DNA of 35,873 nucleotides from a virus. Positions 1-35,873 of this stretch are shown one piece after another (within the stretch, counting starts at the first letter, position 1; each line of letters opens with the position of its first letter). Made by a program: the position numbers and the translations under genes. The notes under the pieces are model-generated. The model saw only the letters and a list, made by a program, of their open reading frames with translations. It was not told where the DNA came from and made no database searches. The stretch spans positions 1-35,873 of IMG/VR virus record IMGVR_UViG_3300021197_001063; one strand, 5' to 3'.

Positions 1-80
1 CCAGTTGTCTCTAAATCTTCAGAGGCTGGTTCATCATTTGACTGCAAAAATGCTGCCAAGTTATTCACATCTGTGCTCAT
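1..80 (-). CDS. Scaffold-like protein, N-terminal part (continues at 35873)
   Basis: This is the start of a probable capsid scaffolding protein, split by the ends of the window. The ATG at 80 follows a GAAGG ribosome binding site, and 26 codons plus two bases (GG) run to position 1. Joined to the complement of base 35873 the next codon is GGT, and the frame then stays open through the piece ending at 35042, giving about 303 residues. The N-terminus is acidic, like the stretch it joins. The in-frame junction indicates that the two window ends are adjacent in a circular or circularly permuted molecule. The assignment as scaffold rests on its place between portal and capsid genes and on its composition, not on a recognised motif. 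Confidence 0.8.
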   Translation of the reverse strand, partial: MSTDVNNLAAFLQSNDEPASEDLETT

Positions 81-151
81 TTGATACCTTCATGGTGTGT
101 CAAGAGTTTAATGGTAGTTAAAGTTTATCATTTTTTTAATGGCAATTAAAG

Positions 152-430
152 CTATAGCACGTCAGGCTGCTTGCTGTCATTGACCACTACTTTTGCCTCA
201 CCAATACAACGATCAATATAGGCCTCAATACGTGTTAGGTTTTGCATGGATTCATGGATATTAGCTAATTCCTCTAAATATCCATCGCCCTTGTTAACCT
301 TTGTCAGCTTATCGAAGTACCCAGCCTTTAGTGCGGTGAATACTTCGGCAAGTAGCGGGTTACTCCTGAGAGCTTCCGCTTGCTGCCCTTTGGTTATTTT
401 GTTCTGGTTCTTGGTCGCGCGGTCTGTCAT
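152..430 (-). CDS. Small conserved-looking protein after portal
   Basis: The product is 92 residues, helical and charged, with no domain I recognise. The ATG at 430 lies inside the 3' end of the portal gene in another frame, giving a 71-base overlap that is unusually long for this genome. A GAAGG ribosome binding site stands just upstream. It sits between the portal and scaffold genes in the late operon, so a role in head assembly is possible but only inferred from position. Confidence 0.75.
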   Translation of the reverse strand: MTDRATKNQNKITKGQQAEALRSNPLLAEVFTALKAGYFDKLTKVNKGDGYLEELANIHESMQNLTRIEAYIDRCIGEAKVVVNDSKQPDVL

Positions 431-2510
431 CTGTGCCTTCTCCTTTTATGTCTACGTTTTCAGTAGTTTGTAACTTATCATAATCAAAGCGAGTTTTCAT
501 TATAAGCTGGTCATACTTGTATTGAAGCTCGCGCAATTGACTATCTCTAGCCTGTAAGGCGTCGCTCACTTCTTTCTTGTATGTTTGCTCCATCTTCATC
601 ATGTCAAGTTGTGCGTCGTACTTCTGTTCCATTTGCTTCATTTGCATCTGGAATTGACCCTTAACCTGTTCAGCTTCTGCTAGCGGGTTTTGCATTTGCT
701 GCTGTAGCTGGCTAACCATGGTGCGTAATGAGTCACGTTCCGCTTCAACGATTTCGTCTGGCTCTTCTGGATTGTTAAAGAATTCAGGCACCGAGTCTTG
801 ACCTAGAGCTATTGTTATTTCGCTTAAAGTCTTAAACAGCTTAGTATTATCCACCATTGGATTACCCATTTGCTGTAATTGCTGCTGAATCTGGAATAAA
901 GCAGATAGGCTCTGTACTTTCTTCTCGTCATCACCTGAACCTGTTCCAACTTTAGCGCAAATGTAATGATCATACTTCCACGACTTAGGGTCTACGGTCA
1001 TTTCACGGCCAAGTAAGCGAACCTCAAGCTCAGTATCTTGGTAATGAGAAGCGAACCATGCGATGCCTTCCCATAGGTCTTTGTATCCAACTTCTGCAAT
1101 AACCCTGGCAACAAGCTCAATACGGGACTTCTGCGCGTCGTCCATGCCTTTGAATCGTGTGGCAGTCTCTTTGTGTAGCTGATCAGCTTCAAGCGCTGAG
1201 TTAGCCATAGGTGCGCCTGTAGATGATTGTTTCTTGCCTTCCATAAACTGGATAACTTGCAATGATTTATCACCAACATATGGCGTAGCAATAGGCATTA
1301 ATGATGCCTGCGGCTGTCCGTCAACGTAAATGGCCCCACCAAATTGATGATCCAACAATGAATCTACATCCACGTTGTCGTTGTACGCAGTTCGAGGCAT
1401 GTTTACTGAGTACAAATTGTCCAGTGTTTGACGCCATAATGCAGAGTTAATGTTCTGGTATTGCTCTGTTAATTCAGCGCGCGGAACACCTACAATATTG
1501 TTAGGCATTAGCATTGAGCTGAATATTGCATAGGGAATATGGTCAAACGGCTCGTTTTCTAGGATTACATCGCCGCACTTGATAATATGGCGGCGTTCCG
1601 CAATCCCGTCACCGTCATAATCGACCAATGCATACACGTCCACGCCTTCGACTTCTTGGTTTGCCCATTGTACATATGACATGTCGTCGTATTCTTCGCC
1701 GCCTTGCCTTTCAAAACGAATAGCTTTTAAGTTATCGCGCTTGGAATCTTCTGAATTAGTGGTAGGCAAGCTTTCAATAAGCTTTTTACTAAACCCTTCA
1801 GCAAGTAATTGACCGCGCTTTTTAGTGAATCGCTTCCCTATCACTTCAGCGTCTTCTTTGTTGTGCGCATTACGGCTAATAATCATATCTTCAACCGGCA
1901 CACAGCGCATAAAGTATTCATTCTTAGTTACAACAATGCGAAGCGTTACCATATCAATGGTTTCGTCGCCATCTTCACCGTCGCGCTCTATGATTTCAAC
2001 GCTTTCAACATCTGGATCATTTTCAATATCAGATATAATGCCGGTCAGCTCTTCTTCTGTAATATCGCTATAGGTGGAATACTTAGGCTTTTTGGTTTCT
2101 TCAACGCCATATTCGAGTGATGAAATGTTCTGTATTTCACTGGCCTTAAGCCAATCATGCTGCGTTCTGAATGAGTTGCGGATAGATTTAATAATATGAG
2201 ATACGACGGCCTGCTTGTCACGCGCCTCTTGTATTGCTTCAGGACTTGAACCGGTTGGCTTGAATTCCACAGGATCGCCAGCACCCAGAAATACACGGGC
2301 AAGACTCGGCATATCAGCCTCAACCATGTCGCGAGTATCTGTACTGATAACCTTGGAGCGTCCAGCAACCTCATTGCCGAACAAATCGCCATTGTAATAC
2401 TTAAGGTAGTTCTCGTTATCATCATTAAAGGTGCCTGACTCTGTAATAGAGTTATTCACCATATGGTCTGTAAGCGTTACTAACTCGCTTTCTGTCATCT
2501 TATCATTCAT
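360..2510 (-). CDS. Portal protein
   Basis: This 716-residue protein is placed as the head portal, the ring through which DNA is packaged and ejected and on which the tail is built. It follows the large terminase gene directly (4-base overlap) and precedes the scaffold and capsid genes, which is the portal position in P22-type phages. The length matches the large P22-class portals (about 725 residues). The sequence is acidic, and the last 150 residues are rich in Gln, Met and charged residues with heptad-like spacing, consistent with a coiled-coil or barrel-like C-terminal region as in P22 gp1. The far C-terminus is low-complexity and overlaps the next gene. The assignment is based on size, context and overall resemblance. 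Confidence 0.88.
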   Translation of the reverse strand: MNDKMTESELVTLTDHMVNNSITESGTFNDDNENYLKYYNGDLFGNEVAGRSKVISTDTRDMVEADMPSLARVFLGAGDPVEFKPTGSSPEAIQEARDKQAVVSHIIKSIRNSFRTQHDWLKASEIQNISSLEYGVEETKKPKYSTYSDITEEELTGIISDIENDPDVESVEIIERDGEDGDETIDMVTLRIVVTKNEYFMRCVPVEDMIISRNAHNKEDAEVIGKRFTKKRGQLLAEGFSKKLIESLPTTNSEDSKRDNLKAIRFERQGGEEYDDMSYVQWANQEVEGVDVYALVDYDGDGIAERRHIIKCGDVILENEPFDHIPYAIFSSMLMPNNIVGVPRAELTEQYQNINSALWRQTLDNLYSVNMPRTAYNDNVDVDSLLDHQFGGAIYVDGQPQASLMPIATPYVGDKSLQVIQFMEGKKQSSTGAPMANSALEADQLHKETATRFKGMDDAQKSRIELVARVIAEVGYKDLWEGIAWFASHYQDTELEVRLLGREMTVDPKSWKYDHYICAKVGTGSGDDEKKVQSLSALFQIQQQLQQMGNPMVDNTKLFKTLSEITIALGQDSVPEFFNNPEEPDEIVEAERDSLRTMVSQLQQQMQNPLAEAEQVKGQFQMQMKQMEQKYDAQLDMMKMEQTYKKEVSDALQARDSQLRELQYKYDQLIMKTRFDYDKLQTTENVDIKGEGTDDRPRDQEPEQNNQRAASGSSQE

Positions 2511-3940
2511 ACAATAGGCATCCGTTTTGGCTGTGGTCGTTTTTTCTGCTTGACTTTATCTTTTACCATTAGCGACATCATAACAGAGTCTGCCATGTTA
2601 GGCGATGCTATGCCAATAGACCGCATCTCAGACTTACTCATTATCTGTATGGTTCCTGCTCCATTCCATTTTCTAGGAATACGGCAAACCTCCGAACGTA
2701 GTTGCTGCAACTGTTTGATGTCTTTATCAAAGCTGATCAATTCATCTGGATCGCAATACTCCCCATGCTCCACAGCTCTATAGGTCTTATACACTCTATC
2801 TCGTAGCGCCCAATAACCCTGCGCCCTCTTATTTTTGAATAAGTCCTTATTCGTTACGGCCTTGGCCGCATTATCACTAGTAGGTTCATATTGCTTGTCA
2901 GGATCATCTGGTGAATGAGAGCCTTTAAATATTACTTGGTCAATGTCATTTCCTGTAAATCCCTTTGAAATATCCCGTCTAAGCGTGGCCCCTAATCCAT
3001 CACAATCCCACGTGAACGCCTGTGCTCCGTGCTCTATTGCCCTTGCGCAGGCCCAGTCAGCGCCCTCATTGGCATCGCCATTGTCTTTTGTGCATACGTC
3101 CTTAAATACCACGCCATGCCTAAATGTGTAGCCTTTCGGGTCATCGCCAGTGTCTGACGGATCGTGCGCAGCAACCTTCTTGCCTACCATCTTAAACCCA
3201 AGCTTGTTGTGAGCATCAACGCATGCGTCAAACCATTCTGCCAATATGATTGCATCATCTACAGTGTCCAAGAACTTACCCTCCCATATCCAGTCATACT
3301 TAGCTCTCGACTGGTTTTCAAAATCCCACTTTCTTAGCTGTTCTTGCTCTTCGTTCCACCACGGGTTATCCCTCCAATTTACATAGCAAATGTAATGCAG
3401 GTCATCTTCATAGTATCCGTACTTATCGAGCTGCTCTTGATATGGGACTATAAACCGCTGGCTGAATGCATCACCCTGTGATTGCGGGTTAGCTGTAAAG
3501 ATACATTTCGCGCCTGGGTTACGAATGATTGTGGGGATTAACTTGTCTAAGGACGCTTGACTTGCTCTGTGAGCCTCTTCAAACCATGAGCGCAAATAGC
3601 CTTGTGCTGACTGCATGGCGTCAGGGTTACGATTCGCACCTTTGTATGTGGTACTTGCACCGTTTGGAGCAATCACCGTTGATTTCTGTATGTCCCAGCC
3701 GTCCAGCCCTAGTCTTTCAAGTATTGAGCCTTTAAATACTTTATGTACAGAGTCTTCAAGCGAGTCTTGAAATTCACGAAGGCAGTAGATGTCATATGCT
3801 TTTGCCTCCATTTCGAATGCAAGCACATCACCAACACCTAGAGATTTACCTGAGCCACGGCCCCCGATAAAAACAATAATGGGCTGGGGCTTTTGCATCC
3901 CCTCCCATATTTTGTAGTTAACCTTTAGCGTTCTAATCAT
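2507..3940 (-). CDS. Terminase large subunit
   Basis: This 477-residue ATP-driven packaging motor and nuclease has a Walker A motif, GGRGSGKS, at residues 26-33 and a Walker B-like segment, GYLRSWFEEAH, at about 114-124 that ends in the catalytic acidic pair. A C-terminal RNase H-like nuclease domain is suggested by AAHDPSDTGDD, FTWDCDGLGA and the late MADSVMMSL segment, which carry acidic residues at the expected spacing. The length is close to P22 gp2 (499 residues). The start overlaps the end of the small terminase gene by 8 bases, and the 3' end overlaps the portal start, so the three are translationally coupled. Headful packaging is inferred from this family and from the circular map. 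Confidence 0.95.
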   Translation of the reverse strand: MIRTLKVNYKIWEGMQKPQPIIVFIGGRGSGKSLGVGDVLAFEMEAKAYDIYCLREFQDSLEDSVHKVFKGSILERLGLDGWDIQKSTVIAPNGASTTYKGANRNPDAMQSAQGYLRSWFEEAHRASQASLDKLIPTIIRNPGAKCIFTANPQSQGDAFSQRFIVPYQEQLDKYGYYEDDLHYICYVNWRDNPWWNEEQEQLRKWDFENQSRAKYDWIWEGKFLDTVDDAIILAEWFDACVDAHNKLGFKMVGKKVAAHDPSDTGDDPKGYTFRHGVVFKDVCTKDNGDANEGADWACARAIEHGAQAFTWDCDGLGATLRRDISKGFTGNDIDQVIFKGSHSPDDPDKQYEPTSDNAAKAVTNKDLFKNKRAQGYWALRDRVYKTYRAVEHGEYCDPDELISFDKDIKQLQQLRSEVCRIPRKWNGAGTIQIMSKSEMRSIGIASPNMADSVMMSLMVKDKVKQKKRPQPKRMPIV

Positions 3941-4421
3941 TACTTATTGGCTTGATTGGCTGTACAACCCACTCGACCTTAGATTCTGTCTGTATTGGGC
4001 CGCCGTTAGCACCAGTAATCTCTTGAGAAGACTTTTCAGTCAGTCCTATCTCTCTGGCAATGATATTGGCATTGAACAAATCAGCCGCCGCACCTTCAAA
4101 CTTCTGAGTGCGTATAATGTCTTCGATCTTGGCGACGGTATCACCTAGCACTTCATCCGTTTTCCAGTATTGCCAGGTGTTTCTAGCCATATCAAAAAAG
4201 ATACATAAACCCGCCAGCGTCATAGGGCGCATCTTTTCTACTTCCATAGATACGGGGATACCTTGGTACTGCGTTACTTTCTGCTCCCATAATGGGTTAG
4301 CCTCAACCCATTCGAAGTACTCGCACGCCGCATTCCATAGCTCTTCGGCTGTCTTGAACTTCTTATTAGGCCCATGAGATGCGCGGGCCATCCAGAATTT
4401 GTTACCTTTTGGTGCTGTCAT
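3933..4421 (-). CDS. Terminase small subunit, P22 gp3-like
   Basis: This 162-residue DNA-recognition subunit of the packaging motor has the same length as P22 gp3. It resembles the GP3_package family: an N-terminal segment with FKTAEELWNAACEYFEW, a central MRPMTLAGLCIFFDM segment and the conserved-looking QKFEGAAADLFNANIIARE. It lies directly upstream of the large terminase, with an 8-base overlap. Its ribosome binding site, GAGGAGG, is the end of the preceding 57-residue gene. In the gp3 family the pac site usually lies within or near the small subunit gene. I cannot point to it here. Confidence 0.92.
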   Translation of the reverse strand: MTAPKGNKFWMARASHGPNKKFKTAEELWNAACEYFEWVEANPLWEQKVTQYQGIPVSMEVEKMRPMTLAGLCIFFDMARNTWQYWKTDEVLGDTVAKIEDIIRTQKFEGAAADLFNANIIAREIGLTEKSSQEITGANGGPIQTESKVEWVVQPIKPISND

Positions 4422-4423
4422 GT

Positions 4424-4597
4424 TTAGACCTCCTCACATAATATCGTGCAGTCAATGATCACTCTATCTTGGTTTCTGTCTATTACATTATCAGAGTCTA
4501 CGCCAGCTATAGGCCATACGCCATTCAAAGCCCACGCTTCAACAATTGTTTCAGCGGTTACTTTTATGTACCCATCTTTAGTTAGTTCAGCTTTCAT
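4424..4597 (-). CDS. Small acidic protein upstream of terS
   Basis: This 57-residue product begins at an ATG at 4597 with a clear AAAGGAGC ribosome binding site, and its stop lies 2 bases before the small terminase ATG. The sequence is acidic with a single Trp-rich stretch (EAWALNGVWPI) and two Cys near the end. No family was recognised. Its tight coupling to the terminase genes supports a real gene in the late transcript. The function is unknown. Confidence 0.7.
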   Translation of the reverse strand: MKAELTKDGYIKVTAETIVEAWALNGVWPIAGVDSDNVIDRNQDRVIIDCTILCEEV

Positions 4598-4629
4598 ATT
4601 TTAGCTCCTTTCTGGTTAGCTAATACTAA

Positions 4630-5442
4630 TTAGTTAGAAGATATAATATCAGCAAAATACCCATTGAATCCAGCCGTCATATCTGTAGCACTATTTGAGT
4701 CTGTCTGTGCTGTTATCTCTATGTCTGAATTTGGCTCAATAATAAATATTGGCGTAAATTCATATTCAAGTGAATGAGTATCACTAATGCCTCGCCTAAG
4801 CCTATTTCTGAATGACCCGCCAAGCTTTCTTGTTTTTAGATTAACTGACGCGCTCACAGTACTTTTTCGAATAATATCAGCCCATATATGAGTCAATAGC
4901 AGGTAATTACCTCCCGCCACTGAGGTTGATGTTTTTTGACTTTGGTTTGTTCCTTGTAATATCTGGTTGTGAACCTGAGTTAGATCATCAGGTACGCCAT
5001 TTGTTGCTGTGCCCCGGTACAACCATACTGCTCCATCGTGAGCATCATCTGTATACATCCGCATCCATCGGCACCCTGTATCGCTTAACGTTACAGGCGT
5101 CTGTCCTGTCAATGCCTTGGACTGTACACCGAACACAAAGTTTCCATTAACATCGAATGACATGTACTCAACGTATATGGTAGCTGTATCACTAGCACTA
5201 GTACTAGACATATTGAGCACAACATTTGATGTCTGGTACTCTTCAAACTCTCCCCATGGGTGAAGCGGGGACTCGGAATTAGATACGGATTCGTTTTCAC
5301 CGAACTTATGAATTGATTTGCGCTTCACACAGGTTTTATCGCCATACTGTCTAAAGACCTCATTAACCGTGAATGCAAGTTTGGCATCGTGATAACTTGC
5401 GCAGAAGAAGTCATCAAATGGATCCATTTCTTTTTGTGTCAT
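4630..5442 (-). CDS. Unknown beta-rich late protein
   Basis: This is a 270-residue protein with no recognised family. The ATG at 5442 overlaps the TGA of the upstream 65-residue gene as ATGA. A longer reading would add four residues. After a polar N-terminal 60 residues the chain is Ser/Thr-rich with alternating hydrophobic residues, typical of beta-sandwich virion proteins, and it ends in a segment (about 240-265) like those of head decoration or fibre-type proteins. There is no signal peptide or membrane segment. It lies upstream of the terminase genes in the late operon and its size suggests a structural protein, perhaps a head decoration protein, but that is inference from composition and place. 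Confidence 0.75.
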   Translation of the reverse strand: MTQKEMDPFDDFFCASYHDAKLAFTVNEVFRQYGDKTCVKRKSIHKFGENESVSNSESPLHPWGEFEEYQTSNVVLNMSSTSASDTATIYVEYMSFDVNGNFVFGVQSKALTGQTPVTLSDTGCRWMRMYTDDAHDGAVWLYRGTATNGVPDDLTQVHNQILQGTNQSQKTSTSVAGGNYLLLTHIWADIIRKSTVSASVNLKTRKLGGSFRNRLRRGISDTHSLEYEFTPIFIIEPNSDIEITAQTDSNSATDMTAGFNGYFADIISSN

Positions 5443-5636
5443 TCTTCGTCCCACTCTACCTGTACTATTGATTCGTCAAACATAACTTGATTCTTAACCA
5501 CTTCCAATACGCCGACAATCTCAATTACAGACAGCTCACCCTCAAATTGATAGACATCTTCAGTGATTTGCTTTACCAGTTTAACGACTGGGTTGTTGTC
5601 TGCGCTATCAGGCAGCTGGGTAATATTATCAGTCAT
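5439..5636 (-). CDS. Small acidic protein
   Basis: This 65-residue, strongly acidic protein overlaps its upstream neighbour by 8 bases and its downstream neighbour by 4 (ATGA). No motif was recognised. The chain looks like one helix followed by a beta-type segment (VYQFEGELSVIEIVGVLEVV). Coupling in the late operon is the main evidence that it is real. The function is unknown. Confidence 0.7.
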   Translation of the reverse strand: MTDNITQLPDSADNNPVVKLVKQITEDVYQFEGELSVIEIVGVLEVVKNQVMFDESIVQVEWDEE

Positions 5637-5925
5637 GATCTATATCCTCGCTAGGTAATTTAAGCATATCAGCATCATATAGCTTTTTGATGGCTTCATG
5701 CATCGATGTGGTATTAGACACCATAACAGCTTTAAAGCAAATTTCTGATATTTGATCGTATAGTTCATCAATTGGTTCAAAATCTTCTAAGGAGTTGAAC
5801 TTTTGTAACACGCCCCTACTGTTTTCAATTACATGCGTATTGGGTTGTAACCCTTCACCAACATATAGAACCTTGTTTCCGTACAATAAGCACATGTCAC
5901 CCGCTTTTGGCATAAAGTCAGCCAT
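5629..5925 (-). CDS. Hypothetical protein
   Basis: This 98-residue protein is preceded by a GGAG ribosome binding site that lies in the last codons of the upstream gene (2-base gap), and it overlaps the next gene by 8 bases. The N-terminal half looks beta-rich (MPKAGDMCLLYGNKVLYVGEG resembles a small SH3-like barrel). The C-terminal half is helical and acidic. There is no catalytic motif. The function is unknown. Confidence 0.72.
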   Translation of the reverse strand: MADFMPKAGDMCLLYGNKVLYVGEGLQPNTHVIENSRGVLQKFNSLEDFEPIDELYDQISEICFKAVMVSNTTSMHEAIKKLYDADMLKLPSEDIDHD

Positions 5926-5927
5926 AA

Positions 5928-6344
5928 TTAAAACTCCACTGTTACTGATAGATTGTACGCTGTCACAAGCACTGTATGGGTAAATATACCAGTCTTAACA
6001 TAAACAATAGGGATACATACAAAGTCACCGCAATTGCTCTTAACAAAGCCTTTGTATCCATGAATAAGGGCTGCTGATACGCCAAACTTTGATCCCCAGA
6101 ATAAATCATACTCGCGCCCAGCCGATACGGAATAACTGCGCACAAAATGACTATTAACAAACGTCCCTACCTGTGCGGTATTCTTACCATTTAAGTATTG
6201 ATAATAGACAAGCTCATTGTCTTCGTTGTAGTTCGGGCTGTCATCGATAAAGTGTTCAGTAAACAGTCCAAAACCCACGTAGTGCTCTGAGTGTGCCATT
6301 GCTGTACATACAGTTAGGCAGATAAATAAAATAGTTGTCTTCAT
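5928..6344 (-). CDS. Secreted small beta-barrel-like protein (possible outer-membrane moron)
   Basis: This 138-residue protein, first gene of the late operon, has an N-terminal signal peptide: a Lys, a hydrophobic core (ILFICLTVCTAMA) and cleavage likely after Ala17. The mature part alternates aromatic and hydrophobic residues (YVGFGLFTEHF, FVNSHFVRSYSV, FGVSAALIHGYKG) and ends in a terminal Phe, features of small outer-membrane beta-barrels. It contains two close Cys (SNCGDFVC) that could form a disulphide. Similar small barrel-like proteins occur in other phages, where surface modification or exclusion of related phages has been suggested. Its place just after the late promoter is unusual for a non-structural protein. 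The ATG at 6344 has a GGAG site. The function is inferred and weak. Confidence 0.75.
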   Translation of the reverse strand: MKTTILFICLTVCTAMAHSEHYVGFGLFTEHFIDDSPNYNEDNELVYYQYLNGKNTAQVGTFVNSHFVRSYSVSAGREYDLFWGSKFGVSAALIHGYKGFVKSNCGDFVCIPIVYVKTGIFTHTVLVTAYNLSVTVEF

Positions 6345-6443
6345 TTGATAAGCTCCGGTTATTAATAAAAAACCGCCCTAGCTGCTCACGCATGTAGTTG
6401 ACGGGTACTGCAGTCACCTCCTTACTCGTTAGTGATAGTTATA
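6345..6443 (-). other. Late-operon leader with a perfect Shine-Dalgarno sequence but no fitting start
   Basis: This is about 95 bases of untranslated leader between the late promoter and the first late gene. It contains TAAGGAGGTGA (minus strand, plus positions 6415-6425), a full complement to the 16S rRNA 3' end, but no ATG or GTG at normal spacing after it. Close to the first gene, GCT and CGGTT can pair with AACCG and AGC around an AT-rich loop, which would cover part of that gene's GGAG site. Either feature could tune translation; both are untested. Confidence 0.35.
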
Positions 6444-6471
6444 AATATAGTCATCTAGCAGGCAATGTCAA
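6444..6471 (-). promoter_or_regulatory. Putative late promoter, sigma70-like
   Basis: On the minus strand TTGACA (6466-6471) and TATATT (6444-6449) are separated by 16 bases. The promoter stands just upstream of the long late operon and just downstream, in transcription order, of the terminator at 6481-6520, so it is well placed to start late transcription. Confidence 0.65.
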
Positions 6472-6480
6472 CTCATATAC

Positions 6481-6520
6481 AATAAAAAACCCGCTTTAAT
6501 CTATAAGGACTAAAGCGGGT
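6481..6520 (-). terminator. Intrinsic terminator
   Basis: The perfect 10-base stem ACCCGCTTTA / TAAAGCGGGT (6489-6498 with 6511-6520) is followed on the minus strand by a TTTTTATT run. It ends the 7201-6558 operon and insulates the late promoter. Confidence 0.88.
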
Positions 6521-6557
6521 CAAAAGGAGCGCTCAAATGAATAAGAGCAAAGCCATA

Positions 6558-6710
6558 TTAGCACCGGAACATCTTATGCGCAACCCCGTTTACAACATGC
6601 TCAAAATGCTGCATCTCTGTGCATCCGCCATACATGCGAGCATTGCCACTGGTTGATACCAACCACAGCGTAGCTGTAAGGGTTAGCAATTGAAAAGTTT
6701 TAGAACTCAT
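6558..6710 (-). CDS. Small secreted Cys-containing protein
   Basis: This 50-residue protein begins at an ATG at 6710, which has a CAGGAG ribosome binding site and overlaps the end of the upstream gene by 11 bases. The N-terminal 22 residues look like a signal peptide (hydrophobic core FQLLTLTATLWLVST, then NA). The mature part is about 28 residues with two Cys, one of them the last residue, which could form a disulphide in the periplasm. A longer in-frame reading from 6764 lacks a convincing ribosome binding site. The gene closes its operon. The function is unknown. Confidence 0.6.
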   Translation of the reverse strand: MSSKTFQLLTLTATLWLVSTSGNARMYGGCTEMQHFEHVVNGVAHKMFRC

Positions 6711-6936
6711 ACCACTCCTGCAACTGATCCTGATTTTTGATTGACTGTGGCAACTCGCGACCATTGATTTCTATTGTGTACTCATGGTTGCAGTTCGCCA
6801 TTAAGTGATCGTGGCATGTTTTATACGCCACGATTACATTCCATAAGCGAAGAAATGCATCACCTGTAATGGGTACAAGTTCTCCCACCAGCATGATTGC
6901 CTGTCGCCCGTGCCTGCTTACTTGTTCTATGATCAT
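6700..6936 (-). CDS. Hypothetical protein
   Basis: This 78-residue protein has an ATG at 6936 that overlaps the TGA of the preceding gene (ATGA). It is mixed helical with two Cys and several His in the middle (TCHDHLMANCNHEY), a possible metal site. Its end (LPQSIKNQDQLQEWYEF) is helical. No family was recognised. It belongs to the four-gene operon from 7201 to 6558. Confidence 0.65.
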   Translation of the reverse strand: MIIEQVSRHGRQAIMLVGELVPITGDAFLRLWNVIVAYKTCHDHLMANCNHEYTIEINGRELPQSIKNQDQLQEWYEF

Positions 6937-7106
6937 TTGCCTGCTCCCATCATCTTCTCAATTGCTTGGTTTGCAATAACAGCCGCCGTGCACATAGTGC
7001 CGATACTCCAACCGTCTGCGCTCAATGGCACATGTAGCGCCTCTTCATCTGTCAGAAATAGCACGCGTTGGCCTTTACGGTATGGGATAAATTTGTATTT
7101 ATTCAT
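6933..7106 (-). CDS. Small hypothetical protein
   Basis: This 57-residue product has an ATG at 7106 with an AAGGAGC site 11 bases upstream. Its stop and start codons overlap both neighbours as ATGA. The sequence is basic at the N-terminus (NKYKFIPYRKGQRVLF) and helical at the C-terminus (CTAAVIANQAIEKMMGAGK). The function is unknown. Confidence 0.62.
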   Translation of the reverse strand: MNKYKFIPYRKGQRVLFLTDEEALHVPLSADGWSIGTMCTAAVIANQAIEKMMGAGK

Positions 7107-7201
7107 TTCTTCTGCTCCTTTTTACGTTTAGCTAGCCAGGTTATACGCTTGTATTCTGCGATAGCGTTGTCTATTACTTGCCATGGGGTTAGTTTTTTCA
7201 T
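7103..7201 (-). CDS. Very short basic protein
   Basis: This 32-residue, Lys-rich protein (ends in AKRKKEQKK) is read from the ATG at 7201. An AAAGGAG site lies upstream, and its TGA overlaps the next ATG. It is the first gene after the promoter at 7226-7253. Its size makes the call tentative, but spacing and coupling fit a real gene. The function is unknown. Confidence 0.5.
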   Translation of the reverse strand: MKKLTPWQVIDNAIAEYKRITWLAKRKKEQKK

Positions 7202-7225
7202 TTCATTTCTCCTTTGTTCTCTATA

Positions 7226-7253
7226 ACTATAGTCCACTTATTTATAGTGTCAA
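7226..7253 (-). promoter_or_regulatory. Promoter with GTGGAC element
   Basis: On the minus strand TTGACA (7248-7253) and TATAGT (7226-7231) are separated by 16 bases. The spacer ends in GTGGAC directly against the -10. The promoter drives the 7201-6558 operon. The GTGGAC word recurs at other promoters here and may be an operator. Confidence 0.7.
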
Positions 7254-7259
7254 GCAAAC

Positions 7260-7289
7260 TTGCATGAATACTGTTTTTTAAATTACAAT
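7260..7289 (+). promoter_or_regulatory. Possible plus-strand promoter for tRNA
   Basis: TTGCAT (7260-7265) and TACAAT (7284-7289) are separated by 18 bases. The promoter is divergent from the one at 7226-7253 and about 90 bases upstream of the tRNA gene. It is weak by sequence but the only reasonable candidate found. Confidence 0.4.
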
Positions 7290-7380
7290 AGCCACGAACC
7301 CGCCAAGCTTAGAACTCTAGCGGATGCTGGAAGTGCTGGACTAGAAATGGTCGATGCTCAAATTGTTGTGGGTTATTTTA

Positions 7381-7456
7381 GCTTCTGTGGTGTAAAGGTA
7401 GCATGCAGTCCTTCCAAGTCTGTGGTGATCGGGTTCAAGTCCCGCCAGAAGCTCCA
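7381..7456 (+). tRNA. tRNA-Gly(UCC)
   Basis: This is a 76-base cloverleaf with an encoded CCA. The acceptor stem GCTTCTG pairs fully with CAGAAGC. The anticodon loop CTTCCAA gives anticodon UCC (reads GGA, and GGG by wobble). The T loop is TTCAAGT with a GGG/CCC stem core, and the D arm has the GGTA motif. The anticodon stem has one T-T mismatch and the outer T-stem pair is also mismatched, so folding is slightly imperfect. An intrinsic terminator follows at once, indicating a single-gene transcript. Phage tRNAs usually offset codon-use differences or host tRNA damage. tRNA genes can also be attachment sites, but no integrase was seen. Confidence 0.87.
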
Positions 7457-7464
7457 AACAATAC

Positions 7465-7502
7465 GCCCCTAGCCTCTGTCACCTGATACGCTAGGGCTTT
7501 TG
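7465..7502 (+). terminator. Intrinsic terminator after tRNA
   Basis: CCCTAGC (7467-7473) pairs with GCTAGGG (7490-7496), then CTTTTG follows. It stands nine bases after the tRNA CCA end. Confidence 0.75.
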
Positions 7503-7541
7503 TGTATTACCATTCCGGAAATATCAGACACAAGGAAAGCT

Positions 7542-7646
7542 ATGTTCTTAAATATAATTATATTGCTAGGTATCGGCACCTTCTCATGGCTTACTTTTAT
7601 ATTGTTTGAGATGGCTTATCATTTTTATAAAGGCACTAAGTTTTAG
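7542..7646 (+). CDS. Tiny membrane protein
   Basis: This 34-residue protein is almost entirely one hydrophobic helix (LNIIILLGIGTFSWLTFILF) followed by a short basic tail. The ATG at 7542 has an AAGGAAAG ribosome binding site. It is one of few plus-strand genes in this part of the genome and follows the tRNA terminator, so its promoter is unclear. The function is unknown. It could be a chance reading frame. Confidence 0.4.
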   Translation: MFLNIIILLGIGTFSWLTFILFEMAYHFYKGTKF

Positions 7647-7818
7647 GCGGAAATTATACATATAGCGCCTAACATGTATAAACTTTGGCTTTATTTAGAC
7701 ACAAAAAAACCCGCACTAGGCGGGTATAGACTTCTATCAACTTCTTTTTATAACTTAGAATCAGTGTTTAATTGAGACTACCTTATAGTCAGTTAATAGA
7801 GCGGGTATTATATATTAA
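7647..7818. other. Intergenic stretch holding a terminator
   Basis: This is 172 bases of AT-rich sequence between convergent genes. Apart from the minus-strand terminator at 7702-7725 and a weak GACTA/TAGTC hairpin near 7780, nothing was recognised. Confidence 0.4.
7702..7725 (-). terminator. Intrinsic terminator
   Basis: ACCCGC and GCGGGT (7709-7714 with 7720-7725) form a hairpin with a five-base loop, followed on the minus strand by seven T. It ends the 9138-7819 operon. Confidence 0.85.
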
Positions 7819-7971
7819 TTAAAGGTCTTTATCAGCTTCTTTTCTTGCGTCAAAGTCTCTTTTAAATCTATAAGCATCCAAAAAGAATTGCGTTGATTTT
7901 GGACAAAACAAAGACCAAAAAGAGCATAATTGCCACAAGAAAAACTGCTTAAATCGATTTGTAGTTTTCAC
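7819..7971 (-). CDS. Small aromatic-rich protein
   Basis: This 50-residue protein is read from a GTG at 7971 with a GAGGGGG ribosome binding site. The first half is rich in Phe, Trp and Leu (FKQFFLWQLCSFWSLF) and could insert in or lie on a membrane. The second half is charged. It is the last gene of its operon, 24 bases after the previous stop. No family was recognised. Confidence 0.5.
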   Translation of the reverse strand: MKTTNRFKQFFLWQLCSFWSLFCPKSTQFFLDAYRFKRDFDARKEADKDL

Positions 7972-7995
7972 GCCAACCCCCTCATTTTTTTAATA

Positions 7996-8175
7996 TTATT
8001 GATTGCATTTAGCTTCAGGATCTTTTTTGCCCAGTCCGTATTTACAATCTTCACACATAAGTACGCTTTGATAGCCACAGTAAAAATATCCCCAATAATC
8101 TTTTTCGCCTAAGCATTTAGGGTGTTTTACCTGTCTTTCATTTTCTGCAATGTAGTTATTAATCTTATCCTTCAT
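7996..8175 (-). CDS. Small Cys-rich, possibly zinc-binding protein
   Basis: This 59-residue protein has an ATG at 8175, inside the end of the preceding gene (11-base overlap). It contains five Cys, including a CEDC pair and the preceding HPKC and YFYC, a spacing typical of small zinc-binding phage proteins. The function is unknown. Confidence 0.65.
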   Translation of the reverse strand: MKDKINNYIAENERQVKHPKCLGEKDYWGYFYCGYQSVLMCEDCKYGLGKKDPEAKCNQ

Positions 8176-8503
8176 TTGTTAGCTCCTTTGCTCGTTTGAT
8201 TAGTTCAAAAGGCTCTAGTGCGCTTAGTGATTTCCACGCTTCTATCTGAGGCTGAGGGGAAGTAATTTCCATTGGTAATGATGTTGCGTAATTAAGCGAT
8301 GCTTCCAAAGCCTCTACCAATTCCTTATTAATAGCTGTTAGTTGGTCGTGTTGGTTTATTGCGTGGGCCGCTGCTTCTGCATACCGTCCATTCCATGCTG
8401 ATAATACAGCGCCCTTATTGTCAAAAATAGCAAATGCTGCATGCTCACTAAGCGGGTCTGCCTCTATACTAACAATGCCTTTAAACACATCACTCATTTT
8501 CAT
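8165..8503 (-). CDS. Hypothetical phage protein
   Basis: This 112-residue protein has an ATG at 8503 that overlaps the TGA of the upstream gene. The N-terminal 45 residues look like a small alpha/beta segment (GIVSIEADPLSEHAAFAIF). The rest is helical with many Ala, Glu and Leu and could dimerise. Similar arrangements are common in small accessory phage genes of unknown role. No catalytic motif was seen. Confidence 0.68.
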   Translation of the reverse strand: MKMSDVFKGIVSIEADPLSEHAAFAIFDNKGAVLSAWNGRYAEAAAHAINQHDQLTAINKELVEALEASLNYATSLPMEITSPQPQIEAWKSLSALEPFELIKRAKELTNEG

Positions 8504-8706
8504 TTGTCATTCTCCTTCTCGTAATTTGCGCAAAAGAAATCATAATCCGTTTCTATGCTTTTAATGTATCCGCCGTTCATTCCTGTTTTAAGCTCCACCT
8601 CAATACCATTACTGAGCAATCCGAAGCATTCCCCCGTTTCATCTTCCGGTAGAAATTGATCACTTATAGACAGTCTTTCCCAATGCCTACAGTCTTTACA
8701 TTTCAT
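8500..8706 (-). CDS. Small zinc-ribbon-like protein
   Basis: This 68-residue protein starts with MKCKDCRHWE, and two further Cys (GECFG, FFCANYE) complete a likely four-Cys zinc site. Proteins with this MKCxxCxHW start are frequent in phage accessory regions. It overlaps both neighbours by 4 bases. The function is unknown. Confidence 0.72.
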   Translation of the reverse strand: MKCKDCRHWERLSISDQFLPEDETGECFGLLSNGIEVELKTGMNGGYIKSIETDYDFFCANYEKENDK

Positions 8707-8978
8707 TTGTCATTCTCCAGTGCTTTAAGTAATTGCTTCACACCACGCCTATACTCGGTGGTGCCACGAATATTCCACTTGCCTGTACTTGGCCACATAT
8801 CCGCTGTCTTATCGTTGTGAGTCACTACAAGATGAATGCCGCCATTATTAGATTTAACGCCAAACCCTTTAGTTATTAATATCTGTGTACTGCAAGCGCG
8901 GTTATGCTCTTTTCGGTTTTGGCTAGCTTCTTTTCTGGCCTCTTTTGTGTCACGCCAAATTTCTCCCATGTCACCCAT
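8703..8978 (-). CDS. Hypothetical basic protein
   Basis: This 91-residue protein is read from the ATG at 8978, which has a GGAGAG site and overlaps the end of the upstream gene by 8 bases. An earlier in-frame ATG at 9005 lies well inside that gene and is less likely. The N-terminal 35 residues are highly charged (Arg/Lys/Glu helix). The C-terminal part (GGIHLVVTHNDKTADMWPSTGKW) looks like a small beta domain ending in a Leu-rich helix. It could bind nucleic acid, but this is only composition. Confidence 0.68.
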   Translation of the reverse strand: MGDMGEIWRDTKEARKEASQNRKEHNRACSTQILITKGFGVKSNNGGIHLVVTHNDKTADMWPSTGKWNIRGTTEYRRGVKQLLKALENDK

Positions 8979-9138
8979 TCTTCTCTCTCCGATATAAAGC
9001 CGCATCTATGGCTAGTTGGAATTTTCTAGGATTCTTTCTGTTCCAGTTCTTTAGGGTGCTTTCTGGTATGTCACTTAATACGATTAGCTGCCAAAAACCC
9101 CTGAGGCCCGCTGCTTTTGATCTTTGATCTGGTGTCAT
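8971..9138 (-). CDS. Small helix-turn-helix protein
   Basis: This 55-residue protein is the first gene of its operon, with an AAAAGGAGC ribosome binding site. Residues from about 14 to 45 (FWQLIVLSDIPESTLKNWN) fit a helix-turn-helix: a first helix, a turn after Asp, then a recognition helix STLKNWNRK. Size and position at the head of a short operon suggest an autoregulated transcription factor. It might act at the dyad 9240-9256 just upstream, which is inference. Confidence 0.65.
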   Translation of the reverse strand: MTPDQRSKAAGLRGFWQLIVLSDIPESTLKNWNRKNPRKFQLAIDAALYRREKNG

Positions 9139-9180
9139 TTAATAGCTCCTTTTGCTAGATAACGTAATAAATATATAGCT

Positions 9181-9256
9181 AATATAGGTCTACGTCCACA
9201 TAATAAACATTCAAATATTCGATAGATAAAGCCTAAACCTATCTAAAAATTAGATA
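9181..9256 (-). promoter_or_regulatory. Operator-promoter region of the 9138 operon
   Basis: It contains a -10-like TATATT (9181-9186 on the minus strand), a GTGGAC word 7 bases upstream of it (9194-9199), and a perfect dyad TATCTAA-AAA-TTAGATA at 9240-9256 with a further TAGATA at 9223-9228. No good -35 is present at normal spacing, which would fit an activator-dependent promoter. Confidence 0.45.
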
Positions 9257-9290
9257 AGTAATAAACAGGAAGGATGCTTGACTTTTAGAG

Positions 9291-9318
9291 AAAAATAAAA
9301 ATAGTCGTCCATGACTAT
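9291..9318 (-). terminator. Intrinsic terminator
   Basis: ATAGTC (9301-9306) pairs with GACTAT (9313-9318), followed on the minus strand by TTTTATTTTT. It ends the 11966-9336 operon. Confidence 0.78.
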
Positions 9319-9335
9319 CAATATATTTTATGGGT

Positions 9336-10808
9336 TTAGTATTCCCCATCAATACAATTTATAGTGGTCCCTTTGCCATTCGCATAGATTATGGCCGCCG
9401 TATGCATCCAAGAGCTCGGCGAACCCGTGGCATATTCAAGATGATACACAGCACTTAATCCCACCTGTATCACTCCCCACTTACGCCCTGGCGTATGGCT
9501 ATGGCCAATCACACTACGACATCCAATCTTGTTAAACGCCGCCAATGATCCTCTAGCACCATTCGGCCCTTTGTCACCATGATAGTTAAGCGCATGCCCT
9601 TTGCAGAACAAAGTATCACTACGACGCAAGAAGGTTGCCCGTGTCTCTTTCACTAGATATTCAAGGCAGTCAAAGTCTGTCCCTTCCTTAATCGCTCTTA
9701 CTTTAGCTAATGCCAAATCGAGATAGAACTCGGCGTTCTTGGGGTCTTTCTTCCAGTCTTCTTCCTTTAGCCAACGGTCAATCACTTCGTCATGATTAGA
9801 TTTCACGATGTAGTTTTTACCATCAATCAAGCATTGTTGAAGTTTGCCAATTAAGTCCTCAATCTCGTTCTGCCCGCCATCTTCATCATAAAAGTGTTTC
9901 TTAACCGTCATAAACGGGTCATTCCTATGATGATGATTGCGAAAGTACCCATCAAACAAGTCATGAAAAACCTGTGCTTTGGGTTTGATTAACTTAACAA
10001 GTGCATTCTTCCCAGACCACCATGCGCTCATGACATTAGGGTCTAAGAATTTAGCGTGAAAGTCGCCACTGATAAACGCCTCTACCTCATTGCCTGAAGT
10101 TACGGTTTCACCGCTATAGCATTTATCAAGATCATAGAACTTTCCACTTCCATCGATACACAGCTGGCGGGTGTGGAACTTCTTACCTCGAAGCTCAATA
10201 AGTGTGGCACCATACTCGTGATGGAATTCACCCTTAACACCTGCTTTGCTCTCTGTGTAATTCGGTTTTGTGATTGCTCCGGTTGTCATACACAGCTTTG
10301 CCATAGAGTTCTGAGGTGTTGGCGTTGCTTCAAGACTAATTTGTGGATGCCCGAAGATACAGCTCTTTTCCCCTGTAAGCGTCGTTAATCCAGTCATAGG
10401 GCTAACTGCCGTCGGTTGAATGAAAACGTCACCACAGATCACCAGCGAGCTAGAGACGTCTGTTCTTACCCCGCATAGCTCTCCGCTGATCTCCTCGTCC
10501 CACCAATCGGCGTTTTCCTGATCCACTGTCCATTTGCTTGTTGGGTTCTTGTACCGCCCAGGGATCACGATTAACTGAGCGTTATTTTCTTTGCAGTATG
10601 TACGCAAACTGCGCAATCCAGCTTTGAATACTGGCGTGGCGTTTTGAGCGTATGTAATAACCAGTTTCTTCTTGGTTATCTTAATTGGCTCAAACTTGTT
10701 TTTAGTGATAGGACTGCGGGTTGTTTTACCACATTCACCACACGCCCAACGAGGGGGCGTTTTAGAATGCACGGCTAAGTCTTCTGAGTTACAGTGTGGA
10801 CATTTCAT
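9336..10808 (-). CDS. Metallophosphoesterase with N-terminal zinc ribbon
   Basis: This 490-residue protein has an N-terminal zinc ribbon, CPHC (residues 3-6) and CGEC (23-26). The core carries motifs of calcineurin-like metallophosphoesterases: ISGDFHAKF (about residue 245), VKSNHDEVIDRWL (about 340) and GHSHTPGRKWG (about 435), which would bind two metal ions. Related large phage phosphoesterases include the T5 A1-type protein, linked to host DNA breakdown. The resemblance is by motif order, and I cannot test how close it is. It ends the 11966 operon just before a terminator and overlaps its upstream neighbour by 4 bases. A nuclease role on host or phage DNA is likely but not proven. Confidence 0.82.
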   Translation of the reverse strand: MKCPHCNSEDLAVHSKTPPRWACGECGKTTRSPITKNKFEPIKITKKKLVITYAQNATPVFKAGLRSLRTYCKENNAQLIVIPGRYKNPTSKWTVDQENADWWDEEISGELCGVRTDVSSSLVICGDVFIQPTAVSPMTGLTTLTGEKSCIFGHPQISLEATPTPQNSMAKLCMTTGAITKPNYTESKAGVKGEFHHEYGATLIELRGKKFHTRQLCIDGSGKFYDLDKCYSGETVTSGNEVEAFISGDFHAKFLDPNVMSAWWSGKNALVKLIKPKAQVFHDLFDGYFRNHHHRNDPFMTVKKHFYDEDGGQNEIEDLIGKLQQCLIDGKNYIVKSNHDEVIDRWLKEEDWKKDPKNAEFYLDLALAKVRAIKEGTDFDCLEYLVKETRATFLRRSDTLFCKGHALNYHGDKGPNGARGSLAAFNKIGCRSVIGHSHTPGRKWGVIQVGLSAVYHLEYATGSPSSWMHTAAIIYANGKGTTINCIDGEY

Positions 10809-11221
10809 TTCAACCCCTCCAAGCGCTCGACCTCAGCCTGCGCATAAAACAACACCTTCTTAGCATCGCGCAACGCATCACTATGACTAGCACGACCCTT
10901 GCGATAGATTGCACGGAACATCTCACCGTCTTGTGCATTGAGGTTCCGATAGCTGATCAAGTGTTGCAACTCTGTAGCGCCCTCTGGTAGCTCATAATAA
11001 CTTGCGGTTGATCCGTCTGACTTTGAGCCGTCACTCACATCCTTCTCCGCGATCCTGTATGCAGCTATGTCGTAGTCGTAATCCATCCATCTCCAATTGT
11101 ATGCGTGCTTGCCATTATGCACCATTCCGTTTTTAAGTTTAAACTCAAACTCACGACCCTTCGGCACCGGGCAAATGTCAGTTGCACCGCCCCACTCTAT
11201 CCACTTGCCCCATCTCTTCAT
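10805..11221 (-). CDS. Hypothetical phage protein
   Basis: This 138-residue protein begins MKRWGKWIEWGG. The ATG at 11221 overlaps the stop of the upstream membrane peptide as TAATG and has a GAGGAAA site. The N-terminal half is Trp/Tyr-rich (HAYNWRWMDYDYDIAAYRI), a pattern seen in many small phage proteins. The C-terminal half is a long Ala/Arg/Glu helix ending in a coiled-coil-like stretch. No function was recognised. Confidence 0.72.
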   Translation of the reverse strand: MKRWGKWIEWGGATDICPVPKGREFEFKLKNGMVHNGKHAYNWRWMDYDYDIAAYRIAEKDVSDGSKSDGSTASYYELPEGATELQHLISYRNLNAQDGEMFRAIYRKGRASHSDALRDAKKVLFYAQAEVERLEGLK

Positions 11222-11310
11222 TATAATTTCCTCACTTTGCAAAACACCCAGCCGATAGCCAGAAAGATTAAAAACAAGATTAGTATGCCAGCCGTCTTAA
11301 ATCGTTTCAT
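11221..11310 (-). CDS. Membrane micropeptide
   Basis: This 29-residue single-pass peptide (TAGILILFLIFLAIGWVF) has Lys/Arg at both ends. The ATG at 11310 follows a GGAG site, and its TAA overlaps the next ATG. It lies partly inside the 3' end of the preceding gene. Coupling on both sides supports it. The function is unknown. Confidence 0.55.
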   Translation of the reverse strand: MKRFKTAGILILFLIFLAIGWVFCKVRKL

Positions 11311-11467
11311 TTGATACTCTCCGACTCTGCACTGCGACCAGTGTGCACTTTTGATTGTTAGGCAAATCAATTTCACATTCTAATTTGCCCGCATAACTGT
11401 TAATAGCCGTAATACTTACTATTGCGCCTAATAGCGCCCCTGATAGGAAAATAAACGGATATTTCAT
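11297..11467 (-). CDS. Small secreted protein with two Cys
   Basis: This 56-residue protein starts with a signal peptide-like stretch (PFIFLSGALLGAIVSITAINSYA). The mature 30 residues hold two Cys that could pair in the periplasm. An N-terminal membrane anchor is an alternative. The ATG at 11467 overlaps the preceding TGA (ATGA). The function is unknown. Confidence 0.6.
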   Translation of the reverse strand: MKYPFIFLSGALLGAIVSITAINSYAGKLECEIDLPNNQKCTLVAVQSRRVSNETI

Positions 11468-11661
11468 GATAGCCTCTCAATTGTTAGTAAATCGGCTTTT
11501 CTATCGCAAGTTGTTTTTACACGCCACTTGTTGCGTTGGGCATACTTGTAGAATGCTGAATGCAATGCTGACTTCTTAGTCCCAACTGGGCATTCTCCGT
11601 AATACTCCAAAGTATCACCAGGTTGCATATTGTGAAAACTGTGTTGTTTATGGTTTGCCAT
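11464..11661 (-). CDS. Small basic protein
   Basis: This 65-residue protein is rich in Lys, His and Arg, with a central segment (GTKKSALHSAFYKYAQRN) that may form a nucleic-acid-binding helix. It lies 2 bases after the upstream gene and overlaps the next as ATGA. No domain was recognised. Confidence 0.65.
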   Translation of the reverse strand: MANHKQHSFHNMQPGDTLEYYGECPVGTKKSALHSAFYKYAQRNKWRVKTTCDRKADLLTIERLS

Positions 11662-11663
11662 GG

Positions 11664-11966
11664 TTAAAATCCTGTTAATGTGTTTAAAAGTGCGCCGCCA
11701 TAATAAGCGCCTATGGATCCAGCTTCTGTAGCTTCCATTCGTGACCGTAAATCATGTTCATACTGCATTGCCGCTAACTTCCTATTTCTTGTTTCGGCCG
11801 CGCTTTCAAACGAAATTGTTTTAGGCCTCAGCTTTTCAATATCACTGCAAGCCTTTTCAAAGATAGAATCAATCTTATTATTGAACCCATCCATAATAGC
11901 CTGCAGGTCATTTTCGCCCATGCGTTTAAGTTGCGTTTCGATTTGCCAAAGTTTTTGTTCAATCAT
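11664..11966 (-). CDS. Helical protein, first gene of its operon
   Basis: This 100-residue protein is mostly amphipathic helix with heptad-like spacing over residues 1-80, so coiled-coil dimerisation is likely. It ends in a glycine-rich, hydrophobic segment (AGSIGAYYGGALLNTLTGF). An AAGGAG site precedes the ATG at 11966, and the promoter at 11996-12024 is close. No family was recognised. Confidence 0.68.
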   Translation of the reverse strand: MIEQKLWQIETQLKRMGENDLQAIMDGFNNKIDSIFEKACSDIEKLRPKTISFESAAETRNRKLAAMQYEHDLRSRMEATEAGSIGAYYGGALLNTLTGF

Positions 11967-11980
11967 TTTGCTTCTCCTTT

Positions 11981-12024
11981 AATGTCCACAAATTAACAAT
12001 AGTCCAGCTGTGGACATTGTGCAA
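11981..12024 (-). promoter_or_regulatory. Promoter framed by a 10-base inverted repeat
   Basis: On the minus strand TTGCAC (12019-12024) and TATTGT (11996-12001) are separated by 17 bases. The perfect inverted repeat AATGTCCACA (11981-11990) / TGTGGACATT (12009-12018) lies on either side of the -10, one arm touching the -35. This is a classical operator layout for a dimeric repressor controlling the 11966 operon. Confidence 0.7.
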
Positions 12025-12227
12025 GTGTTATTTCTGCTTCGACAGCTTCTTTCAGCTTCGACGATTCTTGAGAAGCTAAAAAGTAAGTACTCACTTCGCC
12101 TATATACAACAGTATTACTACAATTATTTAATAATAAATTAATTAATTTATCTCTACTTCTCTACTTCTACACATTTGTAATTTTATCTCTCTAATTTAT
12201 ACCTCTTTTTAAGTATATATCTCTTAG

Positions 12228-12251
12228 GAAGCTGAGAAGCTGAGAAGCTGA
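12228..12251. repeat. Three tandem 8-base repeats
   Basis: GAAGCTGA is repeated three times without a gap. It forms part of the candidate origin and stands directly beside the terminator hairpin. Confidence 0.85.
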
Positions 12252-12253
12252 GC

Positions 12254-12289
12254 AAAAAAAACCCGCAAGGCCAATAACCATGCGGGTTT
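12254..12289 (-). terminator. Intrinsic terminator after primase-helicase
   Basis: The nine-base stem AAACCCGCA / TGCGGGTTT (12259-12267 with 12281-12289) is followed on the minus strand by eight T. It ends the 15262-12320 operon. Confidence 0.9.
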
Positions 12290-12319
12290 ACAGATTCTCA
12301 AATATCCTGAGATGCTGAC

Positions 12320-14599
12320 TCAATCTATCGAAGCTGCGCCTTCTCCAAGCAAATACTTGATCACTTTTTGACCATTCCTCTTATGTTTCGTTTCATTGCG
12401 CACAATTAAGTTTTCATCAATCATTCTCTCAATCATGTCCATAATCACCTTGTCATCAAACTTTTTCTTGCGGCACCGATCAAGAACAACGCCATGCGAA
12501 ACAGCCACCTCTAAATCCATGCAGCCCAAAATAGTTGCTCCAAGTGCGTCACCGACTCGTATTTCATCATTAGACCTGATCAGCATTAGTTTCTTTTTGA
12601 CATCGCGATCAACCAAAGCAAATGCCCACTCAACATGTTCAATTGTTCTTAATCCATGCGGCGCTGCTAATATCAAACTAATCTTAGCCACCAGCTCGAA
12701 TGCACGGCGCACCACGGGCACTAAGGACGGCTGCCCTAGCAATGATGTCCCTAGGTTATAAAAGTAGCTCTCAACGCCATCCAGTAAGCGCGCCGCTGCT
12801 TTCTCGTCCGTAGGAATAACAGCCAATGCCCCGCTATGCTCTATTCTGTCTGGCGTTTCCATGCTGAAAGTGCCAGGCGAACGCAATTGCATCAAAGCAG
12901 CACGTAATGATTCCGGCATAGGTTGGATTTTATGGCCCTTTTTGATGCGGGGGTGTGCTTCTTTTTCCTCAAAGATCATTGACCGGCCAACAAACCCGGA
13001 CTCGCCTTCTTGCGGGGTCATTAATCCATCAAATGTGCTAGGGGTTGTATAACCGATAACAGACAAGAACGGATTAATTATGCCCGCACCTATTCCTTCT
13101 AAGCGCTCAATCAATGATTTCTCTTTATTTGCTAGGTATTCTGTTTCACCCTTGCTATCAATTTGCTTTGAAACACTGGCCAATTCCTTCTTTAGTTCCG
13201 TTTCAACCTCTACCTTGAGGTCACCACTTATAGTCAATACACCATCCGCTTTCGTGTATATATCCATAAGCGAGGCTGTAGCACCTTTGTAATAATCATT
13301 CTTTGATTCGACTATTTTTTTAAGCTGCAAGCCTAGCTCACCAATATTGTAAAAAGCCCCTTGATGCCTTAGCAGGTTCCGGTATATCTCTTGCTCAGAC
13401 TTAATGCCACCGTAAACCGCTTGAAGCATTCCGGCCTCTTGCATGATTTTAGTGTATGCCTGCTGAATAGCTTCCTTACCCGTTGCTGATGATGCGACAC
13501 AAAATGTCAATAGGTTTGTTCTATTGCCTAGCAGGTCGTCAGTCACCCGCATACCACAGATGTTGGCCACTGCATTGAGTGCCACTGCGACAGATAGGTT
13601 TTCGCGCTTAAATCGACACTGGCTATTAACCCATGTTGTAAGCTCACCAACAAACCCAGGCGGACGCAATAAATCAATGTTCTGGTCTGGGCCTTCTCCT
13701 AGTTCGCCCTCGTCATATTCAACGGTAGGTTCAAATGTTGCACTTTCTTGATAGCCAGATTCACGGGCGTAATGTATTAGAGTACCAAGGCCAACCGGAT
13801 TGCCAGCCTTTCCGAAAGAGTGCCAGCGCTTTTCTAGTTGTCCAAATGTAGGGTATTTTTCGCCGCGGCTTGACCAGTCATTCCACAGGTCCAACCCGGT
13901 TCCGCCCGTTGCATCATGGATGGCCATGCCGATCTTAACCCATTTCTCATGGTCGCAATCTGGATCAATGACCCTGAGCATTTCCGCAATTTCTTGCTCG
14001 CTGACATCAACAGCAATGCCACTGATCATTGACCGGTGGCGCTCCGGTTTGCGTAGGATTTCAATTAGTCTTTGAGGTGCTTCTGTTACATCTTGCGGCG
14101 CACCATGCATGGTTTCGTAATTAGCGCCACTCTTATGAAGAGAGCCATTACCAACGATAAAGCCGCTTGATTTAAAGTCTATGCCCTCATAGCTATCCGA
14201 ATGCTGCACTAATGCAATGGGTTCTGATAATTTATAGTAAAGATGCATTGAGCCATTGCCAGAACCGGTAACGACTGCAAAGCCAGCGCTTCCAAGATAA
14301 TCAAAGTCATGGTCTGCGCACAATTTATTAAAAGATTCTACGCCGCCGTTTCTGGCATCCACATCAATGATTAGGAATCCATCACACAGTACACCAAAGC
14401 CTGTATCAAAGTGCCCGGTCTGTTCCATAACCTCCAGTTGGTCATCTGACCACATTGGCACATTTTGCCAGTTCGACATTCGAGGGTGTTTCCCTATCGC
14501 CTCGCAGTCTTCATTCTCGCAGGCACATTGCCCGCGATCAATTTTATGTAAGCCGAATATTCTAAACCCGGCTTCTAGGTAATCATAGATCTCATTCAT
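12320..14599 (-). CDS. Primase-polymerase / helicase fusion protein
   Basis: This 759-residue replication protein has an N-terminal PrimPol domain (residues about 1-190) with the catalytic acidic pair in LIIDVDARNGG (Asp79, Asp81) and the basic/His segment GSMHLYYK. A PriCT-2-like segment (about 200-270, DHEKWVKIGMAIHD, LWNDWSSRGEKY) follows. The C-terminal half resembles DUF3987-type helicase domains with a P-loop variant, ASSATGKE, and ends in a likely winged helix (EVAVSHGVVLDRCRKKKFDDKV). It should make primers and unwind DNA at the origin. The GGAG ribosome binding site lies in the end of the GIY-YIG gene. The candidate origin lies just downstream. Confidence 0.88.
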   Translation of the reverse strand: MNEIYDYLEAGFRIFGLHKIDRGQCACENEDCEAIGKHPRMSNWQNVPMWSDDQLEVMEQTGHFDTGFGVLCDGFLIIDVDARNGGVESFNKLCADHDFDYLGSAGFAVVTGSGNGSMHLYYKLSEPIALVQHSDSYEGIDFKSSGFIVGNGSLHKSGANYETMHGAPQDVTEAPQRLIEILRKPERHRSMISGIAVDVSEQEIAEMLRVIDPDCDHEKWVKIGMAIHDATGGTGLDLWNDWSSRGEKYPTFGQLEKRWHSFGKAGNPVGLGTLIHYARESGYQESATFEPTVEYDEGELGEGPDQNIDLLRPPGFVGELTTWVNSQCRFKRENLSVAVALNAVANICGMRVTDDLLGNRTNLLTFCVASSATGKEAIQQAYTKIMQEAGMLQAVYGGIKSEQEIYRNLLRHQGAFYNIGELGLQLKKIVESKNDYYKGATASLMDIYTKADGVLTISGDLKVEVETELKKELASVSKQIDSKGETEYLANKEKSLIERLEGIGAGIINPFLSVIGYTTPSTFDGLMTPQEGESGFVGRSMIFEEKEAHPRIKKGHKIQPMPESLRAALMQLRSPGTFSMETPDRIEHSGALAVIPTDEKAAARLLDGVESYFYNLGTSLLGQPSLVPVVRRAFELVAKISLILAAPHGLRTIEHVEWAFALVDRDVKKKLMLIRSNDEIRVGDALGATILGCMDLEVAVSHGVVLDRCRKKKFDDKVIMDMIERMIDENLIVRNETKHKRNGQKVIKYLLGEGAASID

Positions 14600-14601
14600 T
14601 A

Positions 14602-15102
14602 TTATTGCTCCAATAAGTTAAATGCTGATAATTCAAAGTCTTCTTTTTTTATCACTCCTTTACTCCACTCTTCTATTCTTTCAAACTTAGCCTTGTTGGG
14701 GCACATTTTTCCATTTTTCCATCTGCTTATAACTGTGTGGCAAACCCCTATTTCATACGCAGCATCAAACCATGTTTTCTGCTGTTCGCTAATGTAATCA
14801 CCAAGGGCTTTAGAAAAGGCGAGCCGTTGCCTTTTTTTTCTCTCTACAACGTTATCCCGACTTAAGTATTTAGCGTTGTGCATTATATTGTATGCAGGCT
14901 TCTCATTTATAATGCCAAGTCTTTCCGCCTCCTCTGACTCTAAGCGAGTATTAAAATACTCGATTGTTATTTTATGGATTTGCCCTGACCAATCTTTTTT
15001 TTTCGTATGGCTTCTTACTCTGTCTAGTAATTTATCACTAATGCCTATATATATCAGTTTATTACTCTCATCGAATATCCTATACAGGGAATGCTTATTC
15101 AT
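14602..15102 (-). CDS. GIY-YIG nuclease fused to a Cro-like helix-turn-helix
   Basis: This 166-residue protein carries, in residues 1-75, a GIY-YIG endonuclease fold: LYRIF stands in the place of GIY, IYIG (17-20) is the YIG strand, an LxxR...H segment (DRVRSH) supplies the catalytic Arg, and the Glu-rich helix ends in EKPAYN. Residues about 105-160 form a YdaS/Cro-type helix-turn-helix: FDAAYEIGVCHTVISRW, then FERIEEWSKG and VIKKEDF, typical of these repressors. A homing endonuclease guided by its own DNA-binding domain, or a nuclease-linked regulator, are both possible. The ATG at 15102 overlaps the upstream Cro-like gene by 8 bases. Confidence 0.82.
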   Translation of the reverse strand: MNKHSLYRIFDESNKLIYIGISDKLLDRVRSHTKKKDWSGQIHKITIEYFNTRLESEEAERLGIINEKPAYNIMHNAKYLSRDNVVERKKRQRLAFSKALGDYISEQQKTWFDAAYEIGVCHTVISRWKNGKMCPNKAKFERIEEWSKGVIKKEDFELSAFNLLEQ

Positions 15103-15262
15103 CTTCAAGATACCTGCTTATTTTTACAATTGAATCGTATTTGCAGTTTTTCCCGCCTTTACTTATGCTTCTTATTGTCCCGTAGGATAGATCGGAAAAG
15201 TAGGCAACTTTTTTTAGATTCTTGTCCTTTAGTCTCTTTACGATTTCTTCAAGTGTCAACAT
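15095..15262 (-). CDS. Cro-like repressor (XRE helix-turn-helix)
   Basis: This 55-residue protein is essentially one HTH domain: LKKVAYFSDLSYGTIRSISKG supplies helices two and three, and YDSIVKISRYLED is the closing helix. The size is typical of lambdoid Cro proteins. It is the first gene of the primase operon, divergent from the recombination operon. TTGACA-type words lie in the intergenic region and at its own start codon, so autoregulation and control of both operons are likely but inferred. The ATG at 15262 has an AGGAG site. Confidence 0.75.
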   Translation of the reverse strand: MLTLEEIVKRLKDKNLKKVAYFSDLSYGTIRSISKGGKNCKYDSIVKISRYLEDE

Positions 15263-15310
15263 TGTCAATCTCCTGATGCATTTTTTTTTGAATGTGTTGA
15301 CAATACTATA
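15254..15310. promoter_or_regulatory. Divergent control region with repeated TTGACA sites
   Basis: TGTCAA occurs at 15254-15259 and 15263-15268, and its inverse TTGACA at 15297-15302. ATTGTCAA and TTGACAAT form a perfect 8-base inverted pair. On the minus strand TATAGT near 15304-15309 can serve as -10 for the Cro-like gene, with GTTGCA upstream. The plus-strand -10 is less clear (TATATT). Confidence 0.5.
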
Positions 15311-15379
15311 TTACCTGATGTAACCTTGCAACCGCTGGCTAAGAAAAGCAGCAAGAAGAAACCAAAAGGAGAAAGACCA

Positions 15380-16174
15380 ATGAGTCTATTAGAAACAATA
15401 ACGACCCCGAAAGATCGTGCAGTCATTTGCACAATCACAGGGGATAGCGGCATGGGTAAAACCACACTGGCCGCATCATTCCCAAAGCCCATTGTGATAC
15501 GTGCAGAAGATGGTTTGCAGGCATTGCCTAACAATCAACGCCCTGACGCATTTCCAGTGCTTGAAAGCGAAGCTCAATTGTGGGAGCAGCTAACAACTTT
15601 GATTAAAGAGGATCATTCGTATCAAACTTTAATTGTTGATTCAGTTACCGCACTAGAGCGTTTGTTTATTCAGTCAGTAGTGGATAGCGACCCTAAAAAA
15701 CCAAAATCCATCAACCAAGCAATGGGCGGATATGGTGCGGGATTAATGGCGGTTGGCGGATTGCATCAACGTGTTCGCAAGGCGTGCGGAATCTTAAATG
15801 AAAAACGTGGAATGCATATTGTATTTATTGCACATTCTGATTTAGAGCTTGTTGAGCTGCCTGATCAAGATCCATATGCACGCTATAGTATGCGCCTAAA
15901 CAAGCGTAGCATTGCGCCCTACGTTGACGATAGTGATATTGTCGGCTTCTTAAAGCTGCAAACATTTACCACTGGCGACGGTGAGCGGAAAAAAGCTATT
16001 AGTGATGGTACGCGTTTACTTGTAACTTACGCAACGGCTGGGTGTGTTAGTAAGAATCGTTTTGGCATTACGGAGGATTTAGAGGTACAATCTAATTCAA
16101 ACCCGTTAATTCAATATGTGCCGAGTCTTAGAAATGAAAACATGCAACAAATGCAAGGAAGTGAAGCCGGATAG
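15380..16174 (+). CDS. Sak4-like recombination ATPase
   Basis: This 264-residue protein has a RecA-like core: Walker A, GDSGMGKT, at about residues 20-27 and a Walker B strand, YQTLIVDSVTALERL. The downstream segment MHIVFIAHSDLELVEL is typical of the AAA_24/Sak4 family of phage single-strand annealing or exchange ATPases, which act with an SSB partner. An SSB-like gene follows after the HNH gene. The ATG at 15380 has an AAAAGGAG site. The last ten residues (NMQQMQGSEAG) overlap the HNH gene in another frame and may be a new tail acquired on its insertion. Confidence 0.83.
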   Translation: MSLLETITTPKDRAVICTITGDSGMGKTTLAASFPKPIVIRAEDGLQALPNNQRPDAFPVLESEAQLWEQLTTLIKEDHSYQTLIVDSVTALERLFIQSVVDSDPKKPKSINQAMGGYGAGLMAVGGLHQRVRKACGILNEKRGMHIVFIAHSDLELVELPDQDPYARYSMRLNKRSIAPYVDDSDIVGFLKLQTFTTGDGERKKAISDGTRLLVTYATAGCVSKNRFGITEDLEVQSNSNPLIQYVPSLRNENMQQMQGSEAG

Positions 16175-16817
16175 CTCAGATTTTTTTTACAAGGACAAGA
16201 AAGGGAAAGGCGGCCTTGCTCAGACATGCAAGGCTTGCACTAGGGAAAGGTCTAAAAAATGGATTAAAGAAAACAAGGAACGGAAAAAAGCCTACGATAC
16301 TAGTTACGCAAAAAAGAATGCAGCAAATATCAAAGAATATCAAAAAGAATATAGAGAAAAAAACAAGGAGTCTATAAGTGAATATAACTTAAGATATAGG
16401 CGTTTAAATTCAGACAGCCTGAAAGAGAAAGCTAAGAAGTACAACTCTAATCCGTTGATTAAGGCAAGAAGAAATTCATTGAACTTGAACAGGAAAAAGC
16501 ATGATGCAAAGTATAGATTAACATCTAATGTTAGATCTATGATATCTTCAGCTTTAAGAGGAAAAAATGGTGCTTTAAGACATGTAAGTTGGTCGATAGA
16601 TGACTTGAAAACACATCTTGAAAAACAATTTACACAAGGAATGAGTTGGGATAACTACGGAGAATGGCATGTAGACCACATATTGCCAATCTGTAGTTTT
16701 AAATATGAATCACAACATGATGCTGAATTTAAGCATTGTTGGAGCTTATCAAATCTTATGCCATTATGGGCTAAAGATAATTGCTCTAAACAATCGAAAA
16801 TTACGCATTTAATTTAA
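16134..16817 (+). CDS. HNH endonuclease
   Basis: This 227-residue protein has an N-terminal zinc finger (CNKCKE...CKAC), then a long, very Lys-rich helical linker of repeated KKN/KEY-like segments, and a C-terminal HNH motif: EWHVDHILPICSFK, then WSLSNLMPLWAKDN, then SKQSK. The layout matches free-standing phage homing endonucleases. The gene starts inside the end of the Sak4-like gene (41-base overlap), has a weak ribosome binding site and is more A-rich than its neighbours, all signs of a mobile insertion. A start at 16116 is possible, but the ATG at 16134 places the first Cys normally. Confidence 0.85.
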   Translation: MKTCNKCKEVKPDSSDFFYKDKKGKGGLAQTCKACTRERSKKWIKENKERKKAYDTSYAKKNAANIKEYQKEYREKNKESISEYNLRYRRLNSDSLKEKAKKYNSNPLIKARRNSLNLNRKKHDAKYRLTSNVRSMISSALRGKNGALRHVSWSIDDLKTHLEKQFTQGMSWDNYGEWHVDHILPICSFKYESQHDAEFKHCWSLSNLMPLWAKDNCSKQSKITHLI

Positions 16818-16839
16818 ACACAACAGAAGGTAAATAATT

Positions 16840-17343
16840 ATGTCATTTTTCGGAAACGATGTACCAGCAAACGGTGAATTCAATGCGGGCGGCGGTGCTT
16901 TTGACCCAATCCCTAATAACACCGAAGTATTAGCCACGGCTGACGAAGCTAAATGGTCTGAATACGACGGCGACCGCTATATTAATATTAAGTGGGTTGT
17001 TCTTGCGCCTGATGCGCACAAAGATCGCGTTCTGTTTCAAAAAATTAAAGTATTTGAAGCTGATCCAATGAAGGCGCAGAAAGCTAAAAACATGCTGGCC
17101 GCTATCGACTTCAACGCAAGTGGCGGCAAGCTAGTACAATCAGGTCAAGAACCAACTGACGAAACACTAAGCCAGCACCTTTGCCATTCTCCAATGTACT
17201 TGAAACTTATGGTTTGGGAAATGGAAATAAACGGCGAAGAAAAATCAGGCAACTGGGTGCAGCAAGTCGCACCAAAAAACAAACAGCCAGCGCAACAAGC
17301 GCCAGCTGCAAGCACTAATCATGACGACGAAGTGCCGTTTTAA
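16840..17343 (+). CDS. SSB-like single-stranded DNA-binding protein (DUF669-like)
   Basis: This 167-residue protein resembles phage DUF669 proteins: an N-terminal GGAFDPIPNNTEV, a beta-rich core (RYINIKWVVLAPDAHKDRVLF) and a disordered Gln/Pro/Ala tail that ends in the acidic tip DDEVPF, the partner-binding sequence of bacterial SSBs. It should coat single-stranded DNA and work with the Sak4-like ATPase and the exonuclease. An AAGG ribosome binding site precedes the ATG at 16840. Confidence 0.84.
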   Translation: MSFFGNDVPANGEFNAGGGAFDPIPNNTEVLATADEAKWSEYDGDRYINIKWVVLAPDAHKDRVLFQKIKVFEADPMKAQKAKNMLAAIDFNASGGKLVQSGQEPTDETLSQHLCHSPMYLKLMVWEMEINGEEKSGNWVQQVAPKNKQPAQQAPAASTNHDDEVPF

Positions 17344-17353
17344 ATAGCGAGCG

Positions 17354-17372
17354 GCCCCGTCTTTGGCGGGGC
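17354..17372 (+). other. GC-rich hairpin after the SSB-like gene
   Basis: GCCCCG (17354-17359) pairs with CGGGGC (17367-17372) around a seven-base loop. No T run follows, so it is more likely an mRNA-stabilising or pausing hairpin than a full terminator. Confidence 0.55.
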
Positions 17373-17397
17373 AGTAACCGCAACATTAACGGGCGGC

Positions 17398-17426
17398 TTG
17401 ACCGTCCACTTTGAATTATTTGTTAT
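17398..17426 (+). promoter_or_regulatory. Possible internal promoter with GTCCAC
   Basis: TTGACC (17398-17403) and TGTTAT (17421-17426) are separated by 17 bases. GTCCAC directly follows the -35. It would drive the genes from 17440 on. Confidence 0.45.
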
Positions 17427-17439
17427 TTTTGAGGATGAT

Positions 17440-17724
17440 ATGACATATACAGATGCTAGATACGGATTTTATCTTTTATATGATAGATATGGTGAATTGC
17501 CTGACGATTTGTGTGGTGCCGTTTGCAATACTTGGAAATGGCTTGACCTATTAAAAACCCCAACTAAAGCAGAGGCCAAAAAGTGTTACAAAGCATTAAT
17601 TGATCGATATTTTGATAGTGGGTTTGAAGACTGTAGAAATCACGCGCCGCTAAAAAACACAATCGAAACAATGGATCGTGATATTTACGATGTATTTGTA
17701 ATGAATGGGAATATTAAAAAATAA
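17440..17724 (+). CDS. Hypothetical protein
   Basis: This 94-residue protein begins at an ATG at 17440 with a GAGGATGAT site. The longer in-frame reading from 17398 would cover the putative promoter and has no ribosome binding site. The sequence is helical and rich in Tyr, Asp and Lys (YGFYLLYDRYGELPDDL, ALIDRYFDSGFEDC). It may be an all-helical small protein. No family was recognised. Confidence 0.65.
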   Translation: MTYTDARYGFYLLYDRYGELPDDLCGAVCNTWKWLDLLKTPTKAEAKKCYKALIDRYFDSGFEDCRNHAPLKNTIETMDRDIYDVFVMNGNIKK

Positions 17725-17772
17725 CAAAGCGATACACGGCGGAAACGTCCGCATTAAAAAGGAGAAGTGAGA

Positions 17773-18252
17773 ATGAAAGATATAGATTGGAGCGAGCAAC
17801 CTACATCTGAGTATGTTTGGATTGAAGACTTGAAACCCGATAGTTGTGGGGATTTTTCTGGATGGTATCGCCTTGCGGGAGAAAAGTGGGTGATTTGCAG
17901 CGGAAAAGGTTTTTGGAATCGTAATGATGATGAAAATGGCCATATCAGAATACACCGCAAGCCTGAGCCAGAATACATGCCAAAGGTGGGCGAGTGGTGT
18001 GAGGTAAGGATTGCAAATAGCTGGACAAAAGTTAGATTTCACGGTGAATGTGAAAGGGTTGGTTATTATGTTTTTTACACCGATACGTTTGTATATCGCG
18101 AAATAAAGCCTTCTGAGTTCCGCCCTATTAAATCCGATAGAGATGTTTTTATTGATAGGGCTGTAGTTGTCATGAATGCATCCATTGATGATAGTCAGAA
18201 AGGCTGGGCAGAGGCCATTTATGACAACGGCGCGAGGTTTACAGATGATTGA
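17773..18252 (+). CDS. Hypothetical protein with MPKVGEWCEV segment
   Basis: This 159-residue protein begins at an ATG at 17773, 8 bases after GGAG. The GTG at 17767 is too close to that site. The second half contains EYMPKVGEWCEVRI followed by beta strands and FRPI, a pattern frequent in small phage proteins of unknown role, probably an SH3-like barrel. The first half is Trp-rich. It overlaps the exonuclease gene by 8 bases, suggesting coupled translation. A small hairpin (17739-17752) lies just before the ribosome binding site. Confidence 0.72.
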   Translation: MKDIDWSEQPTSEYVWIEDLKPDSCGDFSGWYRLAGEKWVICSGKGFWNRNDDENGHIRIHRKPEPEYMPKVGEWCEVRIANSWTKVRFHGECERVGYYVFYTDTFVYREIKPSEFRPIKSDRDVFIDRAVVVMNASIDDSQKGWAEAIYDNGARFTDD

Positions 18253-19120
18253 ACAACGAAGCAAAAAGTGGCTTGAACAACGACGCGGACGCCTTACAGG
18301 GTCAAACATTGGCGCGGCGCTTGGTGTAAATCCATACCGTAAGCCTGCTGATCTTATGCGTCAGATGGTGCGTGAATACCACGGTGCGGAGTCTGAATTT
18401 GAAGGTAATGTTGCGACCGAATGGGGAGTAGCTAACGAGGCAAACGCAACCATTGATCTAGAGATGTTTCATTTGTCTGCGCCAGTTGAAGAAACTGGAC
18501 TTCATGTGCATCCAGAACATGAATGGCTAGCGGCATCACCTGACGGTCTAATAGGTGACGACGGAGTAGCAGAAATAAAATGCCCATTTGGTTTGCGTGC
18601 AAAAGACAAGCCAGAATTCAAGCCACTATACGAGCAGCCGCACTACTTTGCACAAGTGCAAATTGAGATGGCGTGCACTGGCCGCACTTGGTGTGCGTTT
18701 TATCAGTGGGCACCTAAAGGTGATGATTATAACGAGCAAGCTTTTAGCCAAGCGTGGTTTGATGAAGCATTACCAAAACTAAAAGCTTTCTATGATGCTT
18801 ATTTAGTTGAACGTGAAATGCCAAACGCGCAACGCTATCTTGAGCCGCGCCACGCTGAAGAAAGCGATGTGTTCACGGTCGATTTGGTTAACCAATACAA
18901 ACAACTAAAAGAACAAACAAAAGAACTTGAACAGAAAGCAAAAGATTTACTAGCTGAGATCATAGAACGCTGTGGCGAAAATGAATCAGAAATTAATGGT
19001 ACTAAGCTTTCCAAAGTTGTGAAAAAAGGAAACGTGGACTATAGTAAAGTCCCAGAGCTTCAAGATGTTGATCTTGAGCAGTACCGGAAAAAATCAAGTA
19101 GTTATTGGTCTTTGAAATAA
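18245..19120 (+). CDS. YqaJ-type exonuclease
   Basis: This 291-residue protein belongs to the YqaJ/lambda-exonuclease-like PD-(D/E)XK group: RRGRLTGSNIGAALG at about residue 15, WGVANEANATID, ASPDGLIGDDGVAEIKCPF with the catalytic Asp and Glu-x-Lys, and HYFAQVQIEMACTGR. It should degrade one strand of double-stranded DNA to supply substrate for annealing by the Sak4/SSB pair. The C-terminal 75 residues hold a coiled coil (YKQLKEQTKELEQKAKDLL). The ATG at 18245 overlaps the upstream stop. Longer in-frame readings lack a ribosome binding site. Confidence 0.88.
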   Translation: MIEQRSKKWLEQRRGRLTGSNIGAALGVNPYRKPADLMRQMVREYHGAESEFEGNVATEWGVANEANATIDLEMFHLSAPVEETGLHVHPEHEWLAASPDGLIGDDGVAEIKCPFGLRAKDKPEFKPLYEQPHYFAQVQIEMACTGRTWCAFYQWAPKGDDYNEQAFSQAWFDEALPKLKAFYDAYLVEREMPNAQRYLEPRHAEESDVFTVDLVNQYKQLKEQTKELEQKAKDLLAEIIERCGENESEINGTKLSKVVKKGNVDYSKVPELQDVDLEQYRKKSSSYWSLK

Positions 19121-19140
19121 ACCGCACGGGAGCGCGAAAA

Positions 19141-19359
19141 ATGACAAATCAAGAGAGCTTCATATATAGTCAAGTGAAAACCGGCTGTATAAATGAATTT
19201 ATGAGCATAAAATCATCACAAGATGCAGCAATGCAGGCTGTAGATGACTACAAAAAACATAAGCTCGGAGGAGGAAAGCCTCTTGATCTTATTGTTAATG
19301 CAATAAAAAAAGCAAAAAAGGTAAATAAAAAAGAAATTCAACTAAATAAAAGGAGCTAA
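19141..19359 (+). CDS. Small Lys-rich protein
   Basis: This 72-residue protein has an ATG at 19141 with a GGGAGCG site. It is helical and basic, with a Gly/Lys loop (KHKLGGGKPLDL) and a Lys-rich C-terminus. Its charge fits nucleic-acid binding, but there is no recognised domain. It lies between the exonuclease and helicase genes. Confidence 0.62.
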   Translation: MTNQESFIYSQVKTGCINEFMSIKSSQDAAMQAVDDYKKHKLGGGKPLDLIVNAIKKAKKVNKKEIQLNKRS

Positions 19360-19362
19360 ACA

Positions 19363-19587
19363 ATGGAAACATTCAAAAGAATAGATAAAGCGTGCGCGGT
19401 TATCATAACTAATGCGGGTGTATTTAAGCAGGTTGACCTGTACAAATATGACGGGCTATTATTCTGCAAGCATGGCGCGGGGTTTATTGGCCTCAACGCT
19501 GATAAATCAACCACGGCTAAATCGATAAAATGGAGAGAGATAAAAGGGTTTAAAGTTAAAAAATCACCATTCAGGATTGAGGCATAA
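19363..19587 (+). CDS. Small beta-rich protein
   Basis: This 74-residue protein has an AAAAGGAGC site before the ATG at 19363. The chain alternates short strands (AVIITNAGVFKQVDLYKYDGLLF) and ends in basic residues. The stop precedes the helicase start by one base. The function is unknown. Confidence 0.66.
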   Translation: METFKRIDKACAVIITNAGVFKQVDLYKYDGLLFCKHGAGFIGLNADKSTTAKSIKWREIKGFKVKKSPFRIEA

Positions 19588-19588
19588 A

Positions 19589-21409
19589 ATGTATAACCCT
19601 AGACCATACCAGCAGGATGCTATAGACAGCATCCTAACCTGGTGCAAAAAAAGTGTAGAGCCTTGCTTGATAGAAGCCGCAACCGGGGCCGGTAAATCAA
19701 TCATAGTTGCTAAAGTTGCTTCTGCCTTAAATCAGTTAAGCGGCAAAAAAGTTTTATGTCTTGCGCCGTCATCTGAGCTGACAGAACAAAATCATGAAAA
19801 ATACACATCATACGGTTACGATGCATCATTTTATAGTGCAAGCATTGGTAAGAGTCTTAGGCACGATGTGATATTTGGCACCCCAATGTCTGTTAAAAAT
19901 AATGTACGCCAGTTCAAGAACTTTGCGGCTGTTATCATTGACGAATGCCACCAGATCACGCCAACCATTAAAACCATTATAGAAGAGATGCGCAAAAGCA
20001 ATCCTCAGCTTCGCGTTATAGGGCTTAGTGCTACGCCATACCGCCTTAATGATGGCTATATTTATGCATATGACGAAAATAATAATCCTGTGCCAAGCGA
20101 TCAAACAAAAGACCCTTATTTTCACACCATGGTTTATCGCATAACAGCTGATTACCTGATAAGCCTTGGATTTTTGACGCGACCACATGCTGACCCTGAC
20201 CATGTTGAGTCTTATAATACATCTGATATTAAGCGTCACACGGAAAAAGAGTATGATCGTGTTTTTACCGGGCAGGGTAGGTTAACCGCTGAAATTGTAA
20301 ACGATGTTGTGAGCCATAGCGCTAGCCGTATGGGCGTGATGATATTCGCGGCCACTGTTCGCCATGCTAAGGAGGTTATGGAAAGCCTAGACCCGCAAAA
20401 CAGCCGATTAATCACAGGTGACACGCCAAAAGCTGAACGGCGCGCTATTATTCAGGATTATAAAGCCAGACAGTTTAAGTATCTGGTTAACGTATCCGTC
20501 TTAACCACAGGCTTTGACGCGCCACATGTTGATGTTATTGCCATATTGCGCGCCACTGAATCCGCAAGCTTGCTGCAACAAATCATTGGCCGTGGAATGC
20601 GTATCCATGATAATAAAAGTGATTGTTTGGTGTTGGACTACGCTGGCAACATTGAATACCACCAGCTTGAGGACGATCTATTCACACCAATGATCAAGGC
20701 GCGCACAAGTAAGAAAGGCGAACCCATGGACGTTGTATGCCCATCATGCTCAAGCACCAATCAATTCTCAATGCGCAAAAACGATGGCGATTATGATATT
20801 GATAGCGAGGGATACTTTGTCGATTTGGCTGGAAACCGCATTGAATATGAAGAGGGAAAGTTTTTGCCAGCTCATTATGGGCGCAGATGCTTTGGCTATT
20901 CTCTTATTAATGGACGTGCAGAGCGATGCGAGCACAGATGGTCAATAAAGCAGTGTGATGAATGCGGGCACGAAAACGATATAACAGCGCGCGTGTGTGA
21001 GAAGTGCAAGGCCGAAATGATAAACCCGAATGATAAGCTGAAGATTGATTTTCATAAGGTTAAAGCAGACCCCTATCAAGTAAGCACTGATAAAGTGATA
21101 GGGTTTACACTCGATAAGTGGGTTGGCTCAAAAACCAATACACTGATGCTGAAGGCGCACTATATAACCGAGTATCGAAAGTTCGACGTGTGGTACAATC
21201 CAGAAAGCAGAAGCGCACAAATACAGGGTATTTTTCAGGATTTTAGCAAGGCTTTTTTTAATGGCAAGGTATGTCCTAATGTTGAATTATTTATTGAACA
21301 TCAGGATAAAGGCACGCCACCAAAAACAGTAACCTATGCTAAAAAGAAGGGTACTAAATACATTGAAGTTTATGCACATAATAGGCCAGAAGATGAAGCT
21401 CCCGAATGA
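19589..21409 (+). CDS. SF2 DEAD/DEAH-type helicase with C-terminal zinc ribbons
   Basis: This 606-residue superfamily 2 helicase starts with YNPRPYQQDAID (Q-motif-like), then Walker A ATGAGKS (31-37), DECH (118-121), GLSATPYR (motif III, 145-152), and QQIIGRGMRI (motif VI, about 340). The C-terminal part carries CPSC and CDEC...CEKC pairs that form one or two zinc ribbons, then a basic, Lys-rich tail. It is close in layout to phage SSL2/RecG-like repair helicases. It may remodel forks or recombination intermediates made by the exonuclease and ATPase nearby. The ATG at 19589 is the first one able to give the Q-motif. Confidence 0.87.
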   Translation: MYNPRPYQQDAIDSILTWCKKSVEPCLIEAATGAGKSIIVAKVASALNQLSGKKVLCLAPSSELTEQNHEKYTSYGYDASFYSASIGKSLRHDVIFGTPMSVKNNVRQFKNFAAVIIDECHQITPTIKTIIEEMRKSNPQLRVIGLSATPYRLNDGYIYAYDENNNPVPSDQTKDPYFHTMVYRITADYLISLGFLTRPHADPDHVESYNTSDIKRHTEKEYDRVFTGQGRLTAEIVNDVVSHSASRMGVMIFAATVRHAKEVMESLDPQNSRLITGDTPKAERRAIIQDYKARQFKYLVNVSVLTTGFDAPHVDVIAILRATESASLLQQIIGRGMRIHDNKSDCLVLDYAGNIEYHQLEDDLFTPMIKARTSKKGEPMDVVCPSCSSTNQFSMRKNDGDYDIDSEGYFVDLAGNRIEYEEGKFLPAHYGRRCFGYSLINGRAERCEHRWSIKQCDECGHENDITARVCEKCKAEMINPNDKLKIDFHKVKADPYQVSTDKVIGFTLDKWVGSKTNTLMLKAHYITEYRKFDVWYNPESRSAQIQGIFQDFSKAFFNGKVCPNVELFIEHQDKGTPPKTVTYAKKKGTKYIEVYAHNRPEDEAPE

Positions 21410-21809
21410 TATACCCGTATGGGGTGATGTAAAGTTTAGAGGCAAGTGCCCGAAAGAAGTGGCTGAACAGGTCACATTTTTTAACGAGGTGCGAAAGAAA
21501 TACCCAGGCACGTGGGGTGTTATTGCTACACATGTACGTAATGAGGGCAAAAAAACAGCCGCACAAGTTATGAGTGAAAAAGCTGAAGGCATGACAACTG
21601 GGGCTAGCGATATAATTATTGGTGGATTTTATTGTGAATTAAAGCGACAAGATCACATGCAATGCAAAATAAGTGACGACCAAATAAAATACCTAAAAGC
21701 TGTGAATGATTTAGGCTTTTATGGATGTATAGCGCTAGGTTATAAGGCAGCATTGGAGGCGTTTGAATGTTACATAAGCAAGACCAAAAATGGTTCAAAG
21801 AACAGCTAG
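21393..21809 (+). CDS. VRR-NUC family endonuclease
   Basis: This 138-residue protein carries the VRR-NUC nuclease pattern: a Glu-containing N-terminal helix (FFNEVRKKYPG), then TTGASDIIIGGFYCELKRQ, with the catalytic Asp and Glu-x-Lys, and QIKYLKAVNDLGFYG. Members cut branched DNA and often lie beside helicases. The ATG at 21393 overlaps the helicase end by 17 bases. The longer in-frame reading lies inside the helicase gene. Confidence 0.8.
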   Translation: MKLPNDIPVWGDVKFRGKCPKEVAEQVTFFNEVRKKYPGTWGVIATHVRNEGKKTAAQVMSEKAEGMTTGASDIIIGGFYCELKRQDHMQCKISDDQIKYLKAVNDLGFYGCIALGYKAALEAFECYISKTKNGSKNS

Positions 21810-21979
21810 CGAAAATCCCAGCCGCTTACATTCAGCAGGCGAAAGACGGTTATCAATCAGTATGGGAAAATGCCTATAATAATGAACCTATCGAGCACAA
21901 GAAACAAAACTCAGCAAGACGTGCGGCAAACATCCGCTTAAGAGAGTTTGTTGAAAAAATAAATAATAGGTTGACATAG
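21767..21979 (+). CDS. Small helical protein
   Basis: This 70-residue, basic, all-helical protein (WFKEQLAKIPAAYIQQAKDGYQ, then RRAANIRLREFVEKI) has an ATG at 21767 inside the nuclease gene (43-base overlap) after GGAGG. Small proteins of this look recur in phage replication operons, perhaps as nucleic-acid-binding accessories. No domain was recognised. Confidence 0.7.
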   Translation: MLHKQDQKWFKEQLAKIPAAYIQQAKDGYQSVWENAYNNEPIEHKKQNSARRAANIRLREFVEKINNRLT

Positions 21980-22008
21980 GTATTATTAGCGCCTATATTT
22001 AAGTGGAC
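21971..22008 (+). promoter_or_regulatory. Promoter with downstream GTGGACATTA element
   Basis: TTGACA (21971-21976) and TATATT (21994-21999) are separated by 17 bases, with GTGGACATTA starting at 22003. The promoter overlaps the end of the preceding gene and serves the small genes from 22030. The same TGGACATTA word lies downstream of the -10 at 11996-12001. Confidence 0.72.
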
Positions 22009-22029
22009 ATTAACGAAAGGAGCAATAAA

Positions 22030-22293
22030 ATGAACTTAGAACTACAAACACCAGAAAAAAAGATGCTCGTTAAAACAGCTATTGAGTTATGCAAAAAACT
22101 TGATGCATCTCCGTATTACTACGCCAACGCTGAGTATAGTAATGAGTCAGGCTGCATCAATATCTGGGTTATTCCAAAAGAAGAGCCTTTACTTCATACA
22201 GAGGGTTCTATTGCTGAATATATATTCAATGTTAAAGACAGCGCTCAAGACTTTGACGAGCGCATTATTAAGCAATTGAGAGGCATGCTGTAA
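22030..22293 (+). CDS. Hypothetical protein
   Basis: This 87-residue protein has an AAAGGAGC site before the ATG at 22030. The N-terminal half is helical. The centre has short strands (GCINIWVIPKEEP), and the C-terminal region is helical and acidic. It is the first gene after the promoter at 21971-22008. The function is unknown. Confidence 0.67.
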   Translation: MNLELQTPEKKMLVKTAIELCKKLDASPYYYANAEYSNESGCINIWVIPKEEPLLHTEGSIAEYIFNVKDSAQDFDERIIKQLRGML

Positions 22294-22439
22294 TGGATAG
22301 TGAATATGATGATCTATGGAATGAAGTGCTACAAGAAAGCAGATACAACAAGCAACTTATGAATCACCCTAATTGTAGTGATCCAGATCACCCAGGGTGC
22401 GAGCACTGTGAGCCAGAGGAGTTTGACGATGACGAATAG
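22293..22439 (+). CDS. Small acidic protein with Cys/His cluster
   Basis: This 48-residue protein begins at an ATG at 22293, overlapping the previous TAA by one base. It contains a dense Cys/His cluster (HPNCSDPDHPGCEHCEP) that could bind zinc, flanked by acidic ends. Coupled to both neighbours. The function is unknown. Confidence 0.58.
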   Translation: MDSEYDDLWNEVLQESRYNKQLMNHPNCSDPDHPGCEHCEPEEFDDDE

Positions 22440-22608
22440 AGAAAGACTAATAAAGGCTGTAGATAGTATCAAAGGGAATATTGAAGCTTTGAAATGGAAT
22501 GCTTTCCACACGCTTTACGCTGAAGCGTTTGCGTGCGGCGCTGGTTATGTTGAGGCCCGTGCATTTGCCCGGCGTGGCGTTAATGAAATGTTTGGAGGGG
22601 TTGAGTGA
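22429..22608 (+). CDS. Small helical protein
   Basis: This 59-residue protein has an ATG at 22429, 11 bases inside the preceding gene, with an AGAGGAG site. It is all helical with an Ala/Arg-rich second half (YVEARAFARRGVNEMF). No domain was recognised. Confidence 0.62.
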   Translation: MTNRERLIKAVDSIKGNIEALKWNAFHTLYAEAFACGAGYVEARAFARRGVNEMFGGVE

Positions 22609-22621
22609 TGGCCATCATCAA

Positions 22622-22960
22622 ATGCCAATAACACCATGGACAACAAAAGAGCTAGCCGAACTCAAGCGGCTAGCTCTGCGCTTCAAAATGACTGACTTGT
22701 GCAATTTATTGGGCAGGTCTTATGGCAGTATTAAGCACGGCCTGTCAATTATTGGTTTTAAGTCACCATTTAATAAGACAGGGAATAGGCGTATTTTTTA
22801 TGCTGAGAATGTGGCTTGTATCTTTGAGTTGAAAGAACAGGGCTTCTCATTCAAGGAAATATCTAAATGCTTCAATGTTGAGGCCGATACAATAAAGAAT
22901 ACTTATAATAGAGCTAAAAGATGCGGGTTTGATGCGTATCCAAAAAGATCGTTATTTTAA
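22622..22960 (+). CDS. Two-HTH DNA-binding protein, possible regulator
   Basis: This 112-residue protein holds two helix-turn-helix segments. The first is a Myb/SANT or GcrA-like one (WTTKELAELKRLALRFKMTDL, then LLGRSYGSIKHGL). The second is FELKEQGFSFKEISKCFNVE, then TIKNTYNRAKRC. It is the last gene of the plus-strand operon, directly before the convergent late genes, a place where a late-gene activator would fit. The ATG at 22622 has a weak site (GGAGGGG is 20 bases upstream), so the start is uncertain. Confidence 0.68.
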   Translation: MPITPWTTKELAELKRLALRFKMTDLCNLLGRSYGSIKHGLSIIGFKSPFNKTGNRRIFYAENVACIFELKEQGFSFKEISKCFNVEADTIKNTYNRAKRCGFDAYPKRSLF

Positions 22961-22985
22961 GCATATGGGTGCTATATGCTTAAAA
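22955..22985. repeat. 12-base perfect inverted repeat between convergent operons
   Basis: TTTTAAGCATAT and ATATGCTTAAAA flank a seven-base loop. The left arm includes the stop codon of the plus-strand operon. Neither side has a following U tract in transcription direction, so intrinsic termination is not assured; it may still limit read-through between convergent operons. Confidence 0.75.
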
Positions 22986-22991
22986 AAGTCA

Positions 22992-23195
22992 TTATTTTGT
23001 ACACATAAACCGCAATGATTCAATGTATTCCGCTAATTCGCCCGCGTCTTCTCGACTCATTACTACGTTATCACCTTGATAACTAGCGTTTATTGTCGGT
23101 GCTGTCGGCGGAATCTTTGGAGTTGTCAGACACCCCGTTAAGAGAATTAAAGTACTTAACAGGGTCGCGTTTAGCAGCTTTCTTGCGTTTGTCAT
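22992..23195 (-). CDS. Rz1-like outer-membrane lipoprotein (o-spanin)
   Basis: This 67-residue protein starts with a lipoprotein signal, RKLLNATLLSTLILLTGC, with a lipobox LTGC at residues 19-22. The mature part is Pro/Thr-rich at first (PKIPPTAPT), then has MSREDAGELAEYIESLRF, a pattern seen in phage Rz1-like proteins. It should act in the outer membrane as the outer spanin subunit in the last lysis step. It overlaps the 59-residue gene in another frame, the classical Rz/Rz1 layout. Starts at 23210 or 23204 are possible but have no better site. Confidence 0.78.
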   Translation of the reverse strand: MTNARKLLNATLLSTLILLTGCLTTPKIPPTAPTINASYQGDNVVMSREDAGELAEYIESLRFMCTK

Positions 23196-23262
23196 GTTCT
23201 GCATTCTCATAACGGCGAAAGAGCTGTAGAAACAGCTCTATCAGTTTTAGGATTGTTTTCAT
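23083..23262 (-). CDS. Small lysis-cassette protein (possible i-spanin)
   Basis: This 59-residue protein has a hydrophobic or amphipathic N-terminus (ILKLIELFLQLF) followed by a charged helix (RRYENAEHDKRKKAAKRDPV) and a polar, disordered end. Proteins of this form with a DPxxYFN-like segment are common beside Rz1-like genes. The overlap with the Rz1-like gene suggests the inner-membrane spanin, but a spanin would usually be longer. The ATG at 23262 is 2 bases after the upstream stop. Confidence 0.65.
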   Translation of the reverse strand: MKTILKLIELFLQLFRRYENAEHDKRKKAAKRDPVKYFNSLNGVSDNSKDSADSTDNKR

Positions 23263-23264
23263 AT

Positions 23265-23459
23265 TTATTTCTTAGGATTCAAAGCAATCTTAGAGAGAAT
23301 ATCAGATGCCCAACCTAAGCCGCGCTTTGCTTTACCAACGTAATAATCATCTTTAGTGGATGGTGTTACTTTAGCAATTTTTTCTAAGCCAAGCACGATA
23401 CTTGATGCGCCGCCCACAACTGCCAATATAATCACAATCCATTCTTGAATGTTTTCCAT
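23265..23459 (-). CDS. Small membrane protein, holin candidate
   Basis: This 64-residue protein has one membrane helix (WIVIILAVVGGASSIVLGL), then a basic amphipathic helix (KAKRGLGWASDIL). Its ATG overlaps the DUF5675 stop by one base (TAATG). Small conserved proteins with this DDYYVGKAKRGLG segment occur in phage lysis regions. Holin function is inferred from membrane character and context. Confidence 0.68.
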   Translation of the reverse strand: MENIQEWIVIILAVVGGASSIVLGLEKIAKVTPSTKDDYYVGKAKRGLGWASDILSKIALNPKK

Positions 23460-23911
23460 TATAAGTCCTCGTCTTTGATTTCAATATAGACCGCTTCATC
23501 ATCTAGAAGTGCGGCAATTATCTCTAAGTATAAATCTTTATAGCATTCAAAGCTATTTTCGCCGCGCATATCTTTTAGATTTGATTTGTAATTTGGAAGC
23601 AAGCACCCTTCTGTGTCTTCATGGTCATTACCTGGGTGTATGTAGATATAGTCGAAATTTGGAACATCAGCCAGTTCTAGCATGCCTTTGTGCCATGGGT
23701 ACTTATTATAGCGGTTGATCATCCCGCCAGTTTTATTTAATACGATCTCATACCGTCCGGCGGGAATGCGGGTTTTACCATTAATCTTGTTATGCCTGCG
23801 TTCATCTTCTACAGAATGACAGAATAAATACTTAGATACCCCTTTCCCTATATACCATGCGCCAATTGTAGTATCACTATTTCCGCCTAGCCGTTTAATT
23901 TCTAGTTCCAC
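23459..23911 (-). CDS. DUF5675-like protein, candidate endolysin or murein enzyme
   Basis: This 150-residue protein has the order of motifs seen in DUF5675 proteins: an N-terminal strand region, RIPAGRYEIVLN, FDYIYIHPGN, and DTEGCLLPNY. The His...Gly-Cys pattern recalls L,D-transpeptidases (HG...SHGCIRL), with Cys as a possible nucleophile. It lies between membrane-protein genes and the spanin-like pair, and no standard lysozyme, amidase or transglycosylase was found elsewhere, so a cell-wall role is plausible. The GTG at 23911 has an AGGA site 8 bases upstream. No signal peptide is present. Confidence 0.8.
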   Translation of the reverse strand: MELEIKRLGGNSDTTIGAWYIGKGVSKYLFCHSVEDERRHNKINGKTRIPAGRYEIVLNKTGGMINRYNKYPWHKGMLELADVPNFDYIYIHPGNDHEDTEGCLLPNYKSNLKDMRGENSFECYKDLYLEIIAALLDDEAVYIEIKDEDL

Positions 23912-23944
23912 TTGCTTATTCCTTGTTCACCTATGAATCAATTA

Positions 23945-23964
23945 TGCTACAATTGCACTATAAT
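23945..23964 (+). promoter_or_regulatory. Extended -10 promoter for a reversed gene
   Basis: TGCTACAAT (23945-23953) is an extended -10. TATAAT also occurs at 23959-23964. There is no good -35. It serves the plus-strand gene at 23990. Confidence 0.5.
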
Positions 23965-23989
23965 TAGCGTAATAATACAAGGTTTTAAT

Positions 23990-24265
23990 GTGTCGGATGA
24001 TAAAGTGAGTAGAGCAGAATTAGCTAGCCATAGGCAAGAGATGTTTGACCATATCGATAGTAAATTCAATACGGTAGTCGATCTGATAAAGGATCAAGGG
24101 GATAGGCAAGATAAGGTTATTGATAAGATATTGCCCAGCCTAAACGATTTAGTTATAGACAAAGCCAAGAAGGACGTTTACTGGAAATTAACTATATTCT
24201 TCGCTTCTTCTTCTTGGCTTGCAATTCTAGGTCGTGTCGGATACTTGATATTTTTAGACCAATAA
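23990..24265 (+). CDS. Coiled-coil, single-pass membrane protein in reverse orientation
   Basis: This 91-residue protein is read from the GTG at 23990, with an AAGG site. Longer readings from 23912 lie over the promoter. Residues 1-60 form polar amphipathic helices (FDHIDSKFNTVVDLIKDQGDRQ). One C-terminal membrane helix (TIFFASSSWLAILGRVGYLIFL) follows. The form resembles XhlA-type lysis accessory proteins, but other membrane roles such as superinfection exclusion are possible. It is the only clear plus-strand gene in the late region and overlaps the 48-residue gene antisense by 74 bases. Confidence 0.58.
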   Translation: MSDDKVSRAELASHRQEMFDHIDSKFNTVVDLIKDQGDRQDKVIDKILPSLNDLVIDKAKKDVYWKLTIFFASSSWLAILGRVGYLIFLDQ

Positions 24266-24338
24266 ACAACAATCCTACCAATACTACCCCGAGAATACAC
24301 ACTAAAATTATTACTATGTATTCTGGGGTTTTTAGCAT
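24192..24338 (-). CDS. Small membrane protein with basic tail, holin candidate
   Basis: This 48-residue protein has one membrane helix (YIVIILVCILGVVLVGLLFI), then a charged end (AKKKKRRI), a layout common among small class III-like or pinholin-type phage holins. The ATG at 24338 has a CGGAGC site. It follows the tail fibre gene and precedes the lysis genes in the late transcript. The 3' half is antisense to the 23990 gene. Which of the two membrane proteins forms the lethal hole cannot be read from sequence. Confidence 0.62.
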   Translation of the reverse strand: MLKTPEYIVIILVCILGVVLVGLLFIGLKISSIRHDLELQAKKKKRRI

Positions 24339-24339
24339 T

Positions 24340-25770
24340 TTATAGCTCCGCGTCTATGTCTATGTAATTACCTGAACCAGTATCACATCTTACAAAACCA
24401 CTATCACCTATTGTATGTGTGCCAGAATCTCTAGTGTACGTAAGAAACGCTGTTTTTAAACCTTGGTCAGCTACAGATGTAATCGTACCAGCTATTGTAT
24501 TAGCTCCGGATATGAGTTGGAAGGCACCAGCATCCGTTATAGTAGGTATGGCTCTCTTATCATTAAATTGTATAGGCACAAACACTGTTGTTGTTGTAGG
24601 CGCATGGGAGATACCTAGAACCACTTGATCAGAAGAGTTACCTCCTAGCCTCTCAAAATACCGCTTACACCTAGCCAACTGATCAGCAGGATTGACATAC
24701 TCAAAGTCTGTGGCTGTATCGCCAAATTCTAGTTGTGCATTAGAGTAGTCCCATGTGTAGGCATCGGCCGAATCATCTGTTGCAGGTTGCCCCAGTCTGA
24801 TTGCAAAGAAGTCATTACCGTCTGTGCCTAATGTCTTACCAGTCACAGAGGTTGGTGTAAATGTCACGGTGTATCTAGTCCAATCAGCTGTTAATGTTAT
24901 AGTTGCATCTTCAACTGTCTCAACCGTAGTTGAAGGACTACCGCCTGTACCGAAGTTCTGTAAGGAGGTTACGGATAGAGCGCCTCCTCCTGGATTCGTA
25001 CCTTTAGCCCAGAAGCTATATGTAACTTCTCGACCAGCAGTGGCGGTGACATCCTCAATCTTATGCTCTAGAGAATGGTTATCGTCACCAGTTGCGACGG
25101 TATCCGTAACATAGTACTTAGGATTGCCCTGCACATCTGTCTGCCCTAGGGTATGTGCACTTCTAGAGACTGTGAATGTAGCCCCTGAGGTATTCCACCA
25201 AAGCCTGTCTGCTGAACCATAGCCACCAGATGTCTGGCTAGTACCACGCTGCCATACTGAGAAGTCACCATTAATTATAAGATTACGCCCGAGGTACGGA
25301 GCAAGCTGCGCATTAGTCGGAACATTCGCCGCACCCGTGCCTGTATCAACTTGAGCAGCTGTGCCTAAATCGCCATTAGTCGGAAGTTCATCAGCTTCGG
25401 TGCCTGTGTCCAAATAAGCCGCCGTACCAACTGATGAAGCTCCGACAAGCGTGGAAACAAATGGCACATTCACATATGCCGCTGCCGTGTTGTCTGCGTC
25501 TGCGTCAGCTTCGCTCGTATAAACAACCAATCTATAATTAGCATTCATATGCGGGATAAACACAGTCGAGTTGTCAAGCGGGTTACTTATTGGAAAACCA
25601 GAATCACTAAGTTTTGCTTTAGCTAATAAAGTTCCGCCTGCTGAGTCGGTTGCCATGCTTAGCGGGGTAGTGGTATTGGCCTGATAAAACTTTAAATAAT
25701 AATCAGACGCAACTTCACCTGTTTGTGTAATCACTTGTAGGGTAAAGCCTGATATTGGGTTGTATGCCAT
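24340..25770 (-). CDS. Tail fibre/spike with carbohydrate-binding-like domain
   Basis: This 476-residue protein shares residues about 20-110 (YYLKFYQANTTTPLSMATDS, ISNPLDNSTVFIPHM) with the next upstream gene, pointing to a common virion-anchoring domain. After a repetitive linker (DTGTEADELPTNGDLGTAAQ), NLIINGDFSVWQRG opens a CBM4/9-like beta-sandwich common in phage tail proteins, followed by a C-terminal beta-rich domain. It probably contacts host surface glycans. The ATG at 25770 has an AGGA site; an upstream extension lies in the previous gene's end. Confidence 0.82.
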   Translation of the reverse strand: MAYNPISGFTLQVITQTGEVASDYYLKFYQANTTTPLSMATDSAGGTLLAKAKLSDSGFPISNPLDNSTVFIPHMNANYRLVVYTSEADADADNTAAAYVNVPFVSTLVGASSVGTAAYLDTGTEADELPTNGDLGTAAQVDTGTGAANVPTNAQLAPYLGRNLIINGDFSVWQRGTSQTSGGYGSADRLWWNTSGATFTVSRSAHTLGQTDVQGNPKYYVTDTVATGDDNHSLEHKIEDVTATAGREVTYSFWAKGTNPGGGALSVTSLQNFGTGGSPSTTVETVEDATITLTADWTRYTVTFTPTSVTGKTLGTDGNDFFAIRLGQPATDDSADAYTWDYSNAQLEFGDTATDFEYVNPADQLARCKRYFERLGGNSSDQVVLGISHAPTTTTVFVPIQFNDKRAIPTITDAGAFQLISGANTIAGTITSVADQGLKTAFLTYTRDSGTHTIGDSGFVRCDTGSGNYIDIDAEL

Positions 25771-25778
25771 GATTATTC

Positions 25779-26864
25779 CTAGGTTGCTGATATATATGAA
25801 ATGCAAAAAGGGCCGGTAGTTGTTCTATTTTGAGTACCTCCTGCCCATGTTCTGTAGTTTGAGGTAACTTGTCTTGATGTGGTGATATTAATTTCTCCTA
25901 CATGTATCGACCCAAAATCTGACACATTACTAGAAGTCACCATTGGATCAGCCCACTCTGGAAGCCCATCAACAGCCCCCGCCGAAGATGTTGCGGAAGA
26001 ATGGGAAAGCCCGCTTGTCGATATAGTCACAACTCTCCCGATCTTAGAAACAAAAACAGACCCTGCTGTATAGTCGCCACCTAGCGTTGTATAGGAAACC
26101 TCTTCGTATTCAAGCGCGCCATAATACCCTTGTATAGTCGCAGCATCTGGGAATTTATCCGCTGTTGCTGCTGTCATTTCGGCTGACGTTGCCTTCTCCA
26201 CGACGCCTGTATAGTCCTCGGTCGTAAATCGAAAGCCTCTAACTTCATCGTCACCAATAAAAATAACATCAGTCGATAGCAATGTTTCAGCAAGAGTAAA
26301 TGTGGTCGAACTGGTTGAGCTTGGTGTAAGAGCCGTAACAATGCCAGAATTATCTAAGCGATAAAAACGCATGTCAGCATTCGTTGGCGTCCAATCGGTC
26401 GGCACTGTAATTACGTGTGGCCCAGCGCCTGCGGTGAAATCAGTGCCATCTATAAATAGTGGTGATCTATCAAAATCATCTTGCTCTTCAATTGTTACGT
26501 CGCGCAAAGTAATATTTGCCGCATCCCCAGTCGGTACAACTTGTAATACCATGCCATCAATATTGAACGCAGCATTAGCGGTCGTGTTATTGTCTGCATC
26601 GGTTTCATTCAGGTACATTACAATTCTGTAGTCTTGATCAATATGCGGAATAAACCGCGTGCTATCATCAAGCGGATTGCTAATAGGGTAGCCGTCAGCG
26701 GATAAAGCACACTTAGCAAGCGTGGTGCCGCCTGTACTGTCCGTAGCCATGTTTATTGGCGTGGTTGTCCCGCTAGCATAGAACTTAATGTAATAATCAG
26801 CAGCAAGCCCGTTGTTAGCTGTGGAATACTGCGGCAATGTGCCGCTAATCGGTAGCCATGCCAT
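25779..26864 (-). CDS. Tail fibre/spike, paralogous N-terminal domain
   Basis: This 361-residue protein starts MAWLPISGTLPQ. Residues about 20-110 (YYIKFYASGTTTPINMATDS, ISNPLDDSTRFIPHI) match the downstream fibre, indicating a duplicated anchor. The middle part (residues 125-230) and C-terminal part (235-361) are beta-rich and unlike the other fibre. The latter ends in a compact domain that could be a receptor-binding tip. The start overlaps the gp16-like gene's stop by one base (TAATG). A two-fibre system on one tail is likely. Confidence 0.82.
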   Translation of the reverse strand: MAWLPISGTLPQYSTANNGLAADYYIKFYASGTTTPINMATDSTGGTTLAKCALSADGYPISNPLDDSTRFIPHIDQDYRIVMYLNETDADNNTTANAAFNIDGMVLQVVPTGDAANITLRDVTIEEQDDFDRSPLFIDGTDFTAGAGPHVITVPTDWTPTNADMRFYRLDNSGIVTALTPSSTSSTTFTLAETLLSTDVIFIGDDEVRGFRFTTEDYTGVVEKATSAEMTAATADKFPDAATIQGYYGALEYEEVSYTTLGGDYTAGSVFVSKIGRVVTISTSGLSHSSATSSAGAVDGLPEWADPMVTSSNVSDFGSIHVGEINITTSRQVTSNYRTWAGGTQNRTTTGPFCISYISAT

Positions 26865-28894
26865 TATTGTTGTACCTCTGTTTGCACTTCAGCATTTGCC
26901 GCTTCCGATAATTCGCGTTCAAATTCTGTAGTGCCTTTAAGTGGATTAGCCTGTAAAGAAGCTCGAAGTATATCATTAAACTGCATTCCAAGCTTCTGCA
27001 ACCCATCACTGCCGGGCTTCATTGTTTTAGCTTTGATAAGAATATTACGAACCTTTGGTGATTCAAATAAACGAGATATACCACCTAATGATGCATATGC
27101 AGCAAAGGATGAAGCTGGCACTGCGCCAGATACGCCACCCGCTATCCCCGCGAGAATTGCGCCGCTCGTTGTTACACGCTCAAACGTCTGAGAGCCAGAC
27201 CCGCGCTCAACTTCTTGGGCGCGCTTAGTGATATTCATAAGATTCAAGAACCCTTCGACTTCGTCCTTCTTCTTGCCTTTAAACAGTGAATCTATACCAT
27301 CTTTATATTTGTTAAGCTGTGTTGCTATCGATGTTGGTGACAACCCCTTGTCTCTTCCAGCTAGATCATCAGCTATCTGTGTGATAAATGCCGCTCTCGC
27401 TGCGTCCTGCCCTTTAGGAGTTAAACTCTTATATAAACGATCAATATCTGATTTGTTACGAGAAAACATCATATTACGCACAACTTCAGGGGTTGCTTCG
27501 CCCTTGTCTAAAATTGCTTTTAATTTTGACGTGCCCATGTCTGTGACAGTTTCGCCCCATGCTTTATCCGCTGCTTTTAACGAGCTAAAGTCAGTTGGTG
27601 ATAAATTGCTGGCGGCAAAATCATCGCGGTCTTTTCGTGCCGCCTTTAACACACCATCAAAGCGGGCTTTTATTTTACTTGGAAGCGCGCGACTATTTGG
27701 ATCAATAGAATTTAGTTTTTCATGCCAGCTCGAAATATTGTCCTTCAATACTTGGAATGATTGAGGCGTGCCGGTCATAAGCGCGTCAAAATCGTCGGCC
27801 ATATTTAACACCGCCTCGTCAACATCAAGCCCTGGCGTAGTTAAATATTCATTCAAGTTATTCATGCTTTTTGCAGCATTACTCATGGGTACGCCGTCAC
27901 CCTGTGATAATTGATCAAGGTACGGGTTTACTTTGTTGTACACATCGCCTGCCGCTTTTCGTAGCTCTTTTGATTTTGCACCAATCTCTTGAACTACTTC
28001 TTCATAAGTACCACCGCGATACATGCCTACAAAATCATTTAAAGCCTGCTCTCTTGCTTGCTGCTGTGAATGCCTAACACCGCCAGTGCCTACCACTGGC
28101 AACCACTCTGACGTGATTTGTGCTCCACGCTCGAACCAGTTCTTAGGGTTATAAATATCTGTAGTCATGACAGGGACATTAAACTGTTCAGAAGCAGCTA
28201 AAATACCTTCTACAGCTTCGTCTGCTTTGCCTTTTGTGCTTCTATATGCAAAGCCAGCTAAATCACCCAGTCCCTGCATTCCTGCGCCAATACCTCCAGC
28301 TGCCACGACATCTCCAGTATCAAAGTCGCCACCGGATGCAGCTTGCACGCCTTGCAATACAGCTTCCTTGCCCGCTTCTGTGGCTGCTGTTTTTAGTATT
28401 CCGCCAGTTGCTCCGCCAGCGAAAGCCGCAGCTTGTCCGCCAAATTGAGCTAGATTCATTGCGTCAACCCCTGGGCGGTCAATAATAGCTGTTTGGCCAT
28501 TGCTTGGATTTACTAAAACTGGGTATATATTGCCTTTGGCGTCTTTGTCATATTGAACGCGTATGTCTGGAAATGTTTTCGATATAATGTTTGCCAATTC
28601 ATTTTGATCATTGGTAACAAGGGTTAGCGCCGCAATTTTTGCTACCTTCAAAGGATTTTCACCATTAAGGAATCCACCCTCTATAATAGTTGGCAATTCT
28701 TCTAGGTTTTTGGTTGCGCGATCTTTGCCGCTAAACCAATCACTAAATGATTCGAATAGGCCTTTTTCGTTTTCTACTTCTTTTGGCGTATCTTCTCGTT
28801 GACCAGCTGGCACATCAAGTATGAACCCGTCCGGTATTTCGTTAGATACTTCTGCATCAGCTTCTAGCTGAAAACCTTCCGGTAATCCTGTCAT
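26864..28894 (-). CDS. Ejection protein, gp16-like slot
   Basis: This 676-residue protein, large and Ala/Gly-rich, lies at the gp16 position of P22-type genomes (order 7, 20, 16). It has hydrophobic Gly/Ala-rich stretches (about 150-215 and 585-625) that could enter membranes and long helical segments between them. P22 gp16 is ejected with DNA and helps its passage into the cell. The start is one base from the gp20-like stop. The assignment rests on position, size and composition; sequence similarity cannot be checked here. Confidence 0.75.
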   Translation of the reverse strand: MTGLPEGFQLEADAEVSNEIPDGFILDVPAGQREDTPKEVENEKGLFESFSDWFSGKDRATKNLEELPTIIEGGFLNGENPLKVAKIAALTLVTNDQNELANIISKTFPDIRVQYDKDAKGNIYPVLVNPSNGQTAIIDRPGVDAMNLAQFGGQAAAFAGGATGGILKTAATEAGKEAVLQGVQAASGGDFDTGDVVAAGGIGAGMQGLGDLAGFAYRSTKGKADEAVEGILAASEQFNVPVMTTDIYNPKNWFERGAQITSEWLPVVGTGGVRHSQQQAREQALNDFVGMYRGGTYEEVVQEIGAKSKELRKAAGDVYNKVNPYLDQLSQGDGVPMSNAAKSMNNLNEYLTTPGLDVDEAVLNMADDFDALMTGTPQSFQVLKDNISSWHEKLNSIDPNSRALPSKIKARFDGVLKAARKDRDDFAASNLSPTDFSSLKAADKAWGETVTDMGTSKLKAILDKGEATPEVVRNMMFSRNKSDIDRLYKSLTPKGQDAARAAFITQIADDLAGRDKGLSPTSIATQLNKYKDGIDSLFKGKKKDEVEGFLNLMNITKRAQEVERGSGSQTFERVTTSGAILAGIAGGVSGAVPASSFAAYASLGGISRLFESPKVRNILIKAKTMKPGSDGLQKLGMQFNDILRASLQANPLKGTTEFERELSEAANAEVQTEVQQ

Positions 28895-30100
28895 TTATTT
28901 GCTCCAACCGCCATTCTTATACGTTAAGCGTTCACCTGTGTCTGGGTTAGTAATTACCTGCCCTTCAACATAGAACCCATTTCGATTAAGCCCGCCAACA
29001 ATACCAGTCCTAATCTTTTTAAGTTTTTTAAGTGTACCCTCGTATGATCCGGATATACCTGTGATGTTTCCGCTGTCATCGGTTATCATTTGGATGTCAT
29101 TTGACAGTCCTTCGATAATTTTAATATCTGATTCTGATAATACGCCGCTCATAATGCCAAGATTATCAGCTGTTAATATTGACTTAAGCTGCTGAACTTG
29201 TCCAAGTAAGTCTTGAGTTTTGCCAGTGCTAAACGGAATCATTCCAGTTATACCAGTGATATTATCCAGTCTATCAGAGCTTAATATATCATCGACCGTT
29301 GCGATGGCTTTTTTACCTTGCTCTAGTTTCTTAGTCTGCATTTCCTCAGCTTCACGGGTGCCCTCTTGCGCTTCTATTTTCGCACCTTCTTTGGCGCTCG
29401 TTACGGCCGCAACCTCTTCAGCTTTCATGCTTCGCTGTACTTCTGGCGTCATTTGAATAGGTTCTCCGCCAGATACAGGAATGCCCTGCTCATTGGTAGC
29501 AACCGGAGCCATGGTATTAGGATTGAAGAACTCTTCACCAACCTGCAAAAATTTAGAGCCGCCAATATCTACGACCTTTGGTGCAAATGTCTTGGCTGGG
29601 CCTTCTAACTTCAATGCGATGCGAGAGGCGCGTTTCTGATCTTCCGAGGCGTCAGGACTGTTAAGAACACGCTGGTGATAATCAAAAGTTTGTATAGCAG
29701 CGGGAACACTAGCTTGGCTTTGCATTTTAGACATAAATGGCTTCATGCTTGCTTGCACGTTCTTGATGCCGTTGTCTGTTAAATCCATAGAGGTAATGCT
29801 TTCTACAGGAATGCCAGCAGCTTTAAGCATCGGCACTCGTTGAGCTAGCACTTTTGCGCGGTCAGCTAATGGCACGCTCGCCAAACCTTCAATAGTATCA
29901 GCAAAGTTTTGCATGCCTTGCATGGCTTGCTGCTGTTTTGCTTGCTCTAAACTGAACTGGCCAGCGGCCTCTTGCTGTTCTAATAGTTTTTTGCGAACGC
30001 TACTAGTGCCTAGCTTCTCGCCAGTAGCCAGTCCGCTAGATATAGCTTGGCCAATGTTTGGAACATTTACCCCGAGTGATAATCTTGGATCGATAGCCAT
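28895..30100 (-). CDS. Ejection protein, gp20-like slot
   Basis: This 401-residue protein is rich in Gln, Ala and charged residues in long helices (LEQQEAAGQFSLEQAKQQQAMQ, and EGAKIEAQEGTREAEEMQTK) with a folded C-terminal domain. It lies at the gp20 position of P22-type genomes (P22 gp20 is 471 residues) and is probably injected with the DNA. Its stop and neighbours' starts are almost contiguous. The function is inferred mainly by order and composition. Confidence 0.72.
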   Translation of the reverse strand: MAIDPRLSLGVNVPNIGQAISSGLATGEKLGTSSVRKKLLEQQEAAGQFSLEQAKQQQAMQGMQNFADTIEGLASVPLADRAKVLAQRVPMLKAAGIPVESITSMDLTDNGIKNVQASMKPFMSKMQSQASVPAAIQTFDYHQRVLNSPDASEDQKRASRIALKLEGPAKTFAPKVVDIGGSKFLQVGEEFFNPNTMAPVATNEQGIPVSGGEPIQMTPEVQRSMKAEEVAAVTSAKEGAKIEAQEGTREAEEMQTKKLEQGKKAIATVDDILSSDRLDNITGITGMIPFSTGKTQDLLGQVQQLKSILTADNLGIMSGVLSESDIKIIEGLSNDIQMITDDSGNITGISGSYEGTLKKLKKIRTGIVGGLNRNGFYVEGQVITNPDTGERLTYKNGGWSK

Positions 30101-30859
30101 TTAGCCAGCTCCGTAAATAGTTGCCCCGAGATTAATTGCGTTCATAATCCCTTGAGATTGAGCATTTGCTGCGCCTACTACACCAGCCGCCTGTGCTGCT
30201 GCTGCATTAGTTGCGAGGTTTCCAGCAATTTGATTGCCACTCATGGTGGCATTGCCAATTTGTGCCGCCGCATTCATTGAGCTTGCGCCTTGTCCTGCTG
30301 CTGCGTTCTGCCCTTGACCTACAAGATTAGACAAGAAAGTCGCATTTTGCAATTGCGCTGTGCGTTCAGAATTTAGAATATCAAATCCAGTTCTTAGTGC
30401 TGCGCTTTCAAGTCCGGCAGCTGTACCGCCTGTGCCTAATCGCCCACTTACCGCTGCGTTTTGCAGATTCTGTCTACGGACATCTTCTTGCATGGCATTA
30501 AAGAAAGGATTACTCATAATGCTAGATGGATCACTAAATAATTCTTGCGACGCACTTACAGCGCTTTGCGTTTGATCCATAAAGCCCGTGCCAAAATCCA
30601 CAAACGGCTGAAGGTCTGCGCGGCTTTGCTCTCTTGCAAGCTTTTGCTCCTCAACTGTCATAGCAGTGGCTTCTTTGGTTGCCTCTGCTTGTGATAAAGC
30701 AGCTTGTGCTTGAATATCAGCAGCTTCTTTCGCTGCGTCCGCTGCATCACCGCCTAGTAGCTTACCCTCTACGAAATCACCGGCTTTATCAAAACCTTTC
30801 TTTGCAGCGCTATATTGCCCCATCGTTGCAGTGTCTGCTAGCTTACTTAGAAATCCCAT
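30101..30859 (-). CDS. Ejection protein, gp7-like / DNA transfer protein
   Basis: This 252-residue, Ala/Gln-rich, mostly helical protein resembles small phage DNA-transfer proteins: N-terminal FLSKLADTATMGQYSAAKKG, a long helix (residues 45-85), the segment SNPFFNAMQEDVRRQNLQNAA, and an Ala/Gly-rich tail. It lies at the gp7 position of P22-type ejection clusters. It is expected to leave the virion with DNA and to help build the trans-envelope channel. Confidence 0.77.
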   Translation of the reverse strand: MGFLSKLADTATMGQYSAAKKGFDKAGDFVEGKLLGGDAADAAKEAADIQAQAALSQAEATKEATAMTVEEQKLAREQSRADLQPFVDFGTGFMDQTQSAVSASQELFSDPSSIMSNPFFNAMQEDVRRQNLQNAAVSGRLGTGGTAAGLESAALRTGFDILNSERTAQLQNATFLSNLVGQGQNAAAGQGASSMNAAAQIGNATMSGNQIAGNLATNAAAAQAAGVVGAANAQSQGIMNAINLGATIYGAG

Positions 30860-30861
30860 AA

Positions 30862-31155
30862 TTAACTCACTACCGCCCTGTCTTGTACTCTACGCCAATT
30901 TGTGCCGTCACTGAAAGCCAGTGTTGCACCGCCTGTTTCATCTGACACATAGATAGTATGTGCCTCAAATTCTGTAGCATCCGGCAAGGTAGCCACGGTG
31001 TAGCTGGTTTGCTCATGAATGCCTGTTATTCTTTCGTAAGCCTGTCTAGCCCAGTTTTCAATCTCTCGCAGATACGAGGCTATTGATTGATCAGTCCGCC
31101 AGATGTTCGGCCTGTTTTTATTCCAGCTTGTCGGGTTGTTTACCTGTCTTGCCAT
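30862..31155 (-). CDS. Small structural protein in the needle/gp14 slot
   Basis: This 97-residue protein has a helical N-terminal half (SIASYLREIENWARQAYERI) and a beta C-terminal half (TIYVSDETGGATLAFSDGTN) of the kind found at the tips of small phage fibres. P22 has the tail needle gp26 and the assembly factor gp14 at this place; this gene is too short to be a full needle. A one-base overlap joins it to the gp10-like gene. Confidence 0.65.
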   Translation of the reverse strand: MARQVNNPTSWNKNRPNIWRTDQSIASYLREIENWARQAYERITGIHEQTSYTVATLPDATEFEAHTIYVSDETGGATLAFSDGTNWRRVQDRAVVS

Positions 31156-32567
31156 TATCTGCGCCCGCTATTTCTTACTTTGATGTAGCTAGAGAAAACA
31201 CTAAACTTTGTTGGTTCAGTATAACGCAATTTTACTGTCAAGTCTTGAAAGTGTTTATTGTCAAATACGCGAACATTGTTTAGATATTCACCTGTATCAC
31301 CTAGCTGTATAAAGCGCTCATTACTGAATGTAAGACCACCATTAGTAGAGAACGAAACCATTAGCAATGGCACTCGCTCAGATGCATTACCAACGCCCGT
31401 TTCTAGCGACAAGCCAAACTCATTCCACTGGAACCATTGGCGAGGGTTGCCGAACTTCTCGCCAGCTAAGGGTGCAAATATACGCTCTCTCACGGTGGTT
31501 GTTTCGTTATCTGTAAAGACATCGGGATTAAGTTTATAGATATTCCCAGTGGCATAATCTGCAACAATTGTGCTTCCATATACTTCTATGATTGAATTGC
31601 CAAGCCATCTTTGAGCAGATGTGCCGTGCTCTAGCTCGAACCATAAATCATACTGCTCCACATAAGCCCATACTTTCGCATCCGTGGGGAACATGAACAC
31701 AACAAAATCCAACCCTTGAATATCGATAGATTGCACCTTAGCGTCTGTAAGCGTGTATGTTCGCCATTCATTTGCAACTGCAACCGTTGACACTTCTTTA
31801 GGTGTAAAGCCCTGTAGCTGCTCTGCGCTGCCTTTTTCAGACACAAAATAAATGGCCTGCTCAGTATTTGCTATGGCACCTTTACCGGCCAAGCCTACAC
31901 TTTCAACAATCGCGCCATTCATGCGCTCAACTGGCGGAGTACCTGTTCCGGTGTACTGCCATGGTTCAATAGTCCGCTCGCCAAACAAATAAATAAACTG
32001 GTTAAATACATATGAGCGAACAAGATTGTCAGGCGCTGATTCCGGTGTAAAGTAGTTCAAACCCGGTATAGTCAGCGTGCCTGGGTCTGTAACGCTTACA
32101 CGTCCGTCATCATCATCAAAGAAGAAAGAGTTGTTTAAGTATTCAACATTAGTGGGATTAGAGCCTAGAGTAACGCTTGAAAATGTTGAACCGTCATAAG
32201 TGTATTCACCGTTACCCCCTGTAACGATAACCATGGTTGAGCCATTATCGGCCATAGATACCTGATCACTTCCCGCGATAGAGCCAATTGCAGTACGAAC
32301 AAATGTAGAGCTAACAAGGTAAAGCTGAGAACCGGCAACTTGGTATAGGTTGCCTTTAAAGCGGTGTAGACCTCTGTCAAACTCTCCGGAATTACCTGAC
32401 AATTGACGGTCAAGCCCTGGGAAGTTATGTAAGACTACATCAGTTAGGCCGTTTTGCACCGCTTCAGGGTACATATTAACAGTACGCTGAGCAGAGGCAG
32501 GCAAAGACGGGGATTGATAGCTTGATCCAACCGCTGGATAATTGACCGTATTAAATCTACTAGGCAT
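31155..32567 (-). CDS. Packaged-DNA stabilisation protein, gp10-like
   Basis: This 470-residue protein matches the length of P22 gp10 (472 residues) and its place after the tail adaptor. The N-terminus (RTVNMYPEAVQNG, then a PGL segment) and repeated beta-type segments (YQVAGSQLYLV, VMVIVTGGNGEYTYDG) agree with the beta-propeller of the gp10 family, which closes the portal channel and binds the spike and needle. The late part (RERIFAPLAGEKFGNPRQWF) is also typical. It should sit at the tail hub. Confidence 0.87.
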   Translation of the reverse strand: MPSRFNTVNYPAVGSSYQSPSLPASAQRTVNMYPEAVQNGLTDVVLHNFPGLDRQLSGNSGEFDRGLHRFKGNLYQVAGSQLYLVSSTFVRTAIGSIAGSDQVSMADNGSTMVIVTGGNGEYTYDGSTFSSVTLGSNPTNVEYLNNSFFFDDDDGRVSVTDPGTLTIPGLNYFTPESAPDNLVRSYVFNQFIYLFGERTIEPWQYTGTGTPPVERMNGAIVESVGLAGKGAIANTEQAIYFVSEKGSAEQLQGFTPKEVSTVAVANEWRTYTLTDAKVQSIDIQGLDFVVFMFPTDAKVWAYVEQYDLWFELEHGTSAQRWLGNSIIEVYGSTIVADYATGNIYKLNPDVFTDNETTTVRERIFAPLAGEKFGNPRQWFQWNEFGLSLETGVGNASERVPLLMVSFSTNGGLTFSNERFIQLGDTGEYLNNVRVFDNKHFQDLTVKLRYTEPTKFSVFSSYIKVRNSGRR

Positions 32568-32568
32568 T

Positions 32569-33195
32569 TCATGGTGTCCAAGTTCTATTCATTGAAGAGG
32601 CACCGGGTGCGTACCTTAGTTTACGGCTTGATCTGATAGCGCCTTTAATTGAACGTATCATTTTTTGATAAAACCGTTCTGCATCGGCGTCTTCGCCGGA
32701 TAGATCACCAACCGAAGCAAGGCATGCATACAAGTAAATACTCGGGTATGCGGTCAGTATGGCATTTGTATTGTTTGTTGCGTCAAGAGTAGATGGGCGC
32801 GCGTAATACGTCAGCTCAATATCATAAGCACCGTCAGGCACGTAATCAAAAATAATTGTATCAGTTATCGAGTATTTGCATGGCAGGCCGCTTTCACCAT
32901 TACGCTGTAAAGACGTCGGGGCTGTATTAACAAGCTCTCGCTTAATTCCGCCGTCATTAATAAGAATGCTTAGACCGCTAATAAATCCAGCTGGTAACGA
33001 TAAAGAATTTGTACCCGCAACCGTTGTTAATGTGGTCGTCGTAATCAGCTCTTGAGTTCTAAGTGGTTGAGAGTCATTGTTATAGATATTGTCCTCTGCA
33101 ATTTCAACAATAGTGTCGAACTTACTAGACAAATCATCTCGACCCGAAAAGTCAAAAACAGCAGTTTTTAGCGTGGTGTAGCTGGTTATACTCAT
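32569..33195 (-). CDS. Head-tail adaptor, gp4-like
   Basis: This 208-residue protein has the common pattern of phage adaptors: SYTTLKTAVFDFSGRDDLSSKFDTIV at the N-terminus (helices that bind the portal), a beta-rich centre (SLSLPAGFISGLSILIND, YSITDTIIFDYVPDGAYDIELTYY) and C-terminal helices (YLYACLASVGDL, then RFYQKMIRSIKG). In P22 order it takes the gp4 slot, between capsid and gp10. It overlaps its upstream gene by 4 bases. Confidence 0.8.
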   Translation of the reverse strand: MSITSYTTLKTAVFDFSGRDDLSSKFDTIVEIAEDNIYNNDSQPLRTQELITTTTLTTVAGTNSLSLPAGFISGLSILINDGGIKRELVNTAPTSLQRNGESGLPCKYSITDTIIFDYVPDGAYDIELTYYARPSTLDATNNTNAILTAYPSIYLYACLASVGDLSGEDADAERFYQKMIRSIKGAIRSSRKLRYAPGASSMNRTWTP

Positions 33196-33512
33196 ATAAG
33201 TCTGCCTGATTTAACTCTTAATTTGCTCCACTCTCTTTCTTGGAGCTTGCGCATTAGCTTTGGCTGGTTCTCTGAATCCATTGGATTTCCACCAAACTCC
33301 TTCCACCACTCCATATAGACAGTTTGAGGAATACTGGCCACATGATGCATGTCACCTTTCCAATTGCCTGATTCATTTGTCTTTGCTGCTTTATTAAGAT
33401 TAAGCTGATTTGACACGTCTTCGCGCGTGTTATATTCAATCTTACCATCGTTTTCACGAAAGTAAGTGGAAACGCCATCAACTTGACTTAGCAGTCTCCA
33501 CTTAGTTTTCAT
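33192..33512 (-). CDS. Conserved-looking small phage protein
   Basis: This 106-residue protein carries WRLLSQVDGVSTYFRENDGK near the start and MHHVASIPQTVYMEWWKEFG followed by KLRVKSGRLI at the end, a pattern seen in several podophages between capsid and adaptor genes. It is probably a minor structural or completion protein. The N-terminal part looks like a small beta domain. It overlaps both neighbours by 4 bases. Confidence 0.75.
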   Translation of the reverse strand: MKTKWRLLSQVDGVSTYFRENDGKIEYNTREDVSNQLNLNKAAKTNESGNWKGDMHHVASIPQTVYMEWWKEFGGNPMDSENQPKLMRKLQEREWSKLRVKSGRLI

Positions 33513-33859
33513 CGCTTAACAACCACCGTTACATAGCATTTAGCAGCGGTAGTAGAGCCGCCATTTGTCTCTACTTCAATTGCTTCGCCCGGACGGCATA
33601 AGCCATTCAAATCAGCGGTTACAGTATCGCCAGCGGCTGAGCCAGAATAAGGAACAGTCAACGTGCCAATAGTTGTGCCATCAGAGTTTTTAACAGTCAA
33701 GACGGCATCAGCGACAGAAATAGCTCCGTCAAGCGTAGCCACTAACTGTAAGATTGTGCCGTCAAATTCCTTTGGTACAGGAATATAAACTTGACTAGCC
33801 GTTGAGATGTTATCGATAACGCCGCTAAGCGCCACCTTTGTTAAATCATGTGCACTCAT
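33509..33859 (-). CDS. Candidate head decoration protein
   Basis: This 116-residue protein is Thr/Val/Gly-rich and beta-predicted throughout (VYIPVPKEFDGTILQLVATL, AVLTVKNSDGTTIGTLTVPY), with no long helix. It lies just downstream of the capsid gene and its hairpin, a normal place for capsid decoration proteins. No family was recognised. It overlaps its neighbours by 4 bases each. Confidence 0.7.
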   Translation of the reverse strand: MSAHDLTKVALSGVIDNISTASQVYIPVPKEFDGTILQLVATLDGAISVADAVLTVKNSDGTTIGTLTVPYSGSAAGDTVTADLNGLCRPGEAIEVETNGGSTTAAKCYVTVVVKR

Positions 33860-34041
33860 TCATCACCTTCCTTAGCTGGAACATCTTTCGTCACAGCCTT
33901 ACCGAATTTTTTAATTTCAGCTTCAGATAACTTAAGAACCGTACCTTTGGGTACTTTCTTAACCTTCTTATCATCTTCAACCCAGATATTTCGAACTGCT
34001 AGCACTTCCGTGCCGCCAGTTGCTTTCTTTGCTTCACTCAT
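33856..34041 (-). CDS. Small Lys-rich protein downstream of capsid gene
   Basis: This 61-residue, charged protein contains VKKVPKGTVLKLSEAEIKKF, which resembles short SH3-like phage proteins with a KxGxxxxLxxxEA-type segment found near capsid genes. The ends are disordered. A hairpin lies between it and the capsid gene, so its expression may be lower than that of the capsid protein. Confidence 0.68.
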   Translation of the reverse strand: MSEAKKATGGTEVLAVRNIWVEDDKKVKKVPKGTVLKLSEAEIKKFGKAVTKDVPAKEGDE

Positions 34042-34060
34042 ATTATTTACCTATAAGAGC

Positions 34061-34076
34061 GGGGGCCGAAGCCCCC
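34061..34076 (-). terminator. Strong hairpin after capsid gene, partial terminator
   Basis: On the minus strand GGGGGC-TTCG-GCCCCC forms a UUCG tetraloop hairpin, followed only by CTCTTAT. It is likely to attenuate late transcription or protect the capsid message, not to stop transcription fully, since downstream genes share the operon. Confidence 0.65.
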
Positions 34077-34084
34077 TAGTTGAA

Positions 34085-35035
34085 CTAAGAAGTTGTTAAG
34101 TCAGCAATGATACCATTACCTGACTCATTGCGCGCTTCAAGCGTCCACTCGGTTAATACCTGCTTACGCTCAGTATCACCAGTTTTAGCTAGATCAGTTT
34201 GCATGAATGAGCGCCCTGGCAGAGTAGCCATTGCCCATAGTGAAGTATCTAATACTAACGCTGAACGGTCGCGAGACTGTGGAGAGTACACGATTTCCAA
34301 TGTGCCAAAGTCACTCACGTAGATGTCGATAGCTGTGTTTAAGGTCTGAGAGCTACCTTCATACGTCTTAGTACCGTTACCTGAGAAAGCAGACATTGCT
34401 TGCTTGTTGAAAGAACCAGTTAGGATTAGGTTTGGATCACCGCCTTGGTCTGCACATGCTGCAAGTACAGTCTTAAGGTCAGATTCAACGAATGCACGCT
34501 GAGTACCATCTGTACGCGCGTCTGTACCGTCACCGGTCGGATCAGCGCCTGAACCACCTGCGCTTGTATTAGTCGCAATCCAAGATTCAACGCCAGCAGC
34601 AACACGCGCTGTAGTGTCGTTGCCAGCTACTTTTGCTTTGTTCGCTAACATTGATTTCTCAATATCACGTTTAAGCTCAGTCATGCGCTTAGCAACTTGG
34701 TAGGCCATTTCTGAAGAGCGGCCTGCTTTGTCTACAGACTCTTGGGTGCCTGTTACACGGGCAACTTTGTCAGAGATTTGTGTATTATTACCTAGGCGAG
34801 TAGTTGCAGTTGATGCGTCAGTAGTTGCATCATCACCCTCGATAACTGCGTTTGCATCTGAAGCGGCTGCTAGGTCGTCAGTTTGCCATTCGTGGTTTGT
34901 TGCCGTCGCTGATACTTTCGCAATACGAGAGCTGAATGGAGTTTTAGTTTGCTCAACCATATAGATTTGATCAATCAGGTCTTCGCGATTGCCTTTAGCA
35001 TCATATGAGCTAAATGAATTTGTTGGCTGTGTCAT
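34085..35035 (-). CDS. Major capsid protein, SU10/DUF5309-like
   Basis: This 316-residue protein resembles the SU10 major head protein family (DUF5309): an N-terminal segment (YDAKGNREDLIDQIYMVEQTKTPF), THEWQTDDL-like residues with a D/A-rich loop, the ISDKVARVTGTQESVDKAG segment, YQVAKRMTELKRDIEKSML, and the C-terminal QTDLAKTGDTERKQVLTEWT. The fold would be HK97-like. P22 itself uses a different, longer coat protein, so this is a mixed module. An AAGG site in the end of the scaffold gene precedes the ATG at 35035. Expected to be the most abundant virion protein. Confidence 0.9.
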   Translation of the reverse strand: MTQPTNSFSSYDAKGNREDLIDQIYMVEQTKTPFSSRIAKVSATATNHEWQTDDLAAASDANAVIEGDDATTDASTATTRLGNNTQISDKVARVTGTQESVDKAGRSSEMAYQVAKRMTELKRDIEKSMLANKAKVAGNDTTARVAAGVESWIATNTSAGGSGADPTGDGTDARTDGTQRAFVESDLKTVLAACADQGGDPNLILTGSFNKQAMSAFSGNGTKTYEGSSQTLNTAIDIYVSDFGTLEIVYSPQSRDRSALVLDTSLWAMATLPGRSFMQTDLAKTGDTERKQVLTEWTLEARNESGNGIIADLTTS

Positions 35036-35041
35036 AATGTT

Positions 35042-35873
35042 TTACCTTTGAAGTTTTAAAAGTTCTGTTAGAGCGTTTACACCTTCTTGAGAGTTTCTTG
35101 CATTGCGTATCTTGTTTGATGCCGCTTTTGCCTTGCGCTCACTCGGAGGTATTTTTTGCCCTGGTTTAACTGATTTTGGTGCTTTGCGAACTTGCTCTTT
35201 AACTTTGGCTTCTGTTTTCTTGAATTTCTGCGCCTTTGCAGCATCAAAAATAATCATCCATAGTCTATGATCAGTAATACCTTCAACGTCTTTTTCAGAT
35301 ACACCCATGCCTTTCAAATAATCACTAGCCAGCTTCATATCCGTGTTTCGCTGTTCTTGTGACCAAATGTCATTGCCACCCATTGCTTCAACCAGTGCGC
35401 TAGTCTCTTTTGAGATAGTTTCCTGATAGAAACGCTTTTGCTCTTCAATAGCGTCCTGCTTAACTTGCTCAGCTTTCTGAAGTGCTTCCTTCTTGGCAAT
35501 GTATTGCTCTGGATTGTCCCGCTTTAACGCTTCCCAATCAATCGAGTCTTGTTCATTTTTAATAAACGAATCTACAGATTGAACTAATTCACCGATGCGG
35601 GTTTTTTCCGCTTGAATGGCTTTTCGTTCTTCCGCTAATGTCATCGTTTTTTTGCGATAATCCGCGTCACGCTGATAGCCCTTTAGTGCTTCGTCAAGAG
35701 TTACCTGTAATTCTTCACCGTCAACTTTCACGGTGTGCCATTCAGCAGGGTCTGCTTCTTCACTATGTTCTTCAGTTTCAACTTCTTCGCTAGCGTCCAA
35801 TTCTTCTGATTCACCTTGCGGCTCTTCATTGTAATCTTCAGCTTCTTGAGCATCTAACTGCTCTTCAGTTTCA
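35042..35873 (-). CDS. Scaffold-like protein, main part (N-terminus at 80-1)
   Basis: This is the remaining 276 residues of the protein that begins at position 80. The first 50 residues are very acidic (Glu/Asp), then comes EWHTVKVDGEELQVTLDEAL, a motif typical of phage scaffold-like proteins, followed by long charged coiled-coil helices (EERKAIQAEKTRIGELVQSV) and a basic C-terminus (KPGQKIPPSERKAKAAS) able to bind the coat protein. It directly precedes the capsid gene. It should guide procapsid assembly and then leave. Read alone, the segment could be mistaken for a gene starting at a TTG at 35800. Confidence 0.83.
   Translation of the reverse strand, partial: ETEEQLDAQEAEDYNEEPQGESEELDASEEVETEEHSEEADPAEWHTVKVDGEELQVTLDEALKGYQRDADYRKKTMTLAEERKAIQAEKTRIGELVQSVDSFIKNEQDSIDWEALKRDNPEQYIAKKEALQKAEQVKQDAIEEQKRFYQETISKETSALVEAMGGNDIWSQEQRNTDMKLASDYLKGMGVSEKDVEGITDHRLWMIIFDAAKAQKFKKTEAKVKEQVRKAPKSVKPGQKIPPSERKAKAASNKIRNARNSQEGVNALTELLKLQR

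Follow-up and report, generated by a model that had tools for sequence, protein, structure and literature searches.

A DUF5675 protein with a predicted L,D-transpeptidase-type fold is the candidate endolysin of a P22-like podovirus

Endolysins are grouped according to the bond that they break; with few exceptions, those known so far are muramidases, transglycosylases, amidases, or metallo- or CHAP-type endopeptidases. The YkuD class of phage lytic enzymes in PhaLP has only 10 entries, which were assigned through PF03734, PF10908 and cd16913, and PF18925 (DUF5675) is not included (PMC8310338). The YkuD motif has been given as H(S/G/D)X14-19C (PMC4599014), and the His and Cys of the effector Tlde1a are H121 and C131 (PMC9638812). 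In DpaA, Ala145 lies two residues past the catalytic Cys, a site that is Arg in many L,D-transpeptidases, and Lys83, located 60 residues before Cys143, serves to dock the carboxylate of mDAP and is indispensable (PMC10653827). PF18925 was not named in the open literature that we searched, and enzyme data for any DUF5675 protein were not found there; Pfam and PHROGs assign the family no function, which agrees with the view of an earlier note on this DNA that the class is poorly described.

The window, by which we mean the whole stretch of 35,873 nucleotides that was analysed (IMG/VR record IMGVR_UViG_3300021197_001063), is a complete, circularly permuted genome of a short-tailed, P22-like podovirus. 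The genome was judged complete because the ORF of the scaffold protein (minus strand) runs uninterrupted across the joined ends (35873/1); an end repeat is absent. PHROG scans identified the P22-like parts, namely portal, terminase, major head protein, head-closure and P22-type DNA-ejection proteins. Past the tail-fibre gene, the minus strand carries in this order a 48-aa membrane protein, DUF5675, a 64-aa membrane protein, a 59-aa ORF and an Rz1-like lipoprotein. The features considered below are the following.

26864..28894, minus strand: gp16-like virion/ejection protein (PHROG labelled 'transglycosylase', phrog_29864, 4.5e-17)
24192..24338, minus strand: 48-aa small membrane protein, possible second holin or antiholin (judged from the sequence; a weak match to LapA_dom is the sole Pfam match)
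23990..24265, plus strand: protein with a coiled coil and a C-terminal membrane helix, candidate lysis regulator (in 8 relatives read, 87-115 aa)
23459..23911, minus strand: DUF5675 protein of 150 aa, candidate endolysin (PF18925, 1.4e-21; phrog_1501)
23786..23788, minus strand: codon of Lys42, invariant (Lys in 60/60 relatives)
23636..23638, minus strand: codon of His92, proposed general base (His in 60/60 relatives)
23603..23605, minus strand: codon of Cys103, proposed nucleophile (Cys in 60/60 relatives)
23265..23459, minus strand: 64-aa one-helix membrane protein, holin candidate (phrog_9685, 2.2e-20; swapped for a PHROG holin in relatives)
23083..23262, minus strand: 59-aa amphipathic/charged ORF, candidate inner spanin or spanin partner (conserved in the relatives read)
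22992..23210, minus strand: 72-aa Rz1-like lipoprotein, outer spanin (phrog_8971, Rz-like spanin, 8.1e-8; lipobox LLTG/C)

The DUF5675 gene, which has the 48-aa membrane ORF upstream of it, starts with GTG behind an AAGGA sequence and encodes a protein without an N-terminal hydrophobic signal; its stop codon overlaps the start of the gene for the 64-aa membrane protein (TAATG). The 59-aa ORF, in which a clear membrane helix is absent, overlaps the lipoprotein gene out of frame, and its relatives match phrog_9219 at 4e-8 and 2e-10. ORF calls, Pfam and PHROGs bore out the gene layout of the earlier note, which had placed DUF5675 between small membrane proteins and an overlapping Rz1-like lipoprotein. 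The cassette is kept in relatives whose DUF5675 proteins are 67-74% identical to that of the window, arguing that the arrangement is not due to chance. The divergent product of 23990..24265, for which a Pfam search gave no match, may be an antiholin or an XhlA-like regulator. Elsewhere in the window, the minus-strand ORF at 5928..6344 matches a PHROG annotated as PagP (lipid A acylation/antimicrobial peptide resistance, 1.1e-10) and, judged from this match, is possibly an outer-membrane modifying moron.

The window protein belongs to the DUF5675 family, as it scores 76.9 bits against PF18925, where the gathering cut-off is 26.7. Relatives were found in Vibrio, Bacteroides crAss-like, Campylobacter, Pseudomonas, Alteromonas and Thiohalocapsa phages, as well as in many uncultured viruses and in bacterial genomes. 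Alignment of 60 members uncovered seven invariant residues (Lys42, Gly52, His92, Gly94, Asn95, Cys103 and Ser120) and the signature H-x-G-N-x3-(D/H)-T-x-G-C-(I/L)-L. The HPGN and DTEGC motifs pointed out in the earlier note are therefore real features of the family, spanning the invariant His92 and Cys103, and chance was rejected as the source of the motif match because the motif hardly varies among 60 diverse sequences. His92 and Cys103, present in all 60 relatives, would correspond to the invariant catalytic His and Cys of the L,D-transpeptidase fold superfamily. We did not file the protein under the YkuD family, the cross-link-forming L,D-transpeptidases or Tlde1, since it fails on each of their marks. 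It had no Pfam match to YkuD (PF03734) at E values up to 1; the strict YkuD motif is replaced by H-x10-C, in which the His is mostly followed by Pro, Val, Ile or Thr among the 60 members; the transpeptidase Arg at Cys+2 is Leu in 59/60 and Val in 1/60; and the score against Tlde1 (PF10908) is 16.3 bits versus a cut-off of 30.1, with TEGC in place of (S/T)HGC. Weak matches to Tlde1_dom were obtained for 36/60 members (best 7e-5) and to YkuD for 7/60 (best 0.003).

Bacterial homologues of DUF5675 carry a C-terminal SH3_3 domain (L100:5995-6639, 1.3e-7; L127:5998-6636), which, as a wall-binding domain fused to DUF5675 in a bacterial homologue, we counted in favour of a murein role. The fold of DUF5675 was also found within viral proteins that are about 870 to more than 1200 aa long (BFVD A0A1L7N1E2 and A0A8S5VTR0), including one of Ralstonia phage RP31, which suggests that virion-borne versions exist.

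The earlier note had likened the His and Cys motifs to those of L,D-transpeptidases and had proposed a comparison of a predicted structure with YkuD folds. AlphaFold models of two distant family members, the window protein (pLDDT 88.9, pTM 0.84) and a 127-aa protein (pLDDT 93.3), were compared with solved structures by Foldseek and then by VIA-align. The best match of the window model was Pgp2 (Z 9.1, rmsd 3.1, 115 residues aligned), followed by DpaA (Z 8.3), Bd1075 (8.2), Csd6 (7.9) and LdtMt2 (7.8), after which the next row drops to Z 2.2; the identities to Pgp2, DpaA, Bd1075 and Csd6 are 10-15%. The second model reached a best Z of 9.7, with Z>=2 in 67/997 aligned chains, and the rows listed are L,D enzymes throughout, among them B. 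subtilis YkuD (Z 8.6) and Tlde1a (Z 7.8, 19% identity). Some of the Z values of the two models fall in a range that a common arrangement can give. Thus both predicted models resemble YkuD-fold L,D-transpeptidase and L,D-carboxypeptidase structures and essentially nothing else, unrelated rows being at Z of about 2 or absent, and the resemblance first noticed in the motifs is supported at the level of the fold. Foldseek alone was weak: its best E value for the window model was 0.06 (DpaA, which alone among L,D enzymes ranked near the top), and with the second model RNase E noise was ranked first. When the sequence profile of the family was searched against solved structures, no L,D enzyme was found, so that the evidence for the fold rests on predicted models, and profile comparison against a single YkuD sequence was likewise without success. 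In view of the clear gap to unrelated chains, of two models obtained independently, of the sequence profiles and of the invariance of Cys and His, we regard the predicted L,D-transpeptidase-type (YkuD) fold of DUF5675 as firm.

The spacing of His92 and Cys103 resembles that of H121 and C131 in Tlde1a, and the invariant Lys42 lies 61 residues before Cys103; by analogy, we propose that Lys42 may be the equivalent of DpaA Lys83. Since the transpeptidase Arg has been lost and the hydrolases Pgp2, DpaA, Bd1075 and Csd6 top the list for the window model, DUF5675 is probably a hydrolase rather than TRANSPEPTIDASE.

The strongest evidence for the function of DUF5675 came from the exchange of genes in lysis cassettes. 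A search was made with the 64-aa membrane protein (phrog_9685), and the genes directly upstream of its matches were read. That position is held by a CHAP protein in Aeromonas phiARM81mr (1.6e-8), an M15 peptidase in Vibrio 1.205.O (1.4e-11), a GH19 protein in E. coli IME392 (4e-8), and a GH108 protein with a peptidoglycan-binding domain in Vibrio 252E42.2 (6e-12). In viral contigs the slot is again occupied by CHAP-like, GH108-like and M15-like proteins and in one case by DUF5675; many prophages have CHAP-like and GH108-like proteins there. Conversely, the closest relatives of the window DUF5675 keep the lipoprotein and a 59-67-aa ORF, and their membrane protein is either of the phrog_9685 type or an unrelated 67-aa protein that is a PHROG holin (phrog_34682, 1.5e-10). 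Because murein hydrolases are swapped in the slot and the holin is swapped around a constant DUF5675 and lipoprotein, the endolysin, holin and spanin-type positions form interchangeable modules of a single cassette, and in the window DUF5675 adjoins the candidate holin and spanin genes. An exception to the slot content was seen in T4-like Shewanella-type phages (L177, L207, L208, L213 and L215), where a tail-fibre-like protein precedes the phrog_9685 protein.

We also asked whether the genome encodes another endolysin. Comparison of 50 window ORFs with PHROGs gave only Rz-like spanins as other genes of the lysis category, and no murein hydrolase domain was found by Pfam in 20 window ORFs that included the larger virion proteins. 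With the search for seven endolysin families, for which the controls worked, these scans revealed no other recognised endolysin, in line with the absence of other murein enzymes noted earlier, with the caveat that the gp16-like protein matches phrog_29864. This protein has no Pfam domain even at E 1 and is not shared by the close relatives of the lysis cassette, only one relative of it having been found. The seven families (Phage_lysozyme, GH108, Amidase_2, M15_3, M15_4, CHAP and SLT) were absent above the curated cut-off from all 28 virus records with DUF5675, the window included, one of which had a sub-threshold SLT match. As a positive control, 8/10 comparison records with the phrog_9685 membrane protein and another gene in the slot matched these families. 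The contrast of 0/28 with 8/10 (p = 9e-7) is not counted as evidence, because the ten comparison records were picked after their slots had been read and are not independent. A scan of the records for GH19 matched nowhere and had no working control, so this negative is empty. The survey of lysis cassettes that the earlier note had called for thus found DUF5675 filling the slot of standard endolysins, with the seven families absent from the 28 records, and lends support to the endolysin role that the note had suggested, as a candidate.

Lysis-type neighbourhoods recur in other phages. Membrane proteins on the same strand and within two genes were found for 27/47 DUF5675 genes versus 32/150 controls, an enrichment among records that are not independent. 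In crAss001, the family member gp30 is near gp27 and gp28, annotated as a lysis regulatory protein and a holin, and in a Thiohalocapsa phage DUF5675 is near an annotated spanin. In Vibrio phage Virtus, DUF5675 is followed immediately by a membrane protein (PMC9229204), and in R21Y the two are numbered consecutively as ORF 73 (DUF5675) and ORF 74 (PMC10671443). Vibrio Ackermannviridae have the gene outside the lysis slot, inserted between the portal and prohead genes (L016:6263-6715 and L239:2501-2965), where related genera without DUF5675 have nothing. The timing or role of DUF5675 may differ in these phages, and, since the gene sits among head genes there, lysis may not be its role everywhere. 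As the gene is an insertion in this family and the Phage_lysozyme search matched none of these records, the slot-swap comparison is uninformative for them. In two unrelated myoviruses (L237 and L238), an annotated permuted papain-like amidase, possibly a second wall enzyme, lies a few genes upstream of DUF5675.

The order of the genes, the fold, the invariant residues, the exchange in the slot and the absence of recognised endolysins were all computed, and we give a probability of roughly 0.7 to the reading in which DUF5675 is a cysteine endolysin that is released by a holin and hydrolyses mDAP-D-Ala bonds, those in cross-links included. According to this model, DUF5675 would accumulate in the cytoplasm as a small soluble cysteine hydrolase until the neighbouring small membrane protein, acting as a holin, opened the inner membrane and let it enter the periplasm. 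There Cys103, activated by His92, would attack the L,D bond that joins meso-DAP, at position 3 of the stem peptides, to D-Ala at position 4, and water would free the acyl-enzyme, so that cross-links would be cut and not made. The downstream spanin-type proteins would then disrupt the outer membrane. Dependence on the holin, the exact bond, hydrolysis over transpeptidation, and lytic activity itself are what we infer.

Several points weigh against an endolysin. The best-studied structural neighbours of DUF5675 trim stem peptides or move lipoproteins, there being no lytic endolysin among them, and an enzyme with L,D-carboxypeptidase activity only would leave cross-links intact. The weak Foldseek E values, the lack of the strict YkuD motif and the position of the gene in Vibrio Ackermannviridae also count against it. 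One rival is a poison like Tlde1 that trims D-Ala4 or swaps it for another D-amino acid (L,D-carboxypeptidase or exchange activity), with growth-driven failure of the wall ending the cell. Tlde1_dom is the commonest second profile match of the members, the second model aligns with Tlde1a at the Z of 7.8 and 19% identity given above, the His-Cys spacing of Tlde1a (PMC9638812) is similar to that of H92 and C103, and L,D-carboxypeptidases are the top fold matches. The window protein, however, falls under the Tlde1 cut-off (16.3 versus 30.1 bits), its slot is where ordinary lytic endolysins interchange, and the downstream spanin-type genes imply removal of the wall; we consider such a poison unlikely.

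Slightly less likely still is an accessory role, either release of wall-bound lipoproteins as by DpaA or remodelling of the wall, with the real endolysin being an unrecognised or a virion protein. DpaA is both among the best fold matches (Z 8.3) and the best Foldseek match, the gp16-like virion protein matches a PHROG labelled transglycosylase, and the gene lies among head genes in Vibrio Ackermannviridae. Against this, that virion protein lacks a Pfam murein domain even at E 1, the seven endolysin families are missing from the 28 DUF5675 records, and the slot itself is that of an endolysin. That DUF5675 has no murein role and is beside lysis genes by happenstance, for which one may cite its listing as a family of unknown function in Pfam and PHROGs, is very improbable in view of the fold, the invariant catalytic-type residues, the SH3_3 fusion, and a holin and spanin neighbourhood that recurs in unrelated phages.

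The endolysin reading could extend beyond the window. Somewhat short of an even chance, in our estimate, is the broader claim that DUF5675 represents a widespread and so far unrecognised class of endolysins, cysteine L,D-endopeptidases derived from wall-building or wall-trimming enzymes and cutting mDAP-D-Ala of cross-links. If it is true, crAss-like, Vibrio, Campylobacter and many uncultured phages would rely on such endolysins, and an endolysin could be named in crAss-like and marine phages where none has been recognised. Inhibitors of L,D-transpeptidases, of which carbapenems and copper are known examples, would be expected to act on them. A lytic hydrolase from the L,D-transpeptidase fold would extend the list of endolysins by one bond and one chemistry, and both a Pfam family and a PHROG now without a function would acquire one. 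The proposal lends itself to a clear test with one small protein, one Cys mutant and defined muropeptides.

To call DUF5675 a new class is too strong, because crAss001 gp30 has already been annotated as an L,D-carboxypeptidase/transpeptidase and PhaLP has a YkuD class; what the present analysis adds is the slot-exchange evidence and the survey. The crAss001 gp30 protein and its kin belong to the same DUF5675 family and carry the annotation 'L,D-carboxypeptidase/transpeptidase' beside lysis regulatory protein and holin genes, but they are about 30% identical, have Bacteroides hosts and were annotated by similarity only, and crAss001 additionally carries a CHAP-annotated tail protein. Like DUF5675, the PhaLP YkuD class has an L,D-transpeptidase-type domain, there counted among phage lytic enzymes. 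The L,D-carboxypeptidases Pgp2, Csd6 and Bd1075 and the amidase DpaA have the predicted fold and the Cys/His pair in common with DUF5675, as well as the missing transpeptidase Arg (as in DpaA, Ala145) and a Lys that precedes the Cys by a comparable number of residues; these are, however, cellular housekeeping enzymes with a longer His-Cys spacing (Csd6 H160-C176). The Tlde1 T6SS effectors (PF10908) have the same fold, a short His-Cys spacing and a weak profile match to DUF5675, but they carry SHGC instead of TEGC and are delivered by the T6SS, whereas release by a holin is proposed for DUF5675. Finally, the M15, CHAP, GH108 and GH19 endolysins occupy the same position as DUF5675 upstream of the phrog_9685 protein, although their folds are unrelated and they cut other bonds.
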